Assembly (NCBI RefSeq): GCF_022201045.2
Contig: NC_068557.1
Span: forward strand, 29,923,501 to 29,987,500
From: Citrus sinensis
Lineage: Eukaryota > Streptophyta > Magnoliopsida > Sapindales > Rutaceae
DNA length: 64,000 nucleotides
Reading direction: 5' to 3'
In this document: piece by piece, positions 1 through 64,000 of the stretch
How the letters are laid out: each line of letters starts with the position of its first letter
Numbering within the stretch: position 1 is the stretch's first letter
Notes under the pieces: model-generated
Told to the model about the DNA's origin: nothing
The model's database searches: none
What the model saw: the letters and a program-made list of their open reading frames with translations, nothing else
Program-made: the position numbers and the translations under genes

Positions 1-1685
1 CACGGCAGAATGTGAATACTTAATAGATCTTGCTAAACCTTATATGGTAAAGTCAACAGTTGTCGATAGCAAAACTGGTCAAAGCAAAGATAGCAGGTTT
101 GCATTTCCTTGTTGCTATCTCCATTTTTTTGTTTTTGGCACATTGGATTAAGTTGGGAGGAAAAGAAAAAAAGAGAATTAAACTTACGTTTTGGTTAACA
201 TATTTATTGAGGAACTTGATATGTCTTGTCTATAGGGTGCGTACAAGCTCTGGCACGTTTCTGAAAAGAGGACAAGATAGAATTATTAGGGGAATTGAGA
301 AGAGGATAGCAGACTTCACTTTTATTCCCATGGGTGAGTATCTGAAGTTCTAAAAGCTCCAGTTGAATTTCTTAGATGAAGGGTTTCTGAATTATGTCCT
401 GACTAGCTTTTCTTTGTTTGATATTGAAAGGTGCTTAATCTTTCTCAAGAAAAATTGATGTACCTTATGCTCATTCTTTTTAAAACATATTCTCTTGTTT
501 ATTTCTTAATAAATATGAAACTCAGATGCCTGCTTGCATGTGCTTATTTTGCCAACTTTTTGCCTTGTATTCTGTTTGCATAGATTTTACAGAGTTCCTA
601 TTTATGTTCATGATTTTTCTGGCTTTCCTTTCAATCAGTTTGTTTGTACAATGCACATCTCAACTCAAAAAAGCCTTTTCCAGAAATCTTGCATGCTCAT
701 CTAAATGCAATAATACATTGTTTTACTTACTTCTAACACAATACTTTTTGCTAAAGCGTGCTCACTTGCTTAAGTATAACTTTTTCTATTTTATTTTAGG
801 TTTCTTTGTTGCTGCTGCCTGCCCCTTTATTATTTTCGTTGCTCATCATTATGAGAGAAAACTGTGTAAATTTCTTTTTTACTGTAATTAGTTGCTTATC
901 AATTCAAGAAATCGAGGTCTATTCAATCTAACCTTACAATCTACAGAGCATGGAGAAGGAATTCAAGTCCTCCATTATGAAGTTGGACAGAAATATGATG
1001 CTCACTATGATTACTTCCTTGATGAGTTCAACACAAAGAATGGAGGCCAACGAATGGCTACTCTTCTTATGTATTTGTAAGAACTAATTGCCTCCGCCAA
1101 CATCTCAGGATATGCTCAACATGCACCTAAACTTTTGTTTAGCTGCATTTTCCATGGATATATGATGTTTGCCTTTCTGGCACTTTTTTTTTTTCCTACG
1201 GTTGTTTCAGGTCTGATGTTGAAGAAGGGGGTGAGACAGTGTTTCCTGCTGCCAATGCAAATTTTACTTCCGTGCGGTGGTGGAACGAGTTATCTGAATG
1301 CGGCAAACAAGGTCTCTCCGTAAAACCAAAAAGGGGTGATGCATTACTATTTTGGAGCATGAGACCTGATGCCACACTAGATCCTTCAAGTTTGCATGGT
1401 CGGTAATTGTGCATTTTTTCTGTTTGTCCATAGCTTTAACTGTAATTCAAAAGTGATGCAGCAATTTGTCTTCCATTTTAGAATGAAAAAATTGGCCTTT
1501 ATTTGTTATTTATATATTTATTTATTTTTTACTGAAAGTTTTAACAAACGGGTTTCAGTCTTTTAACATGGTGTACTAAATTAGATAAATTCAATTTATG
1601 TTTGATGCTAGGCGGTTGCCCTGTGATTAGAGGGAACAAATGGTCAGCTACAAAATGGATGCATGTTCACGAGTACAAAGCCTAA
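1..1685 (+). CDS. Prolyl 4-hydroxylase, C-terminal part (5' end outside window)
   Basis: This is a 2-oxoglutarate/Fe(II)-dependent prolyl 4-hydroxylase of the plant ER/Golgi type, which hydroxylates prolines in extensins and other wall glycoproteins. Five exons are visible: <1-96, 236-333, 947-1076, 1211-1398 and 1612-1685. All junctions are GT-AG and in phase, giving 194 codons plus TAA. The reading frame begins at base 2. Iron ligands are visible as H-Y-D in the stretch AHYDYF (exon 3) and as the distal His in SSLHGG (exons 4-5). The 2-oxoglutarate-binding Lys follows in GNKW. The diagnostic stretch SDVEEGGETVFP is intact, and the protein ends HEYKA as family members do. The N-terminal membrane anchor lies upstream of the window. 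No lesion is seen, so the gene is probably functional. Which paralogue it is cannot be decided. Confidence 0.93.
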
Positions 1686-3257
1686 GCAATAACATAAAGA
1701 GGTAAATGGTGAAAAAAATAGTTGAACTTTGTGAAACATGCATAAGGCATTATGTTTATGAAATTTAATATGCGTTGGCATGCATCTTTTTTGAGAACTT
1801 TGTGATATTTGTTGGTATGCATCTTGATACAATGGTATACAGCACATTTACCTGTTAAAATTTCGGATTCATGAGTTTGTGGCCTGCTTCTCTTCCTAAA
1901 CAAGTTCCTAATGCAGGCAAGGACTTCATGTTCTTGGCCGGTGCTTTGCCAAATTGGAATTGCTATGGCCAAATCACCATTTTATGGATAGCCAAAAAGA
2001 CCCAGCTAGGTGTTTTTGAAATCAATGACAATGATAAATTAGATGTGCTTGTAGGCACTGAAAATTAAGAATACAAAAGCTTGTCCTGTTTTTAGAATAA
2101 GATAGCTTTGGAGGCTTACAGAGTTTATACATGTGTTGAGTTTTCATTGATTCAACTTTCTGACGTTCTATTTCTTCCTTGCAGGACCTTAAGATGTCGA
2201 TATCTTGAATCCTTTTCACAGCCATTTATGGTCTGTTTTGTAGGATAAAAGCTATAGCTGTCAAGAAAAAAGTTGATGGGTGTTTGGGAAACACTGTCAA
2301 GTAAATTATAGCTAGGCCAAATTAATGTTGGAGTAGAACGCGATCATTATATTTAAAAAAGAAAAAAAGAAAAATAGCCGGCAGCCCAGCTGCAGGACAG
2401 GGCAGTTTGAAACAAACGGAGCCTTGGGTAGAAAGCTTTTTGTTCGGCCGCCATTTGATAAATAGAGTGAGGTTCAGATAAGTGATCTGGTATTTGTACT
2501 TTCACTAATAAATAGGAATGTGGGGATGTGGGGGACCTGTCTATGGTACAGATTCTGTAACAAACATCTCCCGTCATCCCACCATCCGATTTTCTATTGT
2601 TTAGTTTCTCACTCCACATCCAACGGCTGATGCTGCAGTCTGTACCTTACAGATTCTGTAAGCTAGTCGAGTCCGGATGTGGGTGGTGTCTTGATATACA
2701 TATGTAAACTAACGGTAAATTCTGAAATTCAAGATATATACAGATGCTTCGCTCGTGCTACGTGTGAAAGTGCGTGTGCTGTCAAGATTTTTATTTTATT
2801 TTTTATTTTATTGTTAAATACTTCTTTTAATTACTTTTTTTTTACCCGGTTTTTTGGTTATCGTATTGATTACAATTCAAAAATATAAATAACTTACCCT
2901 CGTTAGGGAGGTAACAAAAATAACTCATTTTTCGAGCGCACACTTTCCATGAGAAGCCTTATCCACGGAATCCTTGTTGCGAAGACAATCTTGCATTCAA
3001 ATGTGGATATACTCAAAATAATCATAATCATCAGGCCATTAATATCGTTTCAGCTGGAATAGCGTCTCTGTGCCAATTTCCCTGTTGCTGGCTTAAAATC
3101 TCAGCAGAAATCTGAAGGTAGCGAACATAATCAGTGTATCTTTTTCCACCCGTGTGTGGATGTGTGAACCTAGGTAACAAAACTTTTGTACACAATGCTA
3201 GCAGCTAGATATAGGCATACACAAAGGAGAAAACAGATGAGGCATACACAAAGTTTT
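1686..3257. other. 3' flank and spacer after the prolyl hydroxylase
   Basis: The first few hundred bases are probably 3' UTR. No coding exon was recognised. Two copies of a short palindromic motif built on ACAGATTCTGT lie at about 2546-2560 and 2650-2664, and a reverse-orientation version occurs near 58719. They may mark a dispersed repeat. Otherwise the spacer is ordinary AT-rich sequence. Confidence 0.5.
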
Positions 3258-4060
3258 CGGTGAGAGCTCAGCTAGGTGAGGTTCTGGGCTGAAGCAGCGA
3301 CGTGGCCATGTTCTTTGTCCCTCCATACATCTCACAACCTAATGGAGGAGTGACCTGATAATGGTTCGACCAACTTCGACAAACGTGCATCATAATTGGG
3401 GGACCATGTGAAATTTTCATCAACTCTAGCATCAGATAGTAATTACAAACATATAATTTCAAGGGGCTGAAATCCACAACCGCCATTAAGGCAAAATCAA
3501 CTGGAACAGGAAGAAAGAAAACCTCATGCTCATATATTGAAGTTGTCTATACCTCCCTAACTAGCTATAGATAGAGTCAACTGTTAAGACTATGCTACTT
3601 AATGCCAAACAGAGAAGGAGAAGGACCATGAGTCACCAGCTAGTGGCACGACGTCCCAGTACATGTTCATGTTTATGTGATCCAGGTATGGCAGCCACAC
3701 GAATCCTGTTGTTTTGATCACGGCCAATTGGAACTTCAATACAGCCAGAAGATTGAGAGGGCACTCCAGAGGTAAGAGTGATGATGTACACTCTGTGGAT
3801 AGCATGTAGCTTGAAATGTTCTGATAAATGAAAATGAGAATGCTAGTTCTGCCATTGACATGTAAAAATATTATCAAGATAAAAGAAAATGCATGTTAGC
3901 CTAATCGCTAATTCAGCCATCAGGAAAAACAAAGAAGTATCCTTAGGAAGTTTACTAGGTTTTGCTCCTTAAAGTGGTTACAGGGCGGAACAAGCAATCC
4001 ACTGGTGCCTTTGTCCAATTTGTACACAATCCCTGGGCGAACAGATGCTGCGGGTGTAAT
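3258..4060 (-). pseudogene. Remnant of an RluA-type RNA pseudouridine synthase (chloroplast type)
   Basis: Three collinear fragments on the minus strand match the RluA family, which converts uridine to pseudouridine in organellar rRNA. Fragment 1 (about 4060-3960) reads RPGIVYKLDKGTSGLLV, the catalytic motif normally written HRLDKGTSG; the Asp is kept, but the motif starts Tyr-Lys instead of His-Arg. Fragment 2 (about 3790-3615) reads IEVPIGRDQNNRIRVAAIPG, the segment that follows the catalytic motif in this family, then meets a stop after RRATSW. Fragment 3 (about 3345-3265) reads MYGGTKNMATSLLQPRTSPS, typical of the C-terminal part of plant RNA pseudouridine synthase 2, then stops. The linking sequence is not codable and the N-terminus is missing, so this is a dead copy. 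The assignment rests on remembered motifs. Confidence 0.62.
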
Positions 4061-5329
4061 TTAAAAAGAAAAAAAAAAAAGAAAAGAGAAAAAACTCTTC
4101 ATTATCATAAATATACTCTGCATCGGAAGAATTTCTTGATATGAAAATGCAAGTGGTGATGATTCATGAAGGCCATTTCACAAGTGTGCCAAACAACCTG
4201 TTAACGAACGGGGAATGTCGACCACGATTTTCAAAGCTTAAGAAGCAAAAAATAGCTTCAAGGAATGTTTGTTCTCCTGCTTAATTTCTGAAAGCACATC
4301 TAAAATATTCTGTAAACAAACGCCCGCATTTTCTTTGAAGCTAATATTTAAAATCATTCACGCGCTTCCACTCGGTAGCTAATGATTTTATTCCATATCA
4401 GCTAAAGTGTAAATTTGTACGGGTAATATTTGCTTAATAATTTTCTCAAATTTTAATAAAGTTTAAAATTTTGAACCAAATTGGTATTCATATATATATA
4501 TATATACACAGATAGAGAGAGAGAGAGAGAGTATGCAAATCATTCCATGTCTATTTTTCACGAAAATATCTAAATAATAGTAAATTAAAATCATACGAAT
4601 GCCCTTTGAACTGGCCCGGATACATCCTTGGCCACACCTGAACCACCTCCCAAAAGTTTCAAGTGAAATACTGAAATCGATGAAGCTAGTAGTGATTATA
4701 TTGTTTGTGGAATCAAGTGGGGGGATAGATGAACCTAGCGGTGATTATATGTATTCCAAGTACATGTAAACCGCAACTAAAAGGATCATTTGTAATTTAA
4801 AATAGATCATCTATCTCAATGTTATTCAGTGAGGTCCTGTTTCTAGTTGTCCGCCCAAGCCGTTTGGATGCTTTTCGTTGGCCGACTTTTTTTGGTTTCG
4901 GTTTCGGTTTCGGTATCGGTTTCTCTAATCAGTCGGTGCATTACATTCTAATCAGTCTCGTAGCAAATGTGTTGAACTACTTGTGCTGCTAAAAACTAAT
5001 TTCATGTTCTGTTCTGCTCTAATAATTTTCCTGTTTATTTTTGTACTTTAATTAGGTCACGACTGTCTAAATCATACACACCAGAAAGATCTTTCCCAAG
5101 AAATTCTCCGATACAGAAGTCTCAACAACAAGGAAAATTCGAAAAAGGATTAAAAACAAAAGGAAACTCTGGAAACATCCCAAAACTTTGAATATTAAAT
5201 ATGGGAAAATGATTCACTATTTATGTACAATTGACTAGCAACTCAACATGCAGGGATGAAAATGGAGTCAATCATATCATCAAGGATAGACCCAAATGAA
5301 TTTCAAAAAATAAAATAAAATTTGCAAGC
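4061..5329. other. Spacer with short simple repeats
   Basis: No gene was recognised. A compound microsatellite (TA then GA) lies at about 4492-4531. A hexamer run of GGTTTC units occupies about 4894-4923. The rest is AT-rich and without coding signal on either strand. Confidence 0.5.
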
Positions 5330-8030
5330 TCAGCGGACTGTATTAGACGGAGGGGTGGGTTGGCCCTGTTGAACAGACCATGGGGCGCGCCTGTTGTGGT
5401 CCTGAATATTATGCAATTACAAGGAGTCAGTAATTCACCACGAACACTAAGAATAATAATCAAGCCCATGTGTACTAATAAAAGAGTGTTTCAGATAAGT
5501 AATTTGTCTATGCACATCAGCAGATCAAATTTAAAACCTCTAGAGCATGCTTTACCATAATAATAGCTCTCGAGAACTATTTAATACGAAGTTGATAATA
5601 ACTAGAGTTTTAGCCTCTATAGTTGTACCTCGCAAACAACTTTTAGGTACTGAGTTCACTACTGTCTCAAGTATTTATGTGGATATTAAATGCAGAATTA
5701 TAGTTTCTTGAAAAATTATTGAAAGGATCATTCCCCCAAGCTCTGAACAACTATTCATCATCTCATTGAACAAATTTATGACATGGACCCAGGGCCCATC
5801 TTGGATACAATTCATTGTGGCACTCGTGACTTAGCTGGTGGGTAACGGTTTTCCACTTAAATGCCACCAGCTCTGCCTTCCTACTTAAGACATCCATCCC
5901 TAGTTGGTCTAATACTCAAATCTGGTTTGCTAGATCACACATACAGAGAAAGAGAGAGAGTCCACATACCCCAATTTCTGTCACAAAACAACATGAGGAA
6001 CACCTGACTGATGGAGCTCCATATGGATACATCAGCAACACTGCACAACTAGCACACTTAACTTGCCCCACCTGATGAGCTGAAATAAAGGACACGGTTA
6101 AAAAAAATTTAACCATCCTATCATACTGAAGATTGTAAAGAAAAGGACAAATTTTGCTAAATTGACAATATTTTCACCATTCAAAAAAAAAAAAAAATCG
6201 AAGAAAGTATATATTTTGTGAAGGTGGGAGGATTTCTCTTCACATTTAAAAATCAAATATTTAGTTATCATTATGTATAGTTGAAACATTGCCGCATCTA
6301 TGTGTGCAATGAATGATCACTGGTGTTTACGCTGTACCCTTACATGCGAGGTCATAGAATTTGGTAACACAAGGTTATTTCACCTAAGGTAGAGGTCCTT
6401 CAACACTGATGTGTCAAAACAAATTGTTTCATCTTCAAAAGGAACTGGTACAGAATTGAAGTTGCAAAAGAACAAGAAGAAGAGGGGTGGTTGAAGGGAG
6501 GTACAAGTAATAGTCAACAATGTGACATAAAATCATTTGAATACACTAGATGACTTCAGTGCCTCGTTCAATAAAATAAATAGTGGGAAAAGAATCACAA
6601 GGATCTTTTACTCCACTTAGGTGTATCTGCAATGATGTTGATGGGTTAAGCCAAAATATGCATTGAATTAGTTTTAATAAAGTCATAGCTACAACCCAGA
6701 ATTTCAGAGGTATTTAACTTTTGCCTTCGAAATAAATGTATTGCAATCCCCCTTCATACGCTACATGGTTAGCAAAGATCAAAAGATTCAAGGGCGTGGT
6801 AGAGTAGTAAGAGGAAAGAGATACAGCGATGATCCCAAACAATGAAATCTTTCTACTCTATTTATTCATTTATTCATACAGAAGAGAGTAAAAGGTGGGG
6901 GTTTTGGGGCTGTTCGGTATGGTTGGCAAAACAACATATAATAGTAAGAGAGGAAAGAACCTTCTAGCACAAAGTTGACAGTCTGACAACATGAACATTT
7001 AACATGTCTGGCTCCTCGTGGATACGCAAGCAGTCGGCGGCAGGAACCACAAACCATTTGAGCCATTTCTGTCCAAAATTACAGAACAGGCAAAGTTGTC
7101 GGAAGTTTAGCAAACCAAATAATGCTGTGAGATTATGCTTGCAAGCACGACAAATAATAGGAAAAATCACATTGAATGGAAAATAAATCAATAAGTCATA
7201 TAGATCCAGTAAAACCTTGATGGTAACAGGTTAAGGTCAGCCAAAATGACTCTTGAGACAGAGAATTCACTCTAGCTACACTCCACCATGTTGTCGTCAT
7301 TTGGCAACTACTATACCAATGTGACAAACAACAGCACTTTAAATGCGTGTAAGGATTAAAACTTTCACTGGTGATCATACTCAATGTGATAGGAGATATA
7401 ATTGAAGTCACGGAGAAAGGAATGTTGGCATGCCAATTGAACCCTCAAGTTGTACCACACAGGGCAAACATGAAAATATGCACCAAATACCTTGAATTCT
7501 TGCAATAGAAAAGCAAATCAAAGTTCAACTTAAAACACATATCTTATTCACACCTGTATTGACAACCTATGTATCATTGGATAAATTAGTTAATTAATAT
7601 TTCCATGAGAATATTTTTTGCAATATTTAACCATAAGTTCATTTTTTCCTTTTCTTCAGTTGACAATTTGATAATAATTTATGAAATAATTCATTTGATA
7701 ATTGCTCAGAAACAAAAGCCAAAACCCTTTAAACAAGCCAGAACCTCAAATGAAAGTAAACAACACTATACCTAAATGTTAACGGCTTCCGGCTGATGAT
7801 TCAATAAAAACATTTTTCTTCGGGGTATTTAAAAATAAAATACAAATTATATATAAATCTCACCAGTTCACATAAATACGCACATAAACAGAACTACATA
7901 ATGGGTATGGTAACTGACCGGAAGGTGAAGGCACCGGTAACGGCGGAGGAATGGGTTGCCACCCCGGCGGTGGCCCAGCTTCTTCATTTTCTTCTTGATT
8001 TTCCATAGATTCTTTTTCTCTGTTTTCCAT
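5330..8030 (-). CDS. LOL2: LSD1-type zinc-finger protein, LOL2-like
   Basis: This is a small plant regulator with two LSD1-type zinc fingers, a family linked to control of programmed cell death and defence. Four minus-strand exons close in phase: 8030-7919, 7068-6961, 6079-5970 and 5401-5330, giving 133 aa. The N-terminus is acidic and then proline-rich ([13 protein letters not shown]). Finger 1 is [22 protein letters not shown] in exon 2, and finger 2 is [22 protein letters not shown] in exon 3; each keeps the CxxC...CxxC zinc ligands. The last exon encodes a tail with [12 protein letters not shown], as in LOL proteins. Two fingers rather than three favour LOL2 over LOL1 or LSD1. The first ATG was chosen; a second in-frame ATG follows eight codons later. 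No damage is seen. Confidence 0.88.
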
Positions 8031-9829
8031 TTGAATCTGACTTCGATAGTAACTCTGAATGATGATGAAATGAAAATAACAACTAAATAGACCGCACCGT
8101 TAAAGGTTCTCTTCTAAGCGTTAATTTTATCGGACACCCAATTGTACTGACATTTATTGCATAATCCCCACAACTCCAAAAAGTCATCTACTACCACCCA
8201 ACCGTTAGATTTAATCCTTAACCGGATTGACCAAATAAACAGCCATGGCCATTTTTCTTTTTTTTTTCTTTTTTTCCCTGTTTCTGCCGGGGGTTCCTAC
8301 TTAGTCGGCATTCTTGGGCAATGACCATGGCATATGAGCTCTTCAAAAATCAGCTCCCAGGCATAAGGAATATTAACATGCAAACAATCATATATAAATC
8401 GATTAAAATATCTCAATTATTTCATGAGAAACAAAAATAATCACAATATGTAATATGAGATAAAACTGTGGTGCAACTGTGCCACAGTTGCACTGTAGTC
8501 TGATCTATATAATATGTATGTGTTTGCGGTAAATTTAGAATGATATTTTTCAACTGATAAATAAATGACACGTGGACAATTATAAGGGTAAAATAAGTAC
8601 AATACTTGGAGTAATATAAAAATGTCATTTGAAAGAATTAATTACATTAAATTAACTTAGAAATCAATGGTTAATGTTGTATACTTCAAAATATTTGTGA
8701 GAAAAAATAAAGTTAGTATAAAAAAAATATGCTTATCTTTCTTTTTTTTTAAATATAACACGTAAATCTAAAAATATTTTCTCTTTTTAACCTAAGGATG
8801 ACATCTAGTCCTAACTTTTATGCATTTCCCTTACCATATACATGTCTCATTCACCCATACAAATGCATGCTCTTTTTTTCTTTCATCTCCTTGCCTATTT
8901 TTCTCTTCTCTCCATCTTTTAGATCATCACCCATTTCTCCATTTTTGAAGGTTCTTTATATTCTCTATCTTCATCATCTTCTCCACCATATTATTACTCT
9001 CCTTATTTTCATTCACCATCTTCATCTTTATTAAGACCAAACATCTTTATATGGCTATCTAACTTATGCTATTCATCTATTCCAATTCATATACAACAAA
9101 TATGAAAAAAAAAAAAATTAAAGTTCATGGATTTCAAGTCTACAATAGTACGGTACAATGGACTCATAAATCATCACACCAAAGATAAATGTCTACTTAA
9201 TTTTGAAGATGCTATTCGTGCCCCATACTAGATTTTATAAAATAAACGAAACTATGATTTAAATGAACTATTGAGTGATGAAAGATATCTTAAAATTTCA
9301 TCACAATTTATGTGACATCTAATATGTCATTTATTTAGTAATTGATAATTTTTAATAACTTTAAATAAATTAATTGTAATATCTTACTATTTAATTGATG
9401 AATGACATATTATTTGCAATGTGTAGCATTACTCATATAAATTTTTTCTAAATAATGTAGCATTTACCATGTTATTTATTTATTAGTATTACGAAATTAT
9501 CTTATTATTAATAGTTTGGTCACCTATTACTTAACATGTAATGTTAATTTAGGTTATAAACTTACTTTGTATCCCAAGATCGATAATTATGAAATTAACA
9601 AATTAGTAATGAAGGATTTAGTTGATTGATTTGACGAACTTACAACTAGCTTGAGTTTTAGGAAACAGTAAGGACTTGATTGTAAATTAGCAACCAAAAT
9701 TTTAAAATAGAAGGGGTTGCACTTACACCGCCCTCTCCCGGCGAGCAGTCCCAGAATCCTTTCAAGAGCTCGTCTCGCTACATCAAAACTCTCTTATGGA
9801 GCTCTTCTCCTAGGTTTTGAATATTATAA
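8031..9829. other. AT-rich spacer
   Basis: No gene was recognised. It probably includes the LOL2-like promoter at its left end. A near-perfect small hairpin (GTGCAACTGTG facing its complement) sits at about 8472-8495. Pyrimidine-rich sequence runs over 8850-9030. The stretch at 9300-9480 holds diverged AT-rich repeats that resemble, in places, the sequence at 30110-30230. Confidence 0.45.
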
Positions 9830-12800
9830 AATGATGATGGAAGAAGAAAGTGATTCCGAATAGCAACAGCTTGAGGAGGACTGGAGGAGGATGAAGAGGA
9901 GGAGACTACACAGGAGGAGGCGTGGGCGGTTATTTCAGCTTATTTTGAAGAAAAGGGTTTGGTTAGGCAGCAACTAGATTCCTTTGATGAATTCAATCAG
10001 AACACTATGCAAGAAATCGTTGATGAATCCGCAGATATCGAGATTCGCCCAGAATCCCAACACAATCCCGGTCAACAATCTGATTTTGCTGAGGTTTTAC
10101 AATCATACACTATTTATGAAGAAGTTAATAAATGACTTGAGCTTCTACCTGAAGAAGAGGAAGCTATTATATGTACAAGCATTCTGTACATATTACGAGT
10201 GATAAAAATTACTCGAGTTTCCACCTGAAGAAGCTATAATGTGTACAAGCATTTCTTTTTTGTTAAAATTGTTATTAGCCTTAAAAAGTTAATTATTACA
10301 GAAAAATATAACTGCGTCCAATGAGTATTTTAATGAATTACAAATAGAAATTGAAACTTACTGACATTGGATTATGTGCAGACCATCTACAAGATCAGTT
10401 TTGGTTAAGATATATCTGAGCAAACCGATGATGACAGAATCAGATGGAGAGACTGCCACATTATTCCTAAAGGCTGCAAGATTGAGGAATTTAACATACT
10501 CTGCTCCTTTGTACGTGGATGTTACGAAGAGAGTTATTAAGAAAGGGCACGATGGTGAAGAAGTCACCTAAACCCAAGATTTCACTAAAGTTTTCATCGG
10601 AAAGGTGTGTAGTTTATTTATTTCTTCTTATTATTATTATTATTATTATTTTCTTTTTAATGATGGGATTGGTTTTATCTCTGAAAACTCACCAGTTAAT
10701 GCATTTCTAGGTTCCTATAATGCTTCGATCAAGTTATTGCACACTATATCAAAACTCACAGAAGGCTTTAACGGAGCTTGGGGAATGCCCATATGATGAA
10801 GGTGGATATTTTATTATCAATGGAAGTGAAAAAGTTCTGATTGCTCAGGAGAAGATGAGCACCAATCATGTCTATGTCTTCAAGAAAAGGCAGCCAAACA
10901 AGTACGCCTACGTGGCAGAAGTTTGTTCTATGGCAGAGTCCCAAAACAGGCCACCCAGCACGATTTTTGTGCCGATGCTTTCTCGGACTAGTGCCAAAGG
11001 GGTAATGATAACCCTTTTAGTGTTTGAAGATGGTTTTTTATTTTCTTTTACCAGTTATCTTTATTCTATTTTCCAGCTATCAAAGCAGCTATTAGTACCT
11101 CTCATTTACTGCATCTGCGACTTGACTTTGTTTCCATTCTATTTAATTTGTTGCAGGGCTCTTCGGGGCAGTACATTCATGCTACCCTTCCATACATTCG
11201 AACTGAAATTCCTATTATCATTTTGTTTCGGGCTTTGGGGTTTACAGCTGACGAAGATATATTAGAGCACATTTGCTATGACTTCCAAGATACTCAAATG
11301 ATGGAATTGCTTCGGCCTTCCCTGGAGGAAGCATTTTTCATTCAAAATCAACAGGTATCTACCTCTACTTCTGCCGTGAATTATTTCTTTAGAATGATTT
11401 GCCTGCTGTTACATATTTTTGATTGAGATGCTAATTTGTGCGAGAGAAGTTATATGCTTACTTTCTAGTGACATGGATAACCATCTGATATTCTATCCTC
11501 TGTATATGCCTTTCTCAGTCAACCTTCCTCCTTCCTTTATTCCTCCTCCACCCTCTTCTCATCTTAAACTCCACTATATATGGAAAATATTCTCTAGTGT
11601 GTGGGATATATGAATCCATATTAATTCTCTTTGCACCAATTTTTTCAATGAAATTTTATATTACAAATATCTCTTTGAGTTAAATTACAAAGCCATCCTC
11701 TTTTATATTCCCTACTTTTTGAAACTCTTTCTTTGTGTGATCAAGTGTCTACATTTGCTATTTATCTTTTTCCCATTCTATGTCTCTTTTGTTGGTCAAT
11801 GGACCCTCTTCTGTTTTGGCACAAGAATGTTATTTCATGAGAGCATTCAGTTTGATAACAGCAATCAACTGTGCATGCTGCACAAGTTGAAATTTCTCTC
11901 TTGGTTATCACTAAAATTAAGTTATTTCTCCACATAACAAGCTGAAACTCTTGTTCTTTCTATTAGTAGGTCCAAAGTTGCTTTTTATTCGCTGCTGAAC
12001 TAGTTTTTAAAGGCATGAATTTTTATATGTATTAGTTGCTTCATTGGGCTTTATAAGAATTCTCCTAGAATCCTTAGAGGAAATCTGCGTTATATTTGTC
12101 ATTTTTCTTGTTTGATTTGTGGTAATTCTTTTATTTTTTTTGGGCCAAATACACGCTGCCTCACTGCGATTTCATATTATATGGAAGCAAGTGTGTGAAT
12201 GAGAGAAGGAAAGGGGGTCATTTTTGGAATGTAAGAGGGTGTGTGAGTGTATAATCTGAATTGTTCTTTTAAATTAGTTTACTTGTTATCTAATTTTTTG
12301 TGCCTTCTCTGATATCAGTTGGCTTACTCTGTAAACTATTTAGGTGTTCTCTTCCATGAATGCAGTGAAGTTTGTATCGGACCAGTCTTGTTTCGTCTTC
12401 TTGTAGTTTTCTTTTTCTTTTTAATAGTTTCCTAGGGATCGTGGTTTCGGTGCTTGAACCTCTTTGAAACTGTAATGTTCCTCTCTTGTGTACTGCACTA
12501 GAGTACATTGGAAAAAGAGGAGCAACTGTTGGTGTGACTAGGGAAAAGATGATAAAGTACGTGCTAGCTCAGCAATATTATTTGGGTTTCAAATTCTATA
12601 TGTGAAGTTCTATCATGTTTAGGTGATTCTCCTTTCAGATACGCCAAAGAGATCCTTCAAAAGGAAATGCTTCCTCATGTTGGTACAGGAGACTTCTGTG
12701 AAACAAAGAAAGCTTACTATTTTGGGTTAGTTTGATGCTTCTATATGCTTTAGCATTGGGATCCCTTCTGAGTTGTTTTCATGGCTAAATCTTTCATTGT

Positions 12801-13952
12801 TCCTATCTCCACCAGACATATCATTCATCGGCTTCTTCTATGCGCACTTGGCCGGAGGGCTGAAGATGATAGGGATCATTATGGCAACAAGAGGCTGGAC
12901 CTTGCTGGTCCTTTGCTTGGAGGCTTGTTTAGAACGGTTTGTTTGTTGATATAAATATATATGCACACACACACACTTTAATATGAATATGAATTAATCT
13001 TTCAGTTTTCTTAATCGTTCATGGTGCTTGTATTAATGCAGCTCTTTAGAAAGTTAACCGGGGATGTAAGAAGTTACGTGCAAAAGGTTATTTGCTATTA
13101 ATTAGTTTTAGTTTATGTCTCTCTCTCCTTTTCTTTTAAATGGTTTTTACTTAAATTGCTCAATCATTTTATAGTGTGTTGATAATGGGAAGGATGTTAA
13201 CTTGCAATTTGCTATCAAAGCCAAAACCATTACCGGTGGTCTCAAGTACTCGCTTGCTACTGGAAACTGGGGTCAAGGAAATGCAGCTGGTACAAGAGCT
13301 GGAGTTTCACAGGTTTGAGACTATTAGTTTTTCCGTGTGAATTCTAGAATAGTTTCTTTGTTCCCTGACTGAAACATTTTCTTTTCTGGTAGAATAATTA
13401 TATTACATTCATTCTTCTATAGGTGTTAAATTGTCTAACATACGCCTCCACTTTGTCACATTTATGAAGATTAAATTCCCCCCAGGCCGCGAAGGTGAAA
13501 GCGCTTGTGCATGAATTTGTTGACATGATCTTTGTTTCAGTTTGGGGATGAATTTTCCCTCCTTGGCATCTTCTTTTTTTATTTTATTTTATTTTATTTT
13601 TTAGCACTTATTATTTGTCTTGTCCTATTTTCACTCATGGAGTTTGCCTGTACCAGGGAAATTGGCCAAACCTAGGCAGTTGCACAATTCACAGTGGGGA
13701 ATGATGTGCCCAGCTGAAACACCTGAAGGGCAAGTGAGAGTAGTTTGCAAAATAATTGAACTTCTGCGACTGTGTGTATGTTGTTTCCATAACCCCTTTG
13801 TTTTAAAATGGTGCTTATGCATGTATTTTTTCTTGTCAGTTCAGGCTTGTGGTTTGGTAAAGAATCTCGCATTGATGGTGTACATAACAATTGGATCAGC
13901 AGCATATCCAATTTTGGAATTTTTAGAAGAATGGGGAACAGAGAATTTTGAG
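9830..13952 (+). pseudogene. NRPB2: 3'-truncated, intron-containing pseudogene of RNA polymerase II subunit 2
   Basis: Twelve exon-like blocks follow the N-terminal part (roughly residues 40-525) of NRPB2, the second-largest Pol II subunit: about 9890-10093, 10382-10604, 10711-11001, 11157-11354, about 12495-12556, 12639-12725, 12816-12936, 13042-13086, 13175-13312, 13423-13494, 13657-13733 and 13845-13952. Recognisable segments include [51 protein letters not shown] and [12 protein letters not shown]. Most splice sites survive, so it arose by DNA duplication and not by retroposition. Damage: stops and a frame change in the first block; an extra base plus a stop after KISFG in block 2 (near 10405); TAA at 10569-10571; a lost acceptor before block 5; and TGA near 13463. 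Coding homology ends after block 12. The hybrid-binding domain, catalytic Asp motif and zinc-binding C-terminus are all absent, so it cannot encode a working subunit. Confidence 0.9.
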
Positions 13953-15626
13953 GTGCATTCTCATTTGTTCTGTAATGTCCAATCGTAAAAGTTTAGTACT
14001 AAACGCACAGATTATTAATAAAGAATTGGATGTTACTGGTACTGGCATCGCAAATATTTGCTACGAAGTTCGCCTCATCCGGAGAAGTTACCAATAAACT
14101 TGATGCCCTCTTTAGAAGGTGACGTTCAAGTTCGGCTCTTCTTTTGCTTACCGGTGGAGTTTCTGCTAATGCAACAAGTGCTAGAAAAGATTATGTCTCA
14201 TGTACAAATCGAAGAATACGGTCAACGACAGGTGTCAACCTTACGGGATAGACAATAAATTTTGGGATTATAGCGAATCGAAAAATCAATTGGTTTCAAG
14301 TTATCCAAGAGTCTCCCAAAGGCTCCATTGTTACAACTCAAAATTAATTCCTTTCGCTTAAGTTTCCTTTTTTCCTTTTTATTTGTTAAGCTGACATGTT
14401 GTGTTTATATGCTGTACATACACAGGAGGTCTTGATTGTTTACTGTTTAGACTTATGAATTCATCTTGGAAATGGAAGATTATTCACGGTTAATTATACG
14501 ACTAAAATCAATTATATAATCGCAAGATGGTTCTAGTAAAAGGCTTTGTCATTATAGTTTGATTAGTTTATGCTCCTAAATTCTAAGCGTAGATAATAAA
14601 ATTGTTTAAAAAATTTACATTCCTAATTCATCGTTGACTTGTATCATAAAAAATAGCATTATCGGCAAAATTAAAACTAGTTATTTTATATGTCCCATCC
14701 GATCTCATGCGAGAGAAATGATGGCATGATACCTATATGACACTAAATTAGAAGAAACATAAAAGATATTAGCAAATAACTCATGTGAAAGTTACAATCC
14801 AAAACCAAAAGCACAAGTCATTAGTTGCAAATGATTTGTGCGCAAACCATAATAATATCACATAGCTTTTACTTGGGTATTTTTCCATTTTTTTTTACTT
14901 GGGTATTTTTCCATTTTTTCTTCTTTGTATGGCATAGACTATATTTTTCCAATCTTGTAACCTGCCCAAGATCATTAAAAAAGAAGTTAATTTTGTGCCT
15001 AATTAATTAGATTTTACCAAAGTTTATACAATTTATCGTGGAAATTGAGTTAGCGACATTTAACTACCCACCCATCCGCTTGTCTCTCTCTCTCTTTCCA
15101 CTGCAAACCGGCGGTAGCTACCAAGTGTATCTGCCATGTAAAACAATTGTTTAGAAAGGAATAAGAAGCAACTCGGTGTCCACGTGCCCAAAAATTGGAA
15201 CCGCCGTACAGGTTCGTTCATATACCTTGTTAGGTGAACAGAAACACGGATAATAATTTTCAGCAAAATTATTGCATTTTTAAGGCTTGAATCCATGCAT
15301 TATTGGTGCAACCAATGTGTACGAAGAGAGACTTAATCAAACTGGGTAATTTCAGATTAGCTGCTTAATTGGTGTTCCTCTACATGCAGGAATTTGTCAT
15401 TGCAAGCACGAAAATTTCAAGTACTCACAGACAGGTTACCAAATTTGATTCTCGTTCGAGGAACACAAAGAAAACAAGTGCACCACCTCCTATCTGTCTT
15501 CCTAACACACTACACACATATTTCTCACTATACTCATCGGTTTTTGGCATTTAAATTTCTGCCAAGAGCCCCATTTCCCTTTTAATTTACTCGGCTCTCT
15601 AGAAAGCAAGCCCAAGCTCAACTAAA
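13953..15626. other. Spacer between the NRPB2 pseudogene and the CASP-like gene
   Basis: No confident gene. Open frames at 14058-14258 are short and not recognised; they start about 105 bases after NRPB2 homology ends and may belong to an unrelated inserted fragment. A 24-bp tandem duplication built on TTACTTGGGTATTTTTCC lies at about 14869-14920. The last few hundred bases should contain the CASP-like promoter and leader. Confidence 0.45.
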
Positions 15627-16331
15627 ATGACCATGACCAAGAGGATCATCACCAATCTTCTGAGGCTTATAGCCCTGGGAGCGACAGTTGCTGCCATTGT
15701 TGTTATGGTTACAAGCCATCAGTCAGCTGAAGTTTTTAACTTAACATTCACAGCTAAATTCAGCAATGAACCCGTATTCAAGTAAGCCTTCAGTCTTCAC
15801 CATCGCCTCATCTTCTTATCCAAATTTCTTAGCTAGGCATTCTTATTTACACAATCTTCATTTTTTTTTTGTTATTAGACTAATGTTTGGTGTGTGTGTG
15901 TGTATATATATATATAGGTACTTTGTTGTCGCAGAAGCAATTGCTTGTGGCTACACCCTCGTAGTTCTCATTCTGTCTTCCAGAAGCCTGCTTTGGCGAT
16001 TAATAGTCATACTGGATGCGGTAATAGAGAAATTTCAACAATTTGATTTTAATTTTTCTGGGTTTACTTATTGTGTCATGTTGTATTGGTTTATCAGGTT
16101 ATGACAGCGGTGCTAACTTCAAGCATATCGGCCGCATTGGCAATAGCTCGTGTAGGGAAGAAAGGCAACAGTCATGCTGGTTGGCTACCTATCTGTGGAC
16201 AAGTTCCAAAGTTTTGTGACCATGTCACTGGAGCTCTTGTTTGTGGTTTTGTCGCCGCAATTGTCTACGCATTGCTTCTTGTTTTTTCTCTCTATTCTGC
16301 CCTCGGTCCTGTATTTGGTGTAAAACCTTAA
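15627..16331 (+). CDS. CASP-like protein, subfamily 1 (CASPL1C-like)
   Basis: This is a four-helix plasma-membrane protein related to the Casparian strip proteins, which form membrane scaffolds that guide wall modification. Three exons close in phase: 15627-15781, 15918-16020 and 16098-16331, giving 163 aa. Helix 1 lies around residues 8-26 ([18 protein letters not shown]). Helix 2 follows [16 protein letters not shown]. Helix 3 starts at [13 protein letters not shown] and holds the conserved acidic residue. Helix 4 is [19 protein letters not shown] near the C-terminus. The extracellular loop before helix 4 has two cysteines ([13 protein letters not shown]), as in this family. Intron 1 ends in a (GT)n(TA)n run instead of a normal pyrimidine tract. 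The start is the first ATG; another lies two codons on. The subgroup is inferred from overall pattern. Confidence 0.88.
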
Positions 16332-17151
16332 GACGGTTCCCTACCCTAGCATATGCAGATTTTGTTCATGTTTTAAATGCTTTGATTTTTCTCCTATAAT
16401 ATTTCTACCCACCCTTGTTCCCTCTGTATAAGCTAATCAGTGTACTTATATATTGTATATACATCTGCTAATGATCAATTACATAGTTATTATATTAGTA
16501 CATCATGCAAGTAGTAACTAGTAGCTGTATATTGAGAGAGATTGATCTTTTGGAGAAATTTTAAAATATTTCTGATGTATTACAATCAATTGATGTATGT
16601 ATGATATATGTAATTGAATTTAATATAACCACTACTTATATGATGATATTTCAAAATAAATACACATATATTATAAATATCATTTACTTATTGTATAATT
16701 ATCGCGGTATCTCCGATATATTATAAATTTTCCCAACCTTTTGAGCACATAAAAATATCAATTTTGTCTCTCAACCTTAACGAATAAAAAAAAAAAAAGG
16801 GTCGTTAAGCCCATCAACGAATCCACTATTCCAGGTCCAGTACCGGCATATCCACGAGGACAAGGTTCACCTCCCAAAATAAAATAAAAATAAAAATGAA
16901 AATACCGTCCAATGAGATTACAGGGGTCCCCACTATCAGCAGGGTCGCAGATCGCTCAAACAAGTTCCTCTCCACGTCTTAAGACACGTATTATTAACCA
17001 CACACCAGAATGTAGAATCTTCCCTCTAAAATTCTAAATGCTATGCATGCAAAAATCACCAACTTCTAAATAATATTTAACTGTAAGCTTCTTTATTCTT
17101 TAACTACGATGAACACAAACACATAGCTTTTGAAACCCAGTTCATGATAAG
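16332..17151. other. Spacer after the CASP-like gene
   Basis: The first part is probably 3' UTR. AT-rich sequence fills 16430-16740. Nothing else was recognised. The last 150 bases or so should include the leader of the phosphatase gene. Confidence 0.45.
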
Positions 17152-20100
17152 ATGGCTTGTGGAGCTCTGTCATTGACCATTCCTTTGTGGTCACATTTAA
17201 CCTCCAAATTTGATTCTAAAAGAGAACGAGCCTTTAAACATCAACCTACGACACTCGGAATTGCATGTTCAAATTCGAGTCCGGACTTGCCTGCTACAAC
17301 TGGTAACTGCTTCTTATTTCATTTTTTTTTTTATTTTCTGGAATTATGTAGAATGAAACCTTCTTGGATGCGGGTGATGAATTGGTTACAAACGGAAAGT
17401 TTATTTTTGTGTGTACAAAATTTGAATTTGGAAGTGGAATTAAGCCCACGATGGGTTTAGATTTGTGAGTATATCTGTTATGTGTGATTAGATAAGATGT
17501 CTTTTTGGGAAAAATTACAAGAACCCATCTGAAAATTTTCATTTGGGAGGATTTGACTTGGATTATGCATTAGAAATTGCAGCAAAGGGGTGAACCGTGA
17601 ATGTGAGGGTCTGTTTGTGAACTTTATGGGCCTTTATGACATAATTGGCTGTCATATGTTGTATTTTGTGGTGAATTATATACAATATAGAGTATTTTGG
17701 TTTAAGCCAGTTAATACTCTTCCTTTTGACTATTCTACTTTTTCTTATGATAATTAATGGCCTGCCAAACTTTTGAAATAATTATAGCTATCTTTGCTTG
17801 TTTGCTTACTCTAAAATGGAATGTGTTGTTAAACCAAATGATCATCTATCAGTGTCTGACATTTACAAATCTATTAATGTATGTCATTTGCTATCTTCAG
17901 ATACAATTTTATGTCCTGAAACCTTTATATGGGTAGTTATAGTTGGCTTGTGCTACAATGGGTGATTTTACATTCTCAGTTAGAAATGTGGACTAGAGGT
18001 CTTAAGGTTGCTGTTGAGGTAAACTAACTTCTAACCCATCACTGATGGTACATTCCAAGGAATATCCATTGGCTGGCTACACTCTGCCTAAGGTGAATTG
18101 CCTTTCCATTTTGAGAAACAGATGCATAGATTCTTCACTTTATAGTCCTTTTCTTTATCTATAAATAATAACATTTGGAGAAAGAAATGTTTCGGATGGA
18201 ATGCAATTTATTTATTTTTTTGAGGGAGGGGAGGAATGAGTTTTTAGAGATCTGTTGATAGGGAGTATTAATGAGAAGTTGCCGTATCTGCCTTGAAACC
18301 TGTACTCAAGAATCTCTCTAACCCCTCTGTGTGGATGTGTGTGTGCATATGTGAATGCTTATCAATAGAGTCAACATAATTTTGTGAAGTTCAACAAGTT
18401 CTTGCGCATTGTTATCCCTACATGAAGTTGGTTCTAATAATTTGTTGGTGACAGAGAAACTTCAGAATGATGCTTCTGTGACTGGTGGTGCATATGATTT
18501 TGGAAGAGCAACAAAATCTCTTACTCAGAAGTTGATATCATATCCAAAGAAAGTCACTCTTGTAAGGCATGGTCTTAGCTCTTGGAATGACGAGGGTAGA
18601 GTTCAGGTTTGTCACCTTCTTTTTATTATAACCCAAATTTTTTATTATGTCTCTGCTTGGCAGAGGCAATTACAATTTTGTGACATGGGATGTGTCATGT
18701 GTGAATTTAATGTCAAGCTTTTCTCTCAGTGTTCAGTGCATTTGTTTACTATTTATGAACACGGGATTCATATCTATTTCTTCTCTATGTTTCGTAGAAT
18801 TATACAAGTTTTCATATGCTAACTTGATCTGTTATATCTGCAGGGAAGCTCAAACTTGTCTGTGCTAACAGAAGCTGGAGTGAGGCAAGCGGAAAGGTGT
18901 CGTAAAGCCTTAAGAAATATATACTTTGATCAGTGCTTCTCAAGTCCAATATGTCGTGCTAAGGTATAGATTCTATAGAATATAGATACCACTGTTCAGC
19001 CTGCAATGGTTCAATTATTGTTTTATTAATGGGTGTTTAATGCAGTCTACTGCTGAAATTTTATGGCAAGGAAGGGATGAGCCACTGGCTTTCATCGATT
19101 CACTGAAGGAGGCCCATCTGTTTTTCCTTGAGGGCATGAAAAATGGTCTGTCTCTTGTTTATTTTTATTTGTTAAAAAAGTTAATTCAAACTCTTTAATT
19201 AAATTTACTTGATACAGTGTTGCATCACATATACAATGATATGCATATTAAAGTTTTAGTATGACTATGGATGATGTGCCTATTTCTCATGAAGGTTATC
19301 ATGTTTTCATTCTATATATTGTATATTTACTAGCTGGCTTGGAACTTGGTTGCGTTAGTTAGTTGAACTTCAAATCATTCTTTTGACATACATTGCATTT
19401 AGCTCTGTATCCATTTCACTAAATCGCATTCAGAATTTGGAGGCAGTGGATGCTAGGCAGAAATATCCAAACGAGTATACAACATGGAGAGAAGATCCAG
19501 CTAATTTTAATGTAAATGGTGTTTACCCTGTTAGAAATCTATGGGGAACAGCTAGGGAGGCTTGGAAGGAGATCCTGTTGACACCTGTATGATCTGTTCC
19601 TTGCTATATTTACATCTCTTGTTTTCAAATATATTTGTTTGATATGTTCTTTCTAATTCATCAGGGAGAGAATTTTTTGGTTGTCACTCACAAATCAATT
19701 TTAAGGGCACTGATCTGTACTGCTTTAGGGCTAGGCCCAGAAAGGTACGTAATTGCCCATCAAAATTTTCTTCATTAATCAACAAGCGATCCTGGGTGAT
19801 TCTTGCATAATACTTAATTTTGATTCTTACTCTGATTTCCTTTGAAAAATTTTCTAGTTGAAGAAAGATTTCTTGTTGCATCTAGAAAGTTCATAAGATT
19901 TATGATTGTAAGCTATGTGATATTTCACTTGATATATGTAATCTAACATAAAGAGGAAGTTTGTACTATGGCCCTTCTCTGTGTGCTGAGCTATTGTCAC
20001 TGGCTTATTTGTATATAGTGAATCACCTTCTCGGTTTATGGTTACAATTATCTGAAATGGTTTTAGCTCATAATTGGCATTTGCTTGCTAAGATAATTGT

Positions 20101-20336
20101 CACCTCTGGCTCAAAAGCAAATTCCCATGAAATATCATCTTAGAATGACAAGAACACATTCCTGATGTTCTTTTGGCAGTCAGCACTAACAAGGTTCTTG
20201 ATACTTCAGGTTCCGTGCAATAGATGTCAATAACGGTGGCATAACTGTATTTATTTTCAACCAAAATGGAGAAGCAATGCTCCAGTCTTTGAATATGACA
20301 TCACATATGTACAGTGATTACATGTATGTCTACTGA
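17152..20336 (+). CDS. Chloroplast-type histidine phosphatase (phosphoglycerate mutase-like)
   Basis: This is a histidine-phosphatase superfamily protein, resembling the N-terminal half of plant 2-carboxy-D-arabinitol-1-phosphatase, which clears a Rubisco inhibitor. Seven exons close in phase: 17152-17302, 18455-18606, 18844-18963, 19046-19145, 19447-19586, 19665-19744 and 20210-20336, giving 289 aa. Residues 1-50 are Ser/Thr- and basic-rich without acidic clusters early on, as expected for a plastid transit peptide. The catalytic motif LVRHGLSSWN places the phospho-accepting His at residue 89. The second catalytic His is H230 in LVVTHKS. The family marker YPNEYTTWREDPANF is present. Arabidopsis carboxyarabinitol-phosphatase is about 480 aa with two such domains; this protein has only one. 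The true substrate is therefore unknown. The whole reading frame is undamaged. Confidence 0.85.
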
Positions 20337-20923
20337 AACTTCTTGATACATTTCGCTGAATGGTGAGATTGTAGCCTACACTCTCCACCCAAATTCCAGA
20401 GACAGCTTTCAGCATTTGTGGATCAGAATGAGTGGGAGCGAAGAGCAAATCTTCACTACAACCTTTTTCTTTCTCTCGTAGGGTTTTAACTTCTGCTGTG
20501 TAATTTTGGTCCAAATTTATTTTGTAGTATATAGTAACACTTCCATGTATTGCTGCAAACATGAATTTGTTCTATAGCTATCCTATTATGTTGATCATGA
20601 GCAGACCCGGTTCAATCATCAAGCGTACGTAGGCTTTTTTTGAAAATCTGCTCTGTAAACTTGCGTGATACTAATGCAAAACATTCGTAACTTCAAACAG
20701 TATGATAGGAGGAACCCATTAGTTGATAGTTTGCTGCTGACTTTCCATACATGATTTCTTGTCTCAATTCAAACATTTCTTCATTATTCACAATTGATTT
20801 TAAAAATTTTCACTAGTCAGGAGCGAGCTGCGCGACTATAGAGTGCTTGTTGCAATTTGCATTTTGACTACAAAGTATGAACACTGTGAAATGCAACTAA
20901 TTTGAACACCAATTGATATCTTC
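20337..20923. other. Spacer between phosphatase and PPR genes
   Basis: It holds the phosphatase 3' UTR and the short promoter and leader of the PPR gene. No further gene or repeat was recognised. Confidence 0.5.
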
Positions 20924-22666
20924 ATGAAAAACAAACAACCCCACTCGCCAGCTTACGAAGCAATTCTCAAAGCAGGCCCACGCCTCAAACCCTTGCAACA
21001 AGTCCATGCCCACCTTATCGTCGCAGGCTACGGTCGCAGCCGTTCCATGCTCACAAAGCTCCTCTCTCTGGTTTGCGATGCCGGCTTCATTACCTACGCG
21101 CAGCGTATCTTCTTTTGCATTCCCAGTCCGGACTCCTTCCTCTTCAATACCCTCATCATACGAAATTCCAAAGCAAACTTCTCCACTGATTCTCTTTTAT
21201 TTTATCGCCGTATGATTGTATCAAATATTTCGCCATCAAACTATACTTTTTCGGCCGTGATTAAATCTTGTGCTCATTTATCGATTTTGAATCTCGGCAG
21301 GGCGGTTCATTGTCATGTTTTTGTGTCTGGTTATGATTCGGATTTGCATGTTCAGGCTGCGCTTGTTAATTTTTATGCAAAATCTAATAATGTGGATGTT
21401 GCAAGGAAAGTGTTCGATAGAATGCCTGACAAATCTGTTGTTGCTTGGAATTCGATGATCTCAGGGTACGAGCAAAATGGGTTTGCTAAGGAAGCAATTG
21501 GGTTGTTTAATTTGATGAGAGATTTTGGTGTAAATCCAGATTCAACAACCTGCGTATGTGTTTTAGCGGCTTGTGCTCAGTTGGGAGATATTGATTTGGG
21601 ACGTTGGGTGCACGAGTTCATTGTTGGTCAGGGTTTGGATGTGAATGTGGTGCTTGCTACTTCGTTGATTAATATGTATGCTAGGTGTGGGAATGTGAGT
21701 AAAGCACGAGAGATTTTTGATATGATGAGTGAATTAAATGTTATTGCTTGGACTGCAATGATTTCTGGGTATGGAATGCATGGATATGGTACTGAGGCAG
21801 TGGAGCTTTTCCACCGAATGAGAGCTCATGGCGTGAGGCCTAACAATGTCACATTTGTGGCTGTATTGTCAGCCTGTGCGCATGCAGGGCTTGTTCAAGA
21901 AGGGCACCGGGTATTTGCTAGCATGAGGCAAGAGTATGGTTTGCTGCCAGGAGTTGAGCACCATGTTTGCATGGTTGATTTGTTTGGGCGAGCTGGACTA
22001 CTCAATGAAGCATATAAATTTGTCAAAGATGTGATTGGTGAGAAGCCAGCTCCGGCAGTCTGGACTGCCATGCTTGGAGCTTGTAAGATGCACAAGAATT
22101 TTGACCTTGGAGTGGAAGTTGCTGAGCATCTCTTATCTGTTGAACCAGAAAATCCAGGTCATTACGTAATGCTATCAAATATATATGCTTTGGCAGGTAG
22201 GATGGATCGAGTAGAAGTGGTTAGAAACATAATGATTCAAAAAGGCTTAAGGAAACACGTTGGTTATAGCACCGTAGAGGTTGATCAAAAGAATTACTTA
22301 TTTAGTATGGGTGACAAGTCCCACCCAAACACAAATGAAATCTATCAGTATCTAGATGAACTGATGGGCAGATGCAGGGAAGCAGGTTATGTACCGGAGT
22401 CTGAATCAGCAATGCACGAATTGGAAGAGGAGGAGAGGGAGTATTCTCTTAGATATCACAGCGAGAAGCTCGCACTCGCATTTGGCTTAATGAGAACCAG
22501 CCCTGGTATGACTATTAGAATTGTCAAAAACCTTAGAATGTGTGTGGACTGTCATTCAGCAATTAAGTTCATTTCAGTTGCTACTAACAGAGAAATCATT
22601 GTTCGGGATAGGCTCCGATTCCACCATTTTAAACGTGGGTCGTGTTCATGTTTAGATTACTGGTGA
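20924..22666 (+). CDS. PPR protein, PLS-DYW class (At2g33760-like)
   Basis: This is a single-exon, 580-aa pentatricopeptide repeat protein of the PLS subfamily with E and DYW domains. Such proteins enter mitochondria or plastids and edit specific cytidines to uridines in organelle transcripts. The repeats tile roughly residues 70-440, for example VVAWNSMISGYEQNGFAKEA and VIAWTAMISGYGMHGYGTEA. The C-terminal domain carries the deaminase-like zinc motifs HSEK (HxE) and CVDCHSAIK (CxxCH), and the protein ends in SCSCLDYW, the class signature. The N-terminal stretch LKPLQQVHAHLIVAGYGRSR and the total length match what I recall of Arabidopsis At2g33760 (583 aa), so orthology is likely. The first ATG is used. 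A targeting peptide is not obvious. There is no intron, as is usual for the family. Confidence 0.93.
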   Translation: MKNKQPHSPAYEAILKAGPRLKPLQQVHAHLIVAGYGRSRSMLTKLLSLVCDAGFITYAQRIFFCIPSPDSFLFNTLIIRNSKANFSTDSLLFYRRMIVSNISPSNYTFSAVIKSCAHLSILNLGRAVHCHVFVSGYDSDLHVQAALVNFYAKSNNVDVARKVFDRMPDKSVVAWNSMISGYEQNGFAKEAIGLFNLMRDFGVNPDSTTCVCVLAACAQLGDIDLGRWVHEFIVGQGLDVNVVLATSLINMYARCGNVSKAREIFDMMSELNVIAWTAMISGYGMHGYGTEAVELFHRMRAHGVRPNNVTFVAVLSACAHAGLVQEGHRVFASMRQEYGLLPGVEHHVCMVDLFGRAGLLNEAYKFVKDVIGEKPAPAVWTAMLGACKMHKNFDLGVEVAEHLLSVEPENPGHYVMLSNIYALAGRMDRVEVVRNIMIQKGLRKHVGYSTVEVDQKNYLFSMGDKSHPNTNEIYQYLDELMGRCREAGYVPESESAMHELEEEEREYSLRYHSEKLALAFGLMRTSPGMTIRIVKNLRMCVDCHSAIKFISVATNREIIVRDRLRFHHFKRGSCSCLDYW

Positions 22667-23789
22667 TGGAATATGGATTGAATTCTGCTCGCATCAGAGT
22701 TGAGGTTGTTTTGACCTCGTTGACATGTTTTAGATTACTATTGGTGTGCTTTGATTTACGGACCAAATGTGACCCATGTTGCATAGCAGCCCAGTGAAAG
22801 CCCAAGTCGCAATTATTAAAAAAAAAAATTATGGTCAGGATTAAACTTTTGACATTCATAAAGTAAAGGGTACATCACTTGTGAATATCCTTGAGCCATC
22901 TAATTGATTCTCCAAAGTTATTCACTTAGATACAGTTGTTTCAATCATCAGATTTGCATTTGCTCATTTAATTATTCATTCAATCATTCTTAATATTATT
23001 CCCGACACAGACACATGCCCTCTTGGCTATTTAAAGATGTGGAAGACGAGAGCCCACAAAGCCACAAACTAAGCAAAGCACGTGCTACACAGTAAATATC
23101 ACAGAATCGCGCCACCACAAATTGACAAAATATCATAACAGAGATTCCGTCCTCTTATCCATTAACACCTCATGAAAAGAACAGTTACCCAGAAGACAAA
23201 TTTAATGTGCTCATTCACAGCCGTTGGTTTCTGCTTTTTTCAGTTCTGTCACAACATATAAAACCCCTAGACGCTCCCACCCACACCTACTGAATTAATT
23301 AATTAATTAATATTTACACATGCTTTAACGTCTAATTTTAGCAGTTAAGACTCGACAGTAGCCATTAGAGCGATGGCCAATAGCGACTAGCCTGCTAGAC
23401 ATGCTTGTTACGGTGTCGTTTTTAATAAACTAGGAAACTGTAACCATAGTGTATGCCCCATCAAAGTGGATTCGACGGTTTGCTGCTTTATCTTAACTTG
23501 TGGTGGGATCCACGTGGGCACTACTAACTAGTAAATATTATACCTTTAGCTCACTGATTTGCAATCGTGCACGTCACAATCCATTACAGCGCGTGACCGC
23601 GATGAGAGGAATTTTTTAGATTTTGAAGAACATACTTTCGTGTACTATCCAAAGTGCTTAGAAAATAAAAATTTCCTTCAACCCGTCGCGAAATCCTTTC
23701 CGCTTTCTTCTCCACTTCTCCACTTTTCACTTTCCAACTCGAAACAGAGAGCTGAAAATGTAAGCAAAATCCACTTCATATTTTTCCTA
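22667..23789. other. Spacer and callose synthase upstream region
   Basis: This holds the PPR 3' UTR and the promoter and leader of the callose synthase gene. A TTAA tetranucleotide run lies at about 23293-23311. An open frame in phase with the callose synthase extends upstream from 23790 to 23559, but its composition differs from family N-termini, so it is treated as leader. Confidence 0.5.
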
Positions 23790-26700
23790 ATGAATTTAAG
23801 ACAGCGTCAGTACCCCACGCGCGGCGGAGATGGCCTACACGCGCCTCCAGCTCCGCCGCCAATGCCAGTAATTTACAACATTATCCCTATCCATGACCTC
23901 TTAGCTGAGCACCCATCTCTCAGATACCCAGAAGTACGCGCCGCGGCCGCCGCCTTACGCGATGTGACTGACCTCCGGAAGCCACCGTTCGTTGCATGGG
24001 GCTCACACATGGACCTTCTTGACTGGCTGGGTATCTTTTTCGGGTTCCAAAACGACAACGTCCGGAACCAACGGGAACACCTGGTCCTCCACTTGGCCAA
24101 CGCCCAAATGCGACTCCAACCACCGCCGGCTTCGCCGGGCGTTCTCGAAACGAGCGTCCTCCGAAGATTCCGGCGTAAGTTGCTCCGAAACTATGCTTCT
24201 TGGTGCTCATTTTTAGGCCGGAAGTCACAGATCAGTGTGTCGAGTCGTCGCGACCAGAAAAGTCTCCGTCGGGAGCTTCTTTATGTTTCCCTTTATTTGC
24301 TAATATGGGGCGAGTCAGCAAACTTACGTTTTGCTCCTGAATGTATCTGTTACATTTACCATCACATGGCTATGGAACTGAATTATGTACTTGATGATAA
24401 GATAGATGAAAATACCGGTAGGCCATTTTTACCTTCAAATTCTGGAGATTGTGCGTTTTTGAAGTGTGTGGTTATGCCGATTTATCAAACGATTAAGACT
24501 GAGGTGGAGAGTAGTAGGAATGGAACGGCGCCACATTCAGCTTGGAGGAATTACGATGATATAAATGAGTACTTTTGGAGTAATAGGTGTTTTAAGAGCT
24601 TGAAATGGCCTATTGATTATGGTAGTAATTTTTTTGTGACGGTTAGTAAAGGGAAGAGGGTGGGGAAGACTGGGTTTGTGGAGCAACGGACGTTTTGGAA
24701 TATATTTAGGAGTTTCGATAAGCTTTGGGTTATGTTGATACTGTTTTTGCAGGCTGCTGCTATAGTTGCATGGACGCCTACCGATTATCCTTGGCAAGCG
24801 TTGGACAGTCGTGACATTCAGGTTGAGTTATTGACTGTTTTTATCACTTGGGGTGGGCTCAGATTTTTGCAGTCACTGCTTGATGCAGGGACTCAGTACA
24901 GTTTGGTCTCAAGGGAGACAATGTTCCTGGGTGTGAGGATGGTTTTGAAAAGTGTTGTTGCTTCGACATGGACGGTTGTGTTTGGAGTTCTTTATGGGAG
25001 GATTTGGAGTCAAAAGAATGCTGATGGCAGGTGGTCGTATGAAGCGAATCAAAGGATTATAGCATTTCTTAAGGCTGTGTTGGTGTTTATTATGCCAGAG
25101 TTGTTGTCGATAGTGTTGTTTGTTCTGCCTTGGATAAGGAATTGGATTGAGGAGTTGGATTGGCCTATTGTGTACATGTTGACATGGTGGTTCCACTCTC
25201 GGATATTTGTGGGTCGTGCTCTGAGGGAAGGGCTGGTTAATAATTTCAAGTATACAGTGTTCTGGATTCTTGTACTACTCTCAAAGTTTTCATTTAGTTA
25301 TTTTCTTCAGATCAAGCCACTTGTTGCCCCAACAAAGGCACTTTTGAATATGAAGAAGGTAGACTACAATTGGCATGAGTTTTTTGGTAGTACAAATAGA
25401 GTTTCAGTTGTTTTGTTGTGGTTTCCAGTTATTTTGATTTATTTGATGGACCTGCAAATCTGGTATTCGATATTTTCATCAATTGTTGGTGCAGTAATTG
25501 GGTTATTTTCACATTTGGGTGAGATTAGGAATATTGGGCAGCTAAGGCTTAGGTTTCAGTTCTTTGCTAGTGCCATGCAGTTTAACCTAATGCCAGAAGA
25601 GCAGTTGCTAAGTCCGAAGGCAACACTGGTGAAAAAGCTTCGGGATGCAATTCGCCGATTGAAGCTGAGGTATGGACTTGGTCTGGCATACAATAAGATA
25701 GAATCAAGCCAAGTGGAAGCTACCCGGTTTGCCTTGCTATGGAATGAGATAATGTTAACTTTCAGGGAGGAAGATCTTATCAGTGACAGAGAGCTTGAGC
25801 TCTTGGAGCTGCAACCTAATTGTTGGGACATAAGGGTTATTCGCTGGCCATGTATCCTCCTCTGCAATGAGCTTCTGCTTGCTCTCAGTCAGGCAACAGA
25901 GCTGGCAGATGCACCTGACAGGTGGCTGTGGTTGAAGATATGCAAGAACGAGTACACGCGGTGTGCTGTCATTGAAGCTTATGATAGCATCAAGTATTTG
26001 CTTCTCGCGGTTGTCAAATATGGCACAGAAGAGAATGCAATTGTTACAACATTTTTCACTGAGATAGAGAACTATATGCAGATTGGGAAGTTTACTGAGG
26101 CATATAGGATGACCGTTCTACCAAAAATGCATGCCAACCTTATATCACTTGTTGAGCTTATGATGAAGCCAGAGAAGGATCTCAGTAAGGCAGTTAATAT
26201 ACTGCAGGCCTTATATGAACTTTCTGTTCGAGAATTTCCAAGGGTGAAAAGGTCTATTTCTCAATTGAGACAGGAAGGTCTGGCCCCACGTAGTTCAGCC
26301 ACTGACGAAGGGTTGCTCTTTGAAAATGCTGTGAAGTTTCCTGGTGCTGAAGATGCGTTTTTCTATAGGCAGCTACGACGTCTGCACACAATTCTTTCTT
26401 CAAGAGACTCAATGCACAATGTACCGGTGAATATTGAGGCAAGAAGACGTATAGCTTTCTTTGGCAATTCTCTGTTTATGAATATGCCCCGTGCACCATA
26501 TGTTGAGAAAATGTTGGCCTTCAGTGTTTTAACCCCGTATTATGATGAAGAAGTGGTGTTTAGCAAAGAAATGCTTCGAAAAGAGAATGAAGATGGTGTC
26601 TCCATCCTGTTTTATCTGCAGAAGATCTATGCTGATGAATGGAACAATTTTATGGAGCGGATGCGGAGAGAAGGCATGGAGGACGATGATGATATCTGGT

Positions 26701-29105
26701 CAAAAAAGGCAAGGGATCTCCGTCTTTGGGCATCATACAGAGGTCAAACTTTATCCCGTACCGTGAGGGGGATGATGTATTACTATAGGGCTCTCAAGAT
26801 GTTTGCTTTTCTTGATTCTGCATCAGAGATGGACATAAGGATGGGATCGCAAGAACTAGCTTCTCATGGTTCATTGAGTCGTAACAGCTATTCGGATGGT
26901 CCTGGCCCAGCATCTTCAAAGACGCTTCCTAGCGCAGAAAGTGGTGTTCGTCTTTTGTTCAAGGGGCATGAGTGTGGGAGTGCTCTGATGAAATTCACAT
27001 ATGTGGTTACTTGCCAGGTGTATGGGCAGCAGAAGGCAAAGGGAGACTCTCGTGCAGAAGAGATTTTATATTTGTTGAAAAACAATGAGGCCCTTCGAGT
27101 TGCCTATGTCGATGAGGTTCACTTGGGGAGGGATGAGGTTGAGTATTACTCTGTTCTTGTGAAGTATGATCAGCAGATTCAGAGGGAGGTGGAAATCTAT
27201 AGGATTAGGCTGCCTGGTCCATTGAAGCTTGGGGAAGGAAAACCAGAAAACCAAAACCATGCCATAATTTTTACTCGGGGTGATGCAGTTCAAACCATTG
27301 ACATGAACCAAGACAATTATTTTGAGGAGGCACTCAAGATGCGCAATTTGTTGGAGGAATTCAATAATTATTACGGAATTAGAAAGCCGACTATATTGGG
27401 AGTCCGAGAGAATATCTTTTCAGGTTCTGTGTCCTCTCTTGCTTCATTCATGTCTGCCCAGGAAACCAGTTTTGTGACCCTTGGGCAGCGTGTTCTAGCA
27501 AACCCTTTGAAGGTACGGATGCACTATGGTCATCCTGATGTGTTTGACAGATTCTGGTTCTTGCCTCGTGGTGGAATTAGCAAGGCTTCTAAAGTAATTA
27601 ATATCAGTGAGGATATATTTGCTGGTTTCAATTGTACTCTGCGAGGTGGTAATGTAACACACCACGAATATATACAGGTGGCCAAGGGAAAGGATGTTGG
27701 GTTAAATCAGGTCTCCATATTTGAGGCCAAGGTTGCTAGTGGAAATGGTGAGCAGGCATTGAGCAGAGATGTGTACCGCTTGGGTCACAGATTAGACTTC
27801 TTCCGGATGCTCTCCTTTTTCTACACGAGTTTGGGGCACTACTTCAACTCATTGATGGTCATCATAACTGTTTATACATTTTTATGGGGGCGTCTTTATC
27901 TTGCTCTTAGTGGGGTTGAGAAGGCTGTCAAGAATAGTACTAACAATAAGGCTCTGAGTACACTTCTGAATCAGCAGTTTCTTGTCCAGTTTGGTCTGTT
28001 CACTGCTCTTCCAATGATTGTGGAGAACTCACTTGAGCATGGGTTCCTCCCTGCAGTTTGGGACTTCTTAACAATGCAACTTCAGCTAGCATCGTTATTT
28101 TATACATTCTCTTTGGGAACTCGTGCTCATTTCTTTGGTCGGACTATTCTTCATGGGGGTGCCAAGTACAGAGCCACTGGGCGTGGATTTGTGGTTCAGC
28201 ATAAGAGCTTTTCAGAGAATTATAGACTGTATTCTCGGAGCCATTTTGTGAAGGCAATTGAACTCGGAGTTATTTTGATTGTGTATGCTTTCCACAGTCC
28301 CATGGCCGAGGATACTTTTGTTTATATAGCAATGTCAATCACGAGCTGGTTCCTTGTGGTTTCATGGATAATGTCTCCCTTCGTGTTCAACCCTTCTGGA
28401 TTTGACTGGCTGAAGACTGTCTATGACTTCGATGATTTTATTGATTGGATATGGTTCCGTGGGGTGTTTACAAAAGCAGATCAGAGCTGGGAAACATGGT
28501 GGTACGAGGAACAGGACCATCTACGGACGACCGGTCTTTGGGGAAAGCTATTGGAGATTATCTTGGATCTTCGTTTCTTCTTCTTTCAGTATGGCATTGT
28601 ATATCAGCTCGGAATAGCCGGCGGAAGCACCAGTATAGTTGTTTATTTGCTATCTTGGATAGTCATGGTTGTGGTGGTTGCAATTTACATCACCATAGCA
28701 TATGCTCAAAACAAATATGCTGCAAAAGATCACATCTACTATCGGCTAGTGCAACTGCTAGTCATTGTGCTAGTAGTACTAGTGATTGTCTTATTGTTGG
28801 AGTTCACTAAGTTCGACTTCTTTGATCTTGTGACAAGTCTCTTGGCATTCATCCCCACAGGATGGGGCATGATATTGATTGCCCAAGTTCTTAGACCTTT
28901 TCTGCAGTCCACTTTGGTCTGGGATACCGTGGTTTCCTTGGCTCGGTTGTACGAGTTACTGTTTGGAGTAATTGTTATGGCCCCGATGGCTTTGCTTTCG
29001 TGGTTGCCCGGATTTCAGTCAATGCAGACAAGGATCCTGTTTAATCAAGCATTCAGTAGGGGTCTACAGATCTCTCGTATTCTTACTGGGAAAAAGTCCA
29101 ACTGA
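23790..29105 (+). CDS. CALS12: Callose synthase 12-like (glucan synthase-like 5 / PMR4)
   Basis: This is the catalytic subunit of a plasma-membrane 1,3-beta-glucan (callose) synthase using UDP-glucose. The CALS12/GSL5 type makes callose in wound and pathogen-induced papillae. It is one uninterrupted exon of 1771 aa; Arabidopsis CALS12 is about 1780 aa. The start at 23790 gives MNLRQRQYPTRGG, like the family, followed by IIPIHDLLAEHPSLRYPEVR. The FKS1 domain covers about residues 200-350 (LLIWGESANLRFAPECICY). A first cluster of membrane helices lies at about 330-600. The large cytosolic glucan synthase region contains GFNCTLRGGNVTHHEYIQVAKG and KYRATGRGFVVQH. A second helix cluster extends to the C-terminus, which ends in TGKKSN. 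No frame damage is present. CALS11 is the nearest alternative. Confidence 0.93.
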   Translation: MNLRQRQYPTRGGDGLHAPPAPPPMPVIYNIIPIHDLLAEHPSLRYPEVRAAAAALRDVTDLRKPPFVAWGSHMDLLDWLGIFFGFQNDNVRNQREHLVLHLANAQMRLQPPPASPGVLETSVLRRFRRKLLRNYASWCSFLGRKSQISVSSRRDQKSLRRELLYVSLYLLIWGESANLRFAPECICYIYHHMAMELNYVLDDKIDENTGRPFLPSNSGDCAFLKCVVMPIYQTIKTEVESSRNGTAPHSAWRNYDDINEYFWSNRCFKSLKWPIDYGSNFFVTVSKGKRVGKTGFVEQRTFWNIFRSFDKLWVMLILFLQAAAIVAWTPTDYPWQALDSRDIQVELLTVFITWGGLRFLQSLLDAGTQYSLVSRETMFLGVRMVLKSVVASTWTVVFGVLYGRIWSQKNADGRWSYEANQRIIAFLKAVLVFIMPELLSIVLFVLPWIRNWIEELDWPIVYMLTWWFHSRIFVGRALREGLVNNFKYTVFWILVLLSKFSFSYFLQIKPLVAPTKALLNMKKVDYNWHEFFGSTNRVSVVLLWFPVILIYLMDLQIWYSIFSSIVGAVIGLFSHLGEIRNIGQLRLRFQFFASAMQFNLMPEEQLLSPKATLVKKLRDAIRRLKLRYGLGLAYNKIESSQVEATRFALLWNEIMLTFREEDLISDRELELLELQPNCWDIRVIRWPCILLCNELLLALSQATELADAPDRWLWLKICKNEYTRCAVIEAYDSIKYLLLAVVKYGTEENAIVTTFFTEIENYMQIGKFTEAYRMTVLPKMHANLISLVELMMKPEKDLSKAVNILQALYELSVREFPRVKRSISQLRQEGLAPRSSATDEGLLFENAVKFPGAEDAFFYRQLRRLHTILSSRDSMHNVPVNIEARRRIAFFGNSLFMNMPRAPYVEKMLAFSVLTPYYDEEVVFSKEMLRKENEDGVSILFYLQKIYADEWNNFMERMRREGMEDDDDIWSKKARDLRLWASYRGQTLSRTVRGMMYYYRALKMFAFLDSASEMDIRMGSQELASHGSLSRNSYSDGPGPASSKTLPSAESGVRLLFKGHECGSALMKFTYVVTCQVYGQQKAKGDSRAEEILYLLKNNEALRVAYVDEVHLGRDEVEYYSVLVKYDQQIQREVEIYRIRLPGPLKLGEGKPENQNHAIIFTRGDAVQTIDMNQDNYFEEALKMRNLLEEFNNYYGIRKPTILGVRENIFSGSVSSLASFMSAQETSFVTLGQRVLANPLKVRMHYGHPDVFDRFWFLPRGGISKASKVINISEDIFAGFNCTLRGGNVTHHEYIQVAKGKDVGLNQVSIFEAKVASGNGEQALSRDVYRLGHRLDFFRMLSFFYTSLGHYFNSLMVIITVYTFLWGRLYLALSGVEKAVKNSTNNKALSTLLNQQFLVQFGLFTALPMIVENSLEHGFLPAVWDFLTMQLQLASLFYTFSLGTRAHFFGRTILHGGAKYRATGRGFVVQHKSFSENYRLYSRSHFVKAIELGVILIVYAFHSPMAEDTFVYIAMSITSWFLVVSWIMSPFVFNPSGFDWLKTVYDFDDFIDWIWFRGVFTKADQSWETWWYEEQDHLRTTGLWGKLLEIILDLRFFFFQYGIVYQLGIAGGSTSIVVYLLSWIVMVVVVAIYITIAYAQNKYAAKDHIYYRLVQLLVIVLVVLVIVLLLEFTKFDFFDLVTSLLAFIPTGWGMILIAQVLRPFLQSTLVWDTVVSLARLYELLFGVIVMAPMALLSWLPGFQSMQTRILFNQAFSRGLQISRILTGKKSN

Positions 29106-30251
29106 TGCATGGCTGCGGTAAATTTCTATCTTTGCTTTTACCTTCTTGACCCAACCATGGTTTACTAATAATTAACTTGAGGTTGGTATTGTTGCAGTAA
29201 CTGAATATTTACATCTGAACTTTGCATGCTGACTGCAATTTATTATAAATTCATAATGTTGTCATTAACTTTTACGGTATCTTATGATTCAGGAATTCCA
29301 ATGGGACAGGAGTTACATAGCGGTGGTAGAAAGACTGGCCCTTATTTCCACTTTCTTAACACTTATTTTGCTGTGGTATTTGGTCAACTCTTGGGTGGCG
29401 AGGACTATGATTTTCGATTCTTAAATATTTTTGGTAGCTTTGTATCTGGTCACTTTCAGGCTCCGATGCTGCTTCAGATCTTGTCCTGGCAAACATGCTT
29501 AGTGGTTGGTAGGCTACAACTTTAATTCTAATTTTGTAGTTCATGGTTTTTGTATAGTGTTTATGTACAGTGTAACTTCTGTGATAGTTTCAGGGCAGTG
29601 TTTAATGGCGTTTCCACTCGAATTCGAATTATGCATCCTTTAGTTAATAAATGAAGTAGTATTTGATTTCCTTCTTGTGCAAAAACTGGACTTACGGGCC
29701 TAGCGCAATGAAATCTAATGATTCTAGAACGTAGATCAAGTGAATTTTCACCATCGGACCATCAGATTCTTATACACTGATCCCGGATGAATAACAGTAA
29801 GCAATTGGCTTTTAATATATTGTCTAAGCATCAAGGAAATGTAGGGACTATGCAAGCCATTTACATATTCTATAGACAATGCTGGTATAGTAGAAATCAC
29901 AAGCATTCCCATCTTGCTCGCGACGAACCTGAAAATTTGTTACCAATATTTTTCTCCCACTTTAACTTATTATATCTTTTGCAATCATAAAAACGATGAA
30001 AAAAAAAAAAGAAATAATAAGAAAAGCAGATGTTCTAATAACAAAATTTTTATATTTAATCTATTCCTTGTAGAGTAGTACTATATATCTCAAATTTTTT
30101 ATTTAAAAAATTATTCTAAATAATGTGATAATCATCAATTAATTGATGAGATAATATAGTTAATTCACTTAAATATTGTTAAAAACTTATCAACTATTTG
30201 ATGAATGACACATCATTTAAAATAAACTTTGAGATATGAAAATTTAAGATG
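29106..30251. other. Callose synthase 3' flank and retrotransposon insertion flank
   Basis: The first 500 bases are probably 3' UTR, possibly with an alternative intron. From about 30060 the sequence is AT-rich with diverged repeats resembling 9300-9480. No gene was recognised. Confidence 0.45.
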
Positions 30252-30256
30252 CCTAT

Positions 30257-30976
30257 TGTTGAGTACATAAAAGCCTCAGGTCGGCCATGCTACTATTTCC
30301 ACCCCGGCATGGATCACCTCGGCCAAATGGTATGAGCAGAACGCGAGATGAACACGAGCCAACCAGAGACGGGTACCGGCCAGGGTAATGTACCGACCAG
30401 AATCATATACCGAGCCGGCACCAATTCCCCAAAAAGCGGGAACACGATCCCACAGAATCGCGGTAGTTGCGCTTTTCCCAGAACCGTTGTGGGAGATGCG
30501 AGATCCCACGTTTGCCCACAATGTAGCAGTTAAAATCCCATGAGAGGCTACCACTACCCGAAAAAGGGGGGGATGAAGGGTGAGTGAGAACGTGGGACAA
30601 CGGCTATAAAAGAAGAAGAAACCGATGAAGGAAGGGGACCGAAAAAATTGAGGGAGGGAAAACGCTGCCAAATTGCAACCAGGCCATTTTCTTACAAATC
30701 TCGAATAATTTAGAAACCATTTTTTTTGCACTGTTTTCCCGTAAACACCTTGAGCTAACTTAGGCATCGGAGGGTTTACGCCGGCACAACCACCGGCGTC
30801 TCTGATCCATTTTTAGTGAGCGCAGGTCTATTGAGGGAAAGGAGGACGATTCCAATCCCAGTGGTTCGAGCAAACATTAGATAACACAAGCGTTGGTGAA
30901 AGAATCTGATCAGTCAAAGGCGTGCAGATTGGAGGAATCTGGTCGGTCAAATGGCGAGCAGATTTAAGCATCAACA
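30257..30976 (+). repeat. 5' LTR
   Basis: This 720-bp long terminal repeat runs from TGTTGAGTAC to CATCAACA. It has a TATA-like box (TATAAAAG) at 30605-30612, which should drive element transcription. Compared with the 3' LTR it differs at about 10 positions, eight of them transitions, with no indel. Open frames seen inside it are repeated in the other LTR and are not genes. Confidence 0.95.
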
Positions 30977-30979
30977 TTT

Positions 30980-30996
30980 TGGCGCCGTTTGTGGGG
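30980..30996 (+). other. Primer-binding site, tRNA-Asp type
   Basis: Starting three bases after the 5' LTR, TGGCGCCGTT followed by TGTGGGG matches the reverse complement of the 3' end of plant tRNA-Asp at about 14 of 17 positions. This is where minus-strand DNA synthesis would be primed. Confidence 0.75.
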
Positions 30997-31056
30997 AGCT
31001 GGATAAAAAGCTACCACCGAATTAGTAGTTACCGGAGAAACAGCGAACGATTAGAC

Positions 31057-32690
31057 ATGGATTTGCCAAGGAAGGACGCTTTGAGGGAGGATAACGAATT
31101 CGGGGAGACAATCACCCTTCGGGAAATTGCAAATGAAGCTCGAGAGAGGGTGATGCAAGATCGGTTGGAACGAATAGAGAAGCAAATGGAGACTCTCGCT
31201 ACCATACTGAATGAGCTGAGAGATGAGCGGAGAAGGGATTGCGAAATCCCCGTGGGGAGAGATGATGTTGGAACAGAACTCAACCTCCGGAGGCGTAGAG
31301 TCGAGGAAATCCCTCCGCCGGCGGACCAACCTTATGGGGTGCATCCCCACAGAAGCACTGGTCGGGTTCCGGGAGAACAAGTAGATGAAGGGAGGAACCA
31401 ACCTCGCCCCAGGCGAGTACCGGAAGCTGATGGCCGAGGGGCCAGTGCTGATGAAGGAGAGTTGAGACAGCGGTTGCAGAATGTCGAGCAGGAGCGAGAT
31501 CAGATAGCTGCACGTGATCCTGACCGTGCTGTAGAATTGGAGGGAGAGGTGCGCAGATTAGCGCAGGTGATAGAGGAGATACAGGGTAAGAGGAAGCCCC
31601 CAAGCTGGAGGATAATGCTGGATGAAGAATCTCCACTATCAACCGAGATCATGGGTACCATAATCCCAAGAGATTTCCGCTTCCCCGACCTCAAATACTC
31701 CGGGCGAAGTGACCCGCTGGTGCACATTGAGCGTTTCAACGACATGACGGGTGTGCAGGGGCTGACACCAGCTCAGAGGTGCAGGGTGTTCCCGTTGACA
31801 TTAGAAGGACGAGCCCGAGAATGGTACCGCAAGCTGCCCCGAGGAAGTATAAAGGGGTATGAGCAGATGTGCCAAGAGTTGGCCGAGCAGTTCCGGGGGG
31901 CAGTGGCCCCAGAGGACGACATGATGGAACTGATGGGGATGAAATAGGAGGAGCATGAATCCCTTCGAGATTTTGTAAAACGATACCACCGAGCCGTGCT
32001 GGATCTGGGAGCTTTTAATCACCCGCAGGCGTTGAGGGGATTAAAAGAAGGTGTAAGAATCGGCCGATTGTGGTATAACTTAAGAAGCCCCCTTGTGCAG
32101 AATTATTCGTCGGGGTATGAGCAGGCGAGGCGAGATATAGAAATCGAAGAGGAGAAATCGGCGAGAATAAAAAGTGAACAGTTGGACGAGCTGAGGCGAA
32201 AGGATCGGAGAGCCCCGACAGGCAGCGGGTTGGGAAAACGAGCTGGAGAATCTTCAGTGATGGGCGGAATATCGGCTCGGTCCCGCCCTTACCCCATAGC
32301 TCCGAGATCACAGCAGTTCCAGCACAACCGGGATCAGCAACGAGAATTCCGGCAGATGGCTGCCCACCCCTATCACAACACTCCCAGAGCATTACATGCA
32401 ACCAATTCCAGGGCTAGTCGACCAGATCAGTTAGCGACGGTGCCAGCCCGAGGTGACATTCATGATAGCTGAGCAGTTCAGCTGATAGACCAGAGCTTGG
32501 CGTATAGACAGTACACTCCATTAAAGGTCTCCATGGAGGAATTGTATGAGAGGATCGAGGGACGAGGCCTGCTGTACCTTCTAGCCCCTATAACAAAACC
32601 GGCTCACCGACGGGATAAGAGCAAATTCTGTAAATTCCACGACACTCATGGTCACACTATTAGCAATGTCGTGACCTGAAAATTCAGGTG
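31057..32690 (+). pseudogene. gag of the LTR element, broken
   Basis: This encodes the capsid and nucleocapsid region. The first ATG gives MDLPRKDALREDNEF, followed by a charged coiled-coil-like stretch and a retrotransposon gag core (FPLTLEGRAREWYRKLP, residues about 245-265). The frame is cut by TAG at 31945-31947 and TGA at 32470-32472. It then meets a one-base deletion near 32665, just inside a degenerate knuckle-like segment (CKFHDTHGHT). Both stops are explained by single C-to-T changes of Gln or Arg codons. Apart from these breaks, reading continues smoothly, so decay is recent. Confidence 0.85.
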
Positions 32691-33850
32691 GAGGATTTGG
32701 TGAGAAACCGTTATTTGGACGAATATGTAGATGGAACATCCCCGTCACTGAATCACAGTACACGCGGGATGAAGGAGCTGAGATGGGCCTGGAACGTGAA
32801 CAGCCGACTATCCGTGTAATAGCAGGGGGGCCAACATTGGCTGGGGATTCGAACAGGGCAGGGAAGAACTATGGGAGATATGCCCTGACTAGCAAAGAAG
32901 TGCTTTTCAATTTGCCGGCAACCAAGAAGGCAAAAGTGCGGCAAGTTCCCATTATGTGGACAGATGACGATGAAGAGGGTATCTTATATCCGCATGAGGA
33001 TGCATTGGTGATCAAGGCAATGGTGGTCGGTACAGAATTGCGACGAATACTAGTAGACACAGGCAGCTCGGTTGACATCCTGTTTAAGTCGGCTCTAGAT
33101 GATATGGGGATCGCATACTTGAAATTGGAGCGGACAAATACATCCTTAAAGAGATTTGGAGGGGGACGGTTAACTCCCATGGGGATCATCGAACTCCCAA
33201 TTACTATGGGGACAAAGCCATTTGAAAGAACAATGATGCTGGATTTTGTCGTGGTAGATGAAAGAAGCCCTTACCAGATGATACTGGGGAGACCATTCAT
33301 GAGTATAAGCCAATGCGTTGTATCCACGCATTACTTGGCACTGAAATACAGAGTAAATGGGGTGGTCGGCGTAGTAAAAGGCGACCAGAGGATGGCAAGG
33401 AGTTGTTATGCTACAGCGGCCAAGGAGACACTGCAGGTTACCTCTCTAGATAATCGAGGAGACTTTAAAAAGGGCCGCCAAGAGCCTGTTGAGAAACTGG
33501 AAGAAGTTGCAGTAAGCAAAAGCAACCCGAGCAGAGTAGTGAAGATCGGGTCAGGATTGGTTGGGGCAGTAAAAGGCGAACTGATAAATTGCCTACAGTC
33601 TCATGCGGATATATTCGCCTGGTCTCATGAAGATATGCCCGGAATTGATCGCGGGGTAGCTTGCCACAAGTTGGCAATCAAGAAGGGGGCAAGGCCGGTG
33701 AGACAGAAGAGGAGATGCTTCAACCAGGAAATGTACGAGGCAATAAACGCCGATGTGGAGAAGCTGTTGAAAGCAGGATTTATAAGGGAACCCAAGTACC
33801 CAGAATGGATTTCAAATGTAGTCCTGGTAAAAAAGGCCAACGGGAAGTGA
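32691..33850 (+). pseudogene. Protease and start of reverse transcriptase of the LTR element
   Basis: The frame carries an aspartic protease with the active-site motif LVDTGSSVDIL near 33050-33080 and a second conserved segment MILGRPFM. It then leads into the N-terminal part of the reverse transcriptase (fingers, ending WISNVVLVKKANGK). It stops at TGA 33848-33850, where relatives have Trp, a G-to-A change. The downstream frame is the same, so the stop is the only break here. Confidence 0.85.
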
Positions 33851-34919
33851 AGAATGTGTGTGGACTTCACGGACCTCAATAAGGCATGCCCAAAGGATAG
33901 CTTTCCCCTACCCAAAATAGATCAGCTGGTGGACTCAACAGCATGTCACAGTCTGCTGAGCTTCATGGATGCCTTTTCTGGGTACAACCAGATACCCATG
34001 GACGAGCAGGATGAGGAAAGCACTGCCTTTATAACTAACATGAGTTTGTTTTGCTACAGGGTAATGCCTTTCGGCCTAAAAAATGCAGGAGCCACCTATC
34101 AAAGGTTGGTAAACAAGATCTTCAAACCGTTGATTGGACACACTATGGAGGTATATGTTGATGATATGATTACAAAGTCCAAAGAGTCGAGGGATCATGT
34201 GAAGCATCTAGAAGAGACCTTTGAATTACTGAGGAAGTATGAGATGAAACTAAACCCGGAGAAATGTGCATTTGGGGTCAGCTCAGGTAAATTTCTGGGA
34301 TTTCTGGTAAGCCACCGCGGGATTGAGGCCAACCCCGAAAAAATACGAGCGGTTACAGATATGAGATCTCCGCGGACAGTTAAAGAGGTGAATGAGCCTT
34401 ACAGGGAAGTTGGCAGCATTGAACCGATTCATCTCGCGGGCCACAGATAAATGCCACCCTTTCTTCCAAGTCATAAAGAAATGAAGAAAGATGGAATGGA
34501 CATCAGAGTGCGAGGAAGCATTTGGGCAGCTGAAGGAATATCTGGCCCGTGCACCGTTACTGTCAACTCCGAGAGAGGGTGACCAGCTGCTTTTGTACTT
34601 GGCAATCTCCAAGTGGGCTACCAGCTCGGTCTTAGTCAGGGAAGAAGAAGGGAAGCAACACCCGGTATACTACACGAGCAAGGCCCTGGTGGACGCAGAA
34701 ACCAAATATCCACTAATGGAGAAGTGGGCGCTGGCTCTGATAACGGCAGCACGCAAACTCCGACCATATTTCCAAGCCCACCAGATCGTTGTGATGACTG
34801 ACCAGCCCCTTCGACAAGTACTTCAAAAACCAGATGCGTCTGGTCGGCTAGTAAAATGGTCAGTGGAGCTGAGCGAATTTGACCTGACCTACATGCCCCG
34901 AGGAGCAATCAAGGCCTAA
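33851..34919 (+). pseudogene. Reverse transcriptase and first RNase H of the LTR element
   Basis: The catalytic palm motif appears as VYVDDM near 34152-34169, preceded by FMDAFSGYNQIPM and MPFGLKNAGATYQRL, all typical of Ty3/gypsy. A one-base insertion near 34390 shifts the frame. In the next frame a TGA near 34482-34484 replaces Trp, and the first RNase H domain follows (YYTSKALVDAETKYPLMEK). TAA at 34917-34919 replaces Gln. The domain order and motifs are clear but the product cannot be made in one piece. Confidence 0.85.
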
Positions 34920-36722
34920 GCCCTGGTAGAATTTATGGTAGACCGAGCTGAGCCAGGGGAAAGAGATCGGGAGGAGCAACCGTTAGAGCAGGAGAAAACA
35001 GAAGGGGTGTGGTTAGTAATGGTTGACGGATCATGTAGTGAGCAAGGATCCGGAGCAGGAGTTGTAATACGGAGCCCAGAAGGATCCGAAATAACGTATG
35101 CAGTGAAGTTCGAATTTCAGCTCACGAACAACCAAGCTGAATATGAAGCCTTTATCACCGGGCTCGGACTCGCACACGCCTTAAAAGCAGAGAGGGTAGA
35201 AATTCGAGCAGATTCCCAATTGGTATGTAATCAGCTCAATGATCAGTTCCAGGCAAGGGGAGAGAAGATGGGCCTTTATTTGAAAAAGGCGAAGCAGATG
35301 GTCGGGCTTTTCCAAGAGGTGGAGGTAAAGCAGATATCCCGGAATGAGAATTACCAAGCGGATATGTTGGCTAGGATGGCTGCAATTGCAGACCCGAAAT
35401 TACCTAAGTCGGTTCCACTAGAGGTAAGGACCTCGCCGAGCATAGGGGAGGAAGTGGAGGTGATGAGAATAAGCACTGGAGAATCCTGGATGGACCCGAT
35501 TCGCGCGTATGTCCGCGACGGAGTTTTGCTTGAGGATAAAAGACAAGCAAGAAAGTTAAAATGCCGAGCAGCGAGGTACACGCTACTAGATAAAGTGCTG
35601 TACCGCCGAGGGTTCACCTTGCCCCTTTTGCGATGTGTGGATGATGAAGAGGCAGATTATGTACTAAGGGAGATTCATGAAGGAATTTGCGGCAATCACT
35701 CGGGAGCAAGAACTTTAGCCTTCAAAGCACTCCGGCAAGGGTTCTTCTGGCCAACCATGCACCAGGATGCAAAAAAGATGGCAAAAAACTGTAAAACGTG
35801 CCAAAGCTTCTCTGAGGTCCCCACACAACCCCCAGAAAAGCTGACCAATATGACATCCCCATGGCCTTTTGCACAATGGGGAATCGACTTGATTGGTCCG
35901 TTACCGAAAGGCCGAGGAGCGGCAACCCATGCCATTGTAGCAGTAGACTACTTCACCAAGTGGATAGAGGTGGGGGTCCTTAGCCAAATCACGGAGAGAA
36001 AGACAACGGATTTTATCTGGAAGAATATCATCTGCAGATATGGAATCCCTTATACCATCATCACCGATAATGGGAGGCAGTTTGACAACAACAACTTCAG
36101 AGAGTTTTGCCGAAACCTAGGGGTAGACCTGAAGTTCTGCACCCCCGGACACCCTCAGGCAAACGGACAAGTGGAAGCAGCCAACAAAGTGGTAAAGAAA
36201 CTCCTGAAAACTAGACTGGGAGAGAAGAAAGGAGCTTGGGTCGACGAGCTACCAGGAGTGTTGTGGGCTTACCGGACAACTCACAAAACCACTACAGGGG
36301 AAACCCCGTTTGCCTTAGCTTTTGGTCATGAGGCGGTAGTCCCAGCAGAAATTGGATTAGGAACACATCGGACGGAATACTTCAATGAGGAGCAAAATGG
36401 CGAGCAGATCTGCTTGAGCCTGGACCTGCTGGAGGAGAAAAGGGAAGGGGCCTCGCAGAAAGTGGCCCAGTGTCAGCAAAGGGTCACGCGTTATTACAAC
36501 AAGAACGTACGCGTGAGGCAGTTCCGAACAGAAGATTGGGTGCTCAGGAAGGTGAGCCAAAACACAAGGGATCCCAACCATGGAGCTCTTGGTCCGAAAT
36601 GGGAAGGCTCGTACAGGGTGATACGAGCAACTGGGCCAGGAGCCTACAAGCTGGCGTATCCAGACGGACGAGAGGTGAAGAGGTCGTGGAACGCCGAGCA
36701 CTTGAAAAAGTACTTCCAGTAA
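34920..36722 (+). pseudogene. Second RNase H and integrase of the LTR element
   Basis: This 3' third of pol is open from just after the TAA at 34917 to TAA at 36720-36722. A second, archaeal/plant-like RNase H occupies about 35010-35390 (VMVDGSCSEQGSGAGVVI, then NNQAEYEAFITGL and RADSQLV). The integrase follows, with an HHCC zinc finger (IHEGICGNHSG, then CKTCQSF) at about 35670-35810. Its DDE core lies at about 35880-36210 (WGIDLIGPLP, TDNGRQF, HPQANGQVEAANK). The C-terminal segment keeps LGPKWEGSYRV. It is marked broken because it is translated only as part of the disrupted upstream frame. Confidence 0.87.
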
Positions 36723-36885
36723 GCAAAGTGCTCCACTGGTTCTCATTTTGATAAGTTATTTCTGTTATGAGCACGGTGATTTGTGACACACACATATATC
36801 CCACACTTCTGTAACGCATTCGAAATTCAATAAAGATGAATTCAGTATGGAACCTTTCTGGTAACAAGCCCATTAAATGTCTACT

Positions 36886-37573
36886 AAGGCAACAAAGTGC
36901 CTGTTTCTGCTCGGTCAATGAAAGACCAGCAGCTAAAGCTACGAAAATTCTATTAAGGCAACAAAGTGCATGTTTCTGCTCGGTCAACGAAAGACCAGCA
37001 GCTAAAGCTACGAAAATTCTACTAAGGCAACAAAGTGCCTGTCTCTGCTCGGTCAACGAAAGACCAGCAGCTAAAGCTACGAAAATTCTACTAAGGCAAC
37101 AAAGCGTCTGTCTCTGCTCGGTCAACGAAAGACCAGCAGCTAAAGCTACGAAAATTCTACTAAGGCAACATAGTGCCTGTTTCTGCTCGGTCAACGAAAG
37201 ACCAGCAGCTAAAGCTACGAAAATTCTATTAAGGCAACAAAGTGTCTGTTTCTGCTCGGTCAATGAAAGACCAGCAGTTAAAGCTACGAAAATTCTACTA
37301 AGGCAACAAAGTGCCTGTTTCTGCTCGGTCAACGAAAGACCAGCAGCTAAAGCTACGAAAATTCTACTAAGGCAACATAGTGCCTGTTTCTGTTCGGTCA
37401 ACGAAAGACCAGCAGCTAAAGCTACGAAAATTCTACTAAGGCAAGTAAGTGCCTACCCCTGCTCGGTCACCGAAGACCAGCAGGCAATTTTGCGAAAATT
37501 TTACTAAGGCAAACGGGTGCCTATTCCTGTTCGATGCACTAAAGAACCAACAGGCAAAACCAGACAAGAAAGC
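36886..37573. repeat. 69-bp tandem repeat array inside the LTR element
   Basis: About eight near-identical 69-bp units start at 36886, 36955, 37024, 37093, 37162, 37231, 37300 and 37369. Two diverged units follow at 37438 and 37506. Since 69 is a multiple of three and the units hold no stop in one frame of each strand, both strands stay open over most of the array (23-residue repeats). It sits between the pol stop on the plus strand and the end of the antisense ORF. No coding role is supported. Confidence 0.93.
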
Positions 37574-37660
37574 CAATAGAGAGCATTCAAAAAAATTTTT
37601 GATATAAGTTCAAATGTTTACAAAGCAAATGAAAAATGTTGAATCTTTACAAAAATAGAC

Positions 37661-39774
37661 CTAAGGGTTAGGAGGATCAACGACCTCAGCAGGTGAAGGG
37701 TCAGCTATCTCGGGAGGTGGAAGGTCAACAATATCGGGAGGAGGAGGCACGGACCCCTGTCCCACTTCAAAAACACGCTGCCCAGCTTCTCCCTCCTGCA
37801 CCCCATCCAAAGGAGCCTCCACCTGCTCCTGCTCACCCTGCTCCTTATCTCCTTGGCCCACCTCAGCCATGTATCTCTCCACTCCAGCTTCCAGCTTGCT
37901 CATGTTGAGCTCGGGGTATTCTTCCTTAAGCACTAACATGATGCATTTATAGCTGAAAGCGACCCCAAAGTTATACTCGGCATCCAGCTGATCATCCATA
38001 TCAGCGGATTTGCCTTTTTCCTCAGCCAGCTGCTCACCCAGGGATTTGATCTCCCCCTCAAGGGCGGTCCTCAGAGTATCCCTTTCACTTTGAGCGGCCT
38101 GAAGATCGGACTTCAGATCACCTAACTCACCCTCAAGTTTCAAGGAAGTAGACTCAGCAACCGCAACTTTCTCCTCCAGCTCCGTATTCTGCTTGTTCAG
38201 CTCGGCCAGCTTCTCCTTGGAGCGATCAGCAGATTCAGCTTTCTTCTTCAACTCCTGATTGTCAGCTTGAAGCTTCCTCTCATGGCGGGCAGACCCGGTC
38301 TTGTAACACGAAATCATGGTGGCCAGCCTGAAGGAAACTCTTTGAACAGAAGCAGCTAACTCGGAGAGGTTCATACTCTCGATGTCCTTCACCATCTTGG
38401 GCCCCACCGATTTTTTGTAATCCTTCTGATACGAGCTCAGGTAGTCACCCTGATCCTGGGACGGAAGAGGAGAGGATCGGTCCCCAGACTGAATGCTGAC
38501 CTCAGGACTCTTATCAGAAGCTCTCTCACCACTACTCTTACGAGGTGGAGGAGGGGGCAGAGCAGGAACAGGCGCCTTAGAAGGACCGAGGCTGGTTCTC
38601 TTGGGAGGAGGGGGAGGGTTGCTGGAGCTGCTTGGAGCCCGACCACATTTTTTGGTCATCGCACTTAGGATCTTATTATCCATTCCAGCTGCTATGTCCA
38701 CTAAACCCGAACTGACCAGGCTTGTTGGTGACAGAAGGTCTTGACAGGTAGACGCGTTTACCAGAGCAGTTTCCACCTGGAGCAGAGGTCGGTCTTCAAG
38801 CCCCTTTATCAAACCCCACGACTCTGAAAGAACAAACAATGTTAAAGAACCCAATAAGTAACGAGTCGAGAAAGAGTATAGGCAAAAAATGAACGACCTG
38901 GGGTGACAAAATTTGTTGGAAAGTAAATATCACCACCCAACGAATGAGCTGCTGGACACCAAGCTCCCCCAGCAAAGAAGAATTTGTTCTTCCAATTTTT
39001 GCACGAGGAGGGGAAGTCGGTGATTGGTTTCCTCTTCGCAGAGCTCGACATGAAGTAATACCAGCCTACTTCCTTCGGGCTACTCCTCAGCTGGTATAGA
39101 TGCTTCACTTCAACGAGGGAGGGCTCCTCTGATCCACACCTCTTCCACAACACATACATAGCCGAGATAACCCTCCACCCATTGGGATGTAGCTGACCTG
39201 GGGCCAGGTGCATACCACCCAATATCTTAGCAAAATAACGTTGAAGGGACAGCCGAGCTCCCAATTTGAAGCTCTCCAGGTGCATCGTCACATACCCCTG
39301 CGGAGGCCGACTAGGGACGTCACCTTTTCCTGGAACTACCAGGAGAATCTCCGCAGGAATGTCGTAAAGGTTCCTCAGCTTGAACAGATCAGTTTGGGTG
39401 GTGGCACAAGCTGTGTAGTCAATAGGGTAAGAATCCGCCTCTACCCTATGACCAAGGTGCCTTCTCTGAGGAGGTCCCCTCGGTCCTGAACTGCTCCCCT
39501 CACCATCACCAACTCCTTCAGGGATCCCAACCCCATCAAAGCTGTGGTTCTCACCAGAGCCCGACGCAGGTCCACCTCTATTCCCTATAAGCTCTAGTTC
39601 GGGAGAAGGAGGGACAACCAAAGGGCGTGGGTACTCAAGAGTATCCCTGCCATGGGAAAGACCTACACTGCTGGAAGGACCTAAGAAATCGGTGGGTATT
39701 GGCACGTTGAGGCCCGAATCCCCTGATTCTTCATCGCCCTCATCAACAATTAACTTTCTTTTCCGGTTTGACAT
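37661..39774 (-). CDS. Antisense ORF of the LTR element (putative gypsy-type transposon protein)
   Basis: This reads opposite to gag-pol. ATG at 39774 opens 39774-38898; a 74-nt GT-AG interval (38824-38897) fits a plant intron; and 38823-37661 continues in phase to TAG, giving 679 aa. The N-terminus is basic then acidic and Ser/Pro-rich (MSNRKRKLIVDEGDEESGD). Residues about 150-270 include MHLESFKLGARLSLQRYFAK and LAPGQLHPNGWRVISAMYV, which resemble the domain known as putative gypsy type transposon (PF04195). The second exon has a proline-rich part, a coiled coil of about 110 residues, and a repetitive PPPDIVDLPPPEIADPSP tail. No stop or frameshift interrupts it, unlike gag-pol. The function of such Tat-lineage antisense ORFs is not established, and splicing is inferred. 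Confidence 0.75.
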
Positions 39775-40389
39775 ATCGGAATCCCAAAAGAAAGCAAAGA
39801 AAACTCGAATATACGGATACAAAATGGGGCAACACGGAACCCAATCAACAACAACCAGAAAAGAGATTAAAAGCAGTACCTGAAATTAACTGGCCCTGAT
39901 AGCGCTGCCGTGACAGAGAAAAAACCGACAAGTAGAAACTCCGGACGCAGGAAGTGTGAGTAAAGTTCAGAAAGCAGGCTGGTTAACGGTGGAGAAACGG
40001 ATAAACAAAGCGATGAGGATTTCAACCTAGGGATTTGAAGTGAAAAGGGAAAAATAGAAGCATTTAAGTGATGAGGATGCCAGCTCACTCACCACATATC
40101 GAGGGTGGATAGCCCGTCGTTTCAAATTTCAAATACGAAGAGTCTGGTGATGCCACGTCACTAACCGTTACAAGAGGCCAGGATAGATGTAAGCCCAGAT
40201 ACGCAATGGACATGTTCACTCAGGCCCATGCTCAGGTCGGAGTCTCCCCAGAAGAAAAACGGTACATCAGGTCAGGCCCATCCCAATAAATAGAGGAGCA
40301 GATGAGAAGCTCCCCGGGTTGGTGAGATTTGACCATCAGTTTCTACTCTTAACTCATTTCACTCGCCAGACCAGAAACTGGGGGACTGG
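39775..40389. other. Region between antisense ORF and 3' LTR, with polypurine tract
   Basis: It should contain the antisense promoter and leader. The purine-rich stretch GAAACTGGGGGACTGG at 40374-40389, directly against the 3' LTR, is the likely polypurine tract that primes plus-strand synthesis. No other feature was recognised. Confidence 0.6.
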
Positions 40390-41109
40390 TGTTGAGTACA
40401 TAAAAGCTCCAGGTCGGCCATGCTACTATTTCCACTCCGGCATGGATCACCTCGGCCAAATGGTATGAGCAGAACGCGAGATGAACACGAGCCAACCAGA
40501 GACGGGTACCGGCCAGGGTAATGTACCGACCAGAATCATATACCGAGCCGGCACCAATTCCCCAAAAAGCGGGAACACGATCCCACAGAATCGCGGTAGT
40601 TGCGCTTTTCCCAGAACCGTTGTGGGAGATGCGAGATCCCACGTTTGCCCACAATGTAGCAGTTAAAATCCCATGAGAGGCTACCACTACCCGAAAAAGG
40701 GGGGGATGAAGAGTGAGTGAGAACGTGGGACAACGTCTATAAAAGAAGAAGAAACCGATGAAGGAAGGGGACCGAAAAAATTGAGGGAGGAAAAACGCTG
40801 TCAAATTGCAACCAGGCCATTTTCTTACAAATCTCGAATAATTTAGAAACCATTTTTTTTGCACTGTTTTCCCGTAAATACCTTGAGCTAACTTAGGCAT
40901 CGGAGGGTTTACGCCGGCACAACCACCGGCGTCTCTGATCCATTTTTAGTGAGCGCAGGTCTATTGAGGGAAAGGAGGACGATTCCAATCCCAGTGGTTC
41001 GAGCAAACATTAGATAACACAAGCGTTGGTGAAAGAATCTAATCAGTCAAAGGCGTGCAGATTGGAGGAATCTGGTCGGTCAAAGGGCGAGCAGATTTAA
41101 GCATCAACA
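40390..41109 (+). repeat. 3' LTR
   Basis: This 720-bp repeat is equal in length to the 5' copy and begins TGTTGAGTAC. A TATA-like box lies at 40738-40745. It is followed directly by the CCTAT target duplication at 41110-41114. Confidence 0.95.
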
Positions 41110-41307
41110 CCTATTATTACTCTTCCTTTTACACTTGCAAGTCAAAAGTTTCTAGAGAAAGAACAAATACAGTGACAACTGATATTAAAAAAAGACCTGC
41201 ACCAAAATATATATATATATATTTAAAAGAAAAATGAAATACTATAACTTGATTAACAAAAATGAGGACTCTGTATTTTATGTACTAAAATGAGAGTTCA
41301 ATTATCA

Positions 41308-44265
41308 TTAAGTATAAATATTTTTGTCAACAGGTTCTCCTTGTAATTCCACATTGCTAACTACAGGAATTTTTTCATAAGCAACAATCTCTCTAAACCT
41401 CCTGGGAAGAATACACCGACCACCATTTTGTTGCTGCAAATAAATAAGAGCAGCAAACAGCAGACCACCACAGGGTATGATAATGTCCCAAGCTGTGGAG
41501 TAAAAATCCATCTTGGGATTTGCATAAATGTAAGACCAATCAGGGTACCAACTGGAAGTATTAGCCCTGTAAAGATCATAAGCATGAGGCAACAGTCGAA
41601 CAACGGTTGTTCCAATGTAGAAAGGAGCAGCCATGGTCTTTTCTGTTGAGTTGTTGAACATGTTGAACAGAATCTGTGGGAGCAAAAAACCATCAAGAAT
41701 CAACCCACCATAGGATTTGAGATCAGCCCAAAGAGAATGCTGCCAGTTTAAGCGCACCCGGCGAGGGTGGAGAGGTTGTATATGACGATGTACAATATAT
41801 GGACCATGGTAAGAATTCCTCGATCGATACACAACCCAAGCACTCAACCCACCAGCAATATACAATGGTAAAGTTGCATATAGAACTTTCCTCTCGGAAA
41901 TCCATGTTTCATTTTGACTTCCATTGCCTTGTCTAGCAGACCAAGTAAGTTGGAGAAGGCGGAACTGCAGAAGGAAAGCTACCATTGTTACCATCCTTAC
42001 AATTATTTCATTTGCTTCGAGCCATCCACCACTACCAAGAAAAAGATTCTGCTGGTTATGATTGGCCTTGAATAAGGCCTCAAAGTTCAACAGCAAAGGA
42101 ATCATGTACCCGAGAGTAAGAATGATGAGCATCACAACAGATATGAAAGGAAGCACACCAGGGTGCTTCTTAACATAGAAGAGCTGCAAGCCAACAAAGA
42201 AACATGCAACTGTATTCAATATAAGAGCCATAGTAATCTCTAAATCCATTCTCCAAACAGATTCCTTAGCTTGGCTTGTGTAAATTGAACTGGAAAACAA
42301 TTCGAGACGTCCAAAATAAAGAGAGTCTGACTTCTGCCGTGTGCTTTCAATTGTTCCCTTGACATTTTCACTGTCCTCTTCGTTCAATGCACGAAACTGG
42401 AAATTGACATCAATCTCACAATCCAGAGAATCATTTTTTGCCAATTTCATTTGTTGATGACTTGGCCTCAAATTGCGACACCCTCTCATGCACAAGACAC
42501 CTGTATCCCTATCATACACTCCTTCAGCTGAAATTTCTATTGCTTCAGATATCTCACTACCACCAAACATGAAACCAGATGGAGGCACGATACTCATCTT
42601 GTAGCTAATGTTCTGCATATTGTGCTGGTTATTTGGCTTAAAAGCAAACACAGTATACCTCTGCAATGGCGGCAAATGCAAGTGTCCAGACAGCGGGTGC
42701 TGATATAAGTGATCACCCACAAACAGCGGAGAAGCAAAACCATGGGATATTTGTCCGTTGCTATTTTTTACATACATACTAAACCTCATGTCCACAGAAT
42801 TCACATCGGGGTACGTCTTTCCCTTGTGTTTAACATTATTCTTAATTGCACAAGATTTCCTAGCAACATCTACCAGAGTGTACCGGTACTTGAAACCGGA
42901 GAGACCCATTAATACTTCCTGAGAACTTTGAAACCCAATTTTATCAAAATATCCCGGATCATGCTCACTTTTGTTGCTCCAAATTTGCCCTAAAATTGTA
43001 CTCCTATTTCTAACAGAGAAAACTGTAGGAAATCTCAAATTAAACCTAACCGAGCAATCTCCAACGTAAGCATTAGTTATAATTTGAGTGAAATTCAAGA
43101 TTCGGCATGCGACGCCATGCAGCTGGTTCTTCTCGTCATCCCATACACCTTCAGCAATCAACGTGGTCTTAGGGTCAAAAGGAAATGTTGCACGAATAAT
43201 GCTGGAGTTCAGAAACCCCAGTAACATCACCATTTTTTGTTTCTCAACACACCTAATCTTTCTTAAAAGCAGAGCACTTGGTAAATAATCAACGTTCTCT
43301 GTAACAGGACTGCAACTAACATTTCCACCACTATAACACGCACTATTAAAAGCCAATTCAAACTTAAAATTACCAAAACCAAACACCGAACACACACCTT
43401 GATCAGCATCACTCACAGACAAACTCTTGTCTCTATCAAGTCCATCCTCAAAATCACTTTCATTTCCTTTATCTATCAATGTAAACTCATAAGACCTCTC
43501 CTCAAGCTTAGCCACACCTAATATCGAGACCGGCTTAAAGTAACTCTCACTACCTTCAAAATCCAAACTTTCCAAAACCCCACTAACCAAGCTATCAAAA
43601 ACACTCAAATTGAATTTTCTAGAATAATTAAGCTTCAAAACCACATTAAGATTATTGGATTTACCTGAATTTATACGATTGGATCCTGATCCAACCATAC
43701 AAAGCTTCCCATCAGCTTCGGACCAGAAACCACTTAGCCAAAAGCTCGCCGATCCACGCCGCAACGGAATCCTCGGCCCTCGAAATTTAACCATCCGTAA
43801 TCTACGGAACCTTATATTAGCGTCATCTTTGGGGGAGATCATAAGACTCAATCGTGCTTCGAGTTTGAACACGGTACTGTTAACTGTTTTACCGTCAATG
43901 TGGGGGACAAAAGCGACGGAATTCGGCCAGATGGTCTGATGAGAAATGAAAAGGGGGTCGCCGCCGGCGAAAAACGCGGTGGTGAAGCGAAGGGATGAAG
44001 GGGAGGCAGGGAAGTTGGTTCGGTCGAGAAGTGGTTCGGGGACTATGTGGTTGCAGTGTTTGGAGTATTGGATTTGTGAGTTTACGGTGGTGGGATTTGG
44101 AATGTAAGATTCGCAAAATGTCGTGAGGAGGGAGAAGGACATGCCCAAAAGGAGGAGGAGGCTGCGGCGCTGGCGCTGGCGCTGGCGCTGGAAATGATTC
44201 GATCGCCATTTTGGGGTTTTTGGAGGGTTTATCTGGGAAAGTTGAGGAACGGAAATTATCTCCAT
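41308..44265 (-). CDS. DUF2921 membrane protein
   Basis: This is a single-exon, 985-aa plant protein of the DUF2921 family, whose role is not firmly known. Residues about 33-50 form a hydrophobic signal-like segment (RSLLLLLGMSFSLLTTFCESY). A large, probably lumenal or extracellular region follows with two similar halves, each with YFD/EG-type beta-rich segments and several paired cysteines. From about residue 690 onward there are six or more hydrophobic helices, such as ALILNTVACFFVGLQLFYV, FISVVMLIILTLGYMIPLLL and IIIPCGGLLFAALIYL. The C-terminus is cytosolic-like and basic, with RCILPRRFREIVAYEKIP. A 6-bp repeat at the N-terminus encodes an Arg-Gln run at residues 27-34. The start used is the first ATG; one inside the signal-like segment is an alternative. 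From memory, Arabidopsis At4g21700 and At1g52780 are relatives. Confidence 0.86.
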   Translation of the reverse strand: MEIISVPQLSQINPPKTPKWRSNHFQRQRQRQRRSLLLLLGMSFSLLTTFCESYIPNPTTVNSQIQYSKHCNHIVPEPLLDRTNFPASPSSLRFTTAFFAGGDPLFISHQTIWPNSVAFVPHIDGKTVNSTVFKLEARLSLMISPKDDANIRFRRLRMVKFRGPRIPLRRGSASFWLSGFWSEADGKLCMVGSGSNRINSGKSNNLNVVLKLNYSRKFNLSVFDSLVSGVLESLDFEGSESYFKPVSILGVAKLEERSYEFTLIDKGNESDFEDGLDRDKSLSVSDADQGVCSVFGFGNFKFELAFNSACYSGGNVSCSPVTENVDYLPSALLLRKIRCVEKQKMVMLLGFLNSSIIRATFPFDPKTTLIAEGVWDDEKNQLHGVACRILNFTQIITNAYVGDCSVRFNLRFPTVFSVRNRSTILGQIWSNKSEHDPGYFDKIGFQSSQEVLMGLSGFKYRYTLVDVARKSCAIKNNVKHKGKTYPDVNSVDMRFSMYVKNSNGQISHGFASPLFVGDHLYQHPLSGHLHLPPLQRYTVFAFKPNNQHNMQNISYKMSIVPPSGFMFGGSEISEAIEISAEGVYDRDTGVLCMRGCRNLRPSHQQMKLAKNDSLDCEIDVNFQFRALNEEDSENVKGTIESTRQKSDSLYFGRLELFSSSIYTSQAKESVWRMDLEITMALILNTVACFFVGLQLFYVKKHPGVLPFISVVMLIILTLGYMIPLLLNFEALFKANHNQQNLFLGSGGWLEANEIIVRMVTMVAFLLQFRLLQLTWSARQGNGSQNETWISERKVLYATLPLYIAGGLSAWVVYRSRNSYHGPYIVHRHIQPLHPRRVRLNWQHSLWADLKSYGGLILDGFLLPQILFNMFNNSTEKTMAAPFYIGTTVVRLLPHAYDLYRANTSSWYPDWSYIYANPKMDFYSTAWDIIIPCGGLLFAALIYLQQQNGGRCILPRRFREIVAYEKIPVVSNVELQGEPVDKNIYT

Positions 44266-45797
44266 CGGTGATGGTATCGCCCCTTACCCCCCCGATACTA
44301 ACGGAGATGGGTGTAACAGAAGCTGAACGAATCAACTCATCTGCAAGAATTTTAGATTTGTATATTTATTTTTATATTTATAGGTGGCTTGGTAAAAAAT
44401 GCTTTTTCGAGAAGCACTTATTACCAAGAAATGTCCATGCTTAATTTTTTTTTTATTTTTTTAAAGAATATACATAGTTTCATATGATTTATCTCCTTTT
44501 TTTTTTCGATTAAAACCATAATTATCTTTTGAGTGAAAATGGAAACGTAAAAGTTTGCTTTGGGTAATTGGGTGTGAGCAAGACAATAATGTGATCGTAT
44601 GTCAGAATCATGCCTCGTGTGCAGCGCAGAAAATGAAAGGCAATAAATAACCTCATACTCCAAAAGGAAATAAAGGGGGGGGCGGGGGAACATTAAATAA
44701 TACACCTCTTAATTACAATATTCTACAAATGCAGGAAGGTTGTTTGTCGGTCGCATAATAATAAGAACAGCGTATCAATTAATTTACTTTCATATATATA
44801 GCCATTAGCCGGCTCCTTTTTTTAAGTTATTGAAAAGTGCTGTAGCTGCCCATCTGGCGATGGTAAAACGTGTGTTTAACATGTTTTTTCGGGTTAAGAC
44901 TTTTTTTTCTTTTTTCTTTTTTTTATCCGGCCAAAAAAAACTTTGAATTTTATCATTTTAATTTTTTTTATTTTGCTTTATAAATTTTATGGCTTGTAAA
45001 TTATTATTTTTTTGTTAGTTTAGGATTCAGAAGTTGGATTCAAAAGATTTAAAACTTTAAATACATATCATAAGTGGGTTAAATACATGTTAAAATATGT
45101 ATTTTTAATTAAAATAATATTTTTTTTATATAAAAAAAAAAATTAATCAGTTCTCGAGCTTTCGGACCAGACTGTGGCTTCATCTGAATATGCTCGGATT
45201 GGGCCAAACCTTTCCCAAAAAACACCTGGTCTCAAGTCTGGCCGAGTTTTTCTGCTATCCTGAAGCCTACGCCCTGGTCTAAGTAATCTTGAGTTACGTG
45301 CTCTGTGTTGCAGCTTTAACAGTGGCTGGTTTCACATTATCCTCACTTGGTGGCGTCAATGAAAGCCTGTTTTAGTCAAACTCATGGATGAAAATGAAAT
45401 TATATTAGTAATTTTGAGCGGCGACATTGAACTTGCGGCTCCTTTCCAAAGCTTTTCTATGGCTGCATTGTCCTTGCCTCTGGAATTTTAAATTTTAAAG
45501 TAACTATCACAGAGAGATCATCCAGCTGCATAAGGCATCATTGTTACAAAGATCTTAAGGCACACCACTGCGACCATTGTTTCTTCATTATTGTACATTG
45601 TGATACACCATATATTACAGCAGCAAACGCTTATTCAACCAATCTTATAATACAAATTCAACGCCCATGTAAACAGAGCACAGAAGAAACACAAGCATAT
45701 TTTGTTATTTTACATTTTAATTCACACGATAGGAATGTGTTCATAAGGTAAATGCGAGTTCTTTTAATTATTTGAACCCGTGAAGGGCATTCATTTT
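44266..45797. other. Spacer between the DUF2921 and PHO2 genes
   Basis: At the left it holds the DUF2921 promoter; at the right, about 250-300 bases are probably PHO2 3' UTR. Poly-T and poly-A runs are common between 44890 and 45140. No gene was recognised. Confidence 0.5.
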
Positions 45798-48700
45798 TCA
45801 GTTTTCAGGCTCAATAAATTGGTTGCAATCGATTCCCTTACTAGAAAAGGCCTCCACAAGCTTTGGAAATAACTTAGCAAGCATGATTTTGAAGCCCACT
45901 GAACATCCGTTGGAATTTTCTCCATTTTCTTTGCATCCAGAGGCAGTTCCTACTGCAGCTCCTTCCATGTATGCCTTACAAGCCAATAAAATGTATTTGC
46001 AGCGTTGACTGAAGTGCTCCTCCACAAGCTCCTTAAAATGCTACATAAAAAAAAAATAAAAAAATTCAACCATTACTAAGAATTTCTATATTCCAGATAA
46101 ACACACTTGGTGGTTTTAAATGGCATCTATTTCTGTCAATTGAGAATTCCACTATTTCTCTGATTTTCAATTGCACAGATGTAATGCTTGCAATATGCTT
46201 TAGATCAAAGACTAGTGATCATCTTATTCTCATTATTTCAATGAGAGATCGACAGTAAACAGCATAGCAACTTTACTGACACGGTAAAACCAAATTCCAA
46301 ATTTAAGACATTACCTTGGGTGGCTTGTGAAGTAGGTAAAGCATGGACTTGCAAGTCACAAGGAATGCATTTTCATTGTAGCTTACTGAGTTTTTCTCTC
46401 CCTCAGCTCTTCCTATCTGCTTATCATATCCAGCCTCGTTGAAATAAGGTTTCTCATTAAGCACAAGAGCTTGGAGGGAGAGAAGAACTTGAAGAATCGT
46501 GGAGCCCCCTGGATTCCATACTTCAGTGCCTGAACCCGTCCAAGTATTGAGGAGGCTGAGACAGACCTTTCCGGACTCATACAAGTTAGGGTTCACACGG
46601 AGTCCACCAGAAATATAGTGTACTAACTGCACAAAAATAATTTTGTTCAGGCAAAATAATTATTTAATGAATACATTCGTAAAGATGTTTGCATAGACAA
46701 ATATTTACAAAGTGCTCGGAAACTCATATAAGCAGCATCCTTTATTGCATAGAAAACGATAATGATTGAAATGGCAATATAGTCTTTGCACTACCAAAGT
46801 TGGGGCTACACAAGACAGCAGTGATTTATTCAAGCGTGAACTCAGTAACAAGTAAAGCAAAATTATATACGAAAACTTACAGGCGGCTCATGAGGATACT
46901 CTGGAGGAAGAAAGATGTCAAAGAAGAACAGCCCGTCGTGATAGGGAGTTCCCTTTGCACCAACAATGGCTGCCCGTATGAGATCCACCCTATCCTCGAA
47001 GATGCGGACATAGATTGTTTCTGTCCCGGTTATCACACTCTTATAAGAAATTGAAAGAATAAAAATTTGACAGCTTTAACATTGATATTGGAAATTCCAG
47101 TTTTATGTGCTAACAGTTCACATATGTAAATAACATAGCTGCAGAAACTTTTTTTTTTCTCCCTACTTAAAATGTTTTCCTTTGTACTAGTTCTACTTTA
47201 ACAGCAGAAATCTTCTGTTTTTACCTTTGACAGTTAATCACTTTTTTGACATTTTTGAGATATAGAACTAACTGCATAATAATCACCGCCATATGGAAAA
47301 AAATAAAAACAGAAGTAATATATTGGAGTAAAGGTCCCTGATCAATCTTCTTCCCTAGAAGAATAACCTTTCTTTTCCTTTTCTTAACACTTCTTTTTCC
47401 CCCGCTCAAGTTTCCGTATCTTTCAGTAGAAAAAGAGCATTTGTTATCACAAGATAGGGTTTACCAGTGTAGCAGCTGATACCATCTAATACATTTGCTA
47501 GTCCAATTTTTGCAAGTTACAACTAATAGAAATGGAATAATACTGGAATAAGTACACTGAAGCAGCATACAGAAAATATAATAGTACTAACCAGGAAGGG
47601 ATTTCTCTAGAATGCTCCATTCTTGCTGAACCTTCTTCACCCAAGCTCTTTTCACCTGTCGGGAAAAAAATGGAGAGAGGAAAAGAAAAAGGATTATCCA
47701 GATTGTTTGATGGTATCAACCAGTATATTTGCAGAGATAAATGAAAGATGTCTCTAACCTGAGACAGTGCTAACCCCTTGCTGGCACCAAGAAAATGGTG
47801 GTCTGAAGAATCGCTAACCATATCAAACTGCCGAAACTGATCTTCTGAATTCTCACAAGCTGTAAAAGCTTTAAATTCTTCTTTCTCTGGGTCCTCTTCA
47901 ACTTCTTGAATTAAATTTGTCTTTCCACGTGTCTGCAACTCACTAGGATGGGGCTCACAGCAGATATTTTTAGCTTCAAATACTTCTTTCTCAAGCAGAA
48001 TCTCAGTCTCATTCGCATCTTCAGGTATATGACCAGATGACACTGAGTCTGACTGCGATGTGGAACCAAGGGGTCCAAATAGGCTTGTCACAATGCTAGT
48101 GAAAAATCCAATGGCAGCACAGGCAAGAGAAAAGGAACTTGACTCCCATGGGTACTTTTTGCAGCCTTCACCAGAACCATCAAAACTTGGCAAATTCTGA
48201 GCAGACAGAACAGCTATCCAGTGATTAAGAGATAATCTAAAATAACACAAGCTTAAGCTGGGTTGAAAACAAAATTCAAATTCAGCGAATTTTAAGTGTC
48301 TATAACAATAGAAAAGGAGCGAGGGAGAAATTACCTCTCCTCCATGGCTTGAATATTGTTTGCCATGCAGTTCTCGATTCAATTCCTCGATATTACCTTC
48401 ATTTGTCCCAGGGGTTGTAGCTGAACCTTCATATTTTTCAACCCCATAAATTTCATTAGGTCCAACCTGTAACAATGCCCAAGTATAAATTTAAAGATGC
48501 TGAACCTAAGTGATACTAATTAATCATGAATACTCAATCAATAAGAAACTGGTATATTAAGTGCTGAGTTGGATGAATGATGTAAAAGTTTTGCTGTTTT
48601 AACCAGCATTGCAGCCATGATACAAGCTCATTGTGTCCACGCGAAAACCATCAAATTTAAGCATGCATTACCATTTTGCTGACAAGAAATCCTTTCTGAA

Positions 48701-50299
48701 ATACACATTCAGAAGGATAATTCAGTTAAAAATTCCTAGCTACTAACCATGAAGCTGAACTGTACGCTACAGTGGCCCATGATTACCAGCACAACCTTTA
48801 TCGGAAAGTGTCAGTGAAAAATTCATGCATTGAAAAGTATACTCAATGCAAAACATAGAATATAGCCAAGATTAATCAAACAGTAAGGATGACTAAATTT
48901 CACATACCTTGGTTGTAAAACCAGTAGCCCATCTCACCTCCACAGCACCATCTTTAAAGCCAGTAACAATGCCAATGCAAGATGAATAATGTGTATCAGG
49001 GCAATCATTCTGTTCCCAATCAGAGATCGTGCCTTCCAAAGCAGCATCTTTACACATGCCAAACTGGTTCTGGACCAACTTAAACACTACATCCCCATAA
49101 CAGTAGGAGTAGTCTGGGTGCTCAACCAGTTCATAAGCACTTACCTCAGACTGATTTGCATCAGAATCACTATTGGCCTTCGCCCTCCATTGGACTGTTA
49201 CAGTCCTTTCCTTTGCGTCCACACCCTGCACAACCCCCCATCTTTGTCCGCTAGGTATATGTGGATCATCGGAAATGCCCTTTTCCAGCACAAACTGATC
49301 AGGCCAAAATTCATGAGAATTTACAACATTAACGGGGAGCAGAGCCTGAGAATCCAAACCCACAGAGCAGCTACCATCTTGCCACACAACATCAAATTTG
49401 GTCTTTGTTTTCACGATAACAAAAACCTCTGCTAAACTTGAACCAGGGTTTCTTCTCCTAAGTCCTCTTTCCAATTTCTTGTTATCACAAGTAGATGAAT
49501 TGATAAAAGTTGGCTCCGTGATAACCTTGTCGTCAGCAGTTGGAAGCATGCACCAGTCACCTAGCTGCCAGTTAGCATGGGAAAAACCTGACAACAAAGT
49601 CAAGTTTTTTGAGTCTTGTAGACGTGGTGGAGCAGCTAAATTCAGATCAGAACCCATTAGGGCAGATGCAAGCCAATCAACATACACCAAACCTGCATCT
49701 ACTTTGCAAACGGTTCCCTCAACTTGATTTTCCCTCCCAGTACCACATAACCATGAAACCGATTTAACAGTTGAGAGCCTAACCTTTACTCTCTGTCCTG
49801 GATAATACGGATACTGAGAATCTTCAAGCAAGCTGGGAGAAATAGGTAAGAGCTTCTCATGATCTACAGCAGTGACTTCATACTTGGACCCATCATCTAA
49901 AACTATATTCACAGAGTCAATTACTTTATCAACCCTGCCAAGCCATGCACCAAGAACCACAAAATCCCCCACTGAGATGGAGCGGATCTTTAAAATATTT
50001 TTGGAATTTACATCTTTTATGATGTATCCGGGAATGCCCTCCAAGTCCACGAGCATGTTAATATTAATCACTCTGCCCATTTGTCCAGATGGATCTGTTA
50101 CAGAGCGCACAATGTCCCCATGCGTAAATCCCCGGTCAAATGAGAGGAAGTCATCAATTTTTCCAATGCTCTCCTCCAGGCTTGATAAAATGCTTGTAGC
50201 CTGCCCCCCATACAGAAAGTCATTTTCCTCATGCCCCTCACTGCTACCACTCTCACTAAAACTTTCCCAATCAGAGTCACTGAAGAGCGCATCCATCAT
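45798..50299 (-). CDS. PHO2: PHO2 / UBC24, E2 ubiquitin-conjugating enzyme of phosphate homeostasis
   Basis: PHO2 is a large E2/E3-like enzyme of the endomembranes that marks phosphate transporters (PHT1) and PHO1 for degradation. Seven coding exons close in phase: 50299-48908, 48466-48335, 48196-47759, 47655-47592, 47020-46881, 46626-46315 and 46040-45798, giving 906 aa; Arabidopsis PHO2 is 907. The N-terminus reads MMDALFSDSDWESFSESGSS, then SLEESIGKIDDFLSFDRGF. Several SH3-like modules follow in exon 1. The block FRQFDMVSDSSDHHFLGASKGL precedes the catalytic domain. The UBC domain spans about residues 620-830, with TPYHDGLFFFDIFLPPEYP, and the catalytic Cys lies in ESGKVCLSLLNTW. A 5' UTR intron fits 50308-50681. 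Five miR399 sites in the leader indicate repression under phosphate starvation. Confidence 0.96.
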
Positions 50300-50911
50300 T
50301 TAAATGCCTAACAAAAGAGATTTACAAAAATCTTTAAGTTACCATCAATACCACAAGTGTAAAGAAGACAAATACGGTAGCAAGACAACTTCAAATTGCA
50401 TTGTCCATCAGGCAAAAGTTCTCACCTTCGTCACAGAAACAATGATATAAATTTATCTTTTCTAGTACTGAATTTGCTCAAATACTTTGGTAATCTTCAC
50501 AGAGTACTATAACAGTTCACCAGGGAAAAAAGTGAAGCAGTTATAAACACAAACAGAAGCAGTTATAAACCACATTTCACTTCACTGGAGCAAATTTGAG
50601 CTACTTAGGGTTTGCCAGAACTTCTTTTGGCACAGAAAACACAAAAGAACTGTATAAAAGAGTAGAGATGAAGAGAGGTACCGTCAACTTTGAGTCCTGT
50701 TGAAAAAATCGAATTCTCCAACGGTATGCTAGTTAAAATCTTAATGATTGCAATGCAGGTCTGTCATCAGTTGTCAATTCCAAAAGTTGATACAAGTGTA
50801 AAGCTGTGGTTATCGGTATGACTCTTTGTAAAGGATCTTTAATTACAGATCTTCCAATTTATAAGTCCAAATCTCCAAAAGGATATATTGACTCGAAAAC
50901 TGGAGATCTAT

Positions 50912-50932
50912 TGCCAAAGGAGATTTGCCCCA
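50912..50932 (-). promoter_or_regulatory. miR399 target site 1 (nearest the PHO2 start codon)
   Basis: The plus strand reads GCCAAAGGAGATTTGCCC after a T, the miR399 sequence itself, so the minus-strand PHO2 leader carries its complement. The last bases (CA) differ from miR399 isoforms. Confidence 0.9.
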
Positions 50933-50997
50933 ACAGGGAACTGGAGTCAACTAAAGACTCCTCACAACAATAATAGGAGCCAACAAAGGACTCCAAA

Positions 50998-51018
50998 TGC
51001 CAAAGGAGATTTGCCCAA
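50998..51018 (-). promoter_or_regulatory. miR399 target site 2
   Basis: Same 18-base core as site 1 on the plus strand, followed by AA, so pairing with the 3' end of the microRNA is weaker there. Confidence 0.9.
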
Positions 51019-51136
51019 TGAACAGACTAAAGTTTCCACTGGGTGAAACTTTGAACATGTACTCCCAACAGCAGAAGTAACAAATTGGTACAACTGCCAG
51101 ATGAGATTGTTCCTACAGGTTGTTGGACAACCTGAA

Positions 51137-51157
51137 TGCCAAAGGAGATCTGCCCTG
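51137..51157 (-). promoter_or_regulatory. miR399 target site 3, best match
   Basis: The plus strand reads GCCAAAGGAGATCTGCCCTG after a T. It differs from miR399a at one central position and keeps the 3' CTG, so it pairs along the whole 21 bases apart from one mismatch near positions 12-14. Confidence 0.92.
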
Positions 51158-51269
51158 CAGTGGTGTTTGGAGTTCCAAACAAAATGATAGATTTCCAACA
51201 ACCAATGGACTCTTCCAAAATCAACCACTGCAAAGGTAAGTATCCAACAAAGGAAACTTACAAAATTTT

Positions 51270-51290
51270 TGCCAAAGGAGATTTGCCCAA
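51270..51290 (-). promoter_or_regulatory. miR399 target site 4
   Basis: Core GCCAAAGGAGATTTGCCC on the plus strand, ending AA like site 2. Confidence 0.9.
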
Positions 51291-51345
51291 CAGTGGAATG
51301 TTACAGGTTTTAAAAATTTGCTCCTTAGAGAAACCAAATTTTTAT

Positions 51346-51366
51346 TGCCAAAGGAGATTTGCCCCA
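51346..51366 (-). promoter_or_regulatory. miR399 target site 5 (most 5' in the transcript)
   Basis: Core GCCAAAGGAGATTTGCCC on the plus strand, ending CA like site 1. All five sites lie within 455 bases of leader. Confidence 0.9.
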
Positions 51367-52316
51367 AACTGAAACTAGAATTCTATCAGTTCAACCAAGA
51401 TTCATCACATCTTAGCTGCCCAACAAAGACAACTAATAAGCACCATTTCTAGCAGCTTGTTTCAAACAATCTCGGTCATTGTATCATATAATTCTTCAAA
51501 GAGAGTTATTCTAAAAACTGCTTTTCTTTCCCCAAAAGTCAATTGAGCTCCTTTGACCTGTGCAATATCTCAACCTGCACCAAAAATAACATCTTAATAT
51601 TGTTCAGAGACTTTTCAATATCAACAGATTTAGAAAGTGAAAAATATGAGAATTTTAATTTGAAAAAAGGAACAGCAGCCTCTCTTCTGAAAGTCATATT
51701 CTTATTAAAACAAGCAATTACTTTCACATCTAAAACTTATTTTGTAGATTTTCCTGCAGATGAAAAAAGGCACCAAACATAAATTCAATCTTCACAAAAG
51801 AAAAAATTATGAATTTTCTATTAGGAATTTGACAAATCATTACTATTATATAAGTAGCCTCCGGAGGACAACTAAATAAAACTTGAATTTTCTTAAAGTT
51901 CATTCTAGCAAACATATTAAATTCAAGTAGAAAGGCATCATAACTATGAGCAACCAAATTGGAAGCGTGTTAAATTTTTGTCCGTAATTGAAATTTCTGA
52001 TTAAAACATTGTGAGAGACCAGAATTATACAGTACAACAAAGATTCAAAGTACATTCTTTATCTATTTCTGTTGGAACTTTCACATACAACTTCAATTTC
52101 AAAGAATTTCAACAACCTCAAAAGCTTAAACACCAAACTTATGCTTCCTAACAAAACTCAAAACCCACCAAAAGTTAACAAAGAGTTACTCCAATTATTG
52201 CAGGCCACAATAAACAGTCATAAAAGATTATCAAAACAAAACAAAACAAAACAAAAAATGAAAGAAAGCTAACACAATAATTAGACAAATATTCACCGGC
52301 TCCACTAATTACATTA

Positions 52317-52350
<34 letters not shown>

Positions 52351-52740
52351 CAAAAGGTAACAAACAGCAGAAGAAAGAACTGTACCATTTGTAGCCTCTG
52401 CAAATCCCTGGTTCCAGAAAGACAGAGAGAAAACAGCATAAAAAATTAAAAATTACATGCAACGATCAAAGGAACTCGACTCAGAACAATAGCAACCACT
52501 GAACGGGCCATTTCAAGATTTTCTCTCGCTTTTCTTTACTTTCTTTCCCAGCCAAGAAACCAAACCAACGCCAGCACAAGGGGAAGAAAAGGGGTGGGAA
52601 ATTCAGAGAGGTTCAGCAGGTGCCTCCCTGAATCCCACCCATCACGCCATTAACGAAGCCTGAAAACATTGCAGACACAGACACAGACACAGACACGGTG
52701 AGCTCTCTGTGAAACGTTGGCAGCGACTTACTTGTCCTTT

Positions 52741-53284
52741 TGAGATATGGATAAAACGGACCGTTATCTTAGTATGTATTTTTCAGTTCTTATGGGAAAG
52801 GAAGAATATACCCAACACCAACAGTGTCAAACAAATACTGTACAGTTATTGCTCAAACTCAAATCTCCTTATTACCCCCATCACCCTTACTTTTCTATAT
52901 ATATATATATATATATTACAGCATTAATAATGGTATAAGCATTAGATTTAATTTTAATTGATACTTTATAAAATTAAAAAGTTAATTAGAAAAATTCATA
53001 TATTATAGAGAGAGTGATGATAGGGGCTCCAACATTTGAGTCTTAATTGTGATTTATTAATTGGATGATAGAATACAGTAATAAATAAAATTATACTCAT
53101 CAACTAATAAATAGTAAAACATAATTGATATTGAGTTTTTTTTTCAATATTAAGATTTTCAACATTATTATATATATATTGAAAAATATTTTTAATCTAT
53201 TAATATATTAAAATATGTATCTTTTATCTGTTAATACACCTTTACTTTGTTAAGATAAAAATGTACTAATTAGAAAATTATTCT

Positions 53285-53339
<55 letters not shown>

Positions 53340-56073
53340 TAAAGAGCAATTAGCATATATGATTCATAGTGACCCCTTCCCTGTCTTTAATGCCAGCACG
53401 TGGCATGTAACAGAAATCAAATTTGAAGAATTATTCCATCCATGTGTCAACCTCAAGAGAGGAGACTTTTTTTAAGTTTGTTGCCTAACCAATGCCAATA
53501 GTAGCTTTCAATTAAGGCAGCTGGCTGCTGGATTCCCCAGTTCCATTACTCTCTTTTAGTTTTGCTTTTTCTTGTGGGCATCCCAGTAATGGCATTCACA
53601 TGTGAGCTTATTGGACCATAATTAAATTTTTTTCCCAAAACTTTTTCACTAAAAGAAGAAGAATATGCAAGGCATCACTGCTAGATTCTTAGATGATTGA
53701 TCAAGTGATCTTTCGAACGTTGTCAAGAGACATAAAAGCAATAAACTTGTGACACCATATGTGGTTAACAAAATTGCTCGGCTCTTATTCGTTGAATATT
53801 TTGCTAAAATCGGCATTGTTTCTTCTGTTAATTAATACTCATTTAGCTTTCACAGTTGAATTTGCCTAATGTATCATTCATTGATGACATGCCTATCAAG
53901 ACTACCTAAAAAAAAAAAAAAAATGCAAAGTTCAGCTGTGTTTGTCTGCTTACACAAAAAGAAGATAATACGAGACAAATGTCTCAAAAACAAAATGAAG
54001 TTTTTGGAATGTTTTGCTGAGGAAAAATGGCTGCTACTGGAACTAGTTTATTTTTCTAACAAGTACAAAATCATCAACAGAACTCCTTGTCCATAACGAG
54101 ATAAAGCAACCATAACCAAAGCCAACAAGTTCGAATAAATTATTTGGGTGGCTACAATAAAGTGTATAAACTACAAACAAGACAAAGGAGCAATAAGTTG
54201 GGTCTTTTTTTAGGTGAAATCTTTTAAGAAATGATAGAGTCTAACAGCACTAAGACACACTATGTAATTGGAAATCGATCGATATACAATATTAAAAGTA
54301 TTGCCTGAAAGTGACTACTTCCTAACTATCTTTTCCAACTTGATTCAATCTCCAAAGTTTAAACACCTATTTTAAACTGTTTCTTTTTTTTTTTGGGTTG
54401 GGGGGGGGTGGATTATAAAATGCCAGTTCTTTGTTTATGCGCTTTCGTCAGATTTATGATTGTGGCCTGAATGTAATCCTAATGAATTCTTGTGACCCCA
54501 TGAAAATCACAAGGAACCAAGCTAGCTAGAACTATACAGATACCCATGTGCAGAAAATTGATGATAAGCTTCATGTCACTAAAGGGACTCAACTCTTACT
54601 TACCCCTTAAGCTGTTCTTGCAGAATTAATAATAGGTCTCAACTCTATGATGACAGATGTGATAATTTTGTCCAGAGACTTTTTATTGTTTATAAAGAGA
54701 TTGCCAATTGTTAAAGAGAATAAAAATATATGCAAATAGAAATTATCCATAAAAAAAAAAAAATTAAATAAGGCTTCTGTGAAACAAGAAAAAGAAAAAT
54801 CTTGCTAATAAGGGCTTCACAAGTCGCAGACATATATAATTACGTGAATTCGATGTGATATTAGGCATAATGAGTAGCTGTTGATTAATAGGCGGTGTTG
54901 TATACCGCACCCCCTGGATTGGAGCAACTTAACCGATGAATGTGGAACTCAGAATATTTTTAATAATACATGTATGCTTGGATTGACAAAATCAAACAAA
55001 AGTGCTTTTCTAATTATGCTCATTATGACCCAGCTATCTAGATAATTCTTTCCGTGAAGGTCACTATGTGGCATAGTGCTTGACTTGATAGTCAACTTCT
55101 TATCACATCAAATAATCAACTCCACAGCTTCTGCTACGTGCCCTCATGCTCAGCTTTTATAATTAAGCTTTGGAAAATGGGAAGAGTTACTTCACAGAGA
55201 GAGAGAGGCAAAAAGGCCCAAAAAAAAAAAAACTCAGACCCTTTAACACATTGAACGTGCAAGTACAACTTCGTGAAGTTTGCATGTTAATTTGCCTACA
55301 CTTTTCATATGATTCTAGGCAGTAGAAGATGAGAAAAAAGATTTTAATCAACAATACAAACCCTTCCCCCCCCCCCCCCCCCAATTCGTAAGTATTGCGC
55401 AAGTTCTGTAGCTCTTTAATTGCTCATGCCGATTCCAAAATATAGTAATAATAATAATAATAATAATAGAATAAGAAGAGGAATTTTATTCTCGAGCATT
55501 ATCATAGTTTAATGCATATAGGGTTGCTCCATAATTATCGAAAACTAACAAGAATTAATCGTATGGATGCCATCACAGTCCACTACCAAGTTAAGTGCTT
55601 GACTTGATGTGTATATATATACTATAGATATATACTACTAATATTTAGAAACCTAATGGACTTCTAACGTGTATTATTATTTGAGAATTAATGTTCTTCT
55701 TTAATGCCTGTGCAACAATATATGGTTAAAAAAATACGCATTAACAATCAAAAATCAAGAAAAAGGCAAGCAATACTTTGAGCTGCATGCGCTGGAACCC
55801 AACCAATCTCAACTTCGAAGGATTCGCAGCGACATATCGTATGATTCGTTAAAGATTGATTCCTCTTTTTGGTTCAATTTGTTTGACTGGCTTGATAAAA
55901 AAAAAAGTTGACAATGCATCTTGAGTTACCATTTGTGGTATTAAAAAAAAAAAGGGAAATCTTGGTAAAACGGAGTACACATAATATCAGCAACTGGTGG
56001 CCGCACATTTTCAAATAAAATAAACAGTTTAAGTTGAGAAATAAATAGAATACATTTTAATAAAAGAGTATGG
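52741..56073. other. Gene-poor AT-rich spacer with simple repeats
   Basis: No gene was recognised on either strand. Simple repeats include (AT)n at about 52895-52917 and 53287-53331, a run of about 20 C at 55363-55382 and (AAT)n at about 55446-55468. Short ORFs here have no recognisable content. Confidence 0.5.
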
Positions 56074-56834
56074 CTATTTGAACCCACTTAATTACTCATT
56101 AAACTCATTTACTGAATAAACACACTTCTAAAATTTAAAATATGCAATTTTACTTTATTAACCCATGTTAATACCTAAAATACCCTTATTAAGCTAAATT
56201 ATCATAATTTCTCTAATCATTTTCTTCTTTATTTGGACTTTTTCCCATCACTATATTATCCCAAATTCTTAAACTTTTTTTTAAATTTTTAGTAGATGTT
56301 TTCCCCTTGATATTTCATGTGTTTGGAACAATACACTAAAAAAATTTAAAATAAACAACTGATAACAAAATTACAAATACATTTATAATAAATAAAAAAT
56401 TCAAGTAATTGCAACAGTTCTTGCATTTTTTTTTTTTTCTTACATAGAAGAAAGCTTGCTGAATGGAAAGATGATTTGTTGTCCTATTCAAAGAAATTGG
56501 AAGTGATGAAATTAGATGGTGGAAGTCAAGAGGAATTGTAATAGCAATAAACTTTCATCCAAATATATTAAAAAATTAATTGAAATTTTATTCCATAAGA
56601 AAAGTCAAAAGTATAAATAAGGGAAAACAAATTTAATCTTTGGGTTTAAAAAATCGTAAACAGCATGAAAACAATACATCGAATAATAAAGAAAATAGGA
56701 GAAAAGTTGTAATTTTTTTATTTAATTTAATTATAAAATCTTATCTATTATAGTAATTTTCTATGTGGACATTTTAGCAATTAAAAAATTTATTAAATAT
56801 TAAATTTAATAAATATTTTGGTGGGTTCAAATAG
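56074..56834. mobile_element. Non-autonomous DNA element with perfect 14-bp inverted ends
   Basis: CTATTTGAACCCAC at 56074-56087 is matched by its exact reverse complement at 56821-56834, bracketing 761 bp of AT-rich sequence without a transposase. This is the structure of a MITE-like element. A target-site duplication is not evident, so the superfamily is unknown and chance or a solo remnant cannot be excluded. Confidence 0.6.
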
Positions 56835-57153
56835 TCTCACCCTTAATCAAAACATTAAAATTATTTGGATGAAGATATATATTCGAGGGCCTGAGGTGCG
56901 GTAAGGTGAAGTGGAGAAACTATTGTGATAATGAATTCCATTAGCATAATCATATTTAAAGGCGGAAGTGGGAGCGGCCAAAAGTGCTTTTGGAAAAAAA
57001 ATGTCCAGTCTTTGTGATATGGGGAGGTTTCCTTCCATCCATGGACCATGATCCATCTTTATCAAATTGAGTGAATTTAATAAATAAAAAATTATTTCAT
57101 TTTTAAGTCCAAAATGTTAAAATTAAGGGATCCTTCTAACATATCGATTATGG

Positions 57154-57810
57154 TGCGTTTACTTTATGGAATGAGAATGAGGTGGAATGAGAATGAGCTG
57201 AGAATGTAAATGGGCTGGAATGAGAATGAGATTCCAATGTTTATTTGGCAAAAATAAATGGGAATGAGAATGTGCTGAAATGATATTAACGTGATTACTT
57301 GACAAAATAAATAGGAATGAGAAATGTGAATGAGAATCGATTTACTAAAATACTCATAGTATTAAATAATGTAATTTTTATTAACTAGATATATGTATAA
57401 ATATTATTATAAAAATGATATTAATTAAAAAATAAAATTATTAATAATGATAAATGTTAATAATGACAATATTAATAAAATAAAAATAATTAATAATAAC
57501 TAAAATAATAAAGTTAATAAAATTAATAAAATTTAATAATAATACTAATGATATTTAAAATAATAAAATTAATTGTGATTTGAACGAAGGTAATTCAGAA
57601 AATATAAAAAAATTAGAGGGATACAAAAATCAATTCAGGAAATGAGAATCCCCATTCTGAACCCCCATGGTAATGAGATTCTCATTCTTTATTCTTAAAT
57701 TGTGTGGGACTCACACATTTCATTTTTATTCTCAAATTATATTTTATCAAGTAAACATAAGTTTCATTTCTATTTCTTCATCTCATTCTCTAAATTATCA
57801 AGTAAACACA
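57154..57810. mobile_element. MITE-like element with TGYGTTTACTT ends
   Basis: TGCGTTTACTT at 57154 faces AAGTAAACACA ending at 57810 (one mismatch in 11). Sub-terminal sequence is rich in GGAATGAGAATGAG repeats at the left and AATGAGATTCTCATTC-type sequence at the right. The middle is AT-rich and non-coding. No convincing target duplication was found. Confidence 0.6.
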
Positions 57811-59549
57811 TTAGGATGTTCCTAGCTAATAGATGACACAAAATGTGAGTCCAGCAAAAAGCACTTTGCTTCAACTTTCAACAAATGGGGGGTACTCTTT
57901 ACAGCAAAACTTAACTCAAATCAAAGGCCCCTCCTATTCTATTCCACTAACCACAGAATAGATAAAATCTTCGAAGTGGTCTTGCTGGGGTCACCATTTG
58001 CCAATAAACAACTTCCAGCTATCTTTTGGGCATTTTTATTTCTCCACCTTTGATTTTTAACTGTATTATGCGTTTGCTAATTAAAACTGTCGACTCTCGA
58101 GAATTTTTCATAACGGGTATTCTGTGGAACATCTAAAAAAAACAATAAGAAAAAGAAGAAAGATAAATTAAATAAACAAAAGATCTTGGGTTGGTAGTGG
58201 ATGTTAAGGAGAAGTTTTAAAACACGTTAGAAGTATTATGTAAATTATACAATAAATAAATAATGTTATAATATATTTGTATTTATTTTTAAAAAATTAT
58301 AATATAAATGTTGTTTATGATAAATTTAATTATACATGTTATACATATATTAATTAATTGTATTACTTCATATGTATTTTATAATTTCTCGAATTTTAAG
58401 ACTGGAACTTACTTGGCACGCAAAGTAAGCCCTTGATGTTTTGAAGATTGTGGTGTGGGGTGGAGGGTGGGGGGCATTGGGTACTGAGGCGGGAAAAAAA
58501 TATATATAAAAAAAATCATTTTCGAAAAAGAAATAGAAAAGAAAAGAGTAAAATGGTATAATCACCGAAAGTGGAGAGAATTTAGTTCATTATAGAGTTG
58601 GGACTCAGCTAAGTTGCAGCACCTGCAACTAACAGCCGAGTTCTTTATGGCCTTGCATCAGCCAGCTTTTCCTCTCTCCTGCAACAGCGTGTAAGCTGCT
58701 CAATGGCTATCTTACATACAGAATCTGTAACATAGCAAGTTCCGTACAGTTGGGGCTTGGGTCAACCAAAGAGATATTTGTTAGTGGAAATGGGAACACT
58801 CACTGTTGAATCGTTGATGGTAGGAGGCAGAGGTGAAATACTAGTAATACTACTAATGCTGATAGAGATGTTATGTTATGTCGTCGCCTCGTGCTTTACT
58901 AATAACGTCTGTATTATAATTTCAGTCTGTGTTTCAAGTATGCATAAATCTTGAGCAAAATAATGATTCGAAAAAAAATGTTGACCAAAATGTGACAAAG
59001 CATGTGAAAAGAAAAATCCACTTACTCTAGATCTTAATTAGTGTTTTAAGATATTGTATTTTTTAAGACACAACTATTATGAAAAAAAAAAAACTACATT
59101 TATAAAATAAAAATTCATATTATATAATAAATATAATTATTAATTATTAATTATAACAAAATAATAAAAATATTATATATTTTTCATCATAAAAATATGA
59201 AATTATAAACTTAACTTTCAAACCACAATATTTATCAAATGGTATTTTACTCAAATGGTATTTTACTCAGGTTCTATTGTAGCTACGATCAAAATATTAA
59301 AAGGGCGTGGGCTCATGGTCACACTTCTGTTACCCAGTAACCAAAGCCAAACCCAAAATCTTAGGAGACGTTCAAATTAGAGAATGCCCAAAAGTTTGTT
59401 ATCGGCTAGGCAAACGATTTAAATCATCGTATCATATGATTTGGTTCTAACTTAAACTAAACCGACAACCAGGCAACAAATAGTTCTTGATTATCAAATA
59501 ACATCACAAGCATCGAGTAAACAACAAAGTTTTTCAACCACTATGCTTG
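57811..59549. other. AT-rich spacer
   Basis: No gene was recognised. A reverse-orientation copy of the ACAGATTCTGT-type motif seen near 2546 and 2650 lies at about 58719. The rest is low-complexity AT-rich sequence. Confidence 0.45.
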
Positions 59550-59557
59550 GGCAGAAC

Positions 59558-60565
59558 TAGGGATGGCAAAAATCCTACGGAGACGGGTACTCTCAGAGAT
59601 TTTCTCCATTCGGAGAGGGTACGAGGATAATTTCATACCCAATTTTTTATTCAGGGAAAGAACGGGGAAATTTTTTTACCTAATTTCTTATTCGAGGAAG
59701 GGACGGGGATGAGGTGGAATCCCCATCCCCTACCCATTTCCCTATTTTAATTTTTAATTTTATTTTTATTTTTTAAAATTACTAGTAAATAAATAATAAA
59801 ATTATAAATATTGGTAAAAATAAAAAATATCAAAATATTTATATTATTAAATTTTTAGGCCTAATTAACTAATTAAAGTCCTAAATTTTTATTTAGGACA
59901 TTAAAAAAACCGGGTAAATTCTATTAGCCCAAAAAATTTGTTTTAATTTTAATATTCATTAAATGTTTTAAACTTAAATATATTATTTATTTATTTTTAG
60001 ATGTTATAATTACCCACAGCGAATCACAATTTTTATATTTAATTTAATTTAATATAATCTAATATTTGCTCTTGATTTGCTCCGACTCAACTATTGTGTT
60101 GTAAAGGAAATAATCAACATTTATAAAGTGCCCACGCCACCATTGAAAAAGCTAATTTTGAATTTAAATTCAATTTTATTTGTAACAATTTTATATTAGA
60201 CTATTAATTTATTCACGATAGTTTGTAAAAGAAATTTATATCCCTTACATGCTGCGTTACTTACTAATTTAATGTATGTGACTTTTATAATGGCTATTAA
60301 TGTAACATATATTTCAAACTTTACTTTTATTTGAATTTTTTATTTTAATATGATTAACTCGAAATCGAAAACAAAAAATGTATTAGTTATTCGGGGATCA
60401 TGGACCCTTGGAGATCCCCTGTTATTATTCGGGGAGGGGATGGGGATTCTCTCAAGTAATTCTGACGGGGACGGGGACGGGGAGGGGACAGGGACATACG
60501 CAAAATATCAAGAATAGGTACGGAGAGATTGGTCCCCTCCCCTCCTCTCCCCATTGCCATCCCTA
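59558..60565. mobile_element. Non-autonomous hAT element with 8-bp target duplication
   Basis: A 1008-bp element starts TAGGGATGGCAA and ends TTGCCATCCCTA, exact 12-bp inverted repeats. It is flanked by a perfect 8-bp duplication, GGCAGAAC (59550-59557 and 60566-60573). The 8-bp duplication and the end sequence are typical of the hAT superfamily. Sub-terminal regions are rich in GGGGA motifs (GACGGGGACGGGGA near 60465-60482). The interior is AT-rich and encodes no transposase, so movement would need an enzyme from elsewhere. It lies about 375 bases beyond the L21 stop codon. Confidence 0.92.
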
Positions 60566-60940
60566 GGCAGAACCATCAGGCAAAGTGTGTTGATCAATTC
60601 AAACCCGAGTAACAATTCTATTTGCAAAACTTTTTGTTTGCTCCACTGAAAGTTCATAGACTGGGGACTGCTAAATACAAATAAACTAACAAGAAATACA
60701 AAGGAAACAAAAATATTGCAGAGAAGCAACACCTCCATGTAAACCAAACCTACAAAAAATTAACCTGGTTGGATGTGAGGCTTTCTGCCCAAATATGACA
60801 TCCAAAATGTACATGAACCCAATCAGGGATGAGAAAGTTCTTGACCATATTGTATGAGAAAGCCATAACTCAGAAGTTATGAGCATTCAGGTGTGTTATT
60901 ACTAATGTTACTACATACTCATGCCTAAAAAAAATACTTC

Positions 60941-63058
60941 CTAAGCAGCTGTTGCAACCTCTACTCGTTTCTCAATTCCTTGAATATCAACTATTCTCAG
61001 CTTGGTAAGTTCCTGAACAAAGATGAGTCCATGTGTCAAGAAAAATAAATCATAAATCAACATGTAAACATAAACATACACATCTTCAGACAGACCTGGC
61101 GATGTCCTTTAGTACGTCGGTAGTTCTTTCTTCTCTTTTTCTTGAAAATAATTACCTTTGCATCTAATGCCTGAGAGAAAGAAAGAAGATATTGCCTGAG
61201 AGAAAGGAAGAAGATATTGACTAACAAAGATAGTATAAGCATCTAAACATTACAATGATATAATGTGCACAAACTGATGACTAGGTCACTGTAGAGTGTA
61301 CAGTATAAAAATTGTGAATGGTGTTTTAGCAACAATATCTACAACAAATTGAAGTCTGCCAAACTCTCAATTCTTGCTATCAACATAGAATTTTTGGTTT
61401 GCAACCAATTTTTAACTCCTAACCAGGATAATAGCACTCCCACAAGTAACCGTCAGGCTGACCTCTGTCAAACAACAACCATTGGATCTACAATTCATAG
61501 AAACCTTTAATGTTACAAGAGAAGAGAGCTCAGGAAGCAGCATGGACTGGCATGCTGCATAAAAAGACAGCCAATCCAATGGCTTGACTCATTTTCTACT
61601 ACAATGCAGCTTCTAGAGGTCAAATCTAGACACAACCCCAAAACAATTTCTGCACAAGAAACTCCATAGGCTACCTTTAGTTTTAGAACCTCAACCCACT
61701 TCAAAATCCCAAGAGGTGTTTTTTGCAGGCTCTTGAAACCCACCCCAGCCGATCACCTCTTTCCCTCTTTTTAGACAATTCCATGACAAACATAAACAAA
61801 AGGGGAAACAGTGAGAGATTAGGTGTCAACTTACATGCTCCTCAACAACTGCATGAACGGCTGCATCTGGAACCATGGGCCTACCAATGATCGTTTGATG
61901 TTGTGAACCCAACAACAGAACCTTGTTCAAAATCAACTGCAACAGAAACAGTCAACTAAATGATAAATAGAAAAAGAATAAATAATCTTAATTTTTCTTA
62001 GGCGTATAATGACTACACATCTTTTCTGCAAACCGCAGGTTATAACAATGACAACATTCAGAAGCAAGTTCACACTGTCACTGATCCAATCTTTGGCCAC
62101 AAACCAGGTAATGCTCCAACCAGAACCATAGTGGAATGCCCACTCACATTCATTATCAAAACCAGCAAGGACGTTCAAACGAAAGCTGTCAGAACATGAT
62201 TAATTTATTTTTGTCAATTTATCATAGCCTAATACATAGTGTTGTGCTCAACCACACTCAACACAGCAATAGTCTAGTCCTAGACAGCACCTTCTCCTTG
62301 CAAACTATTTTCTCTCTAAATAAAATTGTTGTTTTCATTGAAATATCAAACATAAAATTAACAAGGGCGCAATATTCTATTAAGATCAAAATGCCAATTA
62401 TAACCCGATCAACATTTGAATGATAATATTAAAAAAAAAAAAAAACAAAAATCTACCAACCTTGTCATTCACCTCACAGAACTTCAATCTCTCGGTAAAA
62501 ATCGAATCCCCATTGCTCACCTTAAACTGGTGCGACCCAATCTAAAATTAAACGAGCCAACAAATTCAAAAAAGTTTTTTTTCCAAAAACATTTACAAAA
62601 TAAACACATAAATAAAAATCACAAAATATCACCTGAACAACAGCAAAAGCCGGTTCATATTTTTTAAAAACCCGATCAGATTTCCGCAGTGGACCCAGCA
62701 CTTTATACCCAATCTCCGCCGCCTCCGCTTCCTTCTCTTCCAGCGTGTACTCCCTCCCCAAATCCGGCACCGTATCACCAATCTCCTCTCCCTCGTAACT
62801 CTCATCGGCAGTCTCTTCGTCTTCGTCTTCGTCTTCGTCCACGTCTTCCCCTTCGTCATCGTTTTTGTTGGAGGAGAAATGCCGATAGTGAGACCAGTTA
62901 GTGGGTCCCAACGTAGAAGAAATGAGGGACCGGTGTTGGAATGGTGTTAGGCCTTTTAGGGAAATTGATGTAGAGAAAGGAAGTGTTGGGGGAGTCTTGA
63001 GTGATAGAAGAGCCGCGGCGTGGCGACTGAGCACGTGGAGGCACCGTCGGTGAGCCAT
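60941..63058 (-). CDS. Mitochondrial 50S ribosomal protein L21 (NFD1-like)
   Basis: This is the bacterial-type L21 protein of the mitochondrial large ribosomal subunit; the Arabidopsis counterpart is needed for nuclear fusion in female gametophytes (NFD1). Five exons close in phase: 63058-62633, 62541-62461, 61936-61835, 61170-61096 and 61012-60941, giving 251 aa. Residues 1-65 are rich in Arg, Ser and Leu with few acidic residues, a mitochondrial presequence (MAHRRCLHVLSRHAAALLSL). An acidic linker of Glu/Asp runs follows at about 66-95. The L21 fold begins at YEPAFAVVQIGSHQFKV and includes the basic signature FKKKRRKNYRRTKGHRQ in exon 4. The intron 3 acceptor region is tandemly duplicated, so a second AG lies 25 bases upstream. 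The reading frame is intact. Confidence 0.93.
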
Positions 63059-64000
63059 GGCTGGGTGGTGGCGCTCACGGCGTTTGGCGTCACTAGGGTT
63101 TTAGTGAAATAGACAAATGTGCAGGCGGGGTTTTGGTTCTTTTGTTTTAAGTTTCGCTCCGTTATTTGGTATTGGGAATGGGACGTGGGACAATAACATT
63201 TGGGCCCTGGATTTTAGGAAGAATCACAAACAAGGACTGAATTTGTATCTATTTCGTGCATAAAGAATCCGTTAAACTTAATTATTCAACTCATTTTACT
63301 CTTCTAACTCCTCTGCTTTCTTATTGCTAGTGTATGAATAAGAATGACAATAAAAATGAGATGAATGAAAATTTATACCACAACTTTTAAGTTAAAATTG
63401 CACCCAAAATCGGCCCGTTCTTTTATAGTACATTTCAACTACCGGTAAGTGCATAAAAAAGATCTTTAAATTCGCATCACAAGTAGAAACAGATTAAATT
63501 TGAGTTGTTCAAGATATCATGTTAATTTTGTCGCACCCTTCTTTTGAATTGTATGAAAAGGTTCAAAGAAACAATTTTTTCCATGAATACAAACAAAACC
63601 CAGTGACAGATTTTCGTTTAAAATGAAAATGATAGAAATGCGAAAAAGTAATTGAGCAAATCTTCACGCAATGCGGCAAAAGCTAACAAGGAAGTGTTGA
63701 ATTTAACGGTGGACTCAAAAAAGTATAATTTACCAGGAGCCATGCCGTGACAGTGAGCAACAAACGCAGTTCAAATTTTGCCTTAATTGCAAAGTGTGCA
63801 TTACATCTCTGCAATTGTGCCTTAATTGCAAAGTGTGCATTACATCTCTGCAATTGTGTATATACAACATTTATGGTAGATATAGAGTTTCCTACACATG
63901 TGAACAATGAGTCCCAATGAATGAAAGAATCAATGCTAAGGTGAGTAACCAGATATCAAAAAATAATACAGAAGACTGAACAGAAAGCTCAATAATTTGA
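63059..64000. other. L21 upstream region to window end
   Basis: The first few hundred bases should hold the L21 promoter and leader. A 39-bp tandem duplication (units at 63781 and 63820) is present. No other gene was recognised. Confidence 0.5.

What the first reader, a model, noticed from the sequence alone, without database searches (positions are those of the whole stretch)
50912..51366. Five miR399 target sites in the PHO2 leader
Five copies of the 18-base miR399 core, one with a single base change, lie within 455 bases upstream of PHO2, on the strand that makes its transcript carry the complements. The number equals that known for Arabidopsis PHO2. Four sites end in non-matching 3' bases, while site 3 keeps the full 3' match but has a central change. 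The sites may thus differ in strength, with site 3 dependent on tolerance of a mismatch near the cleavage position.
Basis: partly seen in the sequence, partly recalled or inferred. Interest (0 to 1): 0.7.

Follow-up and report, generated by a model that had tools for sequence, protein, structure and literature searches.

The report
miR399 target sites in PHO2 leader
The five microRNA-binding sites are really there, in front of a plant's phosphate-control gene PHO2, and they are the ordinary, well-known arrangement by which phosphate-starved plants shut that gene down.

Summary
Five near-identical miR399 complements start at 50912, 50998, 51137, 51270 and 51346, on the strand that puts them in the leader of a PHO2/UBC24-type gene (7 coding exons, 906 aa). 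They are far beyond chance. Among scored candidates in the 300-Mb genome, 12 places match the 19-base motif with at most one mismatch: these five and seven that fold as MIR399-type hairpins. An IPS1/At4-like target-mimic sequence is also present. Five leader sites are already published for Arabidopsis, rice, Medicago, poplar, bean and barley (passages). Against the genome's own isoforms every site scores 1.0 to 1.5 with the best one; site 3 is best of five with the CCCUG isoforms and worst with the CCCUA isoform. Two isoforms equal those printed for Mexican lime, so the plant is probably a citrus. Transcription and cleavage here were not testable. Ordinary; already known.

The parts
   Evidence: cut position inferred
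   Evidence: cut position inferred
   Evidence: cut position inferred
   Evidence: cut position inferred
   Evidence: cut position inferred
50426..51574 (-). proposed leader exon holding all five sites
   Evidence: acceptor-like motif before 51574 and donor-like motif after 50426; boundaries inferred, no transcript data
50951..51058 (-). upstream ORF of 35 codons overlapping the 50998 site, the longest of 8 ATG-started ORFs in the proposed leader
   Evidence: use unknown
45798..50299 (-). PHO2/UBC24 coding region, 7 exons, 906 aa
   Evidence: exon joining by splice motifs; Pfam UQ_con on exons 5 and 6, UBE2O tSH3-B and SH3-B on exon 1, above cut-offs

Best explanation
This is the canonical miR399 target array of a PHO2/UBC24 gene, probably in a Citrus species. 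In phosphate starvation miR399 accumulates, pairs with any of the five leader sites and guides AGO1 to cut between the bases opposite miRNA positions 10 and 11; PHO2 mRNA falls and phosphate transporters are spared from degradation. An IPS1/At4-like RNA on another chromosome may buffer miR399. Shown here: sites, strand, gene, hairpins with their miR399 strands, mimic sequence. Inferred from other plants: transcription across the leader, cleavage, phosphate response.
For: Five sites against a shuffle mean of 0.14. A 906-aa frame downstream on the right strand with UBC and UBE2O SH3 domains. Of 12 genome places with at most one mismatch, 5 are here and the other 7 fold as hairpins with the miR399 strand on the 3' arm; five Rfam MIR399 hits on the C2 cluster. 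Best-isoform scores of 1.0 to 1.5 at all five sites. Mimic sequence GGGCAACTTCGATCCTTTGGCA at C6:5678152 with a P1BS-type motif about 390 bases upstream. Same layout, five sites in the second leader exon, in bean (PMC3645745, passages).
Against: No transcript, small-RNA or degradome data for this plant were available. Leader exon ends are inferred from motifs. The hairpins on C3 and C9 did not reach Rfam's gathering score. Predicted accessibility of the sites is unremarkable (quantiles 0.45 to 0.69 of the leader). The PHO2 name rests on domain layout, the sites and recall of the Arabidopsis protein; no plant protein library was searched.
Confidence: 0.95

Rival explanations
1. The five sites differ markedly in strength by pairing, with site 3 weak because of a central mismatch.
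For: Site 3 differs by one base. Site 3 is the worst of the five with the CCCUA isoform, 3.5. Unequal use of sites is published for Arabidopsis, barley and N. benthamiana (passages), and a bean genotype with three changes in site 1 shows weaker cleavage there.
Against: The change is at position 14 and is a G:U wobble; site 3 equals sites 1 and 5 with the U13 isoform and is best of five with both CCCUG products. In barley a perfectly matched site gave no product.
Confidence: 0.08
2. The plus-strand copies are MIR399 genes, or a chance repeat, and not target sites.
For: The plus strand carries the miRNA sense of the motif, and the five copies form one direct-repeat family.
Against: No Rfam MIR399 match in the window at gathering score, while the C2 cluster gave five. 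The inverted-repeat search of 50800-51450 found one 22-base, 73% pair that does not hold a site. The copies stand in the expected place upstream of PHO2 on the antisense side.
Confidence: 0.01

Closest known systems
Arabidopsis PHO2 (UBC24) leader with five miR399 sites
   Same: Five sites in the 5' leader of the E2 gene (passages of PMC8516643 and PMC3645745)
   Different: No difference in kind shown; Arabidopsis site sequences were not compared letter by letter here
Common bean PvPHO2
   Same: Five sites in the second of two leader exons, nine exons in all (PMC3645745, passages); here seven coding exons and a proposed leader exon with all five sites
   Different: Bean site 1 varies between genotypes; no such comparison here. 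The first leader exon was not located here
Barley HvPHO2
   Same: Five predicted sites (PMC3878733, passages)
   Different: Barley sites 3 and 4 have at least 3 mismatches to every miR399; here all five sites have scores of 1.0 to 1.5 with the best isoform
Mexican lime miR399/UBC24 pair
   Same: Its miR399a and miR399b equal the products of the C3 and C9 hairpins here; UBC24 is listed as predicted cleavage target (PMC10005081, passages)
   Different: The passages seen do not give the number or position of sites

Membership tests
miR399 target array of PHO2 | Several miR399 complements in the transcript sense of the leader | tested here: met
miR399 target array of PHO2 | Good pairing with miR399 made by the same genome, in particular at positions 2-12 | tested here: met
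   No mismatch or wobble at positions 2-12 at any of the five sites with any of the products scored
miR399 target array of PHO2 | Sites lie in a transcribed leader exon | not testable with these tools
   Splice-like motifs at 51574 and 50426 only
miR399 target array of PHO2 | Cleavage opposite positions 10/11 | not testable with these tools
   No degradome data held
PHO2/UBC24 gene | Large E2 with C-terminal UBC domain and N-terminal UBE2O-like SH3 domains | tested here: met
   UQ_con on two exons, tSH3-B and SH3-B above cut-off; SH3-C below cut-off (16.7 against 21)
PHO2/UBC24 gene | Number of PHO2 copies in the genome | not tested
   The protein search did not complete; one search lists no second group of close sites outside the hairpins
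MIR399 precursors (RF00445) | Hairpin with miR399 on the 3' arm | tested here: met
   All 7 loci folded so; Rfam gathering score reached on the C2 cluster (5 hits) and not on C3 and C9
IPS1/At4 target mimic | miR399 complement with a central bulge | tested here: met
   C6:5678152 pairs with a 3-base bulge; transcription not tested; the family motif is recalled

The most novel reading that the evidence does not exclude
The five sites are matched to different isoforms (sites 1, 2, 4, 5 to the U13 products; site 3 relatively best for the CCCUG products), and the 50998 site sits inside a short upstream ORF, so that ribosomes could compete with miR399 there: a leader that reads out isoform mix and translation at once.
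Probability: 0.08. Interest if true: 0.3.

Novelty: already known. Interest (0 to 1): 0.1.

Why it matters
It shows that the parts of the known phosphate-starvation switch are present in this plant, probably a citrus, where miR399 and UBC24 have been studied in huanglongbing (PMC10005081, passages). The site coordinates and predicted cut ends make a check against existing degradome data easy. It does not change the known picture.

Tried and rejected
Rejected: MIR399 precursors in the window. Rejected: site 3 as a central mismatch. Weak: decayed extra sites at 51095 (score 8.5) and 51245 (score 9.0). In the rest of the window 6 of 127,439 stretches (both strands; only plus-strand starts 50880-51400 left out) score 9 or better, so about 0.05 would be expected among the leader's plus-strand stretches; but the leader's own composition was not controlled for. 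Accessibility of the sites was unremarkable.

Papers: search listings (99 papers, 25 listed; 177, 20 listed; 32, 12 listed; 396, 10 listed; 8, 8 listed). Of these I saw passages only, in nine papers: PMC3645745, PMC10319397, PMC7941915, PMC8516643, PMC3878733, PMC6296076, PMC10005081, PMC4041134 and PMC11062440. PMC7941915 and PMC4041134 added nothing decisive. The uORF passages of PMC11062440 concern other genes, not PHO2; the other seven papers were not opened, so I make no claim that a PHO2 uORF is unpublished. The listing showed nothing evidently on MIR399 genes read on both strands; none of it was opened. Conservation of the leader could not be tested: the genome has no relatives in the collection.

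Full report
Observation. The sequence and a pattern scan show four exact copies and one single-change copy of the miR399 core on the plus strand between 50912 and 51366. In 100 dinucleotide shuffles the mean was 0.14 matches at up to 3 mismatches, the largest 2, and 0 reached the observed 6 (the five plus a poorer match at 18085). Start-to-start spacing is 86, 139, 133 and 76 bases. The repeat search sees the five copies as one family, 62 to 86% alike to the first copy over 37 bases that include the core; copies 1 and 5 are the most alike.

Gene. On the minus strand a seven-exon frame of 906 codons runs from the ATG at 50299 to the stop ending at 45798 (exons joined by splice motifs). Exons 5 and 6 match the ubiquitin-conjugating domain above Pfam's cut-off; exon 1 matches the UBE2O tandem SH3-B and SH3-B domains above cut-off and SH3-C below it. 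The name PHO2/UBC24 rests on this layout, on the sites, and on recall of the Arabidopsis protein. All five sites fall in one stretch between an acceptor-like motif before 51574 and a donor-like motif after 50426. This fits bean, where two exons lie in the leader and the five sites are in the second (PMC3645745, passages). Exon ends here are inferred.

The miRNA side. The window lies on contig C2 of a 299.7-Mb genome of 11 contigs. There, TGCCAAAGGAGANTTGCCC with at most one mismatch is listed at 12 places: the five sites and seven others (counts are lower bounds by the tool's own statement; at up to 3 mismatches 137 against 37 for the reversed control). All seven others fold as hairpins with the miR399 strand on the 3' arm. 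Five of the seven lie within 13 kb on C2, about 1 Mb from PHO2; one is on C3 and one on C9. Two of the five share one almost perfect inverted repeat, read on opposite strands. Rfam's MIR399 model reached its gathering score in five hits on the C2 stretches and in none on C3 and C9. The products are ...UUUGCCCGG (two)...AAUUGCCCUG (three, one of them beginning with C)...GUUGCCCUA (C3) and ...GUUGCCCUG (C9).

Which plant. Contig lengths printed are 26 to 52 Mb for C2, C3, C4, C6, C8 and C9, and 0.6 and 0.1 Mb for C10 and C11, which suggests nine chromosomes; nine for Citrus is recalled. The C3 and C9 products equal miR399a and miR399b printed for Mexican lime in PMC10005081 (passages). Citrus is likely, not proven. 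That paper lists UBC24 as a predicted cleavage target of miR399 and cites earlier work on miR399 and PHO2 in sweet orange.

Site strength. Each site was scored against the products (mismatch 1, G:U 0.5, doubled at positions 2 to 13). With the A13 and G13 products every site has a mismatch at position 13 and scores 2.5 to 4.5. The change of site 3 is at position 14, three positions past position 11, and forms a G:U wobble. With the two CCCUG products (A13 and G13) site 3 is the best of the five (2.5); with the CCCUA product it is the worst (3.5 against 2.5 to 3.0). Its remark on 3' ends holds against a ...CCCUG miR399. Against ...CCCGG, sites 2 and 4 have only G:U at positions 20 and 21, while sites 1, 3 and 5 have a mismatch at 20.

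Rest of the circuit. A search for complements with a variable middle gave 17 places, against 1 for the reversed control. Ten are four of the sites and six hairpin loci without any insert; seven have another middle. One of the seven, C6:5678152, reads GGGCAACTTCGATCCTTTGGCA, the motif I recall from IPS1/At4 target mimics; it pairs with a three-base bulge (-31.5 kcal/mol), and a P1BS-type motif lies about 390 bases upstream. Another, C8:28600139, pairs with a four-base bulge (-29.8). Two, on C2 and C4, lie in near-identical sequence and look like copies of a repeat. P1BS-type motifs also occur in the MIR399 stretches, but no background rate was computed.

Known status. Five leader sites are stated for Arabidopsis, rice, Medicago and poplar (as cited in PMC3645745), bean, the three Medicago PHO2 genes (PMC10319397, passages) and barley (PMC3878733, passages); N. 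benthamiana has four predicted (PMC6296076, passages). Cleavage is site-selective: sites 2 to 5 in Arabidopsis and 2 and 5 in barley, two and four in N. benthamiana. In barley the perfectly matched site 1 gave no product, so pairing alone does not rank sites.

Verdict. Real, known in kind, and ordinary. The added points are the isoform-by-site scores, an upstream ORF over the 50998 site, and possible decayed extra sites, all of modest interest.

Noticed in passing
L010:542-673 (G000:C2:31000542-31000673): One nearly perfect inverted repeat scores as a MIR399 precursor on both strands (64.8 and 62.6 bits), with a miR399 strand on the 3' arm in each direction: a possible sense/antisense MIR399 pair.
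   Followed up: partly
G000:C2:30993553-31006272: Five MIR399 strands within 13 kb, about 1 Mb from PHO2 on the same chromosome.
   Followed up: partly
G000:C6:5678152-5678173 (L025): IPS1/At4-like miR399 target-mimic sequence with a three-base bulge and an upstream P1BS-type motif.
   Followed up: partly
G000:C8:28600139-28600161 (L028): A second interrupted miR399 complement, with a four-base bulge (-29.8 kcal/mol); nature unknown.
   Followed up: no
window 51095-51115 and 51245-51265: Two degenerate miR399-like stretches between the sites (scores 8.5 and 9.0), perhaps decayed further sites, perhaps chance.
   Followed up: partly
window 50951-51058, minus strand: A 35-codon upstream ORF that contains the 50998 site.
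   Followed up: no
window 26761-26840, plus strand: C/D-box snoRNA J33 (Rfam RF00315, 90.5 bits).
   Followed up: no
window 41308-44283, minus strand: A single 991-codon open stretch downstream of PHO2 with hydrophobic stretches in its second half, apparently an intronless membrane-protein gene; no family search was run.
   Followed up: no
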